Shown here: one piece after another, positions 1 to 64,000 of the stretch
How the letters are laid out: every line of letters starts with the position of its first letter
How positions within the stretch are numbered: the first letter of the stretch is position 1
NCBI RefSeq assembly: GCF_005145045.1
Contig: NZ_CP039692.1
Coordinates: forward strand, 248,001 to 312,000
Direction of reading: 5' to 3'
DNA length: 64,000 nucleotides
Origin: Agrobacterium larrymoorei
Lineage (GTDB): Bacteria; Pseudomonadota; Alphaproteobacteria; Rhizobiales; Rhizobiaceae
The notes under the pieces: model-generated
The model's database searches: none
Told to the model about the DNA's origin: nothing
The model's input: the letters and a program-made list of their open reading frames with translations, nothing else
Made by a program: the position numbers and the translations under genes

Positions 1-21
1 ACATATTGCAGAGCATCAACA

Positions 22-1791
22 ATGAAAAAAGTTCTCATAGCAAATCGTGGTGAGATCGCCGTTCGCATCATCCGGGCATGCAGGGATTACGGCCTTCAAT
101 CGGTTGCCGTCTATGCCGATGCAGATGCAGACGCCCTCTTCGTATCGCTGGCCGACGAGGCCTATGCGCTGAATGGCGCAAGCCCGAAAGACAGCTATCT
201 CGATATCGAAAAGCTCGTCGCGCTTGCAAAGCGCAGCGGCGCAGATGCCGTCCACCCCGGCTATGGCTTTCTTTCCGAGCGCGCGGAGTTCGCCGCAGCC
301 GTTATCGCTGCCGAGCTGATCTGGATCGGTCCGGACCCGGACGTCATCGAGGCGCTTGGCGATAAGCTGCAGGCACGCCGCATCGCGCAAAGCGTCGGCG
401 CGCCTCTGGTGGCTGGCAGCGAGGGCGCGATTGCAACATCGCGTGAGGCGCTGGTCTTTGCCCAGCAATTCGGCCTTCCGATTGCCATCAAGGCCGCCCA
501 TGGCGGCGGCGGGCGGGGTCTGAAGATCGCGCGTCAACTGGATGAGGTGGAAGAGCTGTTCGAATCCGCCACGCGTGAAGCGCTTGCGGCCTTCGGGCGT
601 GGTGAGTGCTATGTCGAACAGTTTCTCGACCGCCCGCGCCATATCGAGGCGCAAATTCTTGCAGATAGGCATGGCAATGTCGTGGTTGTCGGAACGCGCG
701 ACTGCTCTCTCCAGCGCAGAAACCAGAAGCTGATCGAAGAGGCACCGGCACCATTTCTGGACGATGCACAACGCGAAACGATCCATCAGGCTGCGAAGAA
801 CATCTGCGCCAAGGCCGGATATGTCGGCGCGGGCACAGTTGAATTTCTTCTCAGTAACAATGGGATAATCTCTTTCCTTGAAGTGAATACGCGGCTTCAG
901 GTGGAGCATCCGGTGACAGAGGAGACAACCGGCATCGACCTCGTTATCGAGCAGTTCCGCATCGCCGAAGGGCACGCGATTTCATTGACGGAAACGCCGG
1001 AGCCGCGCGGCCACGCGTTGGAATTTCGTATCAATATCGAAGACGCCGGACGCGGCTTCCTGCCATCCTCCGGCAAAATCGAAGCGTTTCATGCACCGTC
1101 TGGCCCCGGTGTTCGGCTCGATACGGGTGTAGAGGCCGGGTCGACGATCCCGCCCATGTTCGATTCCCTTGCCGCCAAGCTTATTGTCTGGGGCGCAACC
1201 CGTGAGCAGGCAATTGCCCGCGCACGCCGAGCGCTGTCGGAGTTCACAATCGAAGGCGTGCCTTCGGTTCTACCATTCCATAAGGCGGCGATAGCGCATC
1301 CCGATTTTGCCAGCCCCAATTTCCGCGTTCACACGCGCTGGATCGAGACAGACTTCGCACATGTGCTGGAAGCGGAAGCACGCCCCAAAGCCCTGCAAGA
1401 CGCAAACATGGTGCGCGCAAAGCTGGAGATCGATGGAAAGCTGGTCGAAGTCGGTATCCCCGCGCAGTTCCTTTCGATGTTCGGAACGCCAGCGCCCGCA
1501 CCGACAGCACAAGGCTCCAGCTCGTCGGCTGACCGGAACATCGTTTCGGCACCGCTCAGTGGCACGCTCGTACAGTGGAAGGTTGCCGATGGCGCGACAG
1601 TTGCAGAGAGTGAAGTTCTTGGCACCATGGAGGCCATGAAGATGGAAACGCAGATCAGCGCTCCCCTCTCCGGCCGGATTTCGTTGCTTGTGGAGGCTGG
1701 CTCCATGCAAACCGCAGGCGCGGAACTGGCAAGAATCGAGCCATCCGCTTCTCAGAACAAAGATCTTTCCAAAGCAGAGATACAGCCATGA
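22..1791 (+). CDS. Biotin carboxylase fused to biotin carboxyl carrier domain
   Basis: This protein of 589 residues should carry out ATP- and bicarbonate-dependent carboxylation of its own biotin, the first half-reaction of an acyl-CoA carboxylase-type enzyme, in the cytoplasm. The N-terminus has the biotin carboxylase Rossmann start (KKVLIANRGEIAVRI). A glycine-rich ATP-grasp loop (HGGGGRG) lies near residue 160 and the EVNTRLQVEHPVTEE motif near 287. A C-terminal biotinyl domain carries EAMKMET with the biotin-accepting lysine at about 540. No carboxyltransferase is encoded downstream, so that partner must lie upstream of the window or elsewhere. The stop overlaps the next start by four bases (ATGA), which couples it to a peptide importer. 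Related enzymes often sit beside 5-oxoprolinase/allophanate hydrolase-like genes, so an amino-acid-derived substrate is possible, but the acceptor is unknown. Confidence 0.9.
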   Translation: MKKVLIANRGEIAVRIIRACRDYGLQSVAVYADADADALFVSLADEAYALNGASPKDSYLDIEKLVALAKRSGADAVHPGYGFLSERAEFAAAVIAAELIWIGPDPDVIEALGDKLQARRIAQSVGAPLVAGSEGAIATSREALVFAQQFGLPIAIKAAHGGGGRGLKIARQLDEVEELFESATREALAAFGRGECYVEQFLDRPRHIEAQILADRHGNVVVVGTRDCSLQRRNQKLIEEAPAPFLDDAQRETIHQAAKNICAKAGYVGAGTVEFLLSNNGIISFLEVNTRLQVEHPVTEETTGIDLVIEQFRIAEGHAISLTETPEPRGHALEFRINIEDAGRGFLPSSGKIEAFHAPSGPGVRLDTGVEAGSTIPPMFDSLAAKLIVWGATREQAIARARRALSEFTIEGVPSVLPFHKAAIAHPDFASPNFRVHTRWIETDFAHVLEAEARPKALQDANMVRAKLEIDGKLVEVGIPAQFLSMFGTPAPAPTAQGSSSSADRNIVSAPLSGTLVQWKVADGATVAESEVLGTMEAMKMETQISAPLSGRISLLVEAGSMQTAGAELARIEPSASQNKDLSKAEIQP

Positions 1792-3614
1792 CCAACGCAA
1801 CGGACATCTCTAGCCCGCTTCTTTCCGTCTCAGACCTCACGGTCGCATTCGGCGAGAACCGCGTTGTCGAGAACCTCTCCTTCAGCGTAGCACCCGGCAG
1901 AACGGTTGCTGTCGTCGGTGAATCCGGTTCGGGTAAATCGGTCACATCGCTGTCCGTCATGCGTCTGGCAGACATGATGGGCGCGAAATTCGAGACCGGC
2001 AGCGTTCTGTTCAACGGAAAAGATTTGCTGAAGGTGCCGCAGAAGGATATGCGCGCTATTCGCGGCAAGGAGATCGCCATGATCTTCCAGGAGCCGATGA
2101 CCTCGCTCAACCCTGTCTTCACCATTGGTGACCAGATTTGCGAAGTGCTGCTCCTGCACGAAAAGCTGACCAAGGCTGCGGCAATGACCGAGGCCCGGCG
2201 GCTTCTGGAAATGGTACGCCTGCCGGATGCCGAAGCGCTGCTGAAGCGTTATCCGCACCAGCTTTCCGGCGGTATGCGCCAGCGCGTGATGATTGCCATG
2301 GCACTCGCCTGCCGCCCGAAGCTGCTGATCGCGGACGAGCCGACGACCGCTCTCGACGTGACCATTCAGGCGCAAATCCTCAACATCATGCGCGATCTGC
2401 AAAAGGACCTCGGCATGGGCATGGTCTTCATTACCCATGACATGGGTGTCGTTGCCGAGATGGCCGACGATGTCGTGGTGATGTGGAAAGGCAAGAAGGT
2501 CGAGGAAGGCCCGGTTCGCGAGATTTTCGCTAATCCGAAACAGCCCTATACCCGCGCGCTTCTCTCCGCCGTTCCGAAACTCGGCAGTCTTCAGGGAGAA
2601 GATTTCCCCAAGCGCATGCCGCTGACCGTTCTGCAAGACGGTGAGCCCAAGACGGTTGGCGAAGAGCGCATCCAGCAGACGGCGCGCTACGATGTACCAC
2701 CGCTGCTTTCGGTACGCGATCTCTTCGTGCGCTTCGATATTCGCAAGAACCTGTTCGGCAAAGCAACACACCGTTGTAGCGCTGTGCAGAATGTCAGCTT
2801 CGATATTCATCCGGGCGAAACGCTTGCGCTGGTTGGCGAATCCGGTTCCGGCAAATCCACGATTGGCCGCACTATCCAGCAGTTGCAGAACTCGCTTTCC
2901 GGTGAGATTTCCTTCAACGGCAAGACCTATTCCAGCATGTCGGCGGCAGAGCGGTTTCGCATGCGTCAGGAAGTGCAATATATCTTCCAGGACCCGTTCG
3001 CCTCGCTCGATCCGCGAAAGACGGTCGGTTTCTCCATCGCCGAGCCGATCAACACGCACGGCCTCATCCTCGGCTCCAAAGACGTTCGCCGCCGGGTGGA
3101 TGAATTGCTGGAGCGCGTCGGCCTTTCATCGGAACATGCAGATCGCTATCCGCACGAATTTTCCGGCGGTCAGCGCCAGCGTGTCTGCATTGCCCGTGCG
3201 CTGGCCTCCGATCCGAAGCTCATCATTGCGGATGAAGCGCTTTCAGCGCTCGATGTCTCCATTCAGGCGCAGATCATCAATCTGTTCATGGATTTGCAGG
3301 CCGAACGCGGTCTCGCCTATCTCTTCATCAGCCATGACATGGCCGTGGTGGAAAAGATGAGCCACCGCGTGGCTGTGCTTTATCTCGGCCAGATCATGGA
3401 GATGGGCAGCCGCCGTCAGGTGTTCGAGACGCCGATGCACGACTATACGCGCCGCCTGCTTTCCGCAGTGCCGGTCGCCGACCCGACGGTTGAGCGCAAA
3501 AGCACGCTGATCGAAGGCGAGATTCCGAACCCGGTTCGAATGGTCGGCGATGAGCCGCCGATTCTTCGCCGCGAGGAAATCAATCCGGGCCACTTCATCG
3601 CCAGAAGTGCCTGA
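1788..3614 (+). CDS. Peptide ABC importer, double ATP-binding protein (DppD-DppF fusion type)
   Basis: This protein of 608 residues carries two complete ABC ATPase domains in tandem and powers uptake of di- or oligopeptides at the inner membrane. The first domain has a Walker A (GESGSGKS) at about 44-51, signature LSGGMRQR near 159 and Walker [13 protein letters not shown]. The second has Walker [10 protein letters not shown] near 350, signature FSGGQRQR near 458 and Walker [13 protein letters not shown]. Each domain ends in the oligopeptide-transporter type C-terminal extension ([10 protein letters not shown] and [10 protein letters not shown]). In Walker B of the second copy the proline after DE is replaced by alanine; the catalytic glutamate is kept. 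It overlaps the biotin carboxylase stop and is followed by the binding protein and two permeases, so the importer is complete. Confidence 0.93.
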
Positions 3615-3653
3615 ACGAACCACCTTTCACACCATCTGAAGAGGAAACAGAAG

Positions 3654-5189
3654 ATGAGAAAAATCAAAAGGGGAATGAGCGCCGCTCTCACCGCGCTGGC
3701 ACTGTCCGGCGTTGCATTTGCAGCTTCGCCAGCACTTGCCGCTGGCAAGATGACGATTTCCAGCCCGCAGGATCCCGGCAGCTGGGATCCAATCGATACG
3801 TTTCTGGTGCAATGGGCCGCCGTCTCCACCAATATTTTCGACGGCCTGACCTATCGCGGACCGGACCTTAAGCTGGTTCCGGGTCTTGCCGAAAGCTGGG
3901 AAGAGCTGGATGAAGGCAAGCGCATTCGCTTCAAGCTTCGCCAGAACGTGAAGTTCCACAATGGCGAGCCCTTCAACGCCGAAGCCGTAAAATTCACCTT
4001 CGACCGCCTGCTGGGTGACGAAGGCGCAAAAGGTCCGCAGCGATCCAACTACACGGCCATTGCCAGCGTCGATATCGTGGACGAAAACACTGTAGACATG
4101 AAGCTGAAGTCTCCCGATCCGGTTCTTCTGACGAAGCTTGCCGGTTACGGCGCAATGATCGTTCCGCCGAAATACATCAAGGAAAAAGGCGAAGACAACT
4201 TCAACCTCAACCCTGTCGGCACTGGCGCGTTCAAGTTCGTGTCCTATGCGCCGAAGGTCAACATCAAGCTGGAAGCCAACCCGGATTACTGGGGCGGTGC
4301 GCCGAAGCTTTCCGAACTCGAATACCGCTTCATCGCGGAGCCGGCGACAGCCGTTGCCGAACTTCAGGCAGGCCGCGTCGATCTCGTCATTCCGCCGACC
4401 ATTCCAATCGGCATGATCCCGGTCGTGCAGGGCGATTCCAACCTCGAAATCGTCAGCGTTCCCGGCCCGACCGTCGATGCGCTGCGCTTCAACACGCGCG
4501 ATGGCATCACCAAGGATCCGAAGGTTCGCCAGGCCATCATCATGGCCGTGGATCGCGGCACCATCGTCAAGTCGATCCTGGCCGGTCAGGGGTCTGAAAT
4601 CGCAAGCTTCCAGAGTGCCCTGTCCTTCGGCTACGATCCTGACCTGAAGCCCGTTGCTTATGATCCGGAAGGTGCAAAGAAGCTTCTGGCGGAAGCTGGC
4701 GTGAAGCCGGGTGCTACGCTTCAGATCGACATTCGCGGCAATGACGCGACGATGAACGAGGTGGCGCAGGTCGTTGCCAGCTACCTCCAGATGGTCGGCA
4801 TCACCGCCACCATCAAGCCTTACGAAACCAACGTTCTGCTGAACGACATCATCCCGCAGGGCAAGACCGGCGCGATGTTCCAGCAGAAGTGGGGCGGCTG
4901 GACATTCGATTACGATAATACTGCCTATTCCATGTACCACTCCGGCGAGAAGTGGAACCCTTATGAAAAAGACGAGACGCTGGACAAGCTGCTGGAATCC
5001 CAGCGCCCGCTGACGGACCGTGCCGAGCGTGAAAAGATCCTCAAAGAAATCGGCAAGTACACAGCCGAGAAGGCGCTCGAGCTTCCGCTTTACAACACCA
5101 ACGCGATCTACGGCATCAGCAAAAAGGTCAAGGGCTTCGTGCCTGCGCCAGACAACCGCCTGAAGCTGACAGACGTCACCGTCGAATAA
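3654..5189 (+). CDS. Peptide ABC importer, periplasmic substrate-binding protein (SBP_bac_5)
   Basis: This protein of 511 residues is a periplasmic binding protein of the DppA/OppA family (cluster C, SBP_bac_5). A Sec signal peptide is visible: a basic start (MRKIKRG), a hydrophobic stretch and a probable cleavage after ALAA near residue 30. The mature part shows family features such as LVPGLAESWE, VKFHNGEPFNAEAVKFTFDRLL and NPVGTGAFKF. The gene follows the double ATPase by 39 bases and has an AAGAGGAAA ribosome site. It is followed by a strong hairpin, a usual arrangement that keeps binding-protein transcript above that of the permeases. The ligand cannot be told from sequence. The downstream carboxypeptidase suggests short peptides or modified amino acids. 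Confidence 0.93.
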   Translation: MRKIKRGMSAALTALALSGVAFAASPALAAGKMTISSPQDPGSWDPIDTFLVQWAAVSTNIFDGLTYRGPDLKLVPGLAESWEELDEGKRIRFKLRQNVKFHNGEPFNAEAVKFTFDRLLGDEGAKGPQRSNYTAIASVDIVDENTVDMKLKSPDPVLLTKLAGYGAMIVPPKYIKEKGEDNFNLNPVGTGAFKFVSYAPKVNIKLEANPDYWGGAPKLSELEYRFIAEPATAVAELQAGRVDLVIPPTIPIGMIPVVQGDSNLEIVSVPGPTVDALRFNTRDGITKDPKVRQAIIMAVDRGTIVKSILAGQGSEIASFQSALSFGYDPDLKPVAYDPEGAKKLLAEAGVKPGATLQIDIRGNDATMNEVAQVVASYLQMVGITATIKPYETNVLLNDIIPQGKTGAMFQQKWGGWTFDYDNTAYSMYHSGEKWNPYEKDETLDKLLESQRPLTDRAEREKILKEIGKYTAEKALELPLYNTNAIYGISKKVKGFVPAPDNRLKLTDVTVE

Positions 5190-5199
5190 TCGCCAATGC

Positions 5200-5228
5200 T
5201 GACGCCGCGGCAATCCGCTGCGGCGTCA
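5200..5228 (+). terminator. Intercistronic hairpin after the binding-protein gene
   Basis: The arms TGACGCCGC and GCGGCGTCA pair perfectly around a short GC-containing loop, ten bases after the binding-protein stop codon. No T-run follows, so it is more likely an RNA-stabilising or attenuating hairpin than a full terminator. This fits the expected excess of binding protein over permease. Confidence 0.6.
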
Positions 5229-5233
5229 CACCA

Positions 5234-5339
5234 CTAGAGCGGTTCCGCATTTCTTCGAAAAGCAAACCTCTCTAGCTCTTTGTTTTTATGCAATCCCGCA
5301 CGCAAAACCGCGTTACACTTTTGCTGGAATTGCTTTCGT
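5234..5339 (+). repeat. Dispersed palindromic intergenic repeat, copy A
   Basis: This element of about 105 bases begins CTAGAGCGGTTCCGCATTTC and ends with CGCAAAACCGCGTTACACTT followed by TTGCTGGAATTGCTTTCG. It matches the reverse complement of the element at 20811-20915 along its length, and its last half matches 47835-47886. It lies between the binding-protein gene and the first permease. Such short imperfect palindromes are common between genes in Rhizobiaceae (RIME-like). The copy here is diverged, and the ribosome site of the following gene lies directly after it. Confidence 0.75.
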
Positions 5340-5354
5340 ACCAAGGACAGATAC

Positions 5355-6278
5355 GTGGCCGGTTTCCTTATCAAGAGATTGTTGCAGGCGATTTTCGTCG
5401 TTATCGCCATCACACTTCTCGTTTCATTCGCCATCCGCCTGACGGGTGACCCCGCAGTCACCATGTTTCAGGGCGGCGGCAGCATGACGGAAGAGGATCT
5501 GGCGCGCATTCGCACGGCGCTTGGCACCGACCAGCCGTTCTTCGTCCAGTATCTCAACTTCCTTAAAGGTCTGGTGACACTGGACTTCGGCCGCAGCTTC
5601 ACGGGCAGCACACCGGTATCGCGCCTGATCGCAGATGCCCTGCCCGCCACGCTGCTGCTCGCCTTCATCTCCATGGTCGTATCCATTGCGCTGTCTATCC
5701 CGCTCGGCATCAAGGCGGCGACATCGCGTGGAAAGACAGCCGACCAGATCATCCGCGTCCTCTCGTTGCTCGGACTTTCATTCCCGAATTTCTGGCTCGC
5801 CATCATGCTGGTGCTGCTGTTCTCGATCACGCTCGGCTGGTTGCCGCCAAGCGGCATGGTCGGTTACGCGAGCTATATCATGCCAGCGGTAACGATGGGC
5901 GTGATCCTGACGGCCACGAATGTCCGCCTCGTGCGCACCGCCATGCTCGATACGCTGCGGTCGCAATATATCATGGTCGCGCGCGCCAAGGGCCTGAGCG
6001 AGAACAAGGTTCTCTACAAGCATGCGCTGCGCAACTGCGCCATTCCGCTCATCACCTATTTCGGCATCCAGTTCGGCGGCCTTCTCGGCGGTATCGTCGT
6101 CATCGAGCGCGTGTTCAACTGGCCGGGCCTCGGCACCTTGGCCTTCGATGCGGTCGGCGCGCGTGACTATCCGGTCCTTCAAGGCGTCATCACCGTTCTC
6201 TCGCTGATGATCGTCGGCATCAATCTTCTGATCGACATAGCCTATGGCCTGATCGATCCCCGCATTCGCACGGAGTAA
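5355..6278 (+). CDS. Peptide ABC importer permease (DppB/OppB type)
   Basis: This protein of 307 residues is an inner-membrane permease of the DppB family with about six transmembrane helices. It starts AGFLIKRLLQAIFVVIAIT, the usual first helix of this family. The coupling-loop EAA-type region is seen in RSQYIMVARAKGLSENKVLYKHALRN. The C-terminus DIAYGLIDPRIR is typical. I chose the GTG at 5355 because AAGGA lies about eight bases upstream and this gives the normal family length. A longer frame begins at 5280, but its extra residues come from the intergenic repeat. The next permease follows after five bases. Confidence 0.92.
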   Translation: MAGFLIKRLLQAIFVVIAITLLVSFAIRLTGDPAVTMFQGGGSMTEEDLARIRTALGTDQPFFVQYLNFLKGLVTLDFGRSFTGSTPVSRLIADALPATLLLAFISMVVSIALSIPLGIKAATSRGKTADQIIRVLSLLGLSFPNFWLAIMLVLLFSITLGWLPPSGMVGYASYIMPAVTMGVILTATNVRLVRTAMLDTLRSQYIMVARAKGLSENKVLYKHALRNCAIPLITYFGIQFGGLLGGIVVIERVFNWPGLGTLAFDAVGARDYPVLQGVITVLSLMIVGINLLIDIAYGLIDPRIRTE

Positions 6279-6283
6279 TCGCC

Positions 6284-7132
6284 ATGGCTGCCCGCACAAC
6301 ACGCCTTTCGCGTTTTTCCAGCTTCGAATTCATCGTCGGCGCGTCGCTGACGACGATCATCTGCCTTGCCGTGCTGTTTTCGGATATCCTCTTCCCGGGC
6401 GGTGCCGAAAAAATCGATCTGATGGCCCGGTTGGCGAAGCCCTTCACCAATACCGCCCACCCTTTCGGCACCGATCCGCTGGGCCGTGACGTGCTGGCGC
6501 GCGTCGTTGCAGGCGGCAAGATTTCACTTCTCGTCGGCTTCACATCCGTTATCGGCGGTGTCGTCTTCGGTGTGGTCGTCGGTTTGGTCGCGGGCTATTA
6601 CCGCGGCTTCTGGGATATGCTGGTGATGCGCTTTGCCGATATCCAGCTTGCCATGCCGTTCATTCTGCTCGCCATCACCTTCATCGCTATTGTCGGCGGC
6701 AGCCTGACGAACACGATCATTCTGCTGATCGTTTCGCAGTGGGTGCAATATGCGCGCCTCGTGCGCGGGTCGGTCCTCAGTCTGCGAGAACGCGAATTCA
6801 TCCTCTCCGCCCGCGCCATAGGCGTGAAGGATTGGCGCATCATCTTCCAGCATCTGCTGCCGAACCTTGTCGGCCCGGTCATCGTGCTGATGACGCTGAA
6901 CGTCGCCAACAACATTCTTCTGGAAAGCAGCCTGACCTTCCTCGGCATGGGCGTTGACCCCACGATCCCCAGCTGGGGCGGAATGCTGGCGGATGGCCGC
7001 ACCTATCTTCAAACCGCATGGTGGGTCAGCGTTTTCCCCGGCCTTGCCATTCTCCTGACCGTGCTTGGCCTCAACCTCCTCGGGGACTGGCTGCGCGACA
7101 GCCTCGACCCCACCGGAAGAACATCGAGATAA
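6284..7132 (+). CDS. Peptide ABC importer permease (DppC/OppC type)
   Basis: This protein of 282 residues is the second inner-membrane permease of the importer. Family features are HPFGTDPLGRDVLARVVAGG after the first helix, the EAA loop in LREREFILSARAIGVKDWRI, and GDWLRDSLDPTGR at the end. It has about six transmembrane helices. It lies five bases after the partner permease and four bases before the peptidase start, so it should be translated with both. No oddities were seen. Confidence 0.92.
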   Translation: MAARTTRLSRFSSFEFIVGASLTTIICLAVLFSDILFPGGAEKIDLMARLAKPFTNTAHPFGTDPLGRDVLARVVAGGKISLLVGFTSVIGGVVFGVVVGLVAGYYRGFWDMLVMRFADIQLAMPFILLAITFIAIVGGSLTNTIILLIVSQWVQYARLVRGSVLSLREREFILSARAIGVKDWRIIFQHLLPNLVGPVIVLMTLNVANNILLESSLTFLGMGVDPTIPSWGGMLADGRTYLQTAWWVSVFPGLAILLTVLGLNLLGDWLRDSLDPTGRTSR

Positions 7133-7136
7133 GCAA

Positions 7137-8861
7137 ATGACCGTCATTTTCGAAAAGCGTTTCGAACGCACGCTGGACAAGCTCGTTGCCGAGGCAAAAC
7201 AAGGCGAGAGCCTTCAGGCCTGGACTTTCGACGACCGCGAAAGCCGTCTGGACACCGAAAGGCAACTGGCTGAAAAAGGTGTTCAAGCCCGCATCTTCAG
7301 CGCCTACAAACCGCTTGTCCATGCCTTTATCGAGGACATTGATCTTTCGGATATCGTTGCCATCGAAATCCACTACCCGGTGCATCCAAACGCCCCGGAG
7401 AACCGTTTTCGCCTGGAAGCCTATCCGCTAGCGGCGATGGTCGGCGAGCGCAAGATCAGCTTCCTCGGGCGACGGGACGACGCGTTTCAATACGACGTTC
7501 TTTTGAAAACGCGCGCTGGCGAAGAAAACAAGATCGTCGTGCCCGTACCCAACCGTGTCCATACGGATTTTGCCGGTGAAACGAGCGTTTCCCCAACTGG
7601 ATGGCTAACGCGCGGCACCGAGAGCGGCAGGATCGGGACGGATTACGAAGCACTGTTTACCGAAACGATGGATGCCATCACCACCTACCGGTGGGGTGAA
7701 ACGGAGCCTTATTTCGAAGAGCTGAACATCCGCGTTACCTATCCCGCAGCCGATGAAATGCTGCATGTGGGCGATGAGCGTACCAGCCTGCGCGAAGCCC
7801 TGCACGAAGACTTCTATTTCTCGCTTCTAGAGTTCTTCCAGAAAAAGTCCGGTCGGCCACTTGGCGATCGAGGCCTGAAGCCCGGCCAGATCGTGCCTGA
7901 AATCATCCAGTCGGTTGGCGAGATTTCGGTTCGCGTGGAGCTGCGCTCGCTGTCTGCCGGGTTTACCGATGGACCGGAGCAGAGCACGGTTAGCGCCAGC
8001 CAGCCGCTGTCTCACGCTCAAATCCAGAACGAGCTCGCAAGCATCGGGGGCGAAAGCTTTCACGCGAAGACGCGTTCGGGCCGCACGGTGAACGGACGCT
8101 ATCGCAGCGGTTCCGACAGCGCCGTGATGATCAGCGGCGGCCAGCACGCCAATGAGACGACCGGCGTCGCCGGTGCGTTGCGCGCAGCAAAGCTTCTTTC
8201 AGCGAGAGACGGCGCGCATTTCACCATCTCGCCACTGGAAAATCCTGACGGTTATGCGCTGCATCAGCGCCTGTGCAAGGATAATCCGCGACATATGCAT
8301 CACGCCGCGCGCTATACCGCGCTGGGCGATGATCTGGAATATCGCACAGAAAAGACCGCAGGCGGCTTCATCAACGAGAAGGAAATCCGCTTTCAGGCAC
8401 AGAGCCTGAGCGGTGCGCTTTTGCATGTGAACCTGCACGGTTATCCGTCTCATGAATGGACGCGCCCGCTATCGGGTTACGTGCCACGGAATTTTGCCAT
8501 GTGGACGGTGCCGAAAGGGTTTTTCCTCATTGCGCGATATCACAGCAACTGGGAAAACCAAGCTGAAACGTTGCTCGACCGCGTCACGAAGCATCTCGGC
8601 GCCATTCCGGGTCTCCTGGAATATAATAACCGCCAGATCGCGCTTTATGAAATCCACGCCGGCGAAACCGGCTTTCGCATCATCAACGGATTTCCTTGCC
8701 TCGCTTCTGTGGATGATCGCCACGATGTGCCGATGACACTGATCACGGAATATCCCGATGAAACCATTTACGGCCCGGACTTTATCGCGGGACATACGGC
8801 GCAGATGGAAACGGTTCTGTCAGCCTATGATGCCTGGCAAGACATCATGAAAACCTCCTGA
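7137..8861 (+). CDS. M14-family zinc carboxypeptidase-like protein
   Basis: This protein of 574 residues is probably a cytoplasmic metallocarboxypeptidase that trims imported peptides or amide conjugates. The M14 zinc site is recognisable: HxxE in GGQHANE (His 337, Glu 340), and a third ligand in NLHGYPSHEW near His 434. Later elements EIHAGETG and TEYPDETIYG could supply catalytic residues. There is no signal peptide. The N-terminal half of about 300 residues is not assigned to any domain I recognise. The start at 7137 follows the permease stop by four bases; an in-frame extension back to 7065 lies inside the permease gene and is unlikely. Its place as last gene of the importer operon argues that the transported substrate is also its substrate. 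The exact cleavage specificity is unknown. Confidence 0.85.
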   Translation: MTVIFEKRFERTLDKLVAEAKQGESLQAWTFDDRESRLDTERQLAEKGVQARIFSAYKPLVHAFIEDIDLSDIVAIEIHYPVHPNAPENRFRLEAYPLAAMVGERKISFLGRRDDAFQYDVLLKTRAGEENKIVVPVPNRVHTDFAGETSVSPTGWLTRGTESGRIGTDYEALFTETMDAITTYRWGETEPYFEELNIRVTYPAADEMLHVGDERTSLREALHEDFYFSLLEFFQKKSGRPLGDRGLKPGQIVPEIIQSVGEISVRVELRSLSAGFTDGPEQSTVSASQPLSHAQIQNELASIGGESFHAKTRSGRTVNGRYRSGSDSAVMISGGQHANETTGVAGALRAAKLLSARDGAHFTISPLENPDGYALHQRLCKDNPRHMHHAARYTALGDDLEYRTEKTAGGFINEKEIRFQAQSLSGALLHVNLHGYPSHEWTRPLSGYVPRNFAMWTVPKGFFLIARYHSNWENQAETLLDRVTKHLGAIPGLLEYNNRQIALYEIHAGETGFRIINGFPCLASVDDRHDVPMTLITEYPDETIYGPDFIAGHTAQMETVLSAYDAWQDIMKTS

Positions 8862-8867
8862 AAACGC

Positions 8868-8899
8868 AAAAAGGCCCGCCAAAGACGGGCCTTTTACTT
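8868..8899. terminator. Rho-independent terminator, bidirectional
   Basis: The arms AAAAGGCCCG and CGGGCCTTTT form a GC-rich stem around CCAAAGA, flanked by A and T runs. It closes the plus-strand peptide operon and can serve the convergent minus-strand gene at 8913. Confidence 0.9.
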
Positions 8900-8912
8900 A
8901 ATTGTCTTAAAC

Positions 8913-9245
8913 TCAGATTTCCGGGCAGCCACGCTCGTTGGCGAAGGTGATCGTATCGGAGCCACGGCGTGTGTAGCCCTGCACGACGACGCGACGTGGG
9001 GTCACGCGAACGACTTCGGGATCACGCAGGCCGGAATCGCGGGCGGCAGCACGCGCTTCGCGTTCACTGCAACCTCGCATGCGAGGCGGACCACGGCGGT
9101 CGGAGTCGCGGTCACGGATAACCGGGCGAACACCATCCGGTCCAAGCCGCAGTTCTACGTCCTGTGCCTGGGCAAAGCCCGACATGGCTACACTTGAAAC
9201 CGCCATAGTAACGGCAAGTCCCGCAACTTGAATTACCTTCAGCAT
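8913..9245 (-). CDS. Small secreted protein of unknown function
   Basis: This protein of 110 residues has a clear Sec signal peptide (hydrophobic run ending GFAQA, cleavage near residue 28). The mature part of about 80 residues is rich in arginine and aspartate. It holds two cysteines, one in MRGCSEREARAAARDSGL and one at the end (NERGCPEI), that could pair in the periplasm. The repeated valine pattern VVRVTPRRVVVQGYTRRG suggests a short beta-sheet domain. No function is assigned. The gene is transcribed alone; about 150 bases separate it from the type I secretion adaptor upstream on the same strand. Because it has a Sec signal, it is not a type I secretion substrate. Confidence 0.8.
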   Translation of the reverse strand: MLKVIQVAGLAVTMAVSSVAMSGFAQAQDVELRLGPDGVRPVIRDRDSDRRGPPRMRGCSEREARAAARDSGLRDPEVVRVTPRRVVVQGYTRRGSDTITFANERGCPEI

Positions 9246-9393
9246 GATGCCTCCTGGTGCCTTCTATTGTGGCACACGTAATTGTTTCACGCCGCTATAA
9301 CGCGAAGGAACGGCACCGGTTCCTTTTGATTGTGCATACTGAGCCAAGAAAATCCCCAAGCCATGGCACACATTAGACCACACTGACCAACGA

Positions 9394-10707
9394 CTATTCT
9401 TCACGAAACGCTCTGGTAATTTGATCGGTCAGCGGCTTGAGAATATAGGAAAGCGCGGTTCTTTCGCTGGTTCGAATAAAGGCTTCGGCAGGCATGCCGG
9501 GAAGCAGGGCGAGACCACCAAGCTTTGCCCGTTCTCCTTCATTGACCACAAGGCGGACGAGATAATAGGACTGGCCGGTGCGCTGATCCACTGTCAGATC
9601 CGGCGCAATTCGCACGATATGCCCGTTGACTTCCGGCGTGACACGCTGATTGAAGGACGACATGCGCAGCAACGCTTCCTGCCCAAGCTGAAGCTGATCG
9701 ATATCCTTCGGCGCGATCTGCACCTCCAGCGCAAGATCATCCCCTTCCGGCACGATCATCATGATGGGATCGGCAGGCGTCACGACGCCGCCCACCGTAT
9801 GCACGGCCATCTGATGCACAACACCCGCCTGTGGAGCGACGATATCGACACGCTTCAGCTGATCCTGTGCGGCCACCTTGCGCTCCGCAAACTCCCCCAT
9901 CTGGCCTTCGATTTCCCTGAGTTCCCGGCCAACTTCCGTCTTCAGTTCCTGATCGATCTGGATTATTTGCAGGCGTGTTTCGGAAATACGGCCAGCAACC
10001 TGAGCCTGATAGGCGATCTTTTCACCTCGCTCGCCACCGAATGTCGCTGCCTGCGTCTCAAGACTGTTCAACCGCTGTACGGAAACAACGCCCTGATCGC
10101 GCAACCCTTTCTGCGACCCGATTTCGGCCTGAAGCACAGAAAGCCCTTGGTCATAAGCAACCTCCTGCGCTTTCAGGCCTTCAATCTCGTGCCTGAACTG
10201 CGCAATACGCTCATTCAGCTGGGCCTTTTGTCCTTCGCGGAAGGTCTTGCGGGATTGAAACAGCCTCGTTTCACTCTGCATAGCCGCAGCAACATCAAGG
10301 TCGCCCTGCCGATCAAGAAGGCTTTGCGGAAAAGTGAGAGTCTGCTGATCGTCACGCTCTGCTTCCAGCCGCGCCCGCCGGGCAGATAACTCATCCAGCC
10401 GCCGGGAAACGATGGCGAGGTTCGCGCGGGTCTGGGTGGCATCCAGCCGCATGACAACCTGACCCGTAGCGACATGGTCCCCTTCATTCACCAGAATTTC
10501 ACCGACGACGCCGCCTGTCGGGTGTTGAACCTTCTTCACATAACTATCCACCACCAGATGCCCGGAGGCGACCACGGCGCCGGAAAGTTTCGCGGTTGCG
10601 GCCCAGACACCGACGCCTCCAACAAGGAAGAAACTCACGGCAAGCGCTGCGATCAAGTGTGTTCGGATAGAGCTGGACGCCAAGAAATCAGGATCAGAAT
10701 TTCGCAT
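9394..10707 (-). CDS. Type I secretion membrane-fusion (HlyD-family) adaptor
   Basis: This protein of 437 residues is the periplasmic adaptor linking an ABC exporter to a TolC-type outer-membrane channel (PrtE/PrsE-like). It has one N-terminal transmembrane helix (LIAALAVSFFLVGGVGVWA) and a lipoyl half-domain (VKKVQHPTGGVVGEILVNEGDHV). A long coiled-coil hairpin covers about 100-280, then comes the second lipoyl half with VDIVAPQAGVVHQMAVHTVGGVV, and a C-terminal beta domain. The ATG at 10707 has GGAGG six bases upstream; the ATG at 10713 is too close to that site. It overlaps the 3' end of the exporter ATPase gene, so the two are coupled. Confidence 0.9.
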   Translation of the reverse strand: MRNSDPDFLASSSIRTHLIAALAVSFFLVGGVGVWAATAKLSGAVVASGHLVVDSYVKKVQHPTGGVVGEILVNEGDHVATGQVVMRLDATQTRANLAIVSRRLDELSARRARLEAERDDQQTLTFPQSLLDRQGDLDVAAAMQSETRLFQSRKTFREGQKAQLNERIAQFRHEIEGLKAQEVAYDQGLSVLQAEIGSQKGLRDQGVVSVQRLNSLETQAATFGGERGEKIAYQAQVAGRISETRLQIIQIDQELKTEVGRELREIEGQMGEFAERKVAAQDQLKRVDIVAPQAGVVHQMAVHTVGGVVTPADPIMMIVPEGDDLALEVQIAPKDIDQLQLGQEALLRMSSFNQRVTPEVNGHIVRIAPDLTVDQRTGQSYYLVRLVVNEGERAKLGGLALLPGMPAEAFIRTSERTALSYILKPLTDQITRAFREE

Positions 10708-12526
10708 CCGCATCCTCCTTCACTGCTTCCATACCGCCAGAGCGCTGGCCGATATCGGCAACGACGCGCAAGGGAGCTAGCGTTTGGGCGGAAATATTGT
10801 AGGAACCAGCCTTGGCGGCGGGCGCAGCGGGTTTCAAAACCTTTGAAAGAACATCATCCCGCGGGCCAAAGGCACGCATCCTGCCCTCTTCCATCATCAG
10901 CACATAATCGGTCGCAGCAATGGCGCTTGGCCGGTGTGCAACGACGATGGCGATACCTTTTCGCTCCCGAATGGATGCAATCGCCCTGATCACGGCAGCT
11001 TCGCCATCCGCATCGAGATTGGCGTTGGGCTCATCCAGAACCACGAGAAACGGTTCTCCATAAAGCGCTCGCGCAAGCCCTATGCGCTGGCGTTGCCCGG
11101 CAGAAAGCGCCGACCCCGCCTCACCAATATCGGTCTCATATCCCTTTTCGAAACGCAGAATAAGCTCGTGCGCGCCTGCCACTTTCGCCGCAGAAATCAC
11201 TGCTTCCGCATTGGCCTCATCGGAAAAACGGGAGATATTCTGCGCAATCGTCCCCTCGAAAAGTTCGACGCCTTGCGGCAGATATCCGATATGCTGGCCC
11301 AGCGCTTCGCGATCCCATTGATCGAAAGTCGCACCGTCAAGACGCACCTGCCCCGCAATCGGCAACCATGCCCCGGTCAGAATGCGTGAAAGCGTGGATT
11401 TGCCCGAACCGGATGGCCCGATGACGCCAAGCGCGGAGCCCGCTGCCAGCTGAAAATTGATGCCAGTGACGGTCGGCTTCCTTTCTCCGGGTGGAGCGAC
11501 GACGACATGTTCAACCCGCAACTCCCGCTCAGGCGCGGGCAAAGGCAGTGTCTCCGGTAACGCGGGCACCTGCCCAAGCAGGGTCTTCAACCGCCCCCAG
11601 CTCTGCCGGGCGGCGATGAAAGACCTCCAGTTGGCAATAGCCAGATCCACGGGCGCAAGCGCTCGCCCCATCATGATCGAACTCGCAATCATGATGCCGC
11701 CCGTTGCCTTCTGCTCGATCACAAGCAGTGCACCAACGGCGAGAATTGCGGACTGGAGGACGATGCGGAACGTCCGTGAAACGGTGCCAAGCCCGCCCGC
11801 AACATCGCCGGCTTTTCGGTTGGCGAGAAGATACGCCTGATTGGCGCCCTGCCAACGCGACCCAAGGCGCCCGCCCATGCCCATGGCTTGAATGACCTCC
11901 GCATTGCGGCGGGAAGCTTCCAGCAGCCTGTTGCGCACCATGTTCTCAGCTGTCGCTTCACGCACCGGCTTTTGCGTGAAGATATTGGTGAAAAGTGTCA
12001 GTGACACCAACAGGATGGCACCTGCAAGAGCGGTAACGCCAATCCAGAAGTGGAAAAGGAAACAAATGCCAAGATAGAACGGCATCCATGGCAGATCGAA
12101 AAATGCGGTTGGGCCAGAGCCAGATACGAAACCACGAACATTATCGAGATCCCGCAATGGCTGAAGACCATCACCAGAAACGCGCGAGATGAGCGGTAGC
12201 CGCGTAACGGCATCGTGGACACGTTTGGAAAAGCGTAGATCGAAACGCTCTCCAATACGCATCAGGACGCGGGCGCGGATGATGTCGAGCATGCATTGAA
12301 ACGCGAAGAGGCCTAGCGCCAGGACAGCAAGGCCAATCAGCGTCGGCACACTGCCGCTTGCCAGCACGCGGTCGTAAACCTGAAGCATGAACAGGGGCGA
12401 CGTCAGAGCCAGCACATTCACCACCCCACTGACGAGGGCGAGGCCTAAAAACGTTGTTTTCAACGGCGAAACGACCGCCGCAGTCAGCGATTGCGTCGTC
12501 GGTCGCTCGTCTTTCCACGATGCCAA
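10694..12526 (-). CDS. Type I secretion ABC exporter, permease-ATPase (PrtD/PrsD type)
   Basis: This protein of 610 residues exports a protein substrate across the inner membrane. The N-terminal half is a six-helix exporter domain with the PrtD-family feature FFDLPWMPFYLGICFLFHFW. The C-terminal ATPase has Walker A GPSGSGKST, signature LSAGQRQRIGLARAL and Walker B FLVVLDEPNANLD. No C39 peptidase domain is present, so the substrate should carry an uncleaved C-terminal signal. The apparent start is TTG with GAGG eight bases upstream; no in-frame ATG gives a better start. No RTX-repeat protein or TolC gene lies near, so the substrate is unknown. PrsDE homologues in rhizobia export glycanases and RTX-like proteins. 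Confidence 0.9.
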   Translation of the reverse strand: MASWKDERPTTQSLTAAVVSPLKTTFLGLALVSGVVNVLALTSPLFMLQVYDRVLASGSVPTLIGLAVLALGLFAFQCMLDIIRARVLMRIGERFDLRFSKRVHDAVTRLPLISRVSGDGLQPLRDLDNVRGFVSGSGPTAFFDLPWMPFYLGICFLFHFWIGVTALAGAILLVSLTLFTNIFTQKPVREATAENMVRNRLLEASRRNAEVIQAMGMGGRLGSRWQGANQAYLLANRKAGDVAGGLGTVSRTFRIVLQSAILAVGALLVIEQKATGGIMIASSIMMGRALAPVDLAIANWRSFIAARQSWGRLKTLLGQVPALPETLPLPAPERELRVEHVVVAPPGERKPTVTGINFQLAAGSALGVIGPSGSGKSTLSRILTGAWLPIAGQVRLDGATFDQWDREALGQHIGYLPQGVELFEGTIAQNISRFSDEANAEAVISAAKVAGAHELILRFEKGYETDIGEAGSALSAGQRQRIGLARALYGEPFLVVLDEPNANLDADGEAAVIRAIASIRERKGIAIVVAHRPSAIAATDYVLMMEEGRMRAFGPRDDVLSKVLKPAAPAAKAGSYNISAQTLAPLRVVADIGQRSGGMEAVKEDADAKF

Positions 12527-12735
12527 ATTATCATCCTCATGCCCAAGAGGTCGTGCGCTTGAGACAGCACGTAAGCAATAATGGCGAAAGGAAATATATA
12601 TGAATAGAAGCAGATTTGACCCACAGAGACTGATAGGGAATGAAGAAAATTCGAAATTAGCATTTTATATATTAAAAAAGAAAACGCCCTGCGATCCAGG
12701 GCGTTTTCAAAATTTCCAATGAACTCAATGCGCTA
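12527..12735. other. Intergenic region with upstream signals of the type I exporter and terminator of opp operon
   Basis: These 209 bases hold an AT-rich stretch near 12590-12680, expected to include the promoter of the minus-strand exporter gene, and the terminator listed separately. No gene was seen. Confidence 0.5.
12680..12708 (-). terminator. Rho-independent terminator of the opp operon
   Basis: GAAAACGCCCTG pairs with CAGGGCGTTTTC around a five-base loop; on the minus strand the stem leads into a T-rich tract (TTTTTTAATATATAAAATG). It lies 28 bases after the last gene of the operon. Confidence 0.9.
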
Positions 12736-14346
12736 TCAGGCAGCCACATCTGCCGTGAAAGCAGATTTTATCAGCGTCTTGGTATAGTCAGCAGCGGGAT
12801 TGTTGAAGATCGCATCGGTTTCGCCTTCTTCCACGATCTTTCCATCCTTCATCACGATAACGTAATCGGAAATCGCCTTAATAACCGAAAGGTCGTGGCT
12901 GATGAAAATGTAGGAAAGGCCGTGCGCCTTCTGCAATTCACGCAAGAGATCGATCACCTGGCCCTGCACCGAACGGTCCAAGGCAGATGTCGGCTCATCC
13001 AGAATGACGACATCCGGCTTGAGGATGATGGCGCGTGCAATTGCGATACGCTGCCGCTGACCGCCCGAAAATTCGTGCGGATAGCGGTTTCGCGCAGCCG
13101 GATCGAGGCCCACTTCCTTCAGCGCTTCAATGGCGCGCTTGTCACGCTCCGCACGGCTGAGCTGTGGCTCGTGGACGAACAGACCTTCGGTGATGATCTC
13201 GCCGACCGTCTGACGCGGCGAAAGAGAGCCGTAAGGGTCCTGAAACACCAATTGCAACTGTCGCCGCAACGGGCGCATCGCCTTTCGGTCGAGCCCGGTA
13301 ATTTCCTTTTTCCCGAAGAGAATACGGCCTTTGGCGGGCGTCAGACGCAGCAGCGCGCGACCGAGCGTGGATTTCCCCGAGCCGGATTCACCGACGATGC
13401 CGATGGTCTGGCCTTGGCGCAGGTTGACGCTGACGCCATCCACCGCGCGAAACTCACTGGACTTCGACAGAAAGCCGCCCGGAATTTCATAATCGACCGT
13501 CACGCTCTGGCCAGACAGCACGACAGGCGCCTCACCGCCGACCGGCGGCTTGTGACCGCTGGGTTCGGCATCCAGAAGCATCTTCGTGTAGTCGGCCTGC
13601 GGGCGCTCGAAAATGTCTTCTGTCGTTCCTGATTCTACGATCTCACCACGACGCATAACGGCAACGCGGTCTGCAAAATGACGAACCACACCAAGATCGT
13701 GCGTGATTAGAACCACAGCCATGCCGAAGCGCTGCTGCAACGACTTCAGAAGATCGAGAATCTGCGCCTGGATCGTGACATCGAGCGCCGTGGTCGGCTC
13801 ATCTGCGATCAGGATATCCGGCTCGTTCGCCAGTGCCATGGCAATCATGACACGCTGGCGCTGGCCGCCGGAAAGCTCGTGCGGATAGCTGTCGATGCGA
13901 CGCTCCGGGTCAGGAATACCAACAAGCTTCAGAAGTTCCAGAACACGCGCGCGCGCTTCTTTTTTGCTACCGCCGCGATGGTGGATGATCGGCTCGGCAA
14001 TCTGCGCGCCGATCCTGTAGAGCGGATCGAGCGAAGTCATCGGCTCCTGAAAAATCATGGTGATTTTCGCGCCGCGAATATTGTTCAGCTCATTGACCGG
14101 CAGCCCGATCAACTCGCGTCCACGATACTTCGCCGAGCCCTGGATCACGCCGTTGGACGCAAGCAGACCCATGATGCCCATCATGGTCTGGCTTTTGCCC
14201 GAGCCGGATTCGCCCACAACGGCCAGCGTTTCACCCTGTTTGACGTCCAGATCGATACCCTTGACGGCACTGACCGTGCCGTCTGGCGTCGTGAAGTCCA
14301 CCTTGAGATTGCGGACAGTGAGAATGGTTTCAGATGTCGTATTCAT
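12736..14346 (-). CDS. Oligopeptide ABC importer, double ATP-binding protein (YejF/OppDF type)
   Basis: This protein of 536 residues has two ABC ATPase domains and energises the OppABC importer encoded just upstream. Walker A motifs are GESGSGKS in both halves, signatures [15 protein letters not shown] and [15 protein letters not shown], and Walker B motifs [12 protein letters not shown] and [12 protein letters not shown]. The C-terminal peptide-transporter extensions are [10 protein letters not shown] and [11 protein letters not shown] placed the start at 14346 (MNTTSE), one base after the permease stop; the open frame continues ten codons further, into the permease gene. It is the last gene of the operon, before a strong terminator. 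Confidence 0.92.
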
Positions 14347-14347
14347 G

Positions 14348-15478
14348 TCAACGATCCTTTGGATCGAGTGCATCACGCAACCCGTCGCCCACGAAGTTCA
14401 GCGAAAACAGCGTCAGCACGAAGAAGATTGCCGGGAATATCAGCAACCATGGGGCAGACTGAATATTGTTGGCGCCTTCGGAAATCAGCGCGCCCCAGCT
14501 GGTAAGCGGCGCCTGAACACCGAGACCGAGAAAGGAAAGGAAGCTTTCCAGAAGAATGACCTTCGGCACAACAACCGTCACGAACACCACGACAGGGCCA
14601 ATCGTATTGGGAATGATATGGCGGCGGATGATCTGCCAGTCACTCAAACCCAATGCCTGTGCGGCCCCCACGAATTCCCGCCGTTTCAGGGCAAGCGTCT
14701 GGCCACGCACGATGCGCGCCATATCCAGCCACTCCACTGCCCCGATAACGAGGAAGATGAGGATGAAGCTGCGACCAAAGAAGACCACGAGCACCACGAC
14801 CAGAAAGACGAATGGCAGGGAGTAGAGGATTTCAACGAAGCGCATCATCACATTGTCGACGCGCCCGCCGATATAACCCGCCGTCGCGCCGTAAAGAACG
14901 CCGATGCCGAGCGAAACAAGGCTGGCTAGAACGCCGACCGCAATCGAGATTTGCCCGCCCAGCATAACGCGGGCCAGCATATCACGGCCGTTGGAATCCG
15001 TACCGAAGAAGAAGTATTCGCGATTGACATCGCCTTCCAGCTTCAGCGTGCGTCCATCATCTTCCGTTGCGACGACCTTGGTGTTTTCGAACTCGTTGGC
15101 GCGGTCGAAGTAACGGGTCGTGCGTGGATCGATCTGGCTGCTGGAAGTTACGGTTGCTGTAAAGGTCTGACCTTCGACGGCAAACTCCTTCAGCTCCACA
15201 CGGGCACGGCCAGCAACGCCTTCCATGACGCCTTGCAGATTGTTCACATCCGGGCGCGGCTCGAGGCTTGGCGCCACGGATACATAGGACGAGAACACCT
15301 GATCATAGGTATGCGTGAGAAAATGCGGCCCGATGAACGAGAAAAGCGTGATCAGCACCAGCATGATGGAGCCAGCCATGGCCGCCTTGTTTCTTCTGAA
15401 ACGCAAGGCGGCAAGCTGGAAAAGGCTTCGGCTTTTCACCGATTGTTGGGGGGCAATATTGCCGGAAATATCAGTCAT
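14348..15478 (-). CDS. oppC: Oligopeptide ABC importer permease (OppC/YejE type)
   Basis: This protein of 376 residues is an inner-membrane permease, longer than the usual 280-300. The extra length is a periplasmic segment of about 100 residues between helix 1 and the FGTDSNGRDMLARVMLGGQ motif, as in the OppC/YejE branch. The EAA loop is seen in LKRREFVGAAQALGLSDWQI and the C-terminus is DALDPKDR. It overlaps the oppB stop by eight bases and is followed one base later by the double ATPase. Confidence 0.9.
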   Translation of the reverse strand: MTDISGNIAPQQSVKSRSLFQLAALRFRRNKAAMAGSIMLVLITLFSFIGPHFLTHTYDQVFSSYVSVAPSLEPRPDVNNLQGVMEGVAGRARVELKEFAVEGQTFTATVTSSSQIDPRTTRYFDRANEFENTKVVATEDDGRTLKLEGDVNREYFFFGTDSNGRDMLARVMLGGQISIAVGVLASLVSLGIGVLYGATAGYIGGRVDNVMMRFVEILYSLPFVFLVVVLVVFFGRSFILIFLVIGAVEWLDMARIVRGQTLALKRREFVGAAQALGLSDWQIIRRHIIPNTIGPVVVFVTVVVPKVILLESFLSFLGLGVQAPLTSWGALISEGANNIQSAPWLLIFPAIFFVLTLFSLNFVGDGLRDALDPKDR

Positions 15479-16394
15479 GTCTGACCCTCGGATCGAGCAG
15501 GCCGTAGAGAATATCGACCACGAGATTGAAGACGATAACGAAGATGGCGATGAGAACGACGGTCCCCATGACTAGCGTATAGTCACGATTGATGGCGCCC
15601 AGAACGAAGTAGCGGCCCACGCCCGGAATCGTGAAGATCGTCTCGATAACCGCCGAACCCGTAAGCAGCGCTGCCGCGCAAGGCGCTAGATAGGACACGA
15701 CCGGCAGCATGGCTGCACGCATGGCATGGAACACGACGACACTGCGGGCTGGAAGACCATAGGCCTTGGCCGTGCGAATGTGGTCCATGCGCAGCGCTTC
15801 GATCATAGCACCGCGCGTCAAACGCGCGATGACTGCAAGCTGCGGCAAAGCAAGGGCAATCATCGGAAGAATGAGATATCGCAGCGAGCCATCGCCCCAG
15901 CTACCGGCAGGCAGAAGGCCGAGAAGTACGGCGAAGATCAGCGTCAGAACCGGAGCAACGACGAAGTTCGGCACGGTAACGCCAACCGTCGAGATGGACA
16001 TGATGGAGAAATCGAAAGCGCTGTTCTGGCGAAGCGCGGCAAAAGTTCCAGCAAGAATGCCGCCAACCAGCGCCAGAAGAAGAGCGTAGCAGCCCAGTTC
16101 CAGCGAGTAAGGCAGGCCCTTGCCGATCAACTGCGCGACGGTATTGTCTTTATAGATGTAGCTCGGGCCGAAATCGCCGGTAACGGCGTTGCCGAGATAG
16201 ATGAGATACTGGCGCCAAAGAGGCTCATCCAGATGATAGGTTCTCATCAGATTTTCCATGGTCTGCGGCGGCAGGGGGCGTTCAAGGTTGAACGGACCGC
16301 CCGGCGCAAAACGCATCAGGAAAAACGAAATCGTGACGACGATAAACAACGTCGGCACGGCGCTCGCCAAACGGCGCAGAATAAATGAGATCAT
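15471..16394 (-). CDS. oppB: Oligopeptide ABC importer permease (OppB type)
   Basis: This protein of 307 residues is a six-helix inner-membrane permease. It opens with MISFILRRLASAVPTLFIVV, the classic first helix of OppB, then PGGPFNLERPLPP. The EAA region reads ALRMDHIRTAKAYGLPARSV and the C-terminus VDILYGLLDPRVRHD. It lies 54 bases after oppA and overlaps oppC. Confidence 0.92.
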   Translation of the reverse strand: MISFILRRLASAVPTLFIVVTISFFLMRFAPGGPFNLERPLPPQTMENLMRTYHLDEPLWRQYLIYLGNAVTGDFGPSYIYKDNTVAQLIGKGLPYSLELGCYALLLALVGGILAGTFAALRQNSAFDFSIMSISTVGVTVPNFVVAPVLTLIFAVLLGLLPAGSWGDGSLRYLILPMIALALPQLAVIARLTRGAMIEALRMDHIRTAKAYGLPARSVVVFHAMRAAMLPVVSYLAPCAAALLTGSAVIETIFTIPGVGRYFVLGAINRDYTLVMGTVVLIAIFVIVFNLVVDILYGLLDPRVRHD

Positions 16395-16448
16395 AGTTTT
16401 TCAGGCTCCGGCGTGGCACGGTGGTTTTGGCCACCGTGCCAGCACTGC

Positions 16449-18047
16449 TTATTCGGAAACGCTCAGGAAGCGGCTGAGGTGTTCGTTAGCAGCGTTGTCT
16501 TGCCAACCCTTCACGCGGTTGGAAACCAGCCAAAGGTCCGCCTGTGTCAGCAGCGGCGCAACGGGCTGCTCTTTCATGAGAATGGTTTCAGCCTCATGCA
16601 GCAGCTTGGAACGGGCTGCAGGATCTTTCTCATCGTAGGACTTCTGCATCAGCCCATCAAACTCCGCGTTGTTGAACTTGGAATAGTTGAAGGTCTTGTT
16701 GGAAGAGACCGAGAGCGCGAGGAAGTTTTCCGCATCCGCGTAGTCGGCAACCCAGCCGGCACGCGCGACATTGTATTTGCCGCCTTCTTGCAGGTAACCA
16801 TAGTGCGAAGCAACGTCGAGGTTTACCAGCGAAACGTTAGCACCGAAGGTGTTCTTCCACATATCCGCGACAGCCGTTGCCACACGCTCATGGTTCGGGT
16901 TGGTGTTGTAGCGGATTTCGATGGAGAGCGGCTTGGCGCCTTCGCCATAGCCTGCTTCCTTCATCAGCTTGACGGCTTCGTCTTCACGGTCAAGCTGGGA
17001 GAGACCCGCAAAATCTGCCTTTGCAGGCTCACCGTAAGACGCCATGCCCGGAGGAACCATGGAATAAGCCGGAACCTGCGAACCGCTATAGATTTCCTTG
17101 GCAAGGAAGTCACGGTCGACAGCCATGGAAAGGGCGCGGCGAACGCGAACGTCGTTGTAAGGCGCTTCGCGGGTATCGAAGGTGTAATAATAGGTCGCAA
17201 GCGTCGGCGAAACGTGAACCTGTTCGCCATAGGACTTCTTCAGACGCTCGATCTGGTCTGCGGAGAAGTTGAAGGCGAGATCCATTTCCTTCGCTTCGAA
17301 GCGACGAACGGACGCGGCCTGATCGTCGATCGGGTAGAAGATGACCTTGTCGATCTTGGTGTTGGCTGCATCCCAGAAATTGGTGTTCTTGACCACGGTC
17401 AGGCTGTCATTGGGAACGTGAGCTTCAAGCTTGTAAGCGCCGTTCGAAACCATGACGCCCGGCTTGACGAAATCGGTACCATTCTTTTCGTAGCTGGCCT
17501 TGGAAATCGGCAGAGCCGTCTGGTGCGCAAGAAGTTCGAGGAAGAACGGAGTCGAACGCTCAAGCGTGATTTCCAGCGTCTTGTCATCCACCGCCTTCAC
17601 GCCAAGCTGGTCAACGGGCACTTCACCCTTGTTGATCTTCTCGGCATTCTTGATCGGATAGAGAATGTTGGCGTATTTCGCCGCCGTCTTGGGGTCTTCA
17701 ACGCGCTGATAGGAGAACACGAAGTCTCCAGCCGTTACCGGCGTACCATCAGACCACTTCGCGTCTGCGCGCAGCTTGAATGTGTAGACGGTACCGTCAT
17801 CGGAAAGCGTCCAGCTTTCTGCCGTGCCAGGGATGATCTTGCCAGCTGCATCGTAAATCGTCAGACCTTCGAACAGGTCTTTCAGAATGAATGCTTCGAT
17901 GTTGATCGAGGTCTGCGCCTGGTCGAGCGTTTGCGGCTCACCCGCGTTACCACGATGCAGAACGGTTTCAGCCAGTGCAGAGCTTGCGCCAATCAGAAGC
18001 GAGCCTAGCAGGAGAGCAGCGCGCGTTGTTGTTTTTATAGACATCAT
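16449..18047 (-). CDS. oppA: Oligopeptide-binding periplasmic protein
   Basis: This protein of 532 residues is an OppA-type binding protein. It has a Sec signal peptide with cleavage after SSALA near residue 26. Family landmarks are RGNAGEPQTLDQAQT, GLTIYDAAGKIIPGTAESW, WSDGTPVTAGDFVFSYQRVEDP and RAGWVADYADAENFL. The last is the OppA-type W.ADY.D motif that distinguishes it from the DppA-like protein at 3654. I chose ATG 18047 because GGGGA lies at a proper distance upstream and the residues before it are not signal-like. It is the first gene of oppABC plus ATPase. Confidence 0.93.
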   Translation of the reverse strand: MMSIKTTTRAALLLGSLLIGASSALAETVLHRGNAGEPQTLDQAQTSINIEAFILKDLFEGLTIYDAAGKIIPGTAESWTLSDDGTVYTFKLRADAKWSDGTPVTAGDFVFSYQRVEDPKTAAKYANILYPIKNAEKINKGEVPVDQLGVKAVDDKTLEITLERSTPFFLELLAHQTALPISKASYEKNGTDFVKPGVMVSNGAYKLEAHVPNDSLTVVKNTNFWDAANTKIDKVIFYPIDDQAASVRRFEAKEMDLAFNFSADQIERLKKSYGEQVHVSPTLATYYYTFDTREAPYNDVRVRRALSMAVDRDFLAKEIYSGSQVPAYSMVPPGMASYGEPAKADFAGLSQLDREDEAVKLMKEAGYGEGAKPLSIEIRYNTNPNHERVATAVADMWKNTFGANVSLVNLDVASHYGYLQEGGKYNVARAGWVADYADAENFLALSVSSNKTFNYSKFNNAEFDGLMQKSYDEKDPAARSKLLHEAETILMKEQPVAPLLTQADLWLVSNRVKGWQDNAANEHLSRFLSVSE

Positions 18048-18405
18048 TTTTGTTTCCCCAAGATAGTTTGGAGACTGCAAACAAGGACAAAATCGGGAAA
18101 CGCGCAACCCCAATATTTTCCAACCGGTTAAATTGTAACCTTTCCATCAGGCCTGTTGAAACCCGCAGAGCGCGCTTGATGCGCAAAAATATACGATAAA
18201 ACAACCACTCTCACCCAGTCGCCGATCCGTCTGGCTGACTGACAAGTTGCCTACAATTCTCTACGGATGGCTGTGGAAAAGTATGATGATTGAGTTGTCA
18301 ATGGATCGGAGCTATTAGGATACATGGCCCATAAACAGCCCTTGAGCAATTTTCGCTTTCCGCTAAAGTGAAAGAAAACGAAAATATATACTCTAGGGGC
18401 GAGAC
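18048..18405. promoter_or_regulatory. Divergent promoter region oppA / glpR with repeated TTTTCGYTTTC motif
   Basis: These 358 bases separate divergent oppA and glpR and contain no gene I can support. Close to glpR, TTTTCGCTTTC at 18350-18360 faces the inverted form GAAAGAAAACGAAAA at 18370-18384. DeoR-type GlpR regulators of alpha-proteobacteria bind TTTCG-type repeats, so this is a candidate autoregulatory operator. The same core occurs ahead of glpD. An AT-rich part near 18170-18200 may hold the oppA promoter. Confidence 0.55.
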
Positions 18406-19170
18406 ATGTTTTTCAGCGCAAGGCAGATGGAAATCATCGAACTGGCGAAGACTGAGGGACGGGTGCTGGTGGAAGAGCTGGCGTCGCGTTTCTCCGTTAC
18501 GCCGCAGACCATTCGCAAGGATTTGAACGAGCTTTGCGAGAGCCGCGCCCTCAACCGCATCCATGGCGGCGCCATTTTTCCCAGCGGCACGGAAAACGTT
18601 CGCTACGAGGCCAGACGGTCGATAGCTGCGCCGGAGAAGCAGGCAATCGGCAAGGCCGCGGCGGCGCTTATCCCCAATAAGTCTTCGCTCTTCATCAACA
18701 TCGGCACGACGACGGAGGCTGTTGGCGAGGCGTTGCTTGACCATAACGAGCTGATGGTCATCACGAACAATATTAATGTTGCCAACAGGTTACGAATATT
18801 TCCTTCCATCGAAGTGGTGATAGCGGGCGGCGTGGTTCGTGGCACGGATGGCGGCATCGTCGGTGAAGCGGCGGTTGATTTCATTCGGCAGTTCAAGGTC
18901 GATTACGCGGTAATCGGCGTGTCTGCCATTGATAATGACGGCGCGTTGCTGGATTACGACTTTCGTGAAGTGAAGGTCGCGCAGGCCATCATCGCGAACG
19001 CACGCCATGTCATTCTTGTTACCGACTCAAGCAAATTCGACCGCACAGCGCCGGTGCGCATCGGCCATCTTTCGCAGGTTCACACCTTCATTACCGATCA
19101 TTGTCCCATCCCCGCCATCAAGGCCATTTGCCGGGAAAACGAGGTCAATCTGATTGAAACTGGGCCATAA
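18406..19170 (+). CDS. glpR: DeoR/GlpR-family transcriptional repressor
   Basis: This protein of 254 residues is a cytoplasmic repressor expected to respond to glycerol 3-phosphate. The N-terminal DeoR helix-turn-helix spans about 5-57 (QMEIIELAKTEGRVLVEELA, then FSVTPQTIRKDLNELC). The C-terminal sugar-phosphate sensor domain carries NIGTTTEAVGEAL and later VTDSSKFDRTAPVRIG, typical of the DeoRC family. It stands immediately upstream of glpD and the glycerol importer, and TTTTCGYTTT motifs lie ahead of both glpR and glpD. The function is assigned from family and context. Confidence 0.92.
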   Translation: MFFSARQMEIIELAKTEGRVLVEELASRFSVTPQTIRKDLNELCESRALNRIHGGAIFPSGTENVRYEARRSIAAPEKQAIGKAAAALIPNKSSLFINIGTTTEAVGEALLDHNELMVITNNINVANRLRIFPSIEVVIAGGVVRGTDGGIVGEAAVDFIRQFKVDYAVIGVSAIDNDGALLDYDFREVKVAQAIIANARHVILVTDSSKFDRTAPVRIGHLSQVHTFITDHCPIPAIKAICRENEVNLIETGP

Positions 19171-19297
19171 TAGGTTTTCGTGAAAATGCATTAAGCATTC
19201 GTTTGACATTCGATTTGTTTTCGCTTTAACTGCATTCAACTTTCGAATTGAACAATAAAAAAGCCGCTCAAGCAAGCTGGCATCAGGGAGTGAAAAC
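19171..19297 (+). promoter_or_regulatory. Promoter/operator region of glpD
   Basis: The 127 bases contain TTGACA at 19203-19208 with a weak TTTAAC about 16 bases later, overlapping TTTTCGCTTTA at 19218-19228. TTTTCGTGAAAA also occurs at 19175-19186 and TTTCGAATTG at 19241-19250. The TTTTCGCTTT core is the one seen before glpR, so GlpR repression at this promoter is likely. Ribosome site AGGGAG at 19285-19290. Confidence 0.55.
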
Positions 19298-20806
19298 GTG
19301 TCGGGGCAGGAAGTTCGCGATATTTTCGTGATCGGTGGTGGAATCAACGGCTGCGGCATTGCGCGCGATGCGGCGGGCCGTGGATATTCCGTGACACTGG
19401 CCGAAATGAACGATTTCGCCTCCGGCACATCTTCCGGCGCAACCAAGCTCATCCATGGTGGCCTTCGTTATCTCGAGCATTATGAATTCCGCCTTGTGCG
19501 CGAAGCGTTGATGGAACGCGAGGTCCTTTGGGCCATGGCGCCGCACATCATCTGGCCAATGCGCTTCGTCCTGCCGTTCCACAAGGGAGGCATTCGTCCA
19601 GCCTGGCTCATTCGTCTTGGCCTTTTCCTCTATGATCACCTCGGCGGTCGCAAGCTTTTGCCAGCAACGAAGTCGCTCGACATGCGTCGCGATCCCGCGG
19701 GCAAGCCGCTGAAACCGCTTTTCACTAAAGCCTTCGAATATTCCGACGGCTGGGTGGATGATGCGCGCATGGTGGTGCTCAACGCCCGAGATGCCGCAGA
19801 TCGTGGCGCAGACATTATGAGCCGCGCCAAGGTAACGTCCGTTCGTCGTGAAAATGGCCTCTGGAACGTCGAAGTGAAGGATATGGCGAGTGGCGCGGTG
19901 AAAAGCGTTCAAGCCCGTATGCTGGTCAACGCTTCAGGTCCATGGGTCGATAATGTTCTTTCGAATGCCGCCGGGCGCAATCAGGTGCACAATGTGCGTC
20001 TGGTTCAGGGCAGCCACATCATCGTCAAAAAGAAGTTCAGCGATCCGCGCGCCTATTTCTTCCAGAACCCCGACAATCGCATCATCTTCGCAATTCCTTA
20101 CGAGACCGATTTTACGCTGATCGGCACCACGGACCGCGATTACGAAGGCGATCCGTCACAGGTGAAGATCAGCAACGAAGAGACGGATTATCTCTGCAAG
20201 GCGGCCAGCGAATATTTCGCCGAACCGGTGACGAAGGACGATATCGTCTGGACATATTCTGCCGTTCGCCCGCTTTACGACGACGGCGCTTCGAAAGCGC
20301 AGGAAGCCACGCGCGATTACGTGCTGAAGTTGGAAAACGCTTCGGGCGAAGCGCCGCTTCTGAATGTTTTCGGCGGCAAGCTGACGACCTATCGTCGCCT
20401 CTCCGAGCATGCGCTCGAGAAGGTCGGTGAGGCCATTGGTGAAAAGGGCTCGCCCTGGACGGCCAAGAGTTCGCTTCCGGGCGGCGATTTTGCACCAACG
20501 GGATATGACGCTGAAGTCAGCAAATTGAAGGCCCGTTATGGCTTTCTTTCAGACCGACAGGCGCGCCGTTTCATACGGCTCTATGGCACCAAAGCCGCTG
20601 TGTTTTTAGGCGATGCGAAGAGCGTGGAGGCACTTGGTCTTCACTTCGGCGGTGATCTTTATGAACGCGAAGTGGAATGGCTGATCCAGCAGGAATGGGC
20701 CAGAACCAGCGACGATATTTTATGGCGAAGAACGAAGCAGGGTCTGCATTTTTCCAAGCAGGAAGCTGCCGCACTTGAAAACTACCTGGCGGCAAAAGCT
20801 GCCTGA
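19298..20806 (+). CDS. glpD: Aerobic glycerol-3-phosphate dehydrogenase
   Basis: This flavoenzyme of 502 residues oxidises glycerol 3-phosphate to dihydroxyacetone phosphate at the inner membrane and passes electrons to quinone. The N-terminal FAD dinucleotide fold reads DIFVIGGGINGCGIARDAAG. GlpD signatures follow: FASGTSSGATKLIHGGLRYLE, LVNASGPWVD, and VFGGKLTTYRRLSEHAL. The length is that of bacterial GlpD. The start is GTG with AGGGAG seven bases upstream. It follows glpR and precedes the glycerol ABC importer after a palindromic repeat. A glycerol kinase gene is not in this window, so glpK must be elsewhere. Confidence 0.96.
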   Translation: MSGQEVRDIFVIGGGINGCGIARDAAGRGYSVTLAEMNDFASGTSSGATKLIHGGLRYLEHYEFRLVREALMEREVLWAMAPHIIWPMRFVLPFHKGGIRPAWLIRLGLFLYDHLGGRKLLPATKSLDMRRDPAGKPLKPLFTKAFEYSDGWVDDARMVVLNARDAADRGADIMSRAKVTSVRRENGLWNVEVKDMASGAVKSVQARMLVNASGPWVDNVLSNAAGRNQVHNVRLVQGSHIIVKKKFSDPRAYFFQNPDNRIIFAIPYETDFTLIGTTDRDYEGDPSQVKISNEETDYLCKAASEYFAEPVTKDDIVWTYSAVRPLYDDGASKAQEATRDYVLKLENASGEAPLLNVFGGKLTTYRRLSEHALEKVGEAIGEKGSPWTAKSSLPGGDFAPTGYDAEVSKLKARYGFLSDRQARRFIRLYGTKAAVFLGDAKSVEALGLHFGGDLYEREVEWLIQQEWARTSDDILWRRTKQGLHFSKQEAAALENYLAAKAA

Positions 20807-20810
20807 TAAT

Positions 20811-20915
20811 AGAGCATTTCCAGCAAAAGTGCGTAGCGGTTTTGCGTCCGGAAAATGCGTTAAAACAAAGATTTAGAGCATTGAAGCGTTTCGGAGAAAT
20901 GCGGAAATGCTCTAG
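20811..20915 (-). repeat. Dispersed palindromic intergenic repeat, copy B
   Basis: The element begins AGAGCATTTCCAGCAAAAGT and ends GAAATGCTCTAG, with these ends forming an inverted repeat. An inner palindrome starts at AGAGCATT (20876). It is the reverse complement of the copy at 5234-5339 and contains the full sequence of which 47835-47886 is a part. It lies between glpD and glpS and could fold in the transcript. Confidence 0.8.
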
Positions 20916-20985
20916 CGCCGTTACAGGCGTCGCATACTAAAATTAATGCAGAAATCTTGCTGGTTGGAGGAGGCCGCGGGACATA

Positions 20986-22068
20986 ATGCTTGAATTGCGC
21001 AACATCGCGAAGATGGTGGGTGGCGAATATCATATTCACCCCACCAGTCTCTTACTCAAGCGGGGCACGCTCAACGTCCTGCTTGGCCCGACATTGTCCG
21101 GCAAAACCTCTTTGATGCGGCTGATGGCTGGCTTGGACAAGCCAACCGAAGGTTCGCTCCATTTCGACGGAGCCGATGTCACGGGTAAACGCGTGCAGGA
21201 CCGCAGCGTTGCGATGGTGTACCAGCAGTTCATCAACTATCCTGCACTCAGCGTTTATGAAAACATCGCCTCCCCCATGCGGATTGCGAAGAAGGATCGT
21301 GCGACAATCGACCGCGAGGTCCGCAAAGCTGCCGATCTTCTAAAGCTGACGCCTTATCTGGAGCGCACGCCGCTCAATCTATCCGGTGGTCAGCAACAGC
21401 GTACCGCGCTGGCGCGCGCCATCGTCAAGAATGCAAGCCTCGTTCTCCTGGACGAGCCGCTCGCCAACCTCGACTACAAGCTGCGTGAGGAACTGCGCGA
21501 AGAACTGCCGAAGATATTCGCTTCTTCCGGCGCGATTTTCGTTTACGCCACGACTGAGCCTTCCGAAGCGCTTCTTCTCGGCGGCAATACCGCGACCATG
21601 CATCATGGTCGCATCACGCAATATGGCCCGACCATCGATATGTACCGAAACCCGGTCGATCTCGTTTCCGCCAGAACATTTGCCGACCCGCCGCTGAATA
21701 TCGTGGAATTGACGAAGAATGGCGGTTCTTTCCTGCATAATGGCGCGCAAGTTTTTGCGGTACCGCCGCATCTCGCAAGCATTGCGGACGGTCCAGTCAC
21801 AGTGGCGTTTCATCCTCACCATCTCTATCCAACGCCGACCCACGGCGCTGCGGTGAAGCTCGAAGCGAAGACGCTGGTCTCGGAAATCGCAGGTTCGGAA
21901 AGCTTCATCCATCTGGATTTCGCAGGCCATCGCTGGGTCATGCTGACGCGTGGCATTCTCGATATCGAGCCGGACCGGCAGATCGATATCTATCTCGACA
22001 CCCGTCACCTGATGGCCTTCGATGTGAATGGCCGTTCCCTTGCCACCCCGCAACAAGCTGCCGCGTGA
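20986..22068 (+). CDS. glpS: Glycerol ABC importer ATP-binding protein GlpS
   Basis: This protein of 360 residues is a CUT1/MalK-like ATPase with a C-terminal TOBE-type regulatory region. Walker A is atypical: GPTLSGKTS, with threonine-leucine where sugar importers have serine-glycine. The signature LSGGQQQRTALARAI and Walker B LVLLDEPLANLD are intact. In the H-loop region TTEPSEALLLG replaces the usual THDQ.EA, so the switch histidine appears to be threonine. The paired ATPase that follows has a normal THDQ but a degenerate signature, so the two probably form an asymmetric dimer. Position and order match glpS of the R. leguminosarum glycerol cluster. The start follows a strong TTGGAGGAGG site. 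Confidence 0.88.
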   Translation: MLELRNIAKMVGGEYHIHPTSLLLKRGTLNVLLGPTLSGKTSLMRLMAGLDKPTEGSLHFDGADVTGKRVQDRSVAMVYQQFINYPALSVYENIASPMRIAKKDRATIDREVRKAADLLKLTPYLERTPLNLSGGQQQRTALARAIVKNASLVLLDEPLANLDYKLREELREELPKIFASSGAIFVYATTEPSEALLLGGNTATMHHGRITQYGPTIDMYRNPVDLVSARTFADPPLNIVELTKNGGSFLHNGAQVFAVPPHLASIADGPVTVAFHPHHLYPTPTHGAAVKLEAKTLVSEIAGSESFIHLDFAGHRWVMLTRGILDIEPDRQIDIYLDTRHLMAFDVNGRSLATPQQAAA

Positions 22069-22080
22069 GGAGACAGAGAC

Positions 22081-23151
22081 ATGGCACGTATCAGTCTCGA
22101 CCACATCCGCCACGCCTATAATGCCAAAGCGAAAGCGGCCAATGATTACGCCCTGAAGGAAGTGAACCACGAGTGGAGCGATGGCGGTGCCTATGCCCTG
22201 CTCGGCCCTTCCGGCTGCGGCAAGACGACTCTGCTGAACATCATTTCCGGGCTCATAAACCCATCCGATGGACGCATTCTGTTCGATGGCAAAGACGTGA
22301 CGAACCTGCCGACGGAGCAGCGCAACATTGCGCAGGTCTTCCAGTTCCCTGTAATCTACGACACGATGACGGTCTATGACAATCTGGCCTTTCCCCTGCG
22401 CAATCGCGGTGTGGCGGAAACGGAAGTCGACCGTCGCGTCAACGAAATTCTGGAGATGATCGATCTCGGATCGATGGCGAAGCGCCGGGCGCGCCGACTG
22501 ACCGCCGATCAGAAGCAGAAGATTTCACTCGGTCGCGGACTGGTTCGCAACGACGTCAACGCCATCCTCTTCGATGAACCGCTGACCGTCATCGATCCGC
22601 ATATGAAGTGGGTGCTGCGCTCGCAGTTGAAGCGCCTGCACCGCCAGTTCGGCTTCACCATGGTCTATGTCACGCATGACCAGACGGAAGCGCTGACTTT
22701 CGCCGACAAGGTTGTCGTCATGTATGACGGCCAGATCGTACAAATCGGCACGCCTGCGGAGCTGTTCGAACGCCCCAGCCACACCTTCGTCGGTTACTTC
22801 ATCGGCTCACCGGGCATGAATGTGCTTCCGGTTTCGCTCGATGGCGCACAGGCGAAGATTGGCGATCAGAATATCGCGCTTACCTCGGCACCGGCCTTCG
22901 AATCCGGCGCGAAGACGGAACTCGGTATCAGACCCGAATTCATCTCGCTTGGGCGCGAAGGCATGCCGGTGTCCATCAACAAGGTTGAGGATATCGGGCG
23001 TCAGAAGGTCGTGCGCTCCAGCTTCGCTGGCCACCCGCTGACCATCGTTGTCCCTGAAGACGGTGAAATTCCAGCCGAGCCGCGCGTCACCTTCGATCCA
23101 AAGGCCATCGGGATTTATGCCGATAGCTGGCGCGTCGGCACAGGAGCCTGA
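22081..23151 (+). CDS. glpT: Glycerol ABC importer ATP-binding protein GlpT
   Basis: This protein of 356 residues is the second ATPase of the importer. Walker A GPSGCGKTT is canonical and Walker B AILFDEPLTVID ends in isoleucine-aspartate. The signature position reads LTADQKQKISLGRGL in place of LSGGQ, so it is degenerate. The H-loop VTHDQTEALTFADKV is normal. With GlpS, which has a good LSGGQ but lacks the switch histidine, one composite ATP site should keep all elements. It lies 12 bases after glpS and three before the permease. The symbol follows the rhizobial glycerol ABC naming and is not the E. coli GlpT antiporter. Confidence 0.88.
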   Translation: MARISLDHIRHAYNAKAKAANDYALKEVNHEWSDGGAYALLGPSGCGKTTLLNIISGLINPSDGRILFDGKDVTNLPTEQRNIAQVFQFPVIYDTMTVYDNLAFPLRNRGVAETEVDRRVNEILEMIDLGSMAKRRARRLTADQKQKISLGRGLVRNDVNAILFDEPLTVIDPHMKWVLRSQLKRLHRQFGFTMVYVTHDQTEALTFADKVVVMYDGQIVQIGTPAELFERPSHTFVGYFIGSPGMNVLPVSLDGAQAKIGDQNIALTSAPAFESGAKTELGIRPEFISLGREGMPVSINKVEDIGRQKVVRSSFAGHPLTIVVPEDGEIPAEPRVTFDPKAIGIYADSWRVGTGA

Positions 23152-23154
23152 ACC

Positions 23155-24021
<867 letters not shown>

Positions 24022-24035
24022 GAAAGGAGAACGTT

Positions 24036-24851
24036 ATGAACAATTCCACCATGTCCCGCTTCTCCTTTCTGATCCCGACGATCTACATTCTCTTCCTGTT
24101 GCTGCCGATCTACTGGCTCGTGAATATGAGCTTCAAGGAGAATGCTGAAATTCTGGGTGCCTTTTCGCTGTGGCCACAGAACCCGACGCTTCGCAATTAC
24201 ACGATCATCTTTACCGATCCATCGTGGTATAACGGCTATATCAATTCCATCATCTATGTGGTGCTGAACACGATCATCTCGGTGGCAGCAGCGCTTCCGG
24301 CGGCCTATGCTTTCTCTCGCTATCGCTTCCTTGGCGACAAACACCTGTTCTTCTGGCTGCTGACGAACCGCATGGCCCCGCCTGCCGTCTTCGCCCTGCC
24401 CTTTTTCCAGCTCTACTCGGCATTCGGCCTGATCGACACGCATATCGCAGTCGCCATCGCCCACTGCCTGTTCAACGTGCCGCTGGCGGTATGGATTTTG
24501 GAGGGCTTCATGTCTGGCGTTCCGAAGGAAATCGATGAAACCGCCTATATCGACGGCTACTCCTTCCCGCGCTTCTTCGTGAAAATCTTCATGCCCTTGA
24601 TCGCAAGCGGCATCGGTGTCGCTGCCTTCTTCTGCTTCATGTTCTCGTGGGTCGAACTGCTGCTGGCCAGAACGCTGACGACGACTGCGGCAAAGCCGAT
24701 TGCGGCGACCATGACGAGAACGGTTTCCGCCTCCGGCATGGACTGGGGCGTGCTGGCGGCAGCCGGTGTGCTGACCATCATTCCCGGTGCGCTGGTCATC
24801 TATTTCGTCCGAAACTACATCGCCAAGGGCTTTGCCCTGGGCCGCGTCTAG
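24036..24851 (+). CDS. glpQ: Glycerol ABC importer permease GlpQ
   Basis: This protein of 271 residues is a MalG/UgpE-type permease. It opens with a helix (SFLIPTIYILFLLLPIYWLV), has the EAA loop in PKEIDETAYIDGYSFPRFFV, and ends NYIAKGFALGRV as MalG-like proteins do. I chose ATG 24036 because AAAGGAGA lies just upstream; the frame upstream of it runs back into glpP. It pairs with GlpP. This symbol is unrelated to the glycerophosphodiesterase of the same name in E. coli. Confidence 0.9.
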   Translation: MNNSTMSRFSFLIPTIYILFLLLPIYWLVNMSFKENAEILGAFSLWPQNPTLRNYTIIFTDPSWYNGYINSIIYVVLNTIISVAAALPAAYAFSRYRFLGDKHLFFWLLTNRMAPPAVFALPFFQLYSAFGLIDTHIAVAIAHCLFNVPLAVWILEGFMSGVPKEIDETAYIDGYSFPRFFVKIFMPLIASGIGVAAFFCFMFSWVELLLARTLTTTAAKPIAATMTRTVSASGMDWGVLAAAGVLTIIPGALVIYFVRNYIAKGFALGRV

Positions 24852-24866
24852 CAAAAGGAGCAGACA

Positions 24867-25148
24867 ATGCATTTTTCCTGGATGGCATGGACGCTGCCAA
24901 CGGCGCTGTTTTTCCTGACGATCCTTGCCCTGCTGATTGGAATGGCGGTTTGGGAATATTTCTCGCCCGGCGGCAATCCGCGCATCGGCATTCTTCGGTT
25001 CGAAACGACGAGGGGAGACAGGCTCTTCGTTTCGCTGCTCGGCTCAGCCTTCATCAATCTGGCCTGGCTCGGCTTTGTCGGCCCCGGCCTATGGTGGGCG
25101 CTCGCTCTTTCGGTGGTCTATGCGATTGGGGTTTTCCGCTTCGTATAG
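24867..25148 (+). CDS. glpU: Small membrane protein GlpU (DUF2160-like)
   Basis: This protein of 93 residues has two or three hydrophobic helices: one near 8-30 (LPTALFFLTILALLIGMAVW) and one or two near 53-90. It has a short charged loop in between (RFETTRGDRLF). It lies 15 bases after glpQ with its own AAAGGAG site, before the binding-protein gene. A small membrane protein is kept at this place in rhizobial glycerol ABC clusters, where it is called GlpU. Its role is not known; an accessory to the permease pair is the simplest idea. Confidence 0.85.
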   Translation: MHFSWMAWTLPTALFFLTILALLIGMAVWEYFSPGGNPRIGILRFETTRGDRLFVSLLGSAFINLAWLGFVGPGLWWALALSVVYAIGVFRFV

Positions 25149-25226
25149 CCGCCGACGACATACCGGGACGGAGGACGGCCCGGCTTTAAGTACCTGAAGC
25201 AATCGCAAAACCCTGGGAGGACTAAA

Positions 25227-26948
25227 ATGCGAATGCATCTTCTGACAACGACGGCAGCGGCGCTGCTGGCAATTACCGGCGTGGCTCACGCTGGCATGAA
25301 CGAGGCGAAATCCTTCCTCGACAAGGAAGTCGGCGACCTCTCTTCCCTTTCCCGTGCGGACCAGGAAAAGGAAATGCAGTGGTTCATCGATGCGGCGAAG
25401 CCTTTCGCTGGCATGGATATCAAGGTCGTTTCGGAAACGCTGACCACGCATGAATATGAATCCAAGGTGCTGGCCAAGGCATTCTCGGAAATCACCGGCA
25501 TCAAGATTACTCACGACCTGATCGGCGAAGGTGACGTCGTTGAAAAGCTGCAGACGCAGATGCAGTCCGGCGAAAACATCTACGATGCCTTCGTCAACGA
25601 TAGTGACTTGATCGGCACCCATTGGCGCTACCAGCAGGTGCGCAACCTCACCGACTGGATGGCGGGCGAAGGCAAGGACGTGACCAACCCCGGTCTCGAC
25701 CTGAAGGACTTCATCGGCACCAAGTTCACGACAGCACCGGATGGCAAGCTTTACCAGCTTCCCGACCAGCAGTTCGCAAACCTTTACTGGTTCCGCTATG
25801 ACTGGTTCAACGATGCCAAGAACAAGGCCGACTTCAAGGCCAAGTATGGCTACGACCTCGGCGTTCCGGTCAACTGGTCTGCATATGAAGACATTGCCGA
25901 ATTCTTTACCGGCCGTGAAATCAACGGCAAGAAAGTCTACGGCCATATGGACTATGGCAAGAAGGACCCATCTCTCGGCTGGCGCTTCACCGATGCATGG
26001 CTTTCCATGGCCGGTAACGGCGACAAGGGCCTGCCGAACGGCTTGCCGGTCGATGAATGGGGTATCAAGGTCAACGAAAAGTCCCAGCCGGTCGGCTCCT
26101 GCGTTGCACGCGGTGGTGACACCAACGGCCCTGCTTCCGTCTACGCTATCCAGAAATATCTCGACTGGTTGAAGGCTTACGCGCCTCCAGCAGCGCAGGG
26201 CATGAACTTCTCTGAATCCGGCCCGGTTCCGGCGCAGGGTGAAGTCGCGCAGCAGATTTTCTGGTACACCGCCTTTACCGCAGATGCAGTCAAGAAGGGT
26301 CTGCCCGTCGTCAACGAGGATGGCACGCCGAAGTGGCGCATGGCTCCCTCCCCGCACGGCGTCTATTGGAAGGATGGCATGAAGCTCGGCTATCAGGACG
26401 TTGGTTCCTGGACGCTGATGAAATCCACCCCGACAGACCGCGCCAAGGCTGCATGGCTCTACGCGCAGTTCGTCACCTCCAAGACGGTGGACGTGAAGAA
26501 GGCTCATGTCGGCCTGACGCTCATTCGTGAATCGACCATCAACCACGAGAGCTTCACCAAGCGCGCCAAGGATCTCGGCGGCCTGATCGAATTCTACCGT
26601 TCGCCAGCCCGCGTTCAGTGGTCCCCGACCGGCACCAACGTTCCTGACTATCCGAAGCTCGCGCAGCTGTGGTGGCAGGCCGTCGGTGATGCATCTTCGG
26701 GTGCGAAGACCGCACAGGAAGCAATGGACTCGCTTTGCGCTGAACAGGAAAAGGTCATGCAGCGCCTGGAACGCGCAGGCGTTCAGGGCGACAAGGGCCC
26801 GAAACTGGCCGAAGAACACGATCTGGAATACTGGAACAAGGATGCCGTATCCAAGGGCCACCTTGCACCTCAGCTGAAGATCGCGGACGAGAAGGAAAAG
26901 CCGGTCACCGTCAACTACGACGAACTGGTGAAGAGCTGGCAGAAGTAA
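25227..26948 (+). CDS. glpV: Glycerol ABC importer periplasmic binding protein GlpV
   Basis: This protein of 573 residues is an extracytoplasmic binding protein of the SBP_bac_1 type, longer than usual sugar-binding proteins. A Sec signal peptide ends near ITGVAHAG (about residue 22). Later features include YKVLGK-like AKAFSEITGIKI, LPDQQFANLYWFRYDWFND and GYQDVGSWTLMKSTP. It closes the glpSTPQUV operon and is followed by a strong terminator. The glycerol assignment comes from matching gene order with the rhizobial cluster together with glpR and glpD. Confidence 0.88.
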   Translation: MRMHLLTTTAAALLAITGVAHAGMNEAKSFLDKEVGDLSSLSRADQEKEMQWFIDAAKPFAGMDIKVVSETLTTHEYESKVLAKAFSEITGIKITHDLIGEGDVVEKLQTQMQSGENIYDAFVNDSDLIGTHWRYQQVRNLTDWMAGEGKDVTNPGLDLKDFIGTKFTTAPDGKLYQLPDQQFANLYWFRYDWFNDAKNKADFKAKYGYDLGVPVNWSAYEDIAEFFTGREINGKKVYGHMDYGKKDPSLGWRFTDAWLSMAGNGDKGLPNGLPVDEWGIKVNEKSQPVGSCVARGGDTNGPASVYAIQKYLDWLKAYAPPAAQGMNFSESGPVPAQGEVAQQIFWYTAFTADAVKKGLPVVNEDGTPKWRMAPSPHGVYWKDGMKLGYQDVGSWTLMKSTPTDRAKAAWLYAQFVTSKTVDVKKAHVGLTLIRESTINHESFTKRAKDLGGLIEFYRSPARVQWSPTGTNVPDYPKLAQLWWQAVGDASSGAKTAQEAMDSLCAEQEKVMQRLERAGVQGDKGPKLAEEHDLEYWNKDAVSKGHLAPQLKIADEKEKPVTVNYDELVKSWQK

Positions 26949-26965
26949 TTCTGCACTTAATATCA

Positions 26966-26999
26966 AAAAGAGCCGGGGCGAACTTCGCCCCGGCTTTTC
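26966..26999. terminator. Rho-independent terminator between glpV and LLM oxidoreductase
   Basis: AGCCGGGGCG and CGCCCCGGCT form a perfect ten-base stem around AACTT, preceded by AAAAAG and followed by TTTTC. It can act for both convergent transcripts. Confidence 0.93.
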
Positions 27000-27005
27000 A
27001 CGTTG

Positions 27006-28028
27006 TTAACGCCAGCCGAGTTCCGGCGCGACATATTTCAGGATCGCATCCAGCGCATGGACATTATACTCCACGCCAAGCTGGTTTGGGATCGTCAAGA
27101 GAAGCGTATCGGCTTCCGCAACAGCCTCATCCTTCGCCAGTTCCTTGACCAGTTCGTCCGGTTCTGCCGCATAGGAGCGCCCGAAAATCGCACGCGTATT
27201 GGCATCGATATAACCGATGCTGTCGCTTTCCTTACCGCCACGACCAAAATAGGCACGGTCCCGGTCATCGACCAGCGCGAAGATGCTGCGGCTGACGGAA
27301 ACCCGTGGTTCACGCGTATGGCCCGCTTCTTTCCACGCTTCACGATAGGCTCTGATCTGCGCTGCCTGCTGGACATGGAACGGCTCGCCCGTCTCATCAT
27401 CCTTCAAGGTAGAGCTTTGCAGGTTCATGCCCTGCTTTGCGGCCCAAACCGCGGTAGCGTTGGAACCTGCGCCCCACCAGATGCGATCACGAAGCCCTTC
27501 CGAATGCGGCTCCAGCCGTAGCAAACCCGGAGGATTCGGGAACATCGGCTGCGGATTGGGTTCGGCAAAGCCCTGCCCCTTCAGAACCTCGAGGAATATC
27601 TCCGCACTGCGTCTTCCCATGTCGGCATCGGATGCACCTTCGCCCGGATTGTAGCCAAAGTAGCGCCAGCCATCGATAACCTGCTCCGGCGAGCCACGGC
27701 TCAAGCCAAGCTGCAAACGTCCGTCCGAAATCAGGTCGGCAGAGCCCGCATCTTCCGCCATGTAGAGCGGATTTTCGTAACGCATATCGATGACTGCCGT
27801 ACCGATCTCGATCTTGCTCGTCCGTGCACCAACGGCTGCCAGCAGCGGAAACGGCGAAGCCAGCTGACGGGCGAAATGATGGACACGGAAATAGGCGCCA
27901 TCGACGCCGATTTCTTCCGCGGCGACAGACAGTTCAATCGACTGCTGCAATACGTCCTTGGCGGAGCGAGCCTGCGAATGCGGGCCGGGACTCCAGTGCC
28001 CGAAGGACAAAAAACCAATCTTCTTCAT
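27006..28028 (-). CDS. LLM-class flavin-dependent oxidoreductase
   Basis: This protein of 340 residues is a bacterial luciferase-like monooxygenase or F420/FMN oxidoreductase with a TIM-barrel fold. It starts MKKIGFLSFGHW, and family landmarks include DGAYFRVHHFARQLASPFPL, GRLQLGLSRGSPEQVIDGWR and ARTSKIEIGTAVIDMRYENP. The start at 28028 suits the usual N-terminus; the open frame extends 13 codons further without family-like sequence. It is monocistronic. The substrate cannot be deduced. Confidence 0.87.
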   Translation of the reverse strand: MKKIGFLSFGHWSPGPHSQARSAKDVLQQSIELSVAAEEIGVDGAYFRVHHFARQLASPFPLLAAVGARTSKIEIGTAVIDMRYENPLYMAEDAGSADLISDGRLQLGLSRGSPEQVIDGWRYFGYNPGEGASDADMGRRSAEIFLEVLKGQGFAEPNPQPMFPNPPGLLRLEPHSEGLRDRIWWGAGSNATAVWAAKQGMNLQSSTLKDDETGEPFHVQQAAQIRAYREAWKEAGHTREPRVSVSRSIFALVDDRDRAYFGRGGKESDSIGYIDANTRAIFGRSYAAEPDELVKELAKDEAVAEADTLLLTIPNQLGVEYNVHALDAILKYVAPELGWR

Positions 28029-28118
28029 GATGTACCACCTGCTTGCGCATATGTTTCGTTGGTTCACATATAGTGCGCCATCGGCAAGATGTACGGAGAA
28101 GATTAGTGAACAGTCCGT

Positions 28119-29207
28119 TCAGGCCTGCGCACGCGAATTTAGCCCTTGTTGCACAATAGCTGGCTCCACTTCGCTCCCGGCATTCACCATCGCGCCTGCA
28201 AGCTGACGGAAGGTGACGACGCCAGATGGCTGTCCAGAGCCATCGATCACCACGGCCAGATCACGCCCATCGCCCGCCAGAAGCCGCATCGCATCCTCAA
28301 CGCTTGTGCCTGCTGCGATGGGCTTGCCGTCCGGAACGGCCACGCCGCGGAGCGAGCTCATCACGGCGTCGACATTGATGACCCTGCCCCGGTTCACTTC
28401 CTTGACGAAGCTTTCGATGTAATCATCTGCGGGTCTGAGCACGATATCCTGGCTCGTTCCCTGCTGGATCACTTCGCCATCGCGCAGAATTGCGATCTGG
28501 TCTCCCAGCCGAAGTGCCTCATCGAGATCATGCGTGATGAAGACGATTGTCTTTTTGATCTCGCTTTGAATATCCAGAAGCACCGTCTGCATGTCCGTGC
28601 GGATCAATGGATCAAGCGCGGAATAGGCTTCATCCATGAGCAGCACCGGCGCATCGTTGGAAAGCGCCCGCGCGAGGCCGACGCGCTGCTGCATACCGCC
28701 GGACAGCTGGTTCGGATATCGCTGCTCGAAGCCTTTCAGCCCCACGCGCTCCAGCCAGCGTATGGCGATATCGACGCTCTTGGCGCGCGGCACGCCCTGC
28801 ACCTCAAGCCCGTAAATCGTGTTATCGAGAACATTCCGGTGAGGCAGAAGCGCGAATTTCTGGAACACCATCGCCGTCTGGTGCCTGCGGAATTCGCGCA
28901 ACTCCTTCGGCGCCATCTTCACCACATCCACCCCATCCACCAGCACCTCGCCAGCGGTTGGATCGATGAGCCGGTTGATGTGACGGATAAGAGTCGACTT
29001 GCCGGAACCAGACAAACCCATGATGACCTGAATGCAACCGGATGGAATATCGATATTGATATCCCGAAGACCCAGCACATGCCCGTGCCGCGCGTTCAAT
29101 TCGCTCTTCGTCAGGCCGTTGCGCACGGCCTCGACATGCTTCTCGGGATTGGCGCCGAATATCTTGTAAAGATTGCGGATTTCGATACCGCCGAAACCGT
29201 CAGCCAT
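28119..29207 (-). CDS. proV: Quaternary amine (ProU-type) ABC importer ATP-binding protein
   Basis: This protein of 362 residues belongs to the ProV/OpuAA family and energises uptake of glycine betaine, proline betaine or choline. The N-terminus IEIRNLYKIFG is ProV-like. Walker A is GLSGSGKST, signature LSGGMQQRVGLARAL, Walker B VLLMDEAYSALDPLIR with the alanine typical of this family. A C-terminal part from about 285 carries a CBS-like unit (DAVMSSLRGVAVPDGKPI and DLAVVIDGSGQPSGVVTFRQL) that in homologues senses ionic strength. Ribosome site AGGAGA lies ahead of ATG 29207, and the gene overlaps the permease end by eight bases. Confidence 0.9.
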   Translation of the reverse strand: MADGFGGIEIRNLYKIFGANPEKHVEAVRNGLTKSELNARHGHVLGLRDINIDIPSGCIQVIMGLSGSGKSTLIRHINRLIDPTAGEVLVDGVDVVKMAPKELREFRRHQTAMVFQKFALLPHRNVLDNTIYGLEVQGVPRAKSVDIAIRWLERVGLKGFEQRYPNQLSGGMQQRVGLARALSNDAPVLLMDEAYSALDPLIRTDMQTVLLDIQSEIKKTIVFITHDLDEALRLGDQIAILRDGEVIQQGTSQDIVLRPADDYIESFVKEVNRGRVINVDAVMSSLRGVAVPDGKPIAAGTSVEDAMRLLAGDGRDLAVVIDGSGQPSGVVTFRQLAGAMVNAGSEVEPAIVQQGLNSRAQA

Positions 29208-30087
29208 GGGCGATCTCCTGATGTTTCTGGAGCCGCTTGCCATAGGCCTGGCTGATCCGGTCGAAAATGATGGCGATGCCGACGATGGCAAGGCCGTTGA
29301 AGATGCCGAGGGTGAAATACTGGTTGGCGATGGCCTTGAGCACCGGCTGGCCCAGCCCCTGCACGCCGATCATCGATGCGACCACCACCATTGCCAGCGC
29401 CATCATGATCGTCTGGTTGATACCGGCCATGATCGTCGGCAGCGCCAGTGGCAACTGCACCTTGAAAAGCTTCTGCCAGCCGGACGAGCCGAAGGCATCC
29501 GCCGCTTCCAGCACATCTTTGTCCACCAGACGGATACCGAGATCGGTCAGACGGATCATCGGCGGAATGGCGTAGATGACGACGGCGATCAGCCCCGGAA
29601 CCTTGCCGATGCCAAGCAGCATCACCACGGGAATGAGATAGACGAAGCTCGGCATTGTCTGCATCACATCCAGCACAGGATTGACGAAACGCTGAAACCG
29701 GTTGGACCGCGACATGGCAATGCCGATGGGCAGACCGATGCAGATGGAAAGCACCGTGCAGACGAAGATCATCGAGATCGTTCGCATCGTATCCGTCCAC
29801 ATATCGAAATAGCCGATGGCCAGAAGTGTGAAGAGACAGCCCAGCACGATCTTGATGCTGCGGCTTGCGAACCACGCGATGGCCAGAATAATCAGAATGA
29901 TGACCGGCCACGGCGTCTGCGTCATGAAGCGCTCCGCCGAAATCAGAAACTGCTGCAACGGAGAAAAGAAGTTTTCGATGCTGCCGCCCCATGCGCGGGT
30001 AAATTCGCGGAAGCCGTCGTCGATCATCTTCTTGAGGTTCCGAAGAGCCTCGTCATCCATATGCGGAAACGAATAAAACCAGTCCAT
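29200..30087 (-). CDS. proW: Quaternary amine (ProU-type) ABC importer permease
   Basis: This protein of 295 residues is an inner-membrane permease of the ProW/OpuAB family. It begins MDWFYSFPHMDDEALRNLKK and has helices near WPVIILIILAIAWFA. The core permease signature includes PTIMAGINQTIMMALAMVVV and ASMIGVQGLGQPVLKAI, highly typical of ProW. ATG 30087 has AAGGGGAT upstream; the frame continues 21 codons upstream without support. It lies about 110 bases after the binding-protein gene and overlaps proV. Confidence 0.9.
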   Translation of the reverse strand: MDWFYSFPHMDDEALRNLKKMIDDGFREFTRAWGGSIENFFSPLQQFLISAERFMTQTPWPVIILIILAIAWFASRSIKIVLGCLFTLLAIGYFDMWTDTMRTISMIFVCTVLSICIGLPIGIAMSRSNRFQRFVNPVLDVMQTMPSFVYLIPVVMLLGIGKVPGLIAVVIYAIPPMIRLTDLGIRLVDKDVLEAADAFGSSGWQKLFKVQLPLALPTIMAGINQTIMMALAMVVVASMIGVQGLGQPVLKAIANQYFTLGIFNGLAIVGIAIIFDRISQAYGKRLQKHQEIAHG

Positions 30088-30198
30088 ATCATCCCCTTCA
30101 CAGTGACGTCCGTCACCCATGGCGTGACATGCGGCAGGTAGATGCCGCATGTCGTTTCGCTTTGCCGACCGGCTTTCAGGCGGTCGGCGGGGAATTCA

Positions 30199-31200
30199 TC
30201 AGAGCGACGCCTTTACCTTTTCGGCAACTTCGGGCGATACCCATTTCGTCCAGACGTCCGGGTTCTCCTTCAGGAAGTGCTTGGCGCCATCTTCGCCGGT
30301 CGCCTGATTATCGGTCATCCAGGCCATCAGCTTGTTCACCGTGGCGTTGCTCCAGGAACGCTTGTCGAGATAGTCCATGACCTCTGGACCGGCCTTTTCG
30401 GAGAAAGGCTTTGCCACCAGCGTCACGACCTTGTCCACCGGCCAGTCATTCGGCTTCGGGTCGGGGCAATCGGCCACCGTGTTGCAACGTTTCCATTCGG
30501 CAGCATCCGCCGGAACACCATGCGCCAGCTTCACCATTTCGTATTTCCCGAGAAGCGCGGTCGGAGACCAGTAATATCCGACCCACGGCTGCTTGCGCTC
30601 GTAAGCCTTGGCAATGGAGCCGTCCAGACCGGCGGAGGAGCCGCTGTCGATGAGGTTGAAGCCAGCCTTTTCCGCGCCATAAGCCTTGTAAAGCTGCGCG
30701 GTGACGACCGTGCCGCCCCAGCCCTGCGGGCCATTCACGATGGCGCCCTTGCTGGGGTCTTCAGGATCGGGAAAGAGCTTCGGGTTCTTCAGCATGTCGC
30801 CGATTGTCTTGATGTCCGGGTGCTCATCGGCGAAGTATTTGGGTATCCACCAGCCCTGAATACCGCCATCCGGCAGGGCTGTCGCGGCAACCACCAGCTT
30901 GCCCTCGTCCACACCACGCTTGACGATATCCGGCAGCGTATCCACCCAGGCTTCCGGCGCGATATCCGGCTGTCCCTTTTCAACCATCGAAGTGATGGTC
31001 GGCACCGTATCGCCAACGGTGATGTCCGCGCTGCAGCCATAGCCTGCGTTCAATATGATCTTGTCGATGTTGGAAAGCACTTCCGCGCTTTGCCAGTTCA
31101 TGCTGGCGATGGTCGGGCTACCGCACTCGGCAGCGCTGGCGGCGGAGACGCCGCCCAAGAGCCCGAATAGCAGACAGGTCGATGCAAGCAGTCTATTCAT
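30199..31200 (-). CDS. Quaternary amine ABC importer periplasmic binding protein (OpuAC-like)
   Basis: This protein of 333 residues is a periplasmic binding protein of the OpuAC/ProX superfamily. The Sec signal ends near SAASAAEC. Mature landmarks are ASMNWQSAEVLSNIDKIILN, DIAPEAWVDTLPDIV and SAGLDGSIAKAYERKQPWVG. Tryptophans such as those in GWWIPKYF and WVGYYWSP could form the aromatic cage that holds a trimethylammonium group, though I cannot place them in a structure. It differs from the rhizobial choline-binding ChoX as I know it, so betaine or proline betaine is more likely than choline. ATG 31200 has AAGGGAA upstream. Confidence 0.85.
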   Translation of the reverse strand: MNRLLASTCLLFGLLGGVSAASAAECGSPTIASMNWQSAEVLSNIDKIILNAGYGCSADITVGDTVPTITSMVEKGQPDIAPEAWVDTLPDIVKRGVDEGKLVVAATALPDGGIQGWWIPKYFADEHPDIKTIGDMLKNPKLFPDPEDPSKGAIVNGPQGWGGTVVTAQLYKAYGAEKAGFNLIDSGSSAGLDGSIAKAYERKQPWVGYYWSPTALLGKYEMVKLAHGVPADAAEWKRCNTVADCPDPKPNDWPVDKVVTLVAKPFSEKAGPEVMDYLDKRSWSNATVNKLMAWMTDNQATGEDGAKHFLKENPDVWTKWVSPEVAEKVKASL

Positions 31201-31613
31201 ATCTGTTCCCTTTATTGGCGGCAATTATGCGAAGGCCGGGAACGCCGCTTGAACCCGACCCAATTCTTGTCTTTTGCAAGTTTGGTCAGGATGATGGCTT
31301 GAAGACCGCCGACAGCCTGCGCAGAAAGCGACGGCTTTTCGCTTAACTACGACAGCTTCTAATGTTTGAATGTCTGAATAAAAGGCTGAGTCGGGCACAA
31401 CAGAGCCCTCGAACACCCCCTCAAACCACGGTTTTTCGGGTGCCACACAAAAAAGATTCGATCCAAATCGTTTGAAAAATCTTTCGCGTCAAAAAACGCT
31501 TGGAGAGTTATCCCCTTCAAGACAATAGTGTTTCCCGTGATGAGAAATCGATCACCTACTCGGTTCATAGGTCATCGACAATGACGGAAAACAACTAACT
31601 AGGGAGAAATAGC
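31201..31613. promoter_or_regulatory. Divergent intergenic region between binding protein and fba
   Basis: These 413 bases separate two divergent genes. Short open frames on the minus strand (for example near 31225-31446) lack a ribosome site and family features. An AT-rich part at 31440-31510 is the best place for the fba promoter, but I cannot fix it. The fba ribosome site AGGGAGA lies at 31601-31607. Nothing else was recognised. Confidence 0.4.
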
Positions 31614-32678
31614 TTGGCACGAATTACGCTCCGCCAATTGCTCGATCATGCTGCGGAATACGAATACGGCGTACCTGCTTTCAACATCAATAATATGGAA
31701 CAGGCCCTGGCCATCATGGATGCTGCCAGCGAGACCAATTCTCCTGTCATCATGCAGGCATCGCGCGGTGCGCGTGCATATGCACACGACATCATGCTGA
31801 AGCACATGATGGATGCAGTGGTTGAAATCTACCCTGATATCCCAGTCTGCGTTCACCTCGACCACGGCAATGAGCCGGCAAACTGCATGACGGCAATTCA
31901 GGCTGGCTTCACATCGGTCATGATGGATGGCTCGCTGAAGGCCGATGGCAAGACGCCGGGCGATTGGGAATACAATGTCGGCGTGACACGTCAGGTCACC
32001 GACATGGCGCATTACGGCGGCATTTCCGTCGAAGGTGAACTCGGCGTGCTCGGCTCGCTGGAAACCGGCATGGGTGAAGCGGAAGACGGCCACGGTGCAG
32101 AAGGCGTGCTCTCGCACGACCAGCTTCTGACCGACCCGGACGAAGCCGTGAAGTTCGTCAAGGAAACGAAGGTCGATGCTCTGGCCGTTGCCATGGGTAC
32201 CAGCCACGGCGCCTACAAGTTCACGCGTCGCCCGGATGGCAGCGTTCTTGCCATGAACGTCATCGAGGAAATTCACCGCAAGCTGCCGAACACGCACCTT
32301 GTGATGCATGGTTCTTCTACCGTTCCGCAGGATCTTCAGGATATCATCAACGCTTACGGCGGCGCGATGAAGCCGACGTTTGGCGTTCCGATCGAGGAAA
32401 TCCAGCGCGGCATCAAGAATGGCGTTCGCAAGATCAACATCGATACCGACTGCCGCATGGCCATTACCGGCCAGATCCGCCGCGTTCTTGCAGAAGAGCC
32501 CGCGGAATTCGATCTGCGTAAGTATCTGAAGCCTGCACGCGAAGCGATGACGAAGCTCTGCAAGGAGCGCTTCGAACTGTTCGGCACCGCAGGTCAGGCC
32601 AACAAGATTAACCCGATCCCGCTGCGTGACATGGCAAAGCGCTATGCTTCGGGCTCGCTGGATCCGGTTATTTCGTAA
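31614..32678 (+). CDS. fba: Class II fructose-1,6-bisphosphate aldolase
   Basis: This zinc enzyme of 354 residues cleaves fructose 1,6-bisphosphate into glyceraldehyde 3-phosphate and dihydroxyacetone phosphate and runs in reverse in gluconeogenesis. It is of the longer Calvin-cycle subtype (CbbA-like). Features are the N-terminus [25 protein letters not shown] (catalytic Asp and zinc His), [13 protein letters not shown], and GTSHGAYKF with a zinc histidine. [10 protein letters not shown] and [10 protein letters not shown] form the phosphate site. The start is TTG with AGGGAGA seven bases upstream, which may limit expression. It should use dihydroxyacetone phosphate made by GlpD encoded 11 kb away. 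A terminator follows, so it is a single-gene unit. Confidence 0.95.
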
Positions 32679-32691
32679 GGCTATCAAGTTC

Positions 32692-32724
32692 GGTCTGCCG
32701 GAAGAAATTCCGGCAGACCTTTCT
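32692..32724 (+). terminator. Rho-independent terminator of fba
   Basis: GGTCTGCCGGAA and TTCCGGCAGACC form a perfect twelve-base stem around GAAA, followed by TTTCT. It begins 13 bases after the stop codon. Confidence 0.93.
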
Positions 32725-32857
32725 ATCTGAACGAATATTGCTGTGTTCCGCAAAATTCAGAAGCATTTTTCTCCGCAGCCTCCGCGCGAGCATAAATGTT
32801 CGGCGACAAACGATAGGCTTCGCGCCACAATTACCACAGAATTTACGGGAGCACATA

Positions 32858-33517
32858 ATGACACTGCGCATCAACCAGACCGCGCCGGATTTCACGGCGG
32901 ATACCACCCAGGGCCAGATCAGTTTTCACGACTGGATCGGCGATAGCTGGGCGGTCCTTTTCTCGCATCCAAAGAACTTCACGCCGGTCTGCACCACGGA
33001 GCTTGGCGCGATGGCTGGTCTGGATGCAGAGTTCAAGAAGCGCAATGTGAAGGTCATCGGCATTTCCGTCGATCCCGTGGAAAGCCACGCACAGTGGAAG
33101 CAGGACATCAAGACCGCGACCGGTTTCGAGGTTGCCTACCCGCTGATCGGCGACAAGGAACTCAAAGTCGCAAAGCTTTACGACATGCTGCCGGACGATG
33201 CTGGTAACAGCTCCGAGGGCCGCACGCCTGCCGATAACGCGACGGTTCGCTCCGTTTACGTGATTGGCCCGGACAAGAAGATCAAGCTGATCCTCACCTA
33301 TCCGATGACGACCGGCCGCAACTTCGATGAAATCCTCAGAACCATCGACTCCATTCAGCTGACGGCAAAACATCAGGTCGCCACGCCTGCGAACTGGAAA
33401 CAGGGTGACGACGTGATCATCACCGCTGCCGTTTCCAACGAAGATGCGATCAAGCGCTTCGGTTCGTTCGACACTGTTCTGCCTTATCTGCGCAAGACCA
33501 AGCAGCCGCAGGCCTGA
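32858..33517 (+). CDS. 1-Cys peroxiredoxin (Prx6 type)
   Basis: This cytoplasmic protein of 219 residues reduces hydrogen peroxide and organic or lipid peroxides. The peroxidatic cysteine is Cys 45 in NFTPVCTTELG, and the active-site helper residues are in SHPKNFTP. The C-terminal Prx6 domain is complete (TPANWKQGDDVII and FDTVLPYLRKTKQPQA). No resolving cysteine is visible, so reduction needs an external thiol. I chose ATG 32858, which is followed by the standard MTLRINQTAPDF N-terminus; ACGGGAG lies just upstream. An in-frame extension to 32738 is not supported. Confidence 0.93.
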   Translation: MTLRINQTAPDFTADTTQGQISFHDWIGDSWAVLFSHPKNFTPVCTTELGAMAGLDAEFKKRNVKVIGISVDPVESHAQWKQDIKTATGFEVAYPLIGDKELKVAKLYDMLPDDAGNSSEGRTPADNATVRSVYVIGPDKKIKLILTYPMTTGRNFDEILRTIDSIQLTAKHQVATPANWKQGDDVIITAAVSNEDAIKRFGSFDTVLPYLRKTKQPQA

Positions 33518-33544
33518 CATCGCCTCCCAAGCGAGTACGAGAAG

Positions 33545-33570
33545 AGCGACCGTAACAGGTCGCTTTTTTC
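33545..33570 (+). terminator. Rho-independent terminator of the peroxiredoxin gene
   Basis: AGCGACC and GGTCGCT form a seven-base stem around GTAACA, directly followed by TTTTTTC. Confidence 0.88.
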
Positions 33571-33676
33571 GTTTCAGATGGATGGCGATTTCCTGTTGCG
33601 CGCATTCAGCGGATGACACTGGCGCCGGGGCATGGCATAGGGGCGCAAAAGTTTTGACAGTTTGGTCCCGCTCCCC

Positions 33677-35299
33677 ATGATCCGCATCGAAAATATCAGC
33701 AAATCCGCCAGCCACCGCATTCTCTACATCGAGGCGTCCGCTGCGCTGAACCGTGGCGAGAAGGTCGGGCTTGTGGGGCCGAATGGCGCGGGCAAGACCA
33801 CGCTCTTTCGCATGATCACGGGCGAGGAGCAGCCTGACGAAGGTCAGGTCGCGGCGGAAAAGAACGTCACCATCGGCTACTTCAATCAGGATGTGGGCGA
33901 AATGGCAGGCCGCAGTGCCGTGGCGGAAGCCATGGAAGGCGCTGGTCCCGTCAGCGTCGTTGCGGCCGAGTTGCGCGAGCTTGAGGCCCGCATGGTGGAT
34001 CCCGATCAACTCGACCAGATGGACGAGATCATCGAACGCTACGGCGAAGTGCAGGCACGTTACGAAGAGCTGGATGGCTATTCGCTGGAAGGCCGCGCGC
34101 GCGAAGTGCTGGCGGGCCTCAGCTTTAGCCAGGAGATGATGGACGGCGATGTCGGCAAGCTTTCCGGCGGCTGGAAGATGCGCGTGGCACTTGCCCGCAT
34201 TCTTCTCATGCGCCCGGACGTTATGCTCCTCGACGAACCGAGCAACCATCTGGATATCGAAAGCCTGATCTGGCTGGAAAACTTCTTGAAGACCTATGAC
34301 GGTGCGCTGCTGATGACGTCCCACGACCGGGAATTCATGAACCGCATCGTCAACAAGATCATCGAGATCGATGGCGGATCGCTGACCACCTATTCCGGCG
34401 ATTATGGTTTCTACGAACAGCAACGTGCGCTGAACGAAAAGCACCAGCTGGCCCAGTTCGAGCGCCAGCAGGCGATGCTTGCCAAGGAGCTGAAGTTCAT
34501 CGAGCGTTTCAAGGCCCGCGCCTCCCATGCAGCGCAGGTGCAAAGCCGCGTGAAGAAACTGGACAAGATCGAGCGCGTAGAGCCCCCGCGCCGCAGGCAG
34601 ACGGTTGCCTTCGAATTTTTGCCAGCTCCTCGTTCAGGCGAAGACGTTGTCTCGCTGAAAAAGGTCAAAAAGGCTTATGGCAGCCGCACCATCTATGACG
34701 GGCTGGATTTCATGATCCGCCGCAAGGAGCGCTGGTGCCTTATGGGCGTGAACGGTGCTGGCAAATCCACCCTGTTGAAACTGGTGACCGGCACTGCGGA
34801 ACCGGATGATGGCATCGTGACGATTGGCGCCAGCGTCAAGCTGGGTTACTTCGCCCAGCATTCGATGGATCTGCTGGATGGGGACGCCACCATTCTGCAA
34901 TGGCTGGAACAGCACTTCCCGAAGGCAGGGCAAGCACCGCTTCGCGCGCTTTCCGGCTGCTTCGGCTTTACCGGCGACGACGTGGAAAAGAAGTGCCGCG
35001 TGCTTTCCGGTGGTGAAAAAGCGCGTCTCGTCATGGCCGCCATGCTGTTCGATCCGCCGAATTTCCTCGTCCTCGATGAGCCGACCAACCACCTCGATCT
35101 CGACACGAAGGAAATGCTGATCAAGGCGCTTTCAGAATATGAAGGCACGATGCTCTTCGTTTCGCACGACCGCCATTTCCTTGGCGCGCTGTCCAACCGC
35201 GTTCTGGAACTGACGCCGGATGGCATCCATCAATATGATGGCGGTTACACAGAATATGTGGAGCGCACCGGCTCGGAAGCTCCCGGCCTCGTAGCATAA
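33677..35299 (+). CDS. ABC-F family ATPase
   Basis: This cytoplasmic protein of 540 residues has two ABC ATPase domains with no membrane part and belongs to the ABC-F class. Members bind the ribosome and act as translation factors or give ribosome protection. Domain 1 has GPNGAGKTT, LSGGWKMRVALARIL and LLDEPSNHLD. Domain 2 has GVNGAGKST, LSGGEKARLVMAAML and LVLDEPTNHLDLDT. A charged inter-domain linker (P-site tRNA interaction motif region) covers about 245-310. The ATG at 33677 starts MIRIENISKS; a TTG five codons upstream is less likely. The class within ABC-F (Uup, EttA, YheS or other) was not settled. It converges on the next gene with four bases between stop codons. Confidence 0.9.
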   Translation: MIRIENISKSASHRILYIEASAALNRGEKVGLVGPNGAGKTTLFRMITGEEQPDEGQVAAEKNVTIGYFNQDVGEMAGRSAVAEAMEGAGPVSVVAAELRELEARMVDPDQLDQMDEIIERYGEVQARYEELDGYSLEGRAREVLAGLSFSQEMMDGDVGKLSGGWKMRVALARILLMRPDVMLLDEPSNHLDIESLIWLENFLKTYDGALLMTSHDREFMNRIVNKIIEIDGGSLTTYSGDYGFYEQQRALNEKHQLAQFERQQAMLAKELKFIERFKARASHAAQVQSRVKKLDKIERVEPPRRRQTVAFEFLPAPRSGEDVVSLKKVKKAYGSRTIYDGLDFMIRRKERWCLMGVNGAGKSTLLKLVTGTAEPDDGIVTIGASVKLGYFAQHSMDLLDGDATILQWLEQHFPKAGQAPLRALSGCFGFTGDDVEKKCRVLSGGEKARLVMAAMLFDPPNFLVLDEPTNHLDLDTKEMLIKALSEYEGTMLFVSHDRHFLGALSNRVLELTPDGIHQYDGGYTEYVERTGSEAPGLVA

Positions 35300-35303
35300 A
35301 ACG

Positions 35304-37088
35304 TCAAACGCGTTCCTTGACCAGCGATGAGGAGCGGACGGTTCTGTTGCGTCCGCGCTCCTTGGCAATCAGCAAAGCCGCATCTGCGCGGGTGACCAGC
35401 GTGTTGACCGTGCCTTGTTCCGGCGCGGATGCCACGCCAATCGAAATGGTAACCACGCCGAGAAAACGTCCCCTGTCGGAAAGCGGCGCCTTGGCCACTT
35501 TCTCCCGCAGGCTTTCTGCGAATGCCGTGGCCTCGTCTTCGCTCAGCCCGTCGAGAAGCACGGTGAACTCCTCGCCGCCGAAGCGATAAACCTTGCTCTG
35601 CTCGACACCCGCGCTGACGAGAATGCTTGCGACATGCTTGATAACGGCATCGCCCGCATCGTGGCCGAATTCGTCGTTGAAGCGCTTGAAGTGGTCGATA
35701 TCCAGCATCAGGCAGCTTTGGTTACCCTGCGGCTCTCTTTTCCCAAGCCGGTTTATTGCCTCATCCAGGGACCGGCGGTTGAGCAGACCCGTTAGGGCGT
35801 CGCGCGTCGCAAGCCCTGTCAACCGGTCACGCAGTTGCAGATTAGCGATGGCAAGACCCAGATTTTCCGCAATCAGCTCAAGATAGACCCGGGCATTGAT
35901 AACGAGATCGCAATCCTCTGCTTCCAGCGACAGCAGCCCGACAATATCGCCAAGAGCGGTGAGCGGAACGCAGAGATTGCAAAGGTCGGATGCCGAAAGA
36001 TGCGGGCAGATGACATCATTATCCGCTGGATCACCCAAATGAGGACGTCCGCGCCTCAAGCCCCAGCAGTCGCTCGGCTGCAAAGAGACTTTGGCGTATT
36101 TCGGCTCCCGCCAGGTGCCGCGCACCAGAAGATTGCTGTGGGTCTCGTCTTGAATGAACAGCGCTCCCGCCATATCCGGGAAAATTTGCGGCATATAAAG
36201 CGAAACGATGCCTGCGATCTCATGTTCTGCCTGACAGGCCTGTAGCCGATGCATCATTTGCAAAATGAGGTCTTTGATCCGCTGGTCCTTGCGAAGCTCC
36301 GCATCCAGCCGCTCACGCTCAAGGCCATTGGCCCGGAACACCTCGATTGCGGCATTCATCTCACCGATTTCATCGCGCCGGTCGAGATGCGGAACCTCGA
36401 CGTCGAATTCCTGTCTGGCCAGTCGGTTGATGACACCCGTCATCGTTACGATGGGATTGGCAATGCGCTTCTTGACGACGAAATAGAGAACGCTGAGAAA
36501 CACGATGGCTGTCAGCGTCAGCATTACGCGTGCGAGCAGCCCGAAAATGTCGCTCTTTTCCTTGGCATCTTCCAGCACGGCGCCGGTGCGTGCCGTCAAC
36601 ATCTGGCTGAGCTTTTCCACATCCGCCAGCAAAGCGGTTTGCAGACGGTTATGTTCGTCACCGAAAACGATCTGCTGCGCAGCAGTCCGCTGGCCCTGCC
36701 GCATTTCGGCGATGGCGCGTTCTTCGATTTCATCCAGCGCCTCTGCCTGTCGCGCGATATCCGTCAACAGCACCTGCTCCTGCTCGGTCGCCCCGTTGGT
36801 ACGTGCCTTCTCAGCAAGTGCCTCGAAGCCGCGCTCGGCATTCTCGTCGACATAAAAAGCGGCAAGCTCCGCCTCATCTCCGCGCATCACATAAAGCCGA
36901 ATATCATCGCTGCGCTTTTCCGCTGCAATGTCCAATTCGTCGGCAATCTCCTGAACCGTGAGATGCTGCTCGACAGCGCGCCGTTCCAGATCGGCAAAAC
37001 TAGAGGAAAGGATGAAAGAACCACCGGCAAGAAGCGTCAGCGCGACGGTTATAATATAGGCCCAGTTGGTTATCGCGCTTATTCGCAT
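35304..37088 (-). CDS. Membrane diguanylate cyclase with HAMP and GAF-like domains
   Basis: This inner-membrane protein of 594 residues should make cyclic di-GMP. It has an N-terminal helix (about 9-30) and an extracytoplasmic helical sensor of about 150 residues, resembling a four-helix bundle. A second helix lies near 185-205, then a HAMP domain (KKRIANPIVTMTGVINRLAR) and a GAF-like region with DCWGLRRGRPH. The GGDEF domain follows with DALTGLLNRRSLDEAI and an active-site GGEEF at 504-508. No RxxD inhibitory site precedes GGEEF, so product feedback may be absent. The signal sensed is unknown. It is monocistronic with its own promoter region at 37089-37205. Confidence 0.92.
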   Translation of the reverse strand: MRISAITNWAYIITVALTLLAGGSFILSSSFADLERRAVEQHLTVQEIADELDIAAEKRSDDIRLYVMRGDEAELAAFYVDENAERGFEALAEKARTNGATEQEQVLLTDIARQAEALDEIEERAIAEMRQGQRTAAQQIVFGDEHNRLQTALLADVEKLSQMLTARTGAVLEDAKEKSDIFGLLARVMLTLTAIVFLSVLYFVVKKRIANPIVTMTGVINRLARQEFDVEVPHLDRRDEIGEMNAAIEVFRANGLERERLDAELRKDQRIKDLILQMMHRLQACQAEHEIAGIVSLYMPQIFPDMAGALFIQDETHSNLLVRGTWREPKYAKVSLQPSDCWGLRRGRPHLGDPADNDVICPHLSASDLCNLCVPLTALGDIVGLLSLEAEDCDLVINARVYLELIAENLGLAIANLQLRDRLTGLATRDALTGLLNRRSLDEAINRLGKREPQGNQSCLMLDIDHFKRFNDEFGHDAGDAVIKHVASILVSAGVEQSKVYRFGGEEFTVLLDGLSEDEATAFAESLREKVAKAPLSDRGRFLGVVTISIGVASAPEQGTVNTLVTRADAALLIAKERGRNRTVRSSSLVKERV

Positions 37089-37205
37089 GGAAGTCTCTCT
37101 TCAGTTATCGCCAGATAACTACATCAAAGAAAATACTTCGTTACGGTTGTAGCACATAGGGCAATTTATGGGTCATTGTTTTAAGGGGTACCAGATTCCC
37201 CAAAT

Positions 37206-37235
37206 ACAAAATGCGGCTCGCTGGCCGCATTTTGT
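37206..37235. terminator. Rho-independent terminator of the DUF2171 gene
   Basis: ACAAAATGCGGC and GCCGCATTTTGT form a perfect twelve-base stem around a six-base loop. It lies 20 bases downstream of the minus-strand gene at 37256. Confidence 0.85.
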
Positions 37236-37255
37236 CATCTATGACTGAACTCGAC

Positions 37256-37489
37256 TTAGTTCAGCGTTTCCCAGCCCTGGCGCACATCGGATGCGGACTT
37301 GCTGAGATGGACATGAGAATCGACGTGATCCACCCAATCCAGCGGGATGAGATGATGCTTGCCGTCATCTGCATCGTTCTTGGTGAGCTTAATGCGGCTT
37401 TCGCCTTCCAGACGATCGACCGTGCCGATATGGCTGCCATCGGCAGCTTTAACTTCCATATGCTCGCGGATACTTGTCGCAGACACCAT
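37256..37489 (-). CDS. Small DUF2171-type protein
   Basis: This protein of 77 residues fits the DUF2171 family, which resembles the PRC-barrel. It reads MVSATSIREHMEV, then GSHIGTVDRLEGESRIKL, a loop with DADDGKHHLIPLDWVDHVD and an acidic-basic tail. Family members often accompany stress responses, but no function is established. I chose ATG 37489 because a very strong AGGAGG lies eight bases upstream; the frame continues ten codons upstream without need. Strong translation and a strong terminator suggest an abundant small protein. Confidence 0.87.
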   Translation of the reverse strand: MVSATSIREHMEVKAADGSHIGTVDRLEGESRIKLTKNDADDGKHHLIPLDWVDHVDSHVHLSKSASDVRQGWETLN

Positions 37490-37564
37490 GAGTATTTCCT
37501 CCTGTGTTGTAATTGACATGAAGGAAATGAACGGGTGCAGCTTTCGTTCCTGTATTTTTGAATG

Positions 37565-38371
37565 TCAGGCAGGAAGAGCGACGGGCAAGCCGGAGCCTGG
37601 ATGGGTCACGATATTCATCCTCAGCCCATAAATCCGCTCAAGCGCAGCCTCCGTCATGATTTCGTCCGGCGTGCCTCTTTCGATGATGCGCCCGGTGTGC
37701 AGCGCAACGATCTCATCGCAGAAACGCGTCGCCATGTTCACATCATGCAGCACAACGATGACGCCAACGCCCTTTCGATGCGAAAGAGCACGCACCAGCG
37801 AAAGCACCTCGAGCTGGTGCGCCATATCCAGCGCGGAAATAGGCTCATCCAGCAGCAGGCATTCCGTATCCTGCGCCACCAGCATCGCCAGCCATACCCT
37901 CTGCCGCTCACCGCCGGAAAGCGTGTCGACAAGGCGCTCCGCAAGGCCGCCAATATGCGTCAGTTCAATCGCCTCCTCCACCTTTGCGTGGTCCTCTGCG
38001 CTGAACTGACCGAGCGCGCCGTGCCATGGGTATCGTCCCAGTGCCACCAGTTCCTTCACGGTCATGCCTGAGGCGGAGGGGGTATATTGCGGCAGGTAGC
38101 CAAGCCGTCTGGCAAACTCTCTCCCACCCCAACTTTTCAAGTCCTTTCCCTCGAAGGAGACGCTACCGGAACTCGGCTCCTGAAGCCGTGCCAGCACTTT
38201 GAGAAGTGTGGATTTTCCCGAGCCGTTATGGCCGATAAGGCCGATGATCTTTCCGGCTTCGAAGGAGGCAGTCAGCGGCTGCAACAACGTCTTGCCCGGC
38301 ACGGAAACGGAGACATCCTGCAGGGAGAACAGAAGGTTGCTCGCCAGTTTTGTCTGTTGCAACAGCGTCAT
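37565..38371 (-). CDS. fhuC: Ferric hydroxamate ABC importer ATP-binding protein
   Basis: This protein of 268 residues is a FhuC/FecE-type ATPase for iron-siderophore uptake. Walker A is GHNGSGKST, signature LSGGERQRVWLAMLVAQ and Walker B CLLLDEPISALDMAHQ; the H-loop is VVLHDVNMATRF. These are FhuC hallmarks. I chose ATG 38371 with AAAGGTGG upstream; an upstream TTG at 38428 would overlap fhuB. It is the last gene of fhuDBC, 40 bases after fhuB. Confidence 0.92.
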   Translation of the reverse strand: MTLLQQTKLASNLLFSLQDVSVSVPGKTLLQPLTASFEAGKIIGLIGHNGSGKSTLLKVLARLQEPSSGSVSFEGKDLKSWGGREFARRLGYLPQYTPSASGMTVKELVALGRYPWHGALGQFSAEDHAKVEEAIELTHIGGLAERLVDTLSGGERQRVWLAMLVAQDTECLLLDEPISALDMAHQLEVLSLVRALSHRKGVGVIVVLHDVNMATRFCDEIVALHTGRIIERGTPDEIMTEAALERIYGLRMNIVTHPGSGLPVALPA

Positions 38372-38411
38372 AGGCAGCCACCTTTGAAGAATACGAGAAT
38401 TAAGCGCAGGC

Positions 38412-40379
38412 TCATGTGCGGCGTCCAATCAGCCAGACGAGATAAGGTGCACCGGCCAACGCCGCAAAAAGCCCCAGCGGCAATTCATAGGGAAATGTGA
38501 CGGTTCTGGCTCCCAGATCGGAAAGCACCATGAGGAGCGCCCCGAAGAGGAATGAGGCGATGAGATGATGTCGCGCTGTGGTGAAGCCAGCACGATGCGC
38601 GATATGCGGTGCCATCAGCCCGACGAAACTCAAGGGCCCGACAAGAAGAGAAGCCGCACCAGTGGCAACACCGGCAACGACGACCATCGTGACCCGCGAC
38701 ACCCTAAGCGGCAGGCCGAGCGATTGGGAAACAGGCAGACCCAGCGGCAGGATCGTCAGCCACCGGGTGAAGGTGATGCCGACAAGCAGCAGAAGAATGG
38801 ATAGGAGCGCAAGCAGAATTGCCGACAATGGCGTAGCGGTTGAACCGGAGCCGCTGAGCCAGGCAAGGATCTGCCATGCCCGCTGATCGCCAACCGAAAG
38901 AAGAGCAGAAAGCACCGCCGCGCCAAGTGAACTGATGGCGATGCCCGCCAGCAGCACTTTCTCGGGGCTCAGGCCACGCCGACTGGAAAAGATCAGAACA
39001 AGCGCGATAACGATCAACGAGCCGATGCCAGCGCCACCGAACAGTTCGAGATTTCCCGCCAGCGGGTAAACGGTAAGCGCCGCCGCAAAACCAAGACCCG
39101 CGCCACCGCTGATCCCCAACACCTCCGGGCTTGCCATCGGATTGCCCGTCAATCGTTGCAGGATAGCACCCGAAAGCGCAAGCAGGCCACCGGCGGCAGA
39201 AGCCGCCAGAAGGCGCGGCCAGCGGAAGGGCAGGATTTCAGACAGCTGCGATGTGCTGAGGAAACCCCAACCTTCCGGCGACCGTCCTAAAAACAGCGCA
39301 ACAAAAGCGATGACCATCAGTGCAATTGTGATCACGCCGATAGCGGAATATCCGCGTCGTCGTGCAAAGCCTCGCTCGTCTGAGCCGGATATCTCCGTGG
39401 ACTTGACCTTTGGCAGAAGCCACAGAAGCAGCGGTCCGCCGATCAGCGCTGTAACGGCACCGGTCGGAAATGTCTCGCTCATGCTGCTGGCAAGCAGTTG
39501 CACGGCGCCATCGCAAAACCAGAGGAGCAAGGCACCGATCAGCGGCGCGGCGAAAATGACGGAAGCGGGCCGCCGGACACCGAGGCCACGCGCCAAGGCA
39601 GGTGCTGCCAGACCGACAAAGCTGACAAGGCCGACGGCGGCGGCAACGAAGGCAGCCAGACCGACCGCAAGGGCAGCGACAGCGAGCCTCGTTGCAAAGA
39701 GTGAGGCGCCAAGGGATTTCGCGCCAGTATCGCCCAATCCGAGCACGATCAAAGGCCGGATCAACAGCGCGGTCGCGGCCAGCCCCGCCACCAGTTGCCA
39801 GCCGAGCGACCGGGCCGCCGACCAATCCTGCTGGCTGAGCGACCCGCCGTTCCATGTCACCAGCGACATCAGGTATTCGCCCTGCGATAGCGTCAGTGCG
39901 GCGGAGAGGGACGCGGCGGTAATGCCGATCAACAGGCCGGAGACGATCATCGTGACCGGCTCGAAAGAGCGCCGCCAGCCGAGCATGAACACCAATACTG
40001 CCGCAACGGCTGCCCCGCCCAGCGCGACCATCCCGCGATATCCATCCAATAGTGACGGCCAGAACAATGTTGCGGAAACGATGGCAAGCTGCGCGCCCGC
40101 CGAGATGCCAAGTGTCGACGGATCGGCAACCGGGTTTCTCAGAAGCTGCTGCAACAACGCCCCCGAAAGCCCGAGCATTGCTCCGGCCAGCAGAGCAACA
40201 CACGCACGGGGAAATATGCCATAGGCAAGAATGATCTGATCCGTCGTCATCTGCGCCAGATCGAACGGGAAACCCGGCCAGACCGAAAAAGGCAGGCGGG
40301 CGGTGGCCGCATGCAGGAAAAGCGAAAATGCTGCGATGAGGGTCAGTACGGCAAAAAGCCAGAGGTTTCTTGCCGTCAT
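38412..40379 (-). CDS. fhuB: Ferric hydroxamate ABC importer permease, fused FhuB
   Basis: This inner-membrane protein of 655 residues is a tandem fusion of two FecCD-type permeases, the layout specific to FhuB. Each half has about ten helices and a conserved glycine-rich motif: RNPVADPSTLGISAGAQLAI in the first and TGNPMASPEVLGISGGAGLG in the second. Second-half elements PLSFVGLMAPHIAHR and first-half VSFVGLAAPALARGLG are the usual FecCD signatures. It overlaps fhuD by four bases (ATGA). Substrates are iron-hydroxamate siderophores such as ferrichrome. Confidence 0.93.
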   Translation of the reverse strand: MTARNLWLFAVLTLIAAFSLFLHAATARLPFSVWPGFPFDLAQMTTDQIILAYGIFPRACVALLAGAMLGLSGALLQQLLRNPVADPSTLGISAGAQLAIVSATLFWPSLLDGYRGMVALGGAAVAAVLVFMLGWRRSFEPVTMIVSGLLIGITAASLSAALTLSQGEYLMSLVTWNGGSLSQQDWSAARSLGWQLVAGLAATALLIRPLIVLGLGDTGAKSLGASLFATRLAVAALAVGLAAFVAAAVGLVSFVGLAAPALARGLGVRRPASVIFAAPLIGALLLWFCDGAVQLLASSMSETFPTGAVTALIGGPLLLWLLPKVKSTEISGSDERGFARRRGYSAIGVITIALMVIAFVALFLGRSPEGWGFLSTSQLSEILPFRWPRLLAASAAGGLLALSGAILQRLTGNPMASPEVLGISGGAGLGFAAALTVYPLAGNLELFGGAGIGSLIVIALVLIFSSRRGLSPEKVLLAGIAISSLGAAVLSALLSVGDQRAWQILAWLSGSGSTATPLSAILLALLSILLLLVGITFTRWLTILPLGLPVSQSLGLPLRVSRVTMVVVAGVATGAASLLVGPLSFVGLMAPHIAHRAGFTTARHHLIASFLFGALLMVLSDLGARTVTFPYELPLGLFAALAGAPYLVWLIGRRT

Positions 40380-41248
40380 AGTGCGCTTGCCTGTGCAAGA
40401 AGCGCTTGCGTCAACAGGCGGGCAAAACGCATGCCTGCGGTGATGCCACCATAGGGATTGACGTTACCGAGCATGACCACCCGCCCCTGCCGCACAGATT
40501 CAAGAGAACTCCATAGGGCACTGCCATAGAAAGAACTTCTGGCTTCTACGGGAACATCCGAAACGATGACGATGCGCGCTTCGGGCTCAGCCGCAAGGTT
40601 TTCCAACGGCACCGGCGCGGCGAAGGTGAAACGCGATACGTCCTTCCAGGCATTGGGCAGACCAAGCCGCCCGAGCACATCGCCGAACATGCTATCTGTC
40701 CCGAACGCACGGAAATGGCGGGCGTCGCCGATATTCACCACATATGTCGGGCGAGCGGCGAACGGCGCGAGCTTCTCTCGCATTTGGGCCAGATCGCTCC
40801 CCGCCTGATCGAGCACCGCAGTCGCCTCCTCGCTACGCCCCAGCTTCTCACCGAGCGCAGACACTGCAGCAAGAGCCTTTTCGAAGGGTGGCTGTCCAGG
40901 CACGTAAAACGGCAGGGAGATGAGCGGTGCGATGCCGCCCAACCGGCTTTCGTAGCGCGTATAGAATGGCGAGATCAGAATGAAATCCGGCTTGATGAGG
41001 CTCAGAAGCTCGAAATTCGGCGCACCGCGCAGCCCAAGATCAATCACCGTTTGCGGGATGCGTGGCTCTACGGCACCTTTGCGAAACTGGATAAGCTCGG
41101 TCGCGGCCACCGGCATGATACCGAGCGCGACACTTGTTTCCAGCATCGCCCAATCGATGGCCGCGAGGCGGGGAAGAGCCTGAGCCTGAAGAGGGCGAGC
41201 GAATGCGGAGGCCGCCAACAGCGCGAGCGCCTGCCGCCGTCTCAACAT
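40376..41248 (-). CDS. fhuD: Ferric hydroxamate periplasmic binding protein
   Basis: This protein of 290 residues is a FhuD-type cluster A binding protein. The N-terminus MLRRRQALALLAASAFARPLQ carries a twin-arginine motif, consistent with Tat export as for E. coli FhuD. The first domain has RLAAIDWAMLETSVALGIMP, typical of FhuD. The ATG at 41248 has GAGGG about nine bases upstream; ATG 41269 is an alternative giving seven more residues. It is the first gene of fhuDBC. No outer-membrane TonB receptor gene lies in the window, so the receptor must be encoded elsewhere. Confidence 0.88.
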   Translation of the reverse strand: MLRRRQALALLAASAFARPLQAQALPRLAAIDWAMLETSVALGIMPVAATELIQFRKGAVEPRIPQTVIDLGLRGAPNFELLSLIKPDFILISPFYTRYESRLGGIAPLISLPFYVPGQPPFEKALAAVSALGEKLGRSEEATAVLDQAGSDLAQMREKLAPFAARPTYVVNIGDARHFRAFGTDSMFGDVLGRLGLPNAWKDVSRFTFAAPVPLENLAAEPEARIVIVSDVPVEARSSFYGSALWSSLESVRQGRVVMLGNVNPYGGITAGMRFARLLTQALLAQASAL

Positions 41249-41356
41249 CACCTGCCACCCTCGTTCCATGCCTCGATCTGCCTTTTCACCCTCAAAGCGA
41301 TGATGCGCTTTCGCCAACCGGGTAATAGCAGGCTAAAGTGGACTGGAAAGAAATAT

Positions 41357-41367
41357 ATTCTAAGAAT
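41357..41367. promoter_or_regulatory. Palindrome ATTCTAAGAAT upstream of fhuD, candidate iron-regulatory site
   Basis: ATTCTAAGAAT is an eleven-base palindrome about 110 bases before the fhuD start and 33 bases before the stop of the next upstream gene. TTCTAA/TTAGAA cores are found in rhizobial iron-control elements bound by Irr or RirA. The match is partial and the call is inferred from context. Confidence 0.3.
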
Positions 41368-41399
41368 CTCAAGTTTTTTTGCGAGACCGTAGCCCGGCG

Positions 41400-43028
41400 C
41401 TACTCTGGCTGGCCACTGAAAGCATCGATCAGAAGCTGGCGAAGTTCGTTCATCGGTCGTTCCCGCGTGGCGTTCGTCGGCGTCATGCCCGTTGTGAAAC
41501 CATCTTGCTGGAAACGTTCGAGTAACTGCGCATCATCGGTGACGATATGTACGGGCACCGCTCTGGAGGCTCCCGACCCCGTTATGATGGAGGCGGGCTG
41601 GTGGTCGCCCAGAATGATATAGAACACGCCCGGCCCCTGCCGCGCCATGAACTCTCCCAGCGTTGCCAGAGTGTAATCGATGGTCTGTATGTACTGGCTG
41701 CGCACGCGGTCTGGATTGGCCCAAACGACGGACGGAGGATCGCCGCTTGTGGCCTGGTCGTTGAATGCGGAACCATCGCCGATATCGTTCCAGTCAATGA
41801 GCTTCGGCACCGGCGTCCACGGCGCGTGGCTGGAGATGAGCGCGATTTCCGCCATCACGTTCTGACCGCGCGCATGAGCTGGCTTGATCGCCAGCCTGTC
41901 GAACGCCGACAGCGTATATTGATCCGGCATGGTGACCCAATTGAATGGTTTGCCGCGATATCCCAGTCCGGATGCGGAAAGTATCTGATCGTAACCGAAA
42001 TAATCGGACTCCGGCCACGCCATGGTAATGGCGGGCATGACGGCCACGCTTTGCCAGCCCGCCTGAGAAAACAGCCGGTTCAAGCTGGGCTGATGGCTGA
42101 TCATCAGACGGTCATAACGTGCCTGACTATCAACCCACAGCCCGGACAGAAGCGTGCCATGCGCCAGCCAGCTTATGCCGCCGACAGTCGGAGACGTTAC
42201 CCAACCGGTTGCCGCATGCAGCCCTGCCGCCTCGATCTGTCTTTGAACCGCCGAAAGGCGCGGCAGGGTGACATTGGAATAGCGGGGGTCCTCGACCGCA
42301 GATCGTCCGTAGGACTCGAAGAAGATGAGAACAATGTCCTTACCCTTTACCGCCCGGAAGAGACCCTTTCCATCCTGAGGACCGATACCGGTGCCTAGCG
42401 CCTTTTCGAAAACCTGCATATCCTCGACCGAACGGACGATGAGGCTGAGCCTCGCGGCAAGATAGGTCGGCGTTGCCAACTCCACGCGCGTTCTATCCAG
42501 CAGCAAAAGTCCTCCGGCAATAACGACGATGAAGGCAAAGACACCGATAAGCAGCCGCCGCAAATGTCCTCGCGCCTCGGCCATCCAGCGAAGAGATTTG
42601 AGGAAGATCAATGCGACAAGCAAGAGGATAAGGATGCCACATGTCAGCGCCACAAGGGCCGCGGGAGTACCGATGGTGCCGGAGATCAGGTTCCAGCCAT
42701 CGGTCAGCATTTTCACATCGAGGTACGGATTGAACTGACGCTGGAATGCACTTTGCACGCCGATATCCGCGATCTTCAGGAAAAGCATCAGAAAGACCAC
42801 GAAGCCGCTAAGGAAAATAACGAGGCGCCTCAGCCACCCGCGCGCCACCAGCACGAGGATTGCGATCAACGGCCACTCCAATGGAAGGCGCATAAATGCG
42901 TCCAACCCAATCGCGTCAGGATGGTCCGGCAGAGTGAAAGCAAGCAAGGCGGTGACGGAGAAAAGCACTGCACCGACCGCAGCTTTCAAGTTAATGTGTT
43001 TGGGACCTGTCCAGCTTTTTCCAATCAA
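41400..43028 (-). CDS. Membrane hydrolase/transferase of the alkaline phosphatase superfamily (LtaS/MdoB-like)
   Basis: This protein of 542 residues has about four or five N-terminal helices (to about residue 175) and a large periplasmic sulfatase-like domain. Motifs include IVLIFFESYGRSA, GWVTSPTVGGISWLAHGTLLSG with a possible threonine nucleophile, SSHAPWTPVP, and GDHQPAS near 500 with metal ligands. This layout matches enzymes that move phosphoglycerol or phosphoethanolamine onto glycans or lipids, or that cleave such groups. Which applies is not settled. The apparent start is TTG with GGGAG nine bases upstream. It diverges from the flippase-like gene at 43100. Confidence 0.8.
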   Translation of the reverse strand: MIGKSWTGPKHINLKAAVGAVLFSVTALLAFTLPDHPDAIGLDAFMRLPLEWPLIAILVLVARGWLRRLVIFLSGFVVFLMLFLKIADIGVQSAFQRQFNPYLDVKMLTDGWNLISGTIGTPAALVALTCGILILLLVALIFLKSLRWMAEARGHLRRLLIGVFAFIVVIAGGLLLLDRTRVELATPTYLAARLSLIVRSVEDMQVFEKALGTGIGPQDGKGLFRAVKGKDIVLIFFESYGRSAVEDPRYSNVTLPRLSAVQRQIEAAGLHAATGWVTSPTVGGISWLAHGTLLSGLWVDSQARYDRLMISHQPSLNRLFSQAGWQSVAVMPAITMAWPESDYFGYDQILSASGLGYRGKPFNWVTMPDQYTLSAFDRLAIKPAHARGQNVMAEIALISSHAPWTPVPKLIDWNDIGDGSAFNDQATSGDPPSVVWANPDRVRSQYIQTIDYTLATLGEFMARQGPGVFYIILGDHQPASIITGSGASRAVPVHIVTDDAQLLERFQQDGFTTGMTPTNATRERPMNELRQLLIDAFSGQPE

Positions 43029-43099
43029 TCCAATCTGCTCCCATTCCCCGCACGTAAAGCGCTGTTGGAATAACAGGCAAAATACAGAGGCCGCCGCGC

Positions 43100-44020
43100 T
43101 TGAACAAACTGCGAATTTTCGGGTCCCTCATCGTTCTGGCGGCTCTTGGAATTATCATCCTCCTGCGGACAGACTTGAATGGGCTTCAGCAATCTTTGTC
43201 TCGCATCTCGTGGACCGCGATCATCGGTTGCCTTGCGCTGGTTCAGGTTCAGATCGTGCTGTCTGCGTTGCGGTGGCGATTTACCTCCCGGCGCCTCGAC
43301 CAAGATATCGCGCCGCTCAAGGCCATCCGCGAATATTATGTCGCCAGCGTGCTGAACCAGACCCTGCCGGGCGGAATAGGTGGCGATGCGTTGAGAGCGT
43401 GGAGAATGCGCAGCGATGGCCCCGGAGGATGGAAACAACCCGCCAAGGCCGTGATTTTCGAAAGGCTCTCCGGCCAGATTGCCTTCTTTCTTCTGGCAAT
43501 GATAGGCCTTTCGATCTGGCCCTTCGTTACGGACGCCAATCTCGGTCAGCATGCGAGGCATTATCTTGTGCTCGGTATCGCGCTGGTCGCAGCTCTTGCC
43601 GTGGTCCTCTTCTGGATCAGAAAATGGAAGGCCGCCGAGAGCGCACTGGGCGAAAGCCTGCTTAACGTTTTCGTCCGGCGGAAGGCATGGCTGTTTCATG
43701 CACTGACAAGTGCTGCCATCCTCTTCACCTATGTCGCGACGTTCTTCATTGCCGCGCAGGCAACCGGATCGAACCTTCCCTTCGTCGCGGGCATCACGAT
43801 TATTCCGTTCTGTCTGGTTGCGATGTTGATACCCACCGGCTTTGGCGGCTGGGGCACGCGCGAGGCGGCGGCGATGGCGCTGTGGCCCATGCTCGGCGCA
43901 TCCTCTGTGGAGGGACTTGCTGCAAGCATTACCTATGGCTGGCTCTCGTTGGCCGGTGCCGCACCCGGTCTTTTTCTCCTTGCGGCTACGGCCTTCAGGC
44001 AGCGTCCAAGCCGCGCATGA
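43100..44020 (+). CDS. Flippase-like membrane protein (lysylphosphatidylglycerol synthase TM family)
   Basis: This protein of 306 residues has about eight helices and belongs to the UPF0104/AglD-type family, related to the flippase half of MprF. Landmarks are LSALRWRFTSRRL, YYVASVLNQTLPGGIGGDALRAWR, VIFERLSGQIAFFLLA and IPTGFGGWGTREAAA, all conserved in the family. It probably moves or helps move a lipid-linked molecule. The start is TTG with AGAGG eight bases upstream. It lies between a membrane hydrolase and the FkbM/CDP-alcohol/RibA genes, so it may handle their product. Confidence 0.85.
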   Translation: MNKLRIFGSLIVLAALGIIILLRTDLNGLQQSLSRISWTAIIGCLALVQVQIVLSALRWRFTSRRLDQDIAPLKAIREYYVASVLNQTLPGGIGGDALRAWRMRSDGPGGWKQPAKAVIFERLSGQIAFFLLAMIGLSIWPFVTDANLGQHARHYLVLGIALVAALAVVLFWIRKWKAAESALGESLLNVFVRRKAWLFHALTSAAILFTYVATFFIAAQATGSNLPFVAGITIIPFCLVAMLIPTGFGGWGTREAAAMALWPMLGASSVEGLAASITYGWLSLAGAAPGLFLLAATAFRQRPSRA

Positions 44021-44028
44021 GACAGACA

Positions 44029-44784
44029 TCAGGCAGGCTCTACACGCGCATAGACGTCTCCGGATGGGGCCTCCGCTGACATGCTCTGCAGCTCTGCCAG
44101 CATCTCGCTACCCGTTCTCCATTGATCGGAGGTGAAGCGGTGGGTCTCGCCTTCGACGCGGTTGAACCGGTAGTCCGCGAGCGACAGGAGCTTTTCCATC
44201 GCATCGGAAGCGACCGATGGCATTGCCGGGATGTATTCGAACGCGACGAGATTGATCGGCCTCGTCAAACCCGCTAGCACCTCCGCTTCCGCACCCTCCA
44301 CATCGATCTTGCAGAAGACGGGCATGCCGTATTTCTGGATCAGATCATCCAGCGTGACCATAGGAACGCTGACCGTCCTGTCCCAATCCACGTGGGCAAA
44401 ACCGGCATTCTGTTTCACCGCGTCCACGAAACTGGAAGAAACACTGGTAACGGTCGGATGGCGGCTGGAGATCAGGAGATCGACCGTTCCCTGAGAACGC
44501 CCGACAGCGACGCGCTCGAAGCCTTCGAGTTCAGCTCCCAGCCGCTTTTCTACGAAATCCGCAAAAATCGGCTGCGGTTCGATTGCCACGACCTTTGCAC
44601 CGATATCCAGCAGCGTGCGGCTGCGGCTGCCCACATGCGCGCCGATATCGAAGGCAAGTTCGCCGGGCGAAATGAGGGAGCGATAAAAACGCTTCAGCGC
44701 ATAACGCCGCCAGGGTTGACCATAATAGACGACCAGCGAGCGTGCGAGGCCAAGCGATGACGATAGATTATTGGCGACTGTCAT
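44029..44784 (-). CDS. FkbM-family methyltransferase
   Basis: This protein of 251 residues is a SAM-dependent methyltransferase. Motif I is FDIGAHVGSRS at about 45-55, followed by VVAIEPQP; FCKIDVEGAEAEVLAGL is the FkbM hallmark. Relatives methylate hydroxyls of sugars and polyketides. ATG 44784 overlaps the stop of the CDP-alcohol transferase by four bases (ATGA). The frame continues 50 codons upstream within that gene and was not used. It is the third gene of the unit ribA-like / CDP-alcohol transferase / fkbM. Confidence 0.88.
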   Translation of the reverse strand: MTVANNLSSSLGLARSLVVYYGQPWRRYALKRFYRSLISPGELAFDIGAHVGSRSRTLLDIGAKVVAIEPQPIFADFVEKRLGAELEGFERVAVGRSQGTVDLLISSRHPTVTSVSSSFVDAVKQNAGFAHVDWDRTVSVPMVTLDDLIQKYGMPVFCKIDVEGAEAEVLAGLTRPINLVAFEYIPAMPSVASDAMEKLLSLADYRFNRVEGETHRFTSDQWRTGSEMLAELQSMSAEAPSGDVYARVEPA

Positions 44785-45545
44785 CCCGCCACCCGCTTGC
44801 GCAGGAGGTAGGCAATATCGATGGCAAAAGATGTTGCCAGCAGCATCAGGGAGATCGCCGCGAGAGTGCTGGATAGCGGCACGCTCACCGCAGGAACGAG
44901 GATCAGGCAGAGGGTGGCAACCTGCACGACGCAAACGAATTTGCGCCTCAGCGACGATGGCAATTCCCCGTTAAGCACCGGAAGGAACCAGCCTGCTGCA
45001 ACAAAGAGATATCGCATCAGGCCGATCAGAAGCACCCAAGCTCCTGCCTTGTCCAGCATGGCGGCTGCAACGGAAAGGATGAGAATGAGGAAGGCATCCA
45101 CCTCCATATCGAAGCGGGCACCCAGTTCCGACTCCTGCCGATACCGGCGGGCGAGGTATCCGTCGATACCATCCAGCGCCAACGCAAAGAGGACGACGCC
45201 GACCAGTATCCAAAGAACCGTATCGGCATGTTGCAAACTTTCGAAACAGAGCACAGTCGCTCCGGTAAGGCTGACGAGCGAGGCCCGAAATGCCGTGACT
45301 ATGTTGGCATAGCCGAAACATCGGTGGGGATAGCTCGGCAGAAGATAAACGACGAAGCCGAAAATGATGGAGAGGGAAAGCACGGCGGCAGCCACAAAAT
45401 CCCATCCCATGGACATTTCCATCCGCACGACCAAGGCGACAACGATTGTGCCGATCATGAGGCAGGCAAGATGCGCCAGCGTGTTTTGGATGAGGGGCTT
45501 TCGGTCCCTCAGATTATGAGGCGCATCGCCATGTATAAGTGCCAT
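44781..45545 (-). CDS. CDP-alcohol phosphatidyltransferase family membrane protein
   Basis: This inner-membrane protein of 254 residues has about six helices and the complete CDP-alcohol transferase motif. Asp 128, Gly 129, Ala 132, Arg 133, Gly 142, Asp 146 and Asp 150 fit DGxxAR(x8)GxxxDxxxD. It should join a CDP-activated alcohol (CDP-diacylglycerol or CDP-polyol) to a second alcohol. N-terminal 80 residues form two additional helices not common in PgsA. It lies 23 bases after the GTP cyclohydrolase II gene and overlaps fkbM. That neighbourhood suggests a special lipid or polyol conjugate in place of housekeeping phosphatidylglycerol. Confidence 0.88.
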   Translation of the reverse strand: MALIHGDAPHNLRDRKPLIQNTLAHLACLMIGTIVVALVVRMEMSMGWDFVAAAVLSLSIIFGFVVYLLPSYPHRCFGYANIVTAFRASLVSLTGATVLCFESLQHADTVLWILVGVVLFALALDGIDGYLARRYRQESELGARFDMEVDAFLILILSVAAAMLDKAGAWVLLIGLMRYLFVAAGWFLPVLNGELPSSLRRKFVCVVQVATLCLILVPAVSVPLSSTLAAISLMLLATSFAIDIAYLLRKRVAG

Positions 45546-45568
45546 TCAATCCTCCCTGCGGCCCAATA

Positions 45569-46675
45569 TTACTCGGCAGCAACCAGCGCCTTCAAGTCCA
45601 TCATGTGACCGGCGCGGAGGGTTTTCGTGCGAAGATAATTCTGGTTTTCAGCCGTTACCGTCCCTGTCACCGGCGCACGCGCATCTACCTCTATGCCCCC
45701 AGCCCTCAGTGCGCTGATCTTGGTCGGATTGTTGGTGTAGACGGCGACTTTCGAGATGTTCATGTGCCGCAACATCGAGACGGCGGATTCGTAGCGGCGG
45801 TGATCTTCGGCAAGCCCCAGCTCCGCATCGGCATCGATCGTATCGAGGCCGAGATGCTGATAGCCGTAAGCCCGCATCTTTGCGCCAATGCCGGTGCCAC
45901 GACCCTCCTGATCGAGATAAAGCAGAACCCCGCCGCCTGCCTGTTTTAACAGAGCCAGACCGTTCCTCAACTGATCGCCGCAATCGCATTTCAGCGAACC
46001 GCAAAGATCGCCGGTGATGCAGGAGGAATGGATGCGGACCGGAACGGTGCGCGAGACATCCGGTTTGCCGACGACGATTGCCACCTGATCCTTCTGCGCA
46101 AGGCCACCCCGGAAAACGACGAATTCGGAGTCTCCCAGATCCTTCAGCGGAACGCGCGTGCGAACCACCTGTTCGAAACGCTGGCGGGCAACATCCGCCC
46201 CCTTCAGATTTTCAGCGGCCAGTTCGCAGCATCCGGCAAACCTTTCATTCGAAGCCGAGACATCCGCCATAACCATCGCCGGAAGCAGAAGCGCGATCCG
46301 CGCGAGTTCCGCAGTCTGAGATGAAAGATCATCGGCCTTCATCCAGCTGGATGGGCGCTCGGCACCCAAAACATAAGACAGGCGCGAGGCCTGCTCGAAG
46401 CTCACACCTGCGAGAGGCGTCAGTATATCACCGCTACCGACGATACCGAGCCGGGTTGCCCGAGGGGCCGTCAAAAGCAGCGAATGCTTGTTATCTACCG
46501 CCATTGCGAACTGATCGTAGATCGACGGTGCGACTGCATCGAGGGCGAGAACGGCCAACTTTCGTTCGTTGGAGGACAACAGGACGGGGCGACCAAAACG
46601 AAGCTCCGCGACGGCACGCTCTACTTCGATCGCCGGTGTGGTGAACTGGAAAGTTGGCTGGGTACCATGCGACAT
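45569..46675 (-). CDS. GTP cyclohydrolase II with degenerate DHBP synthase-like N-terminal half
   Basis: This protein of 368 residues carries a full GTP cyclohydrolase II domain in its C-terminal half. Zinc cysteines are Cys 219, 230 and 232 (SSCITGDLCGSLKCDCG), then YLDQEGRG at 253-260, DTIDADAELG and YTNNPTK. It should convert GTP to 2,5-diamino-6-ribosylamino-pyrimidinone 5'-phosphate, formate and pyrophosphate. The N-terminal 165 residues align loosely with DHBP synthase (VERAVAELRFGRPVLLSS) but lack the acidic DDEDRENEGD signature, so that activity is unlikely. This is probably a paralogue outside the main riboflavin set: it heads a unit with a CDP-alcohol transferase and faces a PTPS-like operon. 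ATG 46675 has AGGGAGAG upstream. Confidence 0.88.
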   Translation of the reverse strand: MSHGTQPTFQFTTPAIEVERAVAELRFGRPVLLSSNERKLAVLALDAVAPSIYDQFAMAVDNKHSLLLTAPRATRLGIVGSGDILTPLAGVSFEQASRLSYVLGAERPSSWMKADDLSSQTAELARIALLLPAMVMADVSASNERFAGCCELAAENLKGADVARQRFEQVVRTRVPLKDLGDSEFVVFRGGLAQKDQVAIVVGKPDVSRTVPVRIHSSCITGDLCGSLKCDCGDQLRNGLALLKQAGGGVLLYLDQEGRGTGIGAKMRAYGYQHLGLDTIDADAELGLAEDHRRYESAVSMLRHMNISKVAVYTNNPTKISALRAGGIEVDARAPVTGTVTAENQNYLRTKTLRAGHMMDLKALVAAE

Positions 46676-46868
46676 CTGACATACTCTCCCTGGACGTTTT
46701 TGTTTTTTACGAAGAAGATCGCGGGCGGATTTCCTTGCGGGCGTGAATTTATTTTGCTGACATCCACGGAACAAAACGCTTGGCTTGGCAATACGCTCCA
46801 TTGAACACGCATTTATTGGGATCACCCTTTTGGCATCTGCTAACGGCACCGCAGCAATCTCATCACCA
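46676..46868. promoter_or_regulatory. Divergent promoter region of the pterin-like cluster
   Basis: These 193 bases drive two diverging units: the GTP cyclohydrolase unit leftward and the dehydrogenase/PTPS-like/glycosyltransferase unit rightward. An AT-rich tract lies at 46700-46715 (TTTTTGTTTTTTACG). I could not fix promoter elements, and no riboswitch-like folding was evident. A shared control region would allow both arms to be co-regulated. Confidence 0.4.
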
Positions 46869-47831
46869 ATGAAGTCTCAAGCACTCTGGATCGAGAGCAA
46901 AGGCCAATGCGGCATACGAGAAACGGTCCTGAAGACGATAGCTCCCAATGAAGTTCTGGTTCGCAGCCTCTACAGCGGCATCAGCCGAGGAACGGAGTCG
47001 CTGATCTTCAACGGAGCAGTGCCGCACAGCGAATTCGAGCGGATGCGGGGACCGCACATGGAAGGCGATTTTCCGTTTCCCGTAAAGTACGGCTATTCCT
47101 GCGTGGGCGTGATCGAGGCCGGTCCTGAGGAGCTTGTCGGTCAAACCGTCTTCTGCCTGCATCCCCATCAGGATTTTTTCATAACGACGGCGGATATGGT
47201 CTCACCCTTGCCGGAAGGCCTTCCGCCCGAGCGCGCCGTGCTTGCGGCCAATATGGAAACTGCCCTCAACATCGTTTGGGATGCTTTCATTCAGCCGGGT
47301 GACCGCGTTGCGGTATTCGGGGCCGGGGTCGTGGGTACGCTTATCGCCAACATTTCCACAAGGATCGCCGGAACGGAAACCATTCTAGTGGACGTGAACC
47401 CTGACCGCCGCCGCCACGCGGAGGCCATGGGCATTTCCTTCGTCCAGCCAGGCGATCTGGAAGGCGAGTTCGATGTGCTGATCAATGCATCCGCATCCGG
47501 GGCCGCCCTAGCCAACGCGGTCGAACATGCTGGGATGGAAGCGCGGATAGTGGAAGCAAGCTGGTATGGCGACAAGACCGTTACAATTCCGCTTGGCGGC
47601 GCGTTTCACTCCAAGCGGCTTTCTCTCATCAGTTCACAGGTCGGCTCTGTTCCCTCATCGCGCAAAGCCCGCTGGACGTTTTCGCGACGAATGGCAAAAG
47701 CGCTCGAGCTTTTGCGTGACGAAAGGCTGGATCATCTGATTTCCGGCGAGACGGCATTCGCTGATCTGGCCGCCGATTACCCACGTATCCTGTCATCGCA
47801 GGACACGCTCTGCCACCGCATTCAATACTAG
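46869..47831 (+). CDS. Medium-chain dehydrogenase-like oxidoreductase lacking the catalytic zinc cysteine
   Basis: This protein of 320 residues belongs to the MDR (alcohol dehydrogenase-like) superfamily. The N-terminal GroES-like half has SLYSGISRGTE, where zinc enzymes have a cysteine at the position of Ser 39. The nucleotide-binding half has VAVFGAGVVGTLIANI and ILVDVNPDRRRHA, suggesting NAD(H). It resembles the branch of uncharacterised dehydrogenases and BchC. Start choice is uncertain: ATG 46869 matches where family similarity begins but lacks a strong ribosome site; the frame is open back to a TTG at 46785. It is the first gene of the rightward arm, 70 bases before the PTPS-like gene. 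Confidence 0.82.
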   Translation: MKSQALWIESKGQCGIRETVLKTIAPNEVLVRSLYSGISRGTESLIFNGAVPHSEFERMRGPHMEGDFPFPVKYGYSCVGVIEAGPEELVGQTVFCLHPHQDFFITTADMVSPLPEGLPPERAVLAANMETALNIVWDAFIQPGDRVAVFGAGVVGTLIANISTRIAGTETILVDVNPDRRRHAEAMGISFVQPGDLEGEFDVLINASASGAALANAVEHAGMEARIVEASWYGDKTVTIPLGGAFHSKRLSLISSQVGSVPSSRKARWTFSRRMAKALELLRDERLDHLISGETAFADLAADYPRILSSQDTLCHRIQY

Positions 47832-47834
47832 ACC

Positions 47835-47886
47835 TAACGCATTATCCGAACGCAAAACCGCTTCACACTTTTGCTGAAAATGCTCA
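47835..47886 (+). repeat. Dispersed palindromic intergenic repeat, partial copy C
   Basis: The 52 bases TAACGCATTATCCGAACGCA through TTTTGCTGAAAATGCTCA match the right half of copy A and the reverse complement of the left half of copy B. It sits inside an apparent operon between the dehydrogenase and the PTPS-like gene. The left half of the element is missing. Confidence 0.75.
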
Positions 47887-47901
47887 AACGAAAGAGAAAC
47901 C

Positions 47902-48300
47902 ATGTTCGCAGTCGAAGTCAGAGACCACATCATGATCGCCCACAGCCTTCCGCGTCCGGTCTTCGGTCCGGCACAGGGCATGCACGGCGCAACCTTCGTT
48001 GTGGATGCAGCCTTTTTCACCAAGGATGTGGACGAGGATGGTCTGGCTGTCGATATCGGGGCTGCAACCACTGTTCTTTCGGAGGTGCTGAAGCCGTTGA
48101 ACTACCAGAATCTGGATGAACTCGATGTCTTCAAAGGCAGGGTCAGCACCACGGAAGTCATCGCCAAGCATATTTTCGATGAGCTTGCAGCAGCGGTCGC
48201 GGCAAAACGCCTTGGTCCCGGCAGCCATCGCATATCCCGCCTGAAAGTCACCCTTCATGAATCTCACGCTGCTCGCGGCTGGTATGAGGCAGACCTTTGA
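47902..48300 (+). CDS. 6-pyruvoyl-tetrahydropterin synthase homologue with altered active site
   Basis: This protein of 132 residues has the PTPS/QueD fold features in order: an early AHSL with His 14, MHGATF with His 28, GLAVDIGAATTVLSEVLKPL, NLDEL, STTEVIAKHIFDEL and a late glutamate (Glu 120). Compared with QueD/PTPS, the catalytic cysteine position reads Ala 24. The third zinc histidine of HGH is Ala 30, and the catalytic Asp-His pair of LDH reads Asn 67-Tyr 68. The standard lyase chemistry is therefore unlikely. It may bind a pteridine or pyrimidine and catalyse another step. The stop overlaps the TTG start of the glycosyltransferase (TTGA), so the two are coupled. Confidence 0.87.
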   Translation: MFAVEVRDHIMIAHSLPRPVFGPAQGMHGATFVVDAAFFTKDVDEDGLAVDIGAATTVLSEVLKPLNYQNLDELDVFKGRVSTTEVIAKHIFDELAAAVAAKRLGPGSHRISRLKVTLHESHAARGWYEADL

Positions 48301-49343
48301 CATCACACCTCACCTTCGCCTACCCCGGCAATCTTGAACTGCGGACCGGGGGATATGGCTATGACCGGGAAATCATCAAAGGCCTGAAAGAGCTTGGCTG
48401 GAATGTCGAGCTTCTTGCCCTTGGAGACGGCTTTCCCTCTCCAAATCAGGAAGCATTGAAGGAAGCGGAGCGACGCCTTTCCGCATTGGAGGACGGCGCG
48501 CTGGTGGTAATCGACGGCCTTGCCTTCGGCATTATGGATGACTGGGCGGAGCGCGAGGCCGACCGGCTCAACATCGTCGCCCTTGTTCACCATCCGCTGG
48601 CACTCGAAACCGGGTTGAGCAAAGAGCAGCAGGCACCGCTTCGGCAGAGCGAAAGAGCCGCACTCGCCGCCACACGCCATGTGATCGTGACCTCACCCAT
48701 GACGGCAGCGGAGCTTACGAAAAACTTCGCTGTACCAGCCGATAAAATTGCCGTAGCCGTTCCGGGAACGGCGAAGCCATCCTCCAAGCCCAAAGCGCAG
48801 AATGACGTACCCCAAATCCTGTCCGTCGGTTCGCTTACCCAGCGCAAAGGCTATGACGTACTGATCGCGGCACTGGCGAAGGTTGCCGATCTGGCGTGGC
48901 AAACAACGATCATAGGCAGTCCGCATCTGGACCCGACCGTGGCCGCCGCGCTTAAGGGGCAGATAGAGACGCTGGAGCTCTCGGATCGCATTATCCTCGC
49001 GGGCGAGTCCGACAATCTGGGGCCGGCCTACGCGAAAGCCGATATCTTCGCGCTCGCCAGCCGCTATGAAGGTTACGGCATGGTATTCGCTGAAGCCCTG
49101 TCTCACGGCTTGCCGATCATTGCCTGCAAGGCTGGCGCGGTGCCGGATGTCGTGCCCGCTGATGCTGGCTTTCTGCTTCCGGTGGACGACGTGAACGCAA
49201 TCGCGGCGGCGCTGCGGACGTTGTTGAGCGATCCTCGGGAACGTGCGCGTCGAGCGGAGGCAGCATCACGCGCTGGCGCGCTTTTGCCCGGCTGGGCAGA
49301 TACTTCGGAGATCATTTCGAAAAAACTGAAAGAATTGGCATGA
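48297..49343 (+). CDS. GT4-family glycosyltransferase
   Basis: This cytoplasmic protein of 348 residues is a GT-B fold retaining glycosyltransferase. The C-terminal domain has ILSVGSLTQRKGYDVLI and the ExxxxxxxE nucleotide-sugar motif in RYEGYGMVFAEALSHGLP (about 256-273). The N-terminal domain has RTGGYGYDREIIKGL, an acceptor-side glycine loop. The start is TTG overlapping the PTPS-like stop, and its own stop overlaps the next gene by ATGA, so three genes are translationally linked. The acceptor is unknown; the PTPS-like partner makes a pteridine or pyrimidine alcohol a reasonable guess. Confidence 0.88.
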   Translation: MTSHLTFAYPGNLELRTGGYGYDREIIKGLKELGWNVELLALGDGFPSPNQEALKEAERRLSALEDGALVVIDGLAFGIMDDWAEREADRLNIVALVHHPLALETGLSKEQQAPLRQSERAALAATRHVIVTSPMTAAELTKNFAVPADKIAVAVPGTAKPSSKPKAQNDVPQILSVGSLTQRKGYDVLIAALAKVADLAWQTTIIGSPHLDPTVAAALKGQIETLELSDRIILAGESDNLGPAYAKADIFALASRYEGYGMVFAEALSHGLPIIACKAGAVPDVVPADAGFLLPVDDVNAIAAALRTLLSDPRERARRAEAASRAGALLPGWADTSEIISKKLKELA

Positions 49344-50137
49344 GCGGTTTCGACAAGGACTGGCTTAAACTCCGCGAACCGGCAGACCGCGCAGCAAGAG
49401 CCCAGCCGATGCTCGAGCAGGTCCGTCGCTATCTCGACGCCCGCCCGCAGCCGCATGTCATCATGGATATCGGATGCGGTACAGGCTCGACCTACCGCAC
49501 CCTCTCGCCGTTGCTACCCAACACAAAGTGGAGGCTTCTCGATTACGAGACAGCGCTTCTGGAGGAAGCAAAGCGTCAGATCGGCGACCACGACGATGTA
49601 GAATTTCACTGCGCCGACCTCAACAGGCTGGATGAAACGCTGTTGGAAGATGTTGACCTCGTCACCGCTTCCGCTCTGTTCGATCTCTGTTCGGCAGACT
49701 TCTGCGACAGGTTTGTCGAGCGGTTGGCGCATAAGAGCATCGGGCTTTATGCGGCTCTCAATTATGATGGTGTGATGGAGTGGACGGTGAAGCATCCGCT
49801 GGATGCTCAGGTCTCTCACGATTTCAACCGGCACCAGCGTTCAGATAAGGGTTTTGGACCAGCACTTGGCCCGGATGCGACGCAGCACCTTTCGTTACTT
49901 TGCAAAGGACTGGGATTTTCGGTGGAAACGGCAGATAGCCCCTGGCGTCTGGGTCCATCGCAGGCGCAGCTACAGAGAGAGTTCCTAACAGGGCTTCAAC
50001 GACCAATTCAGGAGATCGGCAATATTGCTGCTGCCGATTTCAAGGACTGGCTCGACTTCCGTCACTCAAACACCGGCGTAGACGGCAGCGTCTGCATCGT
50101 CGGCCACACGGATTTTCTGGCGCTGCCCCTTCACTAA
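49340..50137 (+). CDS. Class I SAM-dependent methyltransferase
   Basis: This protein of 265 residues has motif I VIMDIGCGTGST at about 40-51, an acidic residue after LLDYE, and a DLVTASALFDL region typical of small-molecule methyltransferases. The C-terminal 130 residues, with VKHPLDAQVSHDFNRHQRSDKGFG, are likely to bind the acceptor. It is the last gene of the rightward arm and its 3' end overlaps by 72 bases with the convergent RibD-like gene. The role is inferred as methylation of the product of the cluster. Confidence 0.87.
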   Translation: MSGFDKDWLKLREPADRAARAQPMLEQVRRYLDARPQPHVIMDIGCGTGSTYRTLSPLLPNTKWRLLDYETALLEEAKRQIGDHDDVEFHCADLNRLDETLLEDVDLVTASALFDLCSADFCDRFVERLAHKSIGLYAALNYDGVMEWTVKHPLDAQVSHDFNRHQRSDKGFGPALGPDATQHLSLLCKGLGFSVETADSPWRLGPSQAQLQREFLTGLQRPIQEIGNIAAADFKDWLDFRHSNTGVDGSVCIVGHTDFLALPLH

Positions 50138-50893
50138 AGGCGCCTTCAGGCGGCAGTCGAAAAGCACATCGCTTCCCAGCCCGTAAACCTCTGCGGCGGG
50201 GCGATGCGCATTGCAAAGCTGCGCAATCGGCGGCAGGGATATGCCGCAAGGACCGGAGCCGATGATCAGGGGCGCGATGCAAACGTGGAGATGATCGACC
50301 AGACCGGCATCGATGAAGCGCGCGATGGTTTTCGCTCCACCTTCCACGAGGATCCGCTTCAATCCACGTTCGGCCAGACACTTCAAAATATCATCCGGAT
50401 CGAGACCTGAAGGCCCACGTTTGAGCCTTACAACATCGGCGCGGTGGTTAGACATCGGAGCATCATGCCCCTGAATGACGATGACCGGCGCTCCGCCATC
50501 ATGGAACAATCCCTCATCACCAGTCAGTTCGCCACGGCAGTCTATCACGACGCGGGTGGGGCTCGGGCCTTTCACCTCTCGAACGGAAAGACGCGGATTG
50601 TCGTTCTGCACCGTTCCGATACCTACGATCACCGCATCCACAAGAGCGCGGCAGCGATGCAAGTGCGCAAGGCCATCCGGCCCTGAAATATCGCGGGCAT
50701 CGCCGCTCGGCGTGGCAACCCGCCCATCCAGAGACTGGCCCACCTGCGCAAGCACGAAACCGTCGCACGCCGAAGCAATCGGGCCATAAAGCGAAAAGGC
50801 CGGATCGGCCTCTTTTCTGCGAAGCGCGTCCTTCCCGTCGCGAATAGAGAGAAGCCGCGTCCAGAGCCTGTCAGTCATATGGAGATTGCGCAT
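50066..50893 (-). CDS. Stand-alone RibD C-terminal-type (DHFR-like) reductase
   Basis: This protein of 275 residues corresponds to the reductase half of RibD, without the deaminase half. Motifs are QVGQSLDGRVATPSG, VDAVIVGIGTVQNDNPRLSVR with the NADPH loop, RVVIDCRGEL, and RILVEGGAKTIARFIDAGLVD followed by IAPLIIGSG. RibD reductases turn the ribosyl side chain of a pyrimidine 5'-phosphate into ribityl with NADPH. Here the likely substrate is the product of the nearby GTP cyclohydrolase II or a derivative. The first 45 residues are an extra extension. ATG 50893 has CAGGGAC at good spacing; ATG 50878 is an alternative. Its 3' end overlaps the methyltransferase gene on the other strand. Confidence 0.86.
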   Translation of the reverse strand: MRNLHMTDRLWTRLLSIRDGKDALRRKEADPAFSLYGPIASACDGFVLAQVGQSLDGRVATPSGDARDISGPDGLAHLHRCRALVDAVIVGIGTVQNDNPRLSVREVKGPSPTRVVIDCRGELTGDEGLFHDGGAPVIVIQGHDAPMSNHRADVVRLKRGPSGLDPDDILKCLAERGLKRILVEGGAKTIARFIDAGLVDHLHVCIAPLIIGSGPCGISLPPIAQLCNAHRPAAEVYGLGSDVLFDCRLKAPLVKGQRQKIRVADDADAAVYAGV

Positions 50894-50905
50894 CGACGTC
50901 CCTGT

Positions 50906-51439
50906 TCAAAGAATACGGTAAAGCGTGGCGTCTCGGCGGATCAGGTGGTGAAAGATCACTGCCAGCATGTGTAACGCGAAAAGACCCAAAATGATCCAAG
51001 CGCTCCACCCGTGGATGGCCGATAGCGTCGGCGCGATCTCCGGCGATTTGCCAAGTGGGCTCCAGATCGGGACCAGCCCGAACCATTGCAGCGGAAACCC
51101 GTGAGCATTGGTGGCCAGAAAGCCGGAAACCGGCATGACGATCAAAAAGAGGTAGAGCAAGCCATGAACGGTGTGGGCTGCGATACGTTCTATCGCTGGT
51201 CCTTGGATGGGAGGAGCGGGTTGAAAAAGCCTCGCCCCCACCCTCAAAAGCATGACCCAGAGGACAAGAAAACCGAAGCTCTCGTGCACGAGATAGAAAT
51301 CCAGTTTCACCTCGTCTTTGACGAAGCCGATCATCAGTCCGAGTGGCCATGTGATGAACACGAGAACCGAGACAATCCAGTGCAACACGCGGGCTGCGCG
51401 GCTATGTCTCGGCACGCTCTGCATCAGGTCGCGCGTCAT
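50906..51439 (-). CDS. Cytochrome b561 family protein
   Basis: This inner-membrane protein of 177 residues has four helices and the expected haem histidines (ARVLHWIVSV, YLVHESFGFLV, IAAHTVHGLLYLF, LHMLAVIFHHLI). It should pass electrons between quinol and a periplasmic or cytoplasmic acceptor. ATG 51439 has a very strong GGAGGAGGGAG upstream; the frame continues six codons further. It lies 12 bases before the RibD-like reductase, so the two probably form one transcript. Confidence 0.9.
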   Translation of the reverse strand: MTRDLMQSVPRHSRAARVLHWIVSVLVFITWPLGLMIGFVKDEVKLDFYLVHESFGFLVLWVMLLRVGARLFQPAPPIQGPAIERIAAHTVHGLLYLFLIVMPVSGFLATNAHGFPLQWFGLVPIWSPLGKSPEIAPTLSAIHGWSAWIILGLFALHMLAVIFHHLIRRDATLYRIL

Positions 51440-51545
51440 CTTCTCCCTCCTCCACAATGTACGCCATTAGACACTGCCTATACGCATGGAACCAGCAGCT
51501 GGTTCAGATGCTTAACCACCCGGTACAGGGCGTTGGTAAGGTCGC

Positions 51546-53225
51546 ATGAAAAACAGAGTTGGTATAATCGGTTCGGGGCCTACGGGGATCTACACCCTGA
51601 AAAATCTGGCGACATCCACCACACCGCTCGAAATTACGGTTTATGAAGCCGAGATGGAAGCGGGCAAAGGCACGCCTTATCTCCCCGGCATCAACGATCC
51701 CGTGATGCTCTCCAACATTCCCAGCATCGAAATACCTCTCATATCGCAGCCGCTTGTCGATTGGCTCAGAGATCGGCCAGACGATTATCTTGCACGCTTC
51801 GGCATTGTGCGAGCCGAAATCAACGAGCGGCAGTTTTATCCGCGCGTGGTGCTGGGTGATTATTTTCACCAGCAGTTCCAGTTCCTGCTTTCGCTTTCAG
51901 AGCGGAACGGGCACAAGGTCACGGTCAGGGCCGGGCATCGCGTGACGGATATCGCGATCCAACGAGGCGAAATACGCATCGTGGTCGAAGGCGCGGACCC
52001 GTTTGGCACAACATTCGATCATGTAGTGATGGCAACCGGCCATGACTGGCCTGACACGACCGAGACGAAACCCGGCTACTTCATTTCCCCATGGCCTGCG
52101 ACCGCGCTGGAAGGTATTCATGGCGGAAAGCTCGGCATTCTCGGTACATCTCTCAGCGCCATCGATGCCTTGATGACCGTATCCACGTCCAACGGGCTGT
52201 TCATCTATGACGAGGTGGGCGCGCTGACCTACAGCCGAGCAAATGGCAGTGAGGATTTTCACGCCACCTTGATGTCTCGCAAGGGCCTGCTGCCGGAAGC
52301 GGATTTCTTCTGCCCTCTTCCTTACGAGACGCCGAGGGTCTGCACGGTTGAAGCGGTGGAGGAGCTTATTTCGCGTGGTCCCGCCGGGCTTCTGGATGCG
52401 ACGTTCGAGCTGTTCAGGCGCGAACTGTCTATCGCCGATCCGGACTACGCGATGGAGATCGGGCTATCCGATCTAACCGTGGATGACTTTGCGGACGCCT
52501 ATTATGCGCGGCGTTCCGGTACCGATCCTTTCGCCTGGGCTGCGCTCAACCTTGCGGAAGCGCAGCATAATATGACGGCACAGTTTACTGTACCGTGGCG
52601 CTACGCGATCATGATCACGCATGAAATCATAGCGAAAATCGTGCCGCATCTCGATCAGACGGATTTCAAGCGCTTCGGCAAATCCTTCAAAAGCATCTTC
52701 ATCGATGAATATGCGACCGTTCCGCATCTCTCCATCCAGCGGCTGCTGGCGCTTCACAATGCAGGTGTGCTGGAAATCCAGAAGCTTGGAGCGGATTACG
52801 AAATATCCACCACCGAAGGAAAGCGTGGCGCGACCGTGACAATGAAGGATATTACGCTGGAGTTCGATACCTTCATAGACGCGACCGGCCAAAGTGCCCG
52901 CTCCGCTTCCGACATTCCTTTCCGCAGCCTTGTGTCGCAAGAGATCGTCAGACAGGCACCGACCCCAGCCGAAGCCAGCATCTTTTCCGGCGAGGAGCAG
53001 AAAGCCGTTGCGCATCTTGGCGGCATCGATGTCGATGAGAACTATCGAATAAGATCGGGCGGCGCGCTTCATACGAGGCTCTATTGTGCCGCGATCCCTT
53101 ATCTGCTGCACAAGCACCCCTTCATCCAGGGCATCACCAGCGCTGCGGAAATCGGTGAGACGGTCGCGGCATCGATACTTGACGATATTTCGAAAACGGA
53201 GGCCTATGAGCTTCTCATTGCCTGA
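51546..53225 (+). CDS. FAD/NAD(P)-binding protein (NAD_binding_9 / YdhS-like)
   Basis: This protein of 559 residues starts with a dinucleotide-binding fold, RVGIIGSGPTGIYTLKNL, and has a second one at GKLGILGTSLSAIDALM near 195-215. VVMATGHDWPD near 155-165 and FIDATGQSARSASD near 440 are typical of FAD-dependent oxidoreductases of the COG4529 type. The reaction is unknown. The gene diverges from the cytochrome b561 gene (about 105 bases between) and overlaps the MOSC gene. This suggests a redox pair with it. Confidence 0.83.
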   Translation: MKNRVGIIGSGPTGIYTLKNLATSTTPLEITVYEAEMEAGKGTPYLPGINDPVMLSNIPSIEIPLISQPLVDWLRDRPDDYLARFGIVRAEINERQFYPRVVLGDYFHQQFQFLLSLSERNGHKVTVRAGHRVTDIAIQRGEIRIVVEGADPFGTTFDHVVMATGHDWPDTTETKPGYFISPWPATALEGIHGGKLGILGTSLSAIDALMTVSTSNGLFIYDEVGALTYSRANGSEDFHATLMSRKGLLPEADFFCPLPYETPRVCTVEAVEELISRGPAGLLDATFELFRRELSIADPDYAMEIGLSDLTVDDFADAYYARRSGTDPFAWAALNLAEAQHNMTAQFTVPWRYAIMITHEIIAKIVPHLDQTDFKRFGKSFKSIFIDEYATVPHLSIQRLLALHNAGVLEIQKLGADYEISTTEGKRGATVTMKDITLEFDTFIDATGQSARSASDIPFRSLVSQEIVRQAPTPAEASIFSGEEQKAVAHLGGIDVDENYRIRSGGALHTRLYCAAIPYLLHKHPFIQGITSAAEIGETVAASILDDISKTEAYELLIA

Positions 53226-54009
53226 TGATATTCCTGCCGAAACCCTGGAACGGAAGACAGGTTTTGCCGGGATGAAGAAGATCGGCCACGTAAAACAACT
53301 CTGGCGGTATCCGGTAAGCTCGCTGGGAGGCGAAGCTTGCGGATCAACATTCGTGGATGAGAACGGTTTGTCCGGCGACCGCCAGTTCGGGCTGTTCGAT
53401 GCGGACGGCATATTGGCTGCACCGGAAAAAGATCCGCGCTGGCGACCCGCGCTTTTTCTCTCTAGTTGGATAGATGAGGAAGGCAAAACCTATATCCGTT
53501 TTCCAGACGGCGCAGAGTTTAGGGTCAGCGACGCAGAACTGCACGACCGGCTTTCTGCTCACTTCGGCTTTGCCGTTTCAGTCGGACAATATGCGGATGT
53601 TACTGCAAATTTGGAGCCGAGACTTCCCGTTATCAGCCGTTCTTACGCAGCAAGCCCGCTGCACCTTTTGACGACCGGCTCTCTTAAGATGCTGGAAGGT
53701 CAGTTGGCATCCAAAGAAGCCGATGCCCGCCGCTTCCGGCCCTCCCTGCTGCTTGCGACGGAGGAGGAAGACGGTTTCATAGAGGATAGCTGGATCGGTG
53801 CAATCCTGCATATCGGGAACGTCCGGGCCATCGTTATCGAGCGTACCAAACGTTGTGGCATGACCCTCATCGCCCAGCCGGATTTGCCGGAACAGCCCGA
53901 CGTTCTAAGAACGATCCTGCGCAACAACCACCGCTGCCTTGGCATCTATTGCGACATCATCGATAACGGCATCGTCAAAGTCGGCTCGGATGTCTTCATC
54001 GAAGGGTAG
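53206..54009 (+). CDS. MOSC domain protein
   Basis: This protein of 267 residues has an N-terminal MOSC beta-barrel part (HVKQLWRYPVSSLGGEACGS, then ENGLSGDRQFGLFD) and a C-terminal MOSC domain with TKRCGMTLIAQPDLP. The cysteine in KRCGM stands where MOSC proteins bind molybdenum cofactor or a sulfur. Family members such as YcbX and mARC reduce N-hydroxylated compounds with an electron-donor partner. The overlapping FAD/NAD(P) gene and the nearby cytochrome b561 are candidate partners. ATG 53206 has GGAGG only three bases upstream; ATG 53272 is an alternative. Confidence 0.85.
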   Translation: MSFSLPDDIPAETLERKTGFAGMKKIGHVKQLWRYPVSSLGGEACGSTFVDENGLSGDRQFGLFDADGILAAPEKDPRWRPALFLSSWIDEEGKTYIRFPDGAEFRVSDAELHDRLSAHFGFAVSVGQYADVTANLEPRLPVISRSYAASPLHLLTTGSLKMLEGQLASKEADARRFRPSLLLATEEEDGFIEDSWIGAILHIGNVRAIVIERTKRCGMTLIAQPDLPEQPDVLRTILRNNHRCLGIYCDIIDNGIVKVGSDVFIEG

Positions 54010-54015
54010 CCAATA

Positions 54016-55263
54016 TCAGGCTTGCCCGGACCATTTGAATTCCAGCCTTTCGAGGCCACACTTCACCTCTGCCGCACCCATGAAAAGACGCCACAGGAGG
54101 CCGGATCGGTAATTCTCCATCATCGCGACGACCGGGCCTTGATTGGTTGCCAGATGCGTTTCCGCCACCCATCCCGTTCTCGGAGAGAACGCATCGACGA
54201 AACCGTAACGGCCCAGCAGCCTGCCATTCTCATAAGCCACGAAGTACTCCATCGCCGCTTGCGCCTGATGGGGCAAAACGGGGAAGCTGGATAGCGCAGC
54301 GGTTGGTGCGATGACCCCGCCATCGACGGTGGGCGAGAAAGCGCGGTAACCTTTCGGTCCGTCGCAAGCCGTCAGTCCCCATATCGGGCTATCGGGAAAT
54401 TTGGACTTGCAATAGTCGTGGTTGATGCGCGCATGAGCCTCGGCCTGCTTCTGATAGTCGCAGTAGAGATCCTTCAGGCCATAAGGTTTCAGGCCACAGA
54501 ACGAATATTGTGACAGGAAAAGCGGCCCGCCGAATGGTTCGCCAAGAGGCAGAACGGTGCCGAGATAGTCCTTGCCGTTGACCATATCCCCATGTCGCGC
54601 CCAGCCATTGTGGTAACTGGCCGGCGAAATGGAATGTGCCTCGGCCCCCGCAGCCAGCACATAGGACACCAGCGCCTCGTTCCAGCCCGTGATTGGAACA
54701 TTGCGCGCCCAGCGAAATTTGGGGCTCCAGTGCCAGAAAAGCGGGCCATCCGTTCCGCGCGTGAACCAGTTCCACTCCACGGTCCGAACCAGTTCATCCG
54801 CGACCTTTTGGATTGCCATTTCCTCTGGCCTGTCGTCAGCAAAATATTCTCTTACGCAGATCACGCCCTGCATCAGGAACGCGGTTTCCACCAGATCGGC
54901 CCCATCGTCCCGCTTCCCGAAGGGAATGACCTCCAGCGTAGCCGCGTGCAGGAAGTGCGGGAACGCGCCGTGAAACCGGGGAGCGGAAGAGAGCGATTGC
55001 AGCATTTTCGCAACCCGCGTTACCGCCTGCTCACGGCTGATCCAGCCTCGCTCCGCACCGACGACAATGGCCAGAAGACCGAAGCCGATGCCGGAAACGG
55101 ACGCAATCTCGTTGATGACATTGCCGTCGGATCGCATTCGGTCTCGGGGCAGGCCACTGACCGGGTTGGACCCGGCCCAGAAATATTCGAATGTTGCGCT
55201 GTGGATGTCGTCTAAAAGATCGACCTGAAAGCGGGAGGTCTGCTCGATGTGTTCTTTTTGCAA
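54016..55263 (-). CDS. Glucoamylase-like glycoside hydrolase (GH144-type, possible beta-1,2-glucanase)
   Basis: This protein of 415 residues has the alpha/alpha-barrel glucoamylase-like domain (PF10091). It is seen in DDIHSATFEYFWAGSNPVSG, RDRMRSDGNVINEIASVSGIGFGL, GPLFWHWSPKFRW, NEALVSYVLAAGA, WGLTACDGPKGY and GVIAPTAALSSFP. The characterised members are GH144 enzymes that cut linear beta-1,2-glucan. No signal peptide is present, so it would act in the cytoplasm. Rhizobiaceae make cyclic beta-1,2-glucan, which makes a beta-1,2-linked substrate plausible. It ends close to the MOSC gene (convergent). Confidence 0.82.
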   Translation of the reverse strand: MQKEHIEQTSRFQVDLLDDIHSATFEYFWAGSNPVSGLPRDRMRSDGNVINEIASVSGIGFGLLAIVVGAERGWISREQAVTRVAKMLQSLSSAPRFHGAFPHFLHAATLEVIPFGKRDDGADLVETAFLMQGVICVREYFADDRPEEMAIQKVADELVRTVEWNWFTRGTDGPLFWHWSPKFRWARNVPITGWNEALVSYVLAAGAEAHSISPASYHNGWARHGDMVNGKDYLGTVLPLGEPFGGPLFLSQYSFCGLKPYGLKDLYCDYQKQAEAHARINHDYCKSKFPDSPIWGLTACDGPKGYRAFSPTVDGGVIAPTAALSSFPVLPHQAQAAMEYFVAYENGRLLGRYGFVDAFSPRTGWVAETHLATNQGPVVAMMENYRSGLLWRLFMGAAEVKCGLERLEFKWSGQA

Positions 55264-55369
55264 TCTTACTCAATCACCGCCGACAAAGCGGTCACTCCTG
55301 ACTACATTCATAAAATATCGGTAGGCTCAGCTTCTTCTTCAAGGCTTAATGCGGCAGCGGCAGGTTGGT

Positions 55370-56431
55370 TCAGTACCCGGTCATTTCCAGATAGCCTACC
55401 CCGTTCGTACTTCCGTCAAACGAGATCGGCCCCTCCCAATAGGGCGTGGACGTGGCCATCCATGATGCGTCGTTGAGCGCCCTGGTCGTGATATCGAGCT
55501 CTTTCGAGGGAATTTTAACGCGCCAGGAAACGGGGATTTCGCGGCCATTCATCGTTGCGCGCTTCAACGGCTCCAGAACCACATCGCCCGATGCCAGAGG
55601 CATCGTCCTGCCATCCGCTGAAATCCAGTTTGCGGAGATATAGCCAGGACCCGCATCACGCAGACGAAACGCCATGACCTTTTCACCGGAAGCGAGATGC
55701 AGCGAGAACCAGTCCCAGCCGGTCTGGTCCGAGGCGAGCGGTTGTGAGGACCATTCCCGATCAAGCCATGCCTTTCCAGTGACTTTCACGGCCTTGCCGT
55801 TCAGAGTGACTTCTCCCGCCACCTCGTAAAACGGCTGGGAGTAATAATAGCTCGCCTGACCCGCTTGCGACTTGACCGAGAATCCACGATCTCCCTGAAG
55901 CACCAGCGGCGCTTTGGCTGCAAGCTGCAGTTGGTAGCCGAAGTCCTGACCGGTTGCCTTCAGGGACAAATGATCGATTGCGTCCGCAGCCTCATCACCT
56001 CTCATATGCCAGTCATCGATCCACGCTTCGAACGGCGAGGCGTTGACACCAGCCTGACCGACCCCGCCTCTGCCCAGCCGTTCCGCCACATAATGATGGT
56101 CGGCTGTCGTTACAGCCGCATGGCCTATCCAGATTTGCGGGCTGGACCAGCCTTCCACGTCCTTGGGCGCAAGCGCAGAACGGAACAGCGTCCATTGGGC
56201 ACCGAGCGCACGTCCGTCTTCCGTCGTCAGATTGGCGGTGACGTACCACCATTCGATCCTGAAATCGGGATGGGGTCCATGGTCCTTGGGAAAGGAAAGT
56301 TCGGTGCCGCGTTCGGGAACTGTAAAACCTTCCGCATCCGATCCGAGGCCAGCAAAGCCCTGAGCCTGAACCAAGGCCGGAGCGAAAGTGAGGAGCATGA
56401 GGATGAGGCGGCAGATGCGACTAGCGTTCAT
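55370..56431 (-). CDS. Secreted lipocalin-like/CrtC-type protein (AttH-like)
   Basis: This protein of 353 residues has a Sec signal (LILMLLTFAPALVQAQG). It also has the CrtC/AttH two-domain beta-barrel features: FRIEWWYVTANLTTEDGR, WIGHAAVTT, KAWLDREWSSQPLASDQTGW and FSLHLASGEKVMAFRLRD. In the AttEFGH-type system such a protein is the periplasmic partner of an FtsX-like permease and an ATPase, exactly the neighbours here. CrtC proper hydrates carotenoids, but no carotenoid genes are nearby. ATG 56431 overlaps the permease stop by 11 bases. Confidence 0.85.
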   Translation of the reverse strand: MNASRICRLILMLLTFAPALVQAQGFAGLGSDAEGFTVPERGTELSFPKDHGPHPDFRIEWWYVTANLTTEDGRALGAQWTLFRSALAPKDVEGWSSPQIWIGHAAVTTADHHYVAERLGRGGVGQAGVNASPFEAWIDDWHMRGDEAADAIDHLSLKATGQDFGYQLQLAAKAPLVLQGDRGFSVKSQAGQASYYYSQPFYEVAGEVTLNGKAVKVTGKAWLDREWSSQPLASDQTGWDWFSLHLASGEKVMAFRLRDAGPGYISANWISADGRTMPLASGDVVLEPLKRATMNGREIPVSWRVKIPSKELDITTRALNDASWMATSTPYWEGPISFDGSTNGVGYLEMTGY

Positions 56432-58826
56432 TGGCAAACACTCTCAACAAATCGGCAGGATCGATTGTCGCCAGCCTCCGCACCGGCAGCAGAATGGAGG
56501 CGAGAGCCGCGACAAGCGCGATGCCCCCCAATTGCAGCCATTCGACGGGAAAGATCATCATCGGCAGTTTCCAGCCAAAGGCTTCCACATTGACGATGGA
56601 AAGCAGCACCCATGCAAGCGCCAGCCCCACGGGAATGGCCGCGAGGAATGTGGCGAGCCAGAGGGCGAGTGTTCTCCATACTTCGAAAAGCGCCAGCTTT
56701 CTGCGCCGCACGCCCATGGCCCAGAGGGGCGCAAGTTGCGGCAATCGGATGCCGGAAAGCGTCAGCAGGCTCGCAAACATGGCGAAACCAGCGACGGCAA
56801 GCGTCAATATGTTGAGCGCCGCAGTCACGGCAAATGTCTGCTCGAACACGGCCTGAGACTGTTTCTTGAGTGAAGCCTGATCGATGATATTGCCTTCCGG
56901 CAAGCCAAGCTCCGCAACCATTCTTTGCTTGATTTCCGGCGCAAGTGCCGGATCGACGCGCACGCCGTAGCGAAGTTTCGGCACATCCGGGTAATGTCGA
57001 GCAAGCGCGTCTACTCCAACCATCACCTGCCCGCGTGGGTTACCATAGTCGGAATAAACGCCCACCATCGTCACGTTCCAGCCGCCGGGGAGAGCAACGT
57101 CTTGCCCAACCTGCAGGTGTTTTTCACGCAAAAGCTGCTCATTGACAAGCGCACCCTGCCCCTGAGCAAGCGCGTCCCATGCGCCCGGCGCCTGTTCGAG
57201 CGGCCAGTGATCCCGATACGTGGCATGATCCGCGACACCGGAAATCTGGATTTGCTGGTCAAGCACCTCACCCTCGATACCCCAGATAGGCAAAACCGCT
57301 TCCGCATGTTGCGGCAGCCATGCTCTGAGGCGGGCGGCCTCTGGCTCATCTCGTGCCGTGACGTAAAGCTCCGCAACGAGGCGTTGGTCCAGCCAGCCGA
57401 GAAAAGTCATCCTGAAGCTGGAAACCATCGTGCCGACGCCGACATTGGCCGAAAGGGCAAGAAGCAGCGCCATAAGCGCCAGCGAAAGGCCCGGCAATTG
57501 CAGACGCGTATCGGCCCAGAACCACAGCGTCAGCGCCTTGTTCGAACGCGCTTCGGCCAACCTGATGATGACGGTCAAAAAGGCGGGAAGAATCAGCGCC
57601 GCCCCGAGGAGCAGACCCACCAACACGATGAAACCTGATACCAGCCCCGAACCCGCCACAGCCACGACCGCCGCAACAAGCAGCAGAGCCGCACCCGCCG
57701 AAGCCTGAAGCCGCAGGGAAATGGCGGAAGCGCGCGCCCATGCGCGCGGTTGCGAGGCGGAAAGGATAGGCATTGCGCGCACGCGCCAAAGGCTTTGCGC
57801 GGATGAAAGCGCCGTTCCAGCCAGCGCCATTCCCAACCCCGCAGCCCACCATTCTGGCCGCAGCGAAAGGCTACCGGGAACGCTTGCGCCGTAAAGTCCG
57901 CGAAGCGTGGCGGAAACCCCGGGTAGAAGAGATGATGCGAGGAAATAACCGATCACCACACCCAGCAACCCAGACAACAGGGCCAAAAGCATGATCTCTA
58001 TGACGAGCATCGCGGTTAGCGCGCGCAGAGACACGCCTAATCCACGTATCGTGCGGAAGCTCGCGCGTCGCTGCTCGAAAGCAAGTCCTGTAGCTGAGTA
58101 GACGATAAAGAGGCCGACGATGAAGGCCAGAAAACCGAAGGCCGTGAGATTGAGATGGAAGCTGTCCGTCAGACGGGCCATGTCTGGCCTGTCTTCCGTG
58201 GTCTGCATTGTCAGTTCCGGCGCGATAGCGTCGATTGCGGGCAATCCCGGACGCTGATCAGGCGCGACCACGAGGCGGGTGAGCTTACCGCCACGGTTCA
58301 GCAAACGGTCCGCTGCGGAGATGTCGGTAAAAGCTGCGCCGTCAGGAATATCGTTGGATATTTTGAGCGGCATGTCTGTTTCACCCGCCAGCCGCTCCGC
58401 GGTCGCGCGCGACACCACGAGAACACCCTGCCCTCCCACAAACTCGACAAGTTCCGACGAACCGGAGATGGTGACGAGCCTACCTTCGCTCGGCATGCTC
58501 AAAGGATCGATGCCGATCAGCTTGATCCTGACCGTGCCGAACCTGTAGTCGCCTTCGATAACGGGTGAAACATTCCATCCGGCCCGGCGCAGCTTGGCAA
58601 AGCTTTGGAGCGGGATGGAGCCTCCGTCCTTTGCAACGAGGCGGGCAAGCCCGCTTTGCTCCAGAATGGAAGCCGAGCGTGCGTAGCTTGCCCGCGCCTC
58701 AGCATTGATGGCTTGAACGCCGGACCAGAGAGCAGTGGCCAAAGCTATGCCCAGCACCAGCGTCAAAAGCTGCAAAGGCCGATAGCGCCAATGCGATAGC
58801 AGAGCGTAAAAGGCGGTCAGCGTCAT
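56421..58826 (-). CDS. FtsX/MacB-type ABC permease, two-unit (AttF-AttG-like)
   Basis: This inner-membrane protein of 801 residues has about ten helices in two FtsX units. There is one helix at 17-36 and a MacB-like periplasmic domain at about 40-225. Helices follow near 230-480, with a second periplasmic domain at about 485-660 and the C-terminal helices. Charged motifs VYSATGLAFEQRRASFRTIR and WAMGVRRRKLALFEVWRT are coupling-helix equivalents. These systems work as mechanotransmission or lipoprotein-extracting machines more than as classical transporters. It overlaps the ATPase by four bases and the AttH-like gene by 11. Confidence 0.88.
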   Translation of the reverse strand: MTLTAFYALLSHWRYRPLQLLTLVLGIALATALWSGVQAINAEARASYARSASILEQSGLARLVAKDGGSIPLQSFAKLRRAGWNVSPVIEGDYRFGTVRIKLIGIDPLSMPSEGRLVTISGSSELVEFVGGQGVLVVSRATAERLAGETDMPLKISNDIPDGAAFTDISAADRLLNRGGKLTRLVVAPDQRPGLPAIDAIAPELTMQTTEDRPDMARLTDSFHLNLTAFGFLAFIVGLFIVYSATGLAFEQRRASFRTIRGLGVSLRALTAMLVIEIMLLALLSGLLGVVIGYFLASSLLPGVSATLRGLYGASVPGSLSLRPEWWAAGLGMALAGTALSSAQSLWRVRAMPILSASQPRAWARASAISLRLQASAGAALLLVAAVVAVAGSGLVSGFIVLVGLLLGAALILPAFLTVIIRLAEARSNKALTLWFWADTRLQLPGLSLALMALLLALSANVGVGTMVSSFRMTFLGWLDQRLVAELYVTARDEPEAARLRAWLPQHAEAVLPIWGIEGEVLDQQIQISGVADHATYRDHWPLEQAPGAWDALAQGQGALVNEQLLREKHLQVGQDVALPGGWNVTMVGVYSDYGNPRGQVMVGVDALARHYPDVPKLRYGVRVDPALAPEIKQRMVAELGLPEGNIIDQASLKKQSQAVFEQTFAVTAALNILTLAVAGFAMFASLLTLSGIRLPQLAPLWAMGVRRRKLALFEVWRTLALWLATFLAAIPVGLALAWVLLSIVNVEAFGWKLPMMIFPVEWLQLGGIALVAALASILLPVRRLATIDPADLLRVFANER

Positions 58827-59482
58827 GAAGCGATCTTTCCACCACGCAGAACCACTTTTCGGTCCAGCTTGTCCGCCAGCCGAATGGAATGTGTGACGAG
58901 AAGAAGCGCCGAACCCGCGCTCTTGCTGAGTGACAGCATCAGATCGAGAACGGTATCTCCGGTTTCTTCGTCCAGATTGCCTGTCGGCTCATCCGCAAGG
59001 ATCAGCGCTGGACGCGCAGCCAGAGTCCGTGCAACGGCAACCCTCTGCTGCTGGCCACCGGAGAGTTGTTCGGGATATCTCTTATCCAGCGATGAAAGGC
59101 CGAGCTGCTCTATCAACTCCCGCTCCCAATCCGCATCATGGCGTCCTGCGAGCTTTGCATGGAAAGCAATATTGGCGGCCACTGTCAGCGAGGGAACGAG
59201 GTTGAACTGCTGGAACACCAGCCCGACTTCAGTGCGCCGGTATTCGGCGCGCCCCGCCTCATCCAGAAGCGCCACATCGCGACCGCGCACGAGGATCGAA
59301 CCGCTATCAGGCCGATCCAAACCTCCTACGAGGTGAAGCAACGTGCTCTTGCCGCTACCGGATTCACCCGTCAAAGCAACGCTCTGCCCTTCATCGACTG
59401 CCAAATCGATGCCGCGCAGAACGGCAATCTTGCCTTCTGCGGTCTCATAGGATTTGCTGACATTTGAAAGGGATAGAAGCAT
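58823..59482 (-). CDS. ABC ATPase of LolD/MacB type (AttE-like)
   Basis: This protein of 219 residues is a LolD-like ATPase. Walker A is [12 protein letters not shown]-loop LVFQQFNLVPSLTV, signature LSGGQQQRVAVART and Walker B ALILADEPTGNLDEETG, the hallmark of the MacB/LolD/FtsE branch. It powers the FtsX-type permease encoded immediately downstream and lies at the head of the three-gene unit. Substrate unknown. Confidence 0.92.
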   Translation of the reverse strand: MLLSLSNVSKSYETAEGKIAVLRGIDLAVDEGQSVALTGESGSGKSTLLHLVGGLDRPDSGSILVRGRDVALLDEAGRAEYRRTEVGLVFQQFNLVPSLTVAANIAFHAKLAGRHDADWERELIEQLGLSSLDKRYPEQLSGGQQQRVAVARTLAARPALILADEPTGNLDEETGDTVLDLMLSLSKSAGSALLLVTHSIRLADKLDRKVVLRGGKIAS

Positions 59483-59485
59483 CGC

Positions 59486-60043
59486 TCAAGATTTCACATT
59501 CACGGTTTCAAACTTTTTCCTTAGCGGCAGGAAGGCCTTATGCTCCCAGGGGCCGCCGAGATAACTCCAAAGATCGAGACCCGAAACGGTGATGTGACGA
59601 GGCTGGAAGTCGGAGCGGAGTTCAGCATAAAGCCGATCCGCGCCCGCGCGCGAGACTTTATTCTGAACAGTGATATGGGGTTTGAATTTCTGCCTGTCCT
59701 GCGGACCGGGCCATGAGCCAAAACGTTGGAAAAGATCGGCCCTCAACTCTTGCAGTTCCGGGCTTTCGATATCGAAGGCAACGCCTGCGCCAAGGTGCCG
59801 GATGCCGCTGATCCACGCATTGAAGGACTGCCGCTGGTTCACGCTTTCCGCCGCCAAAGCCATTGCCTCTTCGAGAACGCGTCCCGGCAGGTGATGAAAT
59901 ATCGTGATATGTGCTTTCAGATAATTGCGTTCCGGCGGAAAATGCTCCCGCCTTAGCCGGTCGAAATAATCCATATCGTCCGGCGGCACATGCGCCGTGA
60001 CGATGATGGGTGGCAGGGCGCTACGAGCGCTCTGCAGTGTCAT
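59486..60043 (-). CDS. 2H phosphoesterase (2'-5' RNA ligase family)
   Basis: This cytoplasmic protein of 185 residues has the two catalytic HxT motifs: His 45-Thr 47 in AHITIFHH and His 123-Thr 125 in PHITVQNK, spaced as in 2H phosphoesterases. Family members hydrolyse 2',3'-cyclic phosphates or 2'-5' bonds in RNA; the target is unknown. ATG 60043 lies within the 3' end of the DUF2188 gene (23-base overlap), and the ATPase follows after three bases. It may therefore share a transcript with both. Confidence 0.85.
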   Translation of the reverse strand: MTLQSARSALPPIIVTAHVPPDDMDYFDRLRREHFPPERNYLKAHITIFHHLPGRVLEEAMALAAESVNQRQSFNAWISGIRHLGAGVAFDIESPELQELRADLFQRFGSWPGPQDRQKFKPHITVQNKVSRAGADRLYAELRSDFQPRHITVSGLDLWSYLGGPWEHKAFLPLRKKFETVNVKS

Positions 60044-60275
60044 CGACAACGTCTGTTTCAGGCCGGTCGCCGCCGCTGACATGCTGCGATTGCCAGCGTC
60101 CGTCTGCCAGCTGGTAGGAAATATCCACTTCCTCACCGCCCATCTGCTGACGCTCTGCGGCATCTCTCGCCGCTTCCAGCGCGCTGTCGTGATCAGGAAA
60201 TGTTTCGGACCAGACATCGCCAACACGGTAAGCAAACCCGCCATCGTGTTCACCGACATGATATGTAACTGCCAT
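60021..60275 (-). CDS. Small DUF2188-type protein
   Basis: This protein of 84 residues matches DUF2188: TYHVGEHDGGFAYRVGDVWS, ETFPDHDSALEAARDAAERQ, and a terminal GRWQSQHV. Such proteins are short, soluble and often induced by stress, with no established activity. ATG 60275 has a strong AAAGGAGA upstream; the frame continues 41 codons further into the EamA gene end, which is not supported. The tail is acidic. Confidence 0.85.
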   Translation of the reverse strand: MAVTYHVGEHDGGFAYRVGDVWSETFPDHDSALEAARDAAERQQMGGEEVDISYQLADGRWQSQHVSGGDRPETDVVDDTAERS

Positions 60276-60352
60276 CGATATTCTCCTTTTGAAGGCCTCT
60301 CGCAAACGTCGCGGCAGCGGAGATGTTCCCGGCGGAAAGCAGTACCGCTGGG

Positions 60353-61246
60353 TCAGGTGACCCGTTCCTTGGCGGTTCTCATGTTCCGACGTTCCCAACT
60401 GACTAGAACAAGGCTCGCGGCGACGATGAGGATTGCGCCGATGAAGACATTGATGGCCGGTATTTCCGTCCAGATGGCATAGCCGTAAATGAAGGCCCAG
60501 ATCAGCCCGGTATATTCCACCGGTGCAAGCGAAGACGCGGGCGCGTGGCGGAAACCTTCATAGAGAAGATATTGCCCGATGGTCGAGACCAGTCCGACGG
60601 TGATCATCAAAAGCCACCCCTGCGCATCCGGGTTTTTCCAGAGCCAGGGAAAGGACAGCGCGCAGGCGATGCCGAACAGCGCGCTTGTCGCATACATCTG
60701 CGTCAGCGTCGTTTCGCTTCGGCTAACGAGCCGAATGAGTATCGTGCTCCACGCCCAACAGAAACCCGCGACGATACAGAGCGCAGCCGGCAGCCAGTTC
60801 GGTGAATGCGCGGGATTGGCGGCAACGACGACGCCAACGAAACCGACTGCGCAGGCAATCCAGCGCCCGGCACCGACCTTTTCCTTCAACACGAAAATCG
60901 ACAGCACCATCACCATGATCGGCGCGGAGAAATAGAGCGTGGTCAGCTCCGCCAGACCCAAATAGCGCGCGGAACTGTAAAACAGCATCCACGCAACAAG
61001 CATCAGTGCCGCTCGGATGACCACGGTGCCTCGATATTTGCTTTTGAGAATGGAAGGGTGGCGGTAATGACGCGCCAGAATGCCGGTGATCAGAACGATG
61101 ACCGCGCTTCGCACGAAGAGTATCTGCGGAACCGCGTAACTCTCCACCAGCCATTTCACCAGCGCATCCTGCAAAGCGAAACAGGAATAGCCCATGGCCG
61201 CCAGCCCGATGCCGAAAAGCGGCCTTGCTTCCAATGATCCTGTCAT
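60353..61246 (-). CDS. EamA/DMT-family transporter
   Basis: This inner-membrane protein of 297 residues has ten helices in two EamA repeats. The first contains FALQDALVKWLVESYAVPQI and GLAELTTLYFSAPIMVMVLS. The second contains AGFCWAWSTILIRLVSR and HAPASSLAPVEYTGLIWAFI. Members export amino acids, nucleobases or other small metabolites; the substrate is not deducible. ATG 61246 is preferred; an in-frame GTG at 61258 is possible. Confidence 0.88.
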   Translation of the reverse strand: MTGSLEARPLFGIGLAAMGYSCFALQDALVKWLVESYAVPQILFVRSAVIVLITGILARHYRHPSILKSKYRGTVVIRAALMLVAWMLFYSSARYLGLAELTTLYFSAPIMVMVLSIFVLKEKVGAGRWIACAVGFVGVVVAANPAHSPNWLPAALCIVAGFCWAWSTILIRLVSRSETTLTQMYATSALFGIACALSFPWLWKNPDAQGWLLMITVGLVSTIGQYLLYEGFRHAPASSLAPVEYTGLIWAFIYGYAIWTEIPAINVFIGAILIVAASLVLVSWERRNMRTAKERVT

Positions 61247-61317
61247 GCCTGTCACCACAGATGCTGTTGATGATCTGTACTAACCGAGTCCTCTGTCCCG
61301 ATCCATGAAAATGCGAA

Positions 61318-61341
61318 AGCGCCCGATTTTGGTCGGGCGCT
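61318..61341 (-). terminator. Rho-independent terminator after the MCP-like gene
   Basis: AGCGCCCGA and TCGGGCGCT form a nine-base stem around TTTTGG. On the minus strand it is followed by TTCGCATTTTC, a broken T-run. It lies 30 bases after the stop at 61371. Confidence 0.75.
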
Positions 61342-61370
61342 CGCGAGTTTTAAAGGATGTGCAACAGGCT

Positions 61371-63116
61371 TTAGAACAGCGCATCGGCAAAGAGGTCGTC
61401 ATCATCCTCCATCTTTGCCGCCGCTGCTGGGGAAGCCGCGCTGGAGGCCGTTGCAGCAGGCAGATAGCGGACGTGGATGTCACGTTCCTGAGCCATGGTG
61501 TAGAGTTTGTAGACGCGGGTGGCGAGGCCTTCGATCCTGTCCGCGAAAGCTGAAACATCCGCGTCGAACCCTTCCGACAGTTGCGCGGCGATACCGCAGC
61601 ACTCGTTGAAGGTCGAGCCAAGCTCGCTTTCGAAATCGAGCGTGACCACGGCAGCGCTGATGCGGCTGAACACGGCCTGGCCTTCTGCGGCAAGGGCTTC
61701 CATGCCCTGCTCCATCTGCGAGCGGGCACCGCGAATTGCTTCGAGCGCTTCCGTGAGCGGCGCGGTGAAATCCTGCGACAGACCCTGCCCCTGTTGAACC
61801 AGTGTATGCGTCGCGGCTTCAACGCGCTGCAAATCCTCCACGATGGCATCGGCTGGCGTTTCCAGTTTGCCAGCAAACACGCGCATTTCGCCGCTAACGA
61901 CGTTGACCGAGCGACCCGCATCACCCAGCTTGGAGCAACGCAGGTTGGAGTTCAGCGCCATGTAATGAATGTCGATCTTGATCGAGCGGAGAACTTCGAT
62001 GCCGCGCAGCAATTCTTGCGCACTCTGGGTGACGGAGAGAACGACTTCATCCGCATCCGCACTGCTGCCCTGCACGCGCTCGGCCAGTTTGCAAGCCTCG
62101 ACAATGTCGCGTTCCATCAGCGAAAGCACGTTGCTATCGCCCTTGGAGGTACGGTCTACCAGTTCATCGCGCAGCGAAAGGATGCGGGCTGCATCGTCCG
62201 TGAAGCTTGAAATGCTGGTGAAAATCTTGCCGCAGTCGCGCTGGAAGTCCGCAGCTGTTTCGTCCATTTGCGCGCTTGCCAACTGCATGAAGGCTTCGCG
62301 CAGGATGTGATGTTCATTCGCATCCAGTGCAGCACCGTCGGAAGAGGAAACAAACTCCTCAAGCAGTTGAAGCATGCTCTGAATGTGCTCGATGCGCTGG
62401 CGGGTGATATCGCCGATCTGGAGTGAGGAGAGGACCGAACCGATCTTTCCCTGCACGCCCTGCGCGATTTTCTTCACCTGCGCGGCGATATCGGCCATTT
62501 CCTTGTGCTGCGTGGAAATGCGCGCGGAATTTTCGGTCAGGCCCTTGATGATGGGCGGAATGGTCGTGCCGAAATCCGAAAGCGTGTTCGAGGAGAAGGA
62601 GCGCGCGTTTTCAAGCTGAAGGCGCATGGCTTCGAGATTGGCGGCGAAGCGACCCACTTCATCGGCACCGGATTGAATGCGCTCGCGAATTTCGTCCGCA
62701 AAACCGGCGAATTCGGCAAGTCCCGCACCGGCAATCTTCACCGTTACGGCAAAGGTCTTGAGATAGCGGATCGTCTCGTGAATATCATCGATATGCCCAC
62801 CCGTGGAGGAGCACATATTGGCCAAGGCTTCGAAGCCAGCCTGACGCTTCTGCTCGGTATCGGGCAGTTGCGCGAGATCTGCGATGGTCTTGCGCAGGCC
62901 GGCAATGGTGCCTTCTGCGGTCTTGCCATCCAGCGTGCCTGTCATTCCGTCGAGAATGCCGATCAGGTCGTTCAGGATTTCCATGACGGAAACGAGAACC
63001 GCGCCGCCATCGAGAAACCTCTTCTCGATACGGGCATGTGCCGCCGTCAATTTGGTGTTGAACTCAGACTGAAGGTCCGTCTGGTAAGTCCTGTTCACCT
63101 TGAGCATGGTATTCAT
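61371..63116 (-). CDS. Soluble MCP-like signalling protein with degenerate tip
   Basis: This protein of 581 residues is almost entirely helical and has no transmembrane segment. Its most recognisable part is IHYMALNSNLRCSKLGDAGR followed by SVNVVSGEMRVFAGKL. This follows the plan of the MCP signalling tip (LALNAAIEAARAGE, GFAVVADEVR) but differs at most tip residues. A repeat-like earlier region carries IGDITRQRIEHIQSM, a motif found in phosphatase/MCP-related helical proteins. An acidic end (MEDDDDLFADALF) closes it. ATG 63116 has GGGAAA upstream. It precedes the terminator and follows the LuxR-type gene on the same strand, about 150 bases apart. Confidence 0.8.
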   Translation of the reverse strand: MNTMLKVNRTYQTDLQSEFNTKLTAAHARIEKRFLDGGAVLVSVMEILNDLIGILDGMTGTLDGKTAEGTIAGLRKTIADLAQLPDTEQKRQAGFEALANMCSSTGGHIDDIHETIRYLKTFAVTVKIAGAGLAEFAGFADEIRERIQSGADEVGRFAANLEAMRLQLENARSFSSNTLSDFGTTIPPIIKGLTENSARISTQHKEMADIAAQVKKIAQGVQGKIGSVLSSLQIGDITRQRIEHIQSMLQLLEEFVSSSDGAALDANEHHILREAFMQLASAQMDETAADFQRDCGKIFTSISSFTDDAARILSLRDELVDRTSKGDSNVLSLMERDIVEACKLAERVQGSSADADEVVLSVTQSAQELLRGIEVLRSIKIDIHYMALNSNLRCSKLGDAGRSVNVVSGEMRVFAGKLETPADAIVEDLQRVEAATHTLVQQGQGLSQDFTAPLTEALEAIRGARSQMEQGMEALAAEGQAVFSRISAAVVTLDFESELGSTFNECCGIAAQLSEGFDADVSAFADRIEGLATRVYKLYTMAQERDIHVRYLPAATASSAASPAAAAKMEDDDDLFADALF

Positions 63117-63269
63117 CGTCGTTTCCCGATCTCGCGTCATGCAGAAAAATTACGCGAGACCCTGAAACGGCAGGTAAATGCCGCACACGCAAATCGGGAA
63201 AATCAGATTTACGGTTAATGTAAAGGTGAAGAATTTTCCGGTTTCTTGCCACGAGACAAGAAATGATGG

Positions 63270-64000
63270 TCAGTTACGCCATTTTCCAGCGTCATTCGTT
63301 GCATCGTCCTTGTGGAAAAAGCGCGATGCGGCTTCGGTTCTATTTCTCACATTCATCTTTTTGTAGATGTTGCGAACGTGAACCTTGACCGTATTTTCCG
63401 ACAATTTCAGACGGTCGGCGATGATCTTGTTCTGTGTTCCCTTGCACAGAAGATCGAGTATCTGCACCTCGCGCGTGGTCAGTGCGGAGAATTCATCTTT
63501 CTTTGCAGCAAGCGCATCGGCGCGGTTGGCGACCACGGCGCGCGTATCATACACGGTGCGAGAGGAGACTTCCGGACCGGCTGTGAGCTTGCCCAGCAGC
63601 GCAGACGGAAAATGCTCGCCACCCTTTATGAGAAGATCGACCGCCGCCAGAAAAACATCGAGCCGCAGATTCAATGGAAGAACGCCATCGATGATGCGCG
63701 TTTCCACCAGTTGCTTGAGATAGGTCTCGATCATGTCGATCGCGTCGATGACGAGCGCTATACGGGCATTGGGATGCTTGAAGCGGAGCTCGTCCAGCAA
63801 ATCCTCCAGCTGTGCGCCGGATAGCTTATAAAGAAGGACGAGTTTGACGTCCTGAATATTCCGGCTTGCGACATTGCCAGACGGACCGTCGCTGATAACG
63901 TCGCAAGCTGGAAATTTCTTTCCGAGTGCCTCCACGAGACATTCGGAAAAAAGATCGGCGTTGGCTACGACAAGGATACTGCCGCTCGTTGATAGGATTT
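63270..64000 (-). CDS. LuxR-type response regulator, 5' end beyond the window
   Basis: About 243 residues are visible; the frame stays open to the right edge, so the start lies outside. The C-terminus has a full LuxR helix-turn-helix (LTTREVQILDLLCKGTQNKI, then LKLSENTVKVHVRNIYKKMN). The N-terminal part reads like a receiver domain (ILVVANADLFSECLVEALG), but the strand that normally holds the phosphorylated aspartate reads VKLVLLYKLSG, with tyrosine at that place. A GTG at 63935 could mimic a start but would cut the receiver domain. It probably regulates without phosphorylation. The MCP-like gene downstream may be its target or partner. Confidence 0.83.
   Translation of the reverse strand, partial: ILSTSGSILVVANADLFSECLVEALGKKFPACDVISDGPSGNVASRNIQDVKLVLLYKLSGAQLEDLLDELRFKHPNARIALVIDAIDMIETYLKQLVETRIIDGVLPLNLRLDVFLAAVDLLIKGGEHFPSALLGKLTAGPEVSSRTVYDTRAVVANRADALAAKKDEFSALTTREVQILDLLCKGTQNKIIADRLKLSENTVKVHVRNIYKKMNVRNRTEAASRFFHKDDATNDAGKWRN

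Follow-up and report, generated by a model that had tools for sequence, protein, structure and literature searches.

The window, a 64,000-nucleotide stretch of Agrobacterium larrymoorei DNA, on balance probably carries between positions 41,400 and 51,439 a copy of a conserved pathway that is horizontally mobile and turns a GTP-derived intermediate into a glycosylated, methylated and exported conjugate. This reading draws on the gene set and its conservation, on the motifs of a GTP cyclohydrolase II (GCH II) and a CDP-alcohol phosphatidyltransferase (CDP-OH), and on the residues lost from a PTPS-fold protein, all of which we observed directly. An initial annotation had proposed that a GCH II product is diverted, glycosylated, methylated and possibly joined to lipid. 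A conserved unit, a reductase-only RibD_C and a co-occurring CDP-OH and flippase-like protein agree with it, whereas we infer the chemistry itself (diversion, glycosylation, methylation and lipid link).

The ten gene families that had been named for this region were recovered, nearly all by Pfam and NCBIfam matches, the LtaS-like one being the least sure. The locus is composed of:

41400..43028, minus strand: LtaS/OpgB-like membrane protein, probably of the sulfatase superfamily (relatives in 32 of 105 loci)
43100..44020, plus strand: flippase-like protein of the MprF N-terminal type (PF03706, E 4e-36)
44029..44784, minus strand: FkbM-family methyltransferase (PF05050, E 9e-17; 37 of 105 loci)
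44781..45545, minus strand: CDP-alcohol phosphatidyltransferase, CDP-OH (PF01066, E 1e-17; 43 of 105 loci)
45569..46849, minus strand: RibA2, GTP cyclohydrolase II of the NF006456/PRK08815 type (inner ATG start at 46675)
46676..46868, no strand: intergenic stretch from which the RibA2 and MDR units diverge, the presumed promoter region
46869..47831, plus strand: MDR/BchC-like dehydrogenase with a GAGVVG Rossmann motif (TIGR01202, 74 bits, cut-off 291)
47902..48300, plus strand: PTPS-IV (FGPAQ) subfamily protein, SCO6650-like (PF01242)
48297..49343, plus strand: GT4 glycosyltransferase (PF00534, E 2e-30; 93 of 105 loci)
49340..50137, plus strand: class I SAM methyltransferase, MT (PF13649, E 1e-10; 99 of 105 loci)
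50066..50893, minus strand: stand-alone RibD_C reductase without a deaminase domain (PF01872, E 9e-40; 75 of 105 loci)
50906..51439, minus strand: cytochrome b561, upstream of RibD_C (PF01292, E 4e-27)

The gene overlaps noted earlier proved real: PTPS/GT4, GT4/MT and CDP-OH/FkbM share 4 bp each, the last through an inner ATG of FkbM at the CDP-OH stop. The FkbM frame reaches 44934 if an upstream TTG is used, and that of cytochrome b561 extends to 51457 from a TTG. The cluster is not one operon. It has several transcription units, laid out as two divergent units with the cytochrome b561-RibD unit convergent on one of them; MT and RibD_C converge with a 72 bp overlap, and the flippase and LtaS-like genes are oppositely oriented. 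As had been stated, no lumazine synthase, riboflavin synthase, GCH I or queuosine gene was found among the 22 ORFs scanned from 35.3 to 56.4 kb, which include some spurious antisense frames, nor did Pfam find RibB, RibH, RibE or a deaminase domain among them, so they do not form a riboflavin operon. A PF10091 gene lies at 54016-55263.

The PTPS-like protein matches SCO6650 of Streptomyces coelicolor over its full length (E 3e-35; profile E 1e-59), whose structure, PDB 3d7j, was deposited as 'Uncharacterized protein'. FGPAQ, HGAT and E120 are invariant in 26 of 26 aligned sequences, which places the window protein in the PTPS-IV (FGPAQ) subfamily. FGPAQ replaces the catalytic Cys motif, HGH has become HGA, and in all 26 a Y, F, M or L stands in place of the 'PLDHKNLD' His (PDB 3i2b, 1b66); Glu120 and the TE of TTE, which we take to be the pterin-binding residues, are retained. 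Judged by its sequence, PTPS-IV has lost the PTPS catalytic residues and kept the ring-binding Glu. The canonical PTPS/QueD triad includes Asp-His. We know of no function for SCO6650, which presumably lacks both zinc and the catalytic triad; SCO6655 is presumably a GCH II. The HGH zinc site of canonical PTPS/QueD and its CxxxHGH or CxxxxxHGH motif are described in the part of PMC5445326 that we consulted. We rejected a queuosine or BH4 role for PTPS-IV because HGAT stands for HGH and the DHKNLD His is absent in 26 of 26, and because TIGR03367 gives 33.7 bits against a cut-off of 89.25; a separate QueD is encoded in the window genome. The label '6-carboxytetrahydropterin synthase' that these proteins carry, with its tie to queuosine synthesis, points to an annotation error. 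A role in F420 synthesis, given as unpublished in the consulted part of PMC5041015, was also rejected for the cluster group: it is unlikely because CofD is missing from 26 of 27 cluster genomes, that of the window included, and present in one.

RibA2 scores 482 bits against the NF006456 cut-off of 464, matches PF00925 and has intact zinc cysteines (Cys-x10-Cys-x-Cys, motif at residue 277), which identifies it as a GCH II. Going by this cysteine pattern, matched by eye, it is the sole zinc-intact GCH II of the window genome, where the other GCH II domain is fused to RibB and lacks the cysteines. RibA2 could therefore also serve riboflavin in this strain, and its sequence is compatible with a housekeeping role. 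The initial annotation had held that riboflavin genes without their own ribA or ribD would make the cluster copies the housekeeping ones; the ribA part applies literally, but the ribD part does not, as a separate RibD with a deaminase part is encoded at another locus. Among same-family genomes without PTPS-IV, 10 of the 13 searched (14 were listed, G079 being left out) have only a degenerate GCH II domain. Two zinc-intact copies each were seen in five cluster genomes that belong to another class. RibA2 is an extra copy in some genomes and missing from others. Only 42 of 105 neighbourhoods contain it, and no zinc-intact GCH II was seen in four cluster genomes (G265, G392, G262 and G095), so that a GTP origin is only presumed there.

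The RibD-type reductase is indeed stand-alone, with a RibD_C domain and no deaminase domain; its best PDB matches are 6p8c, labelled 2,5-diamino-6-ribosylamino-pyrimidinone phosphate reductase, and 2azn. The MDR protein matches PF00107 and TIGR01202 (bchC), both below cut-off, and the two methyltransferases belong to the FkbM family and to class I. Cytochrome b561 recurs in 39 of 105 loci, within 500 bp of a core gene in 34, with RibD_C the nearest in 21 and MT in 15. Its pairing with YceI was dropped (cytochrome in 0 of the 8 loci with a YceI-like family). In some relatives a creatininase-family gene adjoins GCH II; for the one member tested we rejected ArfB (NF033501, 18.9 bits against a cut-off of 180), its scores for MftE (107 bits), creatininase (80) and ArfB (19) all being below cut-off.

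The cluster recurs well beyond close relatives. Of 398 genomes sampled from the window's phylum, its own genome included, 27 (~7%) carry PTPS-IV, and the MDR profile, which includes sequences from 8 of these 27, was positive in exactly the same genomes with five candidates scored per genome; the weakest of the 27 gave E 5e-121, and the sole other reported match 5e-42 (limit 1e-40). Neighbourhoods of the other 26 genomes contain MDR in 26, GT4 in 25, MT in 24, RibD_C in 22, CDP-OH in 12, RibA2 in 11 and the flippase in 11. We then compared 105 loci, namely 26 from an even draw, 78 of the best 80 of at least 584, and the window. Two loci, L137 and L193, were removed because their contigs are those of L035 and L039, the only duplicates sought. 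This selection of the best 80 biases the sample towards the window's relatives. MDR occurs in 101 of these loci, next to the counts listed above for MT, GT4 and RibD_C, all of which combine tblastn with a family grouping that may merge or split paralogues. The order MDR, PTPS, GT4, MT is kept in 58 of the 82 full loci, that is, those of 19 kb or longer, some loci being cut at contig ends. This four-gene unit, usually with the RibD reductase, is present in alpha-, beta- and gammaproteobacteria, in Actinomycetota and on named plasmids; 7 of the 20 plasmid records with a match were inspected, and two Streptomyces plasmids have PTPS-IV without partner genes. Conservation is far above chance; the Fisher tests on the 105 loci ignore relatedness. 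What recurs as one unit is a PTPS-fold family together with GCH II, a RibD that has the reductase part only, and a lipid/export module, a defined gene set for testing the role of PTPS-IV.

The 296 Actinomycetota genomes gave 9 strong PTPS-IV matches, centre genome included. Actinomycetota cluster loci of at least 19 kb (n = 10, leaving out two with PTPS-IV alone and one 3.8-kb contig) have CDP-OH in 9 and the flippase in 7. RibD_C was not detected in six Streptomyces-type loci (L203, L243-L247), and in loci of this type, as on a 59-kb Microbacterium plasmid, CDP-OH and flippase accompany the core. The earlier linkage of CDP-OH and flippase to the core is borne out by their co-occurrence, in Actinomycetota as elsewhere: the flippase is found in 30 of 82 full loci, each time with CDP-OH, although the short loci L142 and L147 have it without. 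CDP-OH has a complete DxxDGxxARx8Gx3Dx3D motif at residue 125 (24 sequences aligned), which makes it a member of its family, and scores 47.5 bits against the pgsA cut-off of 109; the flippase matches TIGR00374 and MprF below cut-off. Full loci with CDP-OH number 38, usually with the flippase, and those with an OpgH synthase 32: CDP-OH without OpgH in 32, OpgH without CDP-OH in 26, both in 6 and neither in 18. That CDP-OH is missing from 44 of the 82, and both modules from 18, speaks against our main reading, and so do the two Streptomyces plasmids with PTPS-IV but no partner genes and the six Streptomyces-type loci in which RibD_C was not detected. Over all 105 loci OpgH occurs in 41 (within 500 bp of the core in 35) and OpgG in 7. 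The core-adjacent OpgH forms a separate paralogue group, with 45-56% identity to the query versus 35-38% for copies beside MdoG.

The assignment of the LtaS-like protein to the LtaS/OpgB-like sulfatases is probable, and weaker because no Pfam or NCBIfam model recognises the protein as such, so that it relies on the PF00884 (Sulfatase) match of its homologue in L139 and on ESYG, SSHAPW and GDHQP, presumably the LtaS metal site; its family profile found no relative in the PDB. An inositol-phosphatase-type gene (one member checked by Pfam) is present in 17 of 105 loci, 12 times within 500 bp of the core, and accompanies CDP-OH in only 7 of the 17. It was not seen in the window's cluster.

From these families we propose the following route. 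RibA2, or elsewhere another GCH II, would open GTP to 2,5-diamino-6-(phosphoribosylamino)pyrimidinone, and the RibD_C reductase would yield the ribityl form, the 2-amino group being kept because no deaminase is present. MDR might then oxidise the side chain, perhaps at C2', so that ring closure by the 5-amino group could give a pterin independently of GCH I. As a T-fold protein without one zinc ligand and the catalytic pair but with the residues for a 2-amino-4-oxo ring, PTPS-IV may shape this step, after which GT4 would glycosylate and the methyltransferase(s) O-methylate the product. The conjugate would leave the cytoplasm in one group of loci, the window included, through attachment to a phospholipid by CDP-OH, the PF03706 flippase and often the LtaS-like enzyme, and in another group through the OpgH-type synthase; some loci have neither. 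Against this route, reduction by RibD followed by oxidation by MDR looks redundant if a pterin is the aim. If the chemistry is true, it would constitute a large undescribed branch of GTP/flavin metabolism with an end product at or beyond the membrane.

A bolder version, which we think unlikely, would have the pathway produce membrane lipids of a new class, with a flavin-precursor head group. Phosphoribityl-diaminopyrimidine, or a pterin derived from it, would count among the polyol phosphates, as do glycerol-3-phosphate and inositol phosphate, and CDP-OH could join it to CDP-diacylglycerol. Dephosphorylation by a phosphatase, which in some relatives would be the inositol-phosphatase-type protein, would follow, GT4 would add a sugar as PimA does on phosphatidylinositol, the flippase would turn the lipid outward, and the LtaS-like enzyme might hand the phospho-head group on to an acceptor in the periplasm. 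The result, in diderm and monoderm bacteria alike, would be a phospholipid whose head group is redox-active and fluorescent.

Other accounts of the cluster were weighed against our main reading. RibA2 might be the housekeeping GCH II among unrelated envelope genes gathered by chance. Being the only zinc-intact copy of its genome agrees with this account, but conservation across phyla, the exact co-occurrence of PTPS-IV and MDR, same-family genomes without any zinc-intact GCH II and the genomes with two intact copies largely refute it, and we hold it to be very improbable. A small diffusible metabolite, with CDP-OH, flippase and LtaS-like protein serving a neighbouring lipid function, is improbable. 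Toxoflavin is a precedent, as GCH II and RibD homologues are used there for a non-flavin product, and the frequent absence of CDP-OH would agree. So would the recurrence of ABC-ATPase genes (34 of 105 loci; 45 genes, 11 within 2 kb of the core; family typed by containing the window's PF00005 gene) and of LysR-type (8 loci), GntR-type (6) and ABC-permease (8) families, assigned by eye. These transport and regulator families, however, mostly lie at a distance from the core, with median gaps of 4 to 6 kb, and CDP-OH and flippase remain with it in the Streptomyces-type loci and on the Microbacterium plasmid.

Alternatively, the cluster could make a substituent or primer of periplasmic glucans, with the LtaS-like protein as an OpgB-type transferase attaching a heterocycle conjugate to the glucan. 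The frequency of OpgH and OpgG, an OpgH with MdoG that lies ~6 to 12 kb away from the cluster of G395, G383, G138 and G174, the LtaS motifs and the PF10091 gene are consistent with such a role; we nevertheless consider it quite improbable, since neither OpgH nor MdoG was found in the window genome or in G265, since G012, G047, G297 and G280 have cluster-type OpgH but no MdoG, and since the core with CDP-OH and flippase also occurs in Actinomycetota, which to our knowledge lack periplasmic glucans of the OpgGH type. Unlikely, too, is a PTPS-IV acting on GCH I pterins of the folate branch, with RibA2 and RibD_C only topping up flavin. The product would then be a signalling pterin that is glycosylated and methylated, much as the pterin glycosides of cyanobacteria or the unidentified PruR ligand of Agrobacterium. 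In its favour, PTPS-IV retains Glu120 and TE, and A. tumefaciens has pterin-dependent periplasmic signalling, for which a 2026 review (PMC13259868, in excerpt) gives 2'-O-methylmonapterin as the proposed pterin and no known way across the membrane. Against it, GCH II and RibD_C recur beside the core, no GCH I was recognised by eye among the 29 families found in at least 5 loci, and, weakly, A. fabrum C58 is absent from the best 80 of at least 584 named loci, which may leave out the window's near kin.

Several known systems resemble parts of the cluster. The riboflavin pathway shares its first two enzyme families (ribA, ribD) with it but has the deaminase and RibB/RibH/RibE that the scanned ORFs lack, its RibD being at another locus. 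The toxoflavin cluster is a ToxA-E set that includes a WD-repeat protein. Archaea enter riboflavin and F420 synthesis in the order ArfA/ArfB/ArfC; the stand-alone reductase is alike (6p8c label), as is the creatininase-family gene that some relatives have next to GCH II, yet the member tested falls below the ArfB cut-off and CofD is mostly absent. OpgH or the LtaS-like protein adjoins the core as in the OpgGH/OpgB system, but the cluster-type OpgH is a separate group, also present in the four genomes without MdoG. The pterin glycosides of cyanobacteria and Chlorobium (PGT) begin from GCH I. They are pteridines carrying a sugar, according to the consulted part of PMC5683033, and differ in starting from biopterin, whereas the window has GCH II, RibD_C and a PTPS without catalytic residues. 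The light-regulated pterin operon of Pseudomonas (FolE/FolX/FolM; PMC9758184, in part) is unrelated. In the open-access literature, most subscription papers being outside this scope, we came across no account of the cluster as a whole or of its product. SCO6650 (PDB 3d7j) is a full-length homologue of the window PTPS-IV, and the subfamily with GCH II and RibD_C neighbours has been in print since 2017: the AGeNNT paper (PMC5445326), in the part consulted, defines PTPS-IV as cluster-node 62 of IPR007115 (FGPAQ signature, 561 sequences) with PF00925 (called 'GTP cyclohydrolase I/FolE2') and PF01872 nearby, and proposes no product. The signature and both neighbours are common to our loci, while MDR, GT4, methyltransferase, CDP-alcohol transferase and flippase do not figure in that part of the AGeNNT account; the window has them all.

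The gene cluster is a genuine, widespread unit whose core encodes an MDR dehydrogenase, PTPS-IV (an FGPAQ-type PTPS homologue), a GT4 glycosyltransferase and a class I methyltransferase (MT). Pfam, NCBIfam and motif checks bore out the gene families that the initial annotation had listed in the window (C2:248001-312000 of the 5.26-Mb, four-contig genome G000), while the pathway it proposed from them, leading to a GTP-derived, glycosylated, methylated and perhaps lipid-linked pyrimidine or pteridine, stands only in part. The LtaS-like assignment is weaker: a homologue matches PF00884, but the protein itself matches no family in Pfam or NCBIfam. RibA2, the GCH II of the cluster, has its zinc cysteines intact and, at 482 bits, exceeds the NF006456 cut-off of 464. 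The full catalytic motif is present in the CDP-alcohol phosphatidyltransferase (CDP-OH), the RibD-type reductase (RibD_C) is of the stand-alone kind, with no deaminase domain, and the flippase-like protein belongs to PF03706. The named relatives of the PTPS come chiefly from Agrobacterium and Rhizobium, on which ground the genome was placed in the Rhizobiaceae. The MDR-PTPS-GT4-MT unit diverges from a minus-strand unit of RibA2, CDP-OH and FkbM, and cytochrome b561 and RibD_C converge on it; the flippase and LtaS-like genes are separate from both units and oppositely oriented. Three gene junctions overlap by 4 bp, and the 3' ends of MT and RibD_C overlap by 72 bp. One gene of this layout is:

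Window 50906-51457, cytochrome b561, also present in 38 further loci

It adjoins RibD_C or MT in most of its 39 loci. A PF10091 'Glycoamylase' gene also lies near the cluster (window 54016-55263); this domain also occurs in cyclic glucan synthases.

To follow conservation we used an even draw of 398 genomes from the phylum of the window, its own genome included. PTPS-IV matched 27 of them at E < 1e-12, and the MDR profile at E < 1e-40 matched exactly the same 27, the weakest at 5e-121; the sole further MDR match reported was a second copy in G265 (5e-42). Two of the MDR matches have one TGA each inside the matched range (G046:C1:2761460-2762437 and G354:C1:661319-662299). The neighbourhoods of the other 26 genomes held MDR (26), GT4 (25), MT (24), RibD_C (22), CDP-OH (12), RibA2 (11), flippase (11), FkbM (8) and LtaS-like (5) genes. 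With 78 loci from the best 80 of at least 584 relatives in a species-genome collection, these 26 and the window made 105 loci, in which MDR was found 101 times, MT 99 and GT4 93, followed by RibD_C (75), CDP-OH (43), RibA2 (42), OpgH (41), cytochrome b561 (39), FkbM (37), flippase (36), LtaS-like (32), inositol-phosphatase-type (17), creatininase (7) and OpgG (7) genes. The order MDR>PTPS>GT4>MT is kept in 58 of the 82 full loci (at least 19 kb). Judged by record title, the best 80 of the at least 584 relatives include alphaproteobacteria, betaproteobacteria (Polynucleobacter, an Alcaligenaceae MAG), gammaproteobacteria (Xanthomonas, Pseudohaliea) and one actinobacterium (Aquiluna). An apparently secreted protein family lies near the cluster in 12 loci (member L170:6053-7084, without a Pfam match), and a family of YfhO-like membrane proteins (PF09586; L171:14814-17132) lies at most 2 kb from the core in 8 of 8 loci.

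Within the phylum of Aquiluna (296 Actinomycetota genomes, centre included), PTPS-IV was found in 12 at E < 1e-12, nine below 1e-23 and three near the limit. Loci L243-L247, whose genomes measure 8 to 10 Mb, share their layout with an annotated Streptomyces fungicidicus plasmid: CDP-OH, MDR, PTPS, GT4, MT, flippase, creatininase and RibA, RibD_C being undetected in these six loci. L242 carries CDP-OH, MDR, PTPS, GT4, MT, RibA and RibD_C with an LtaS-like gene, L248 has MDR, PTPS and GT4 only, and L249 is a 3.8-kb contig. Plasmids, of which 7 of 20 matching records underlie what is said here, also bear the unit. A 59-kb Microbacterium plasmid holds CDP-OH, MDR, PTPS, GT4, MT, flippase and RibD, with transposition genes a few kb away; the unit is accompanied by mdoH on plasmid pOB3b1 of Methylosinus trichosporium OB3b, adjoins a transposase on a Thiodictyon plasmid and occurs on an Agrobacterium plasmid. 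Two Streptomyces plasmids (L204, L205) have PTPS-IV without any cluster partner, perhaps a second genomic context; in both it lies near MBL-fold, cupin, sigma-70 and BTAD regulator genes.

G000 contains two GCH II domains. One is RibA2; the other, fused to RibB as its RibA half (L061:5334-6551, G000:C1), lacks the zinc cysteines. This leaves RibA2 as the sole intact GCH II of the genome, one of the outcomes that the initial annotation had said would count against its proposal. RibD, with its deaminase part, and QueD each have a locus of their own in G000. Four cluster genomes (G265, G392, G262, G095) have degenerate GCH II copies only. Among 13 same-family genomes without PTPS-IV, ten have only a degenerate GCH II, a normal RibA is present in two, and the remaining one gave no match; the degenerate RibB-fused form recurs in loci L096-L113, and is the sole GCH II domain in those ten. 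Five cluster genomes belonging to a different class of the phylum (G314, G050, G086, G395, G308) hold two intact GCH IIs each. One of the two is of the RibA2 kind; in G086 it sits at the end of a contig, in the other four within the cluster. Two further genomes of that class, G341 and G016, hold two as well. Several lineages therefore have RibA2 as an additional copy tied to the pathway, and in G000 it possibly serves both uses.

As to export, CDP-OH and flippase occur together in 30 of the 82 full loci and flippase without CDP-OH in none, while LtaS-like genes are accompanied by CDP-OH in 26 of 27 cases (relatedness ignored in both counts); two shorter loci (L142, L147) do have a flippase without CDP-OH. 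CDP-OH alone is present in 32 full loci, OpgH alone in 26, both in 6 and neither in 18, again ignoring relatedness. The core-adjacent OpgH-type glucosyltransferase is a different copy from that of opgGH: the cluster type occurs in 10 of the 27 genomes (45-56% identity to the query, itself one of them), at the cluster in 8 and on other contigs in G280 and G392, and copies beside MdoG show 35-38% identity to the query. Both kinds coexist in 6 of 27 genomes, four genomes (G012, G047, G297, G280) have the cluster type without any MdoG/OpgG match, and OpgH and MdoG are both absent from G000. CDP-OH/flippase and OpgH may thus be two routes across the membrane for one kind of conjugate, a reading that leaves the 18 loci with neither module unaccounted for. 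A lipid-linked product is suggested by the motif of CDP-OH, by the way this gene pairs with the flippase, and by the presence of both in Actinomycetota. The product could possibly be a diffusible metabolite instead, as ABC-ATPase genes occur in 34 of the 105 loci, but these lie mostly distant from the core.

The FGPAQ and HGAT motifs of PTPS-IV are invariant in the 26 of 27 sequences aligned (L052 left out), and SCO6650 of Streptomyces coelicolor (PDB 3d7j) is the sole solved relative that aligned to the window PTPS over its whole length. 'PLDHKNLD' of PTPS chains 3i2b/1b66 is 'PLNYQNLD' in the window; the place of its His is taken by Y, F, M or L in 26/26 PTPS-IV, its Asp is present in 1/26 (L050), and Ala replaces the last residue of HGH in 26/26. 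Glu120 and T84-E85 are retained. Given the roles of these residues in PTPS, the PTPS reaction appears unlikely and recognition of a 2-amino-4-oxo ring plausible.

The papers searched contain no description of the whole cluster; a fragment of its neighbourhood is already in print. In the section concerned, the AGeNNT paper (PMC5445326) shows a PTPS node of 561 sequences with the FGPAQ motif and PF00925 and PF01872 as neighbourhood Pfams, labels PF00925 GTP cyclohydrolase I and proposes no product. The relevant part of a 2016 review (PMC5041015) has PTPS-IV serving F420, given as unpublished; we rejected this role in these genomes, with CofD in 1/27 cluster genomes.

In the best-supported reading of the cluster, the GCH II product would be diverted prior to deamination, RibD_C and MDR would carry out side-chain redox, PTPS-IV would bind the ring of the intermediate, and the product would then be glycosylated, methylated and exported. 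MDR oxidation at ribityl C2', if it occurs, would yield a keto-amine identical to that of the GCH I Amadori step, which could close to a dihydropterin.
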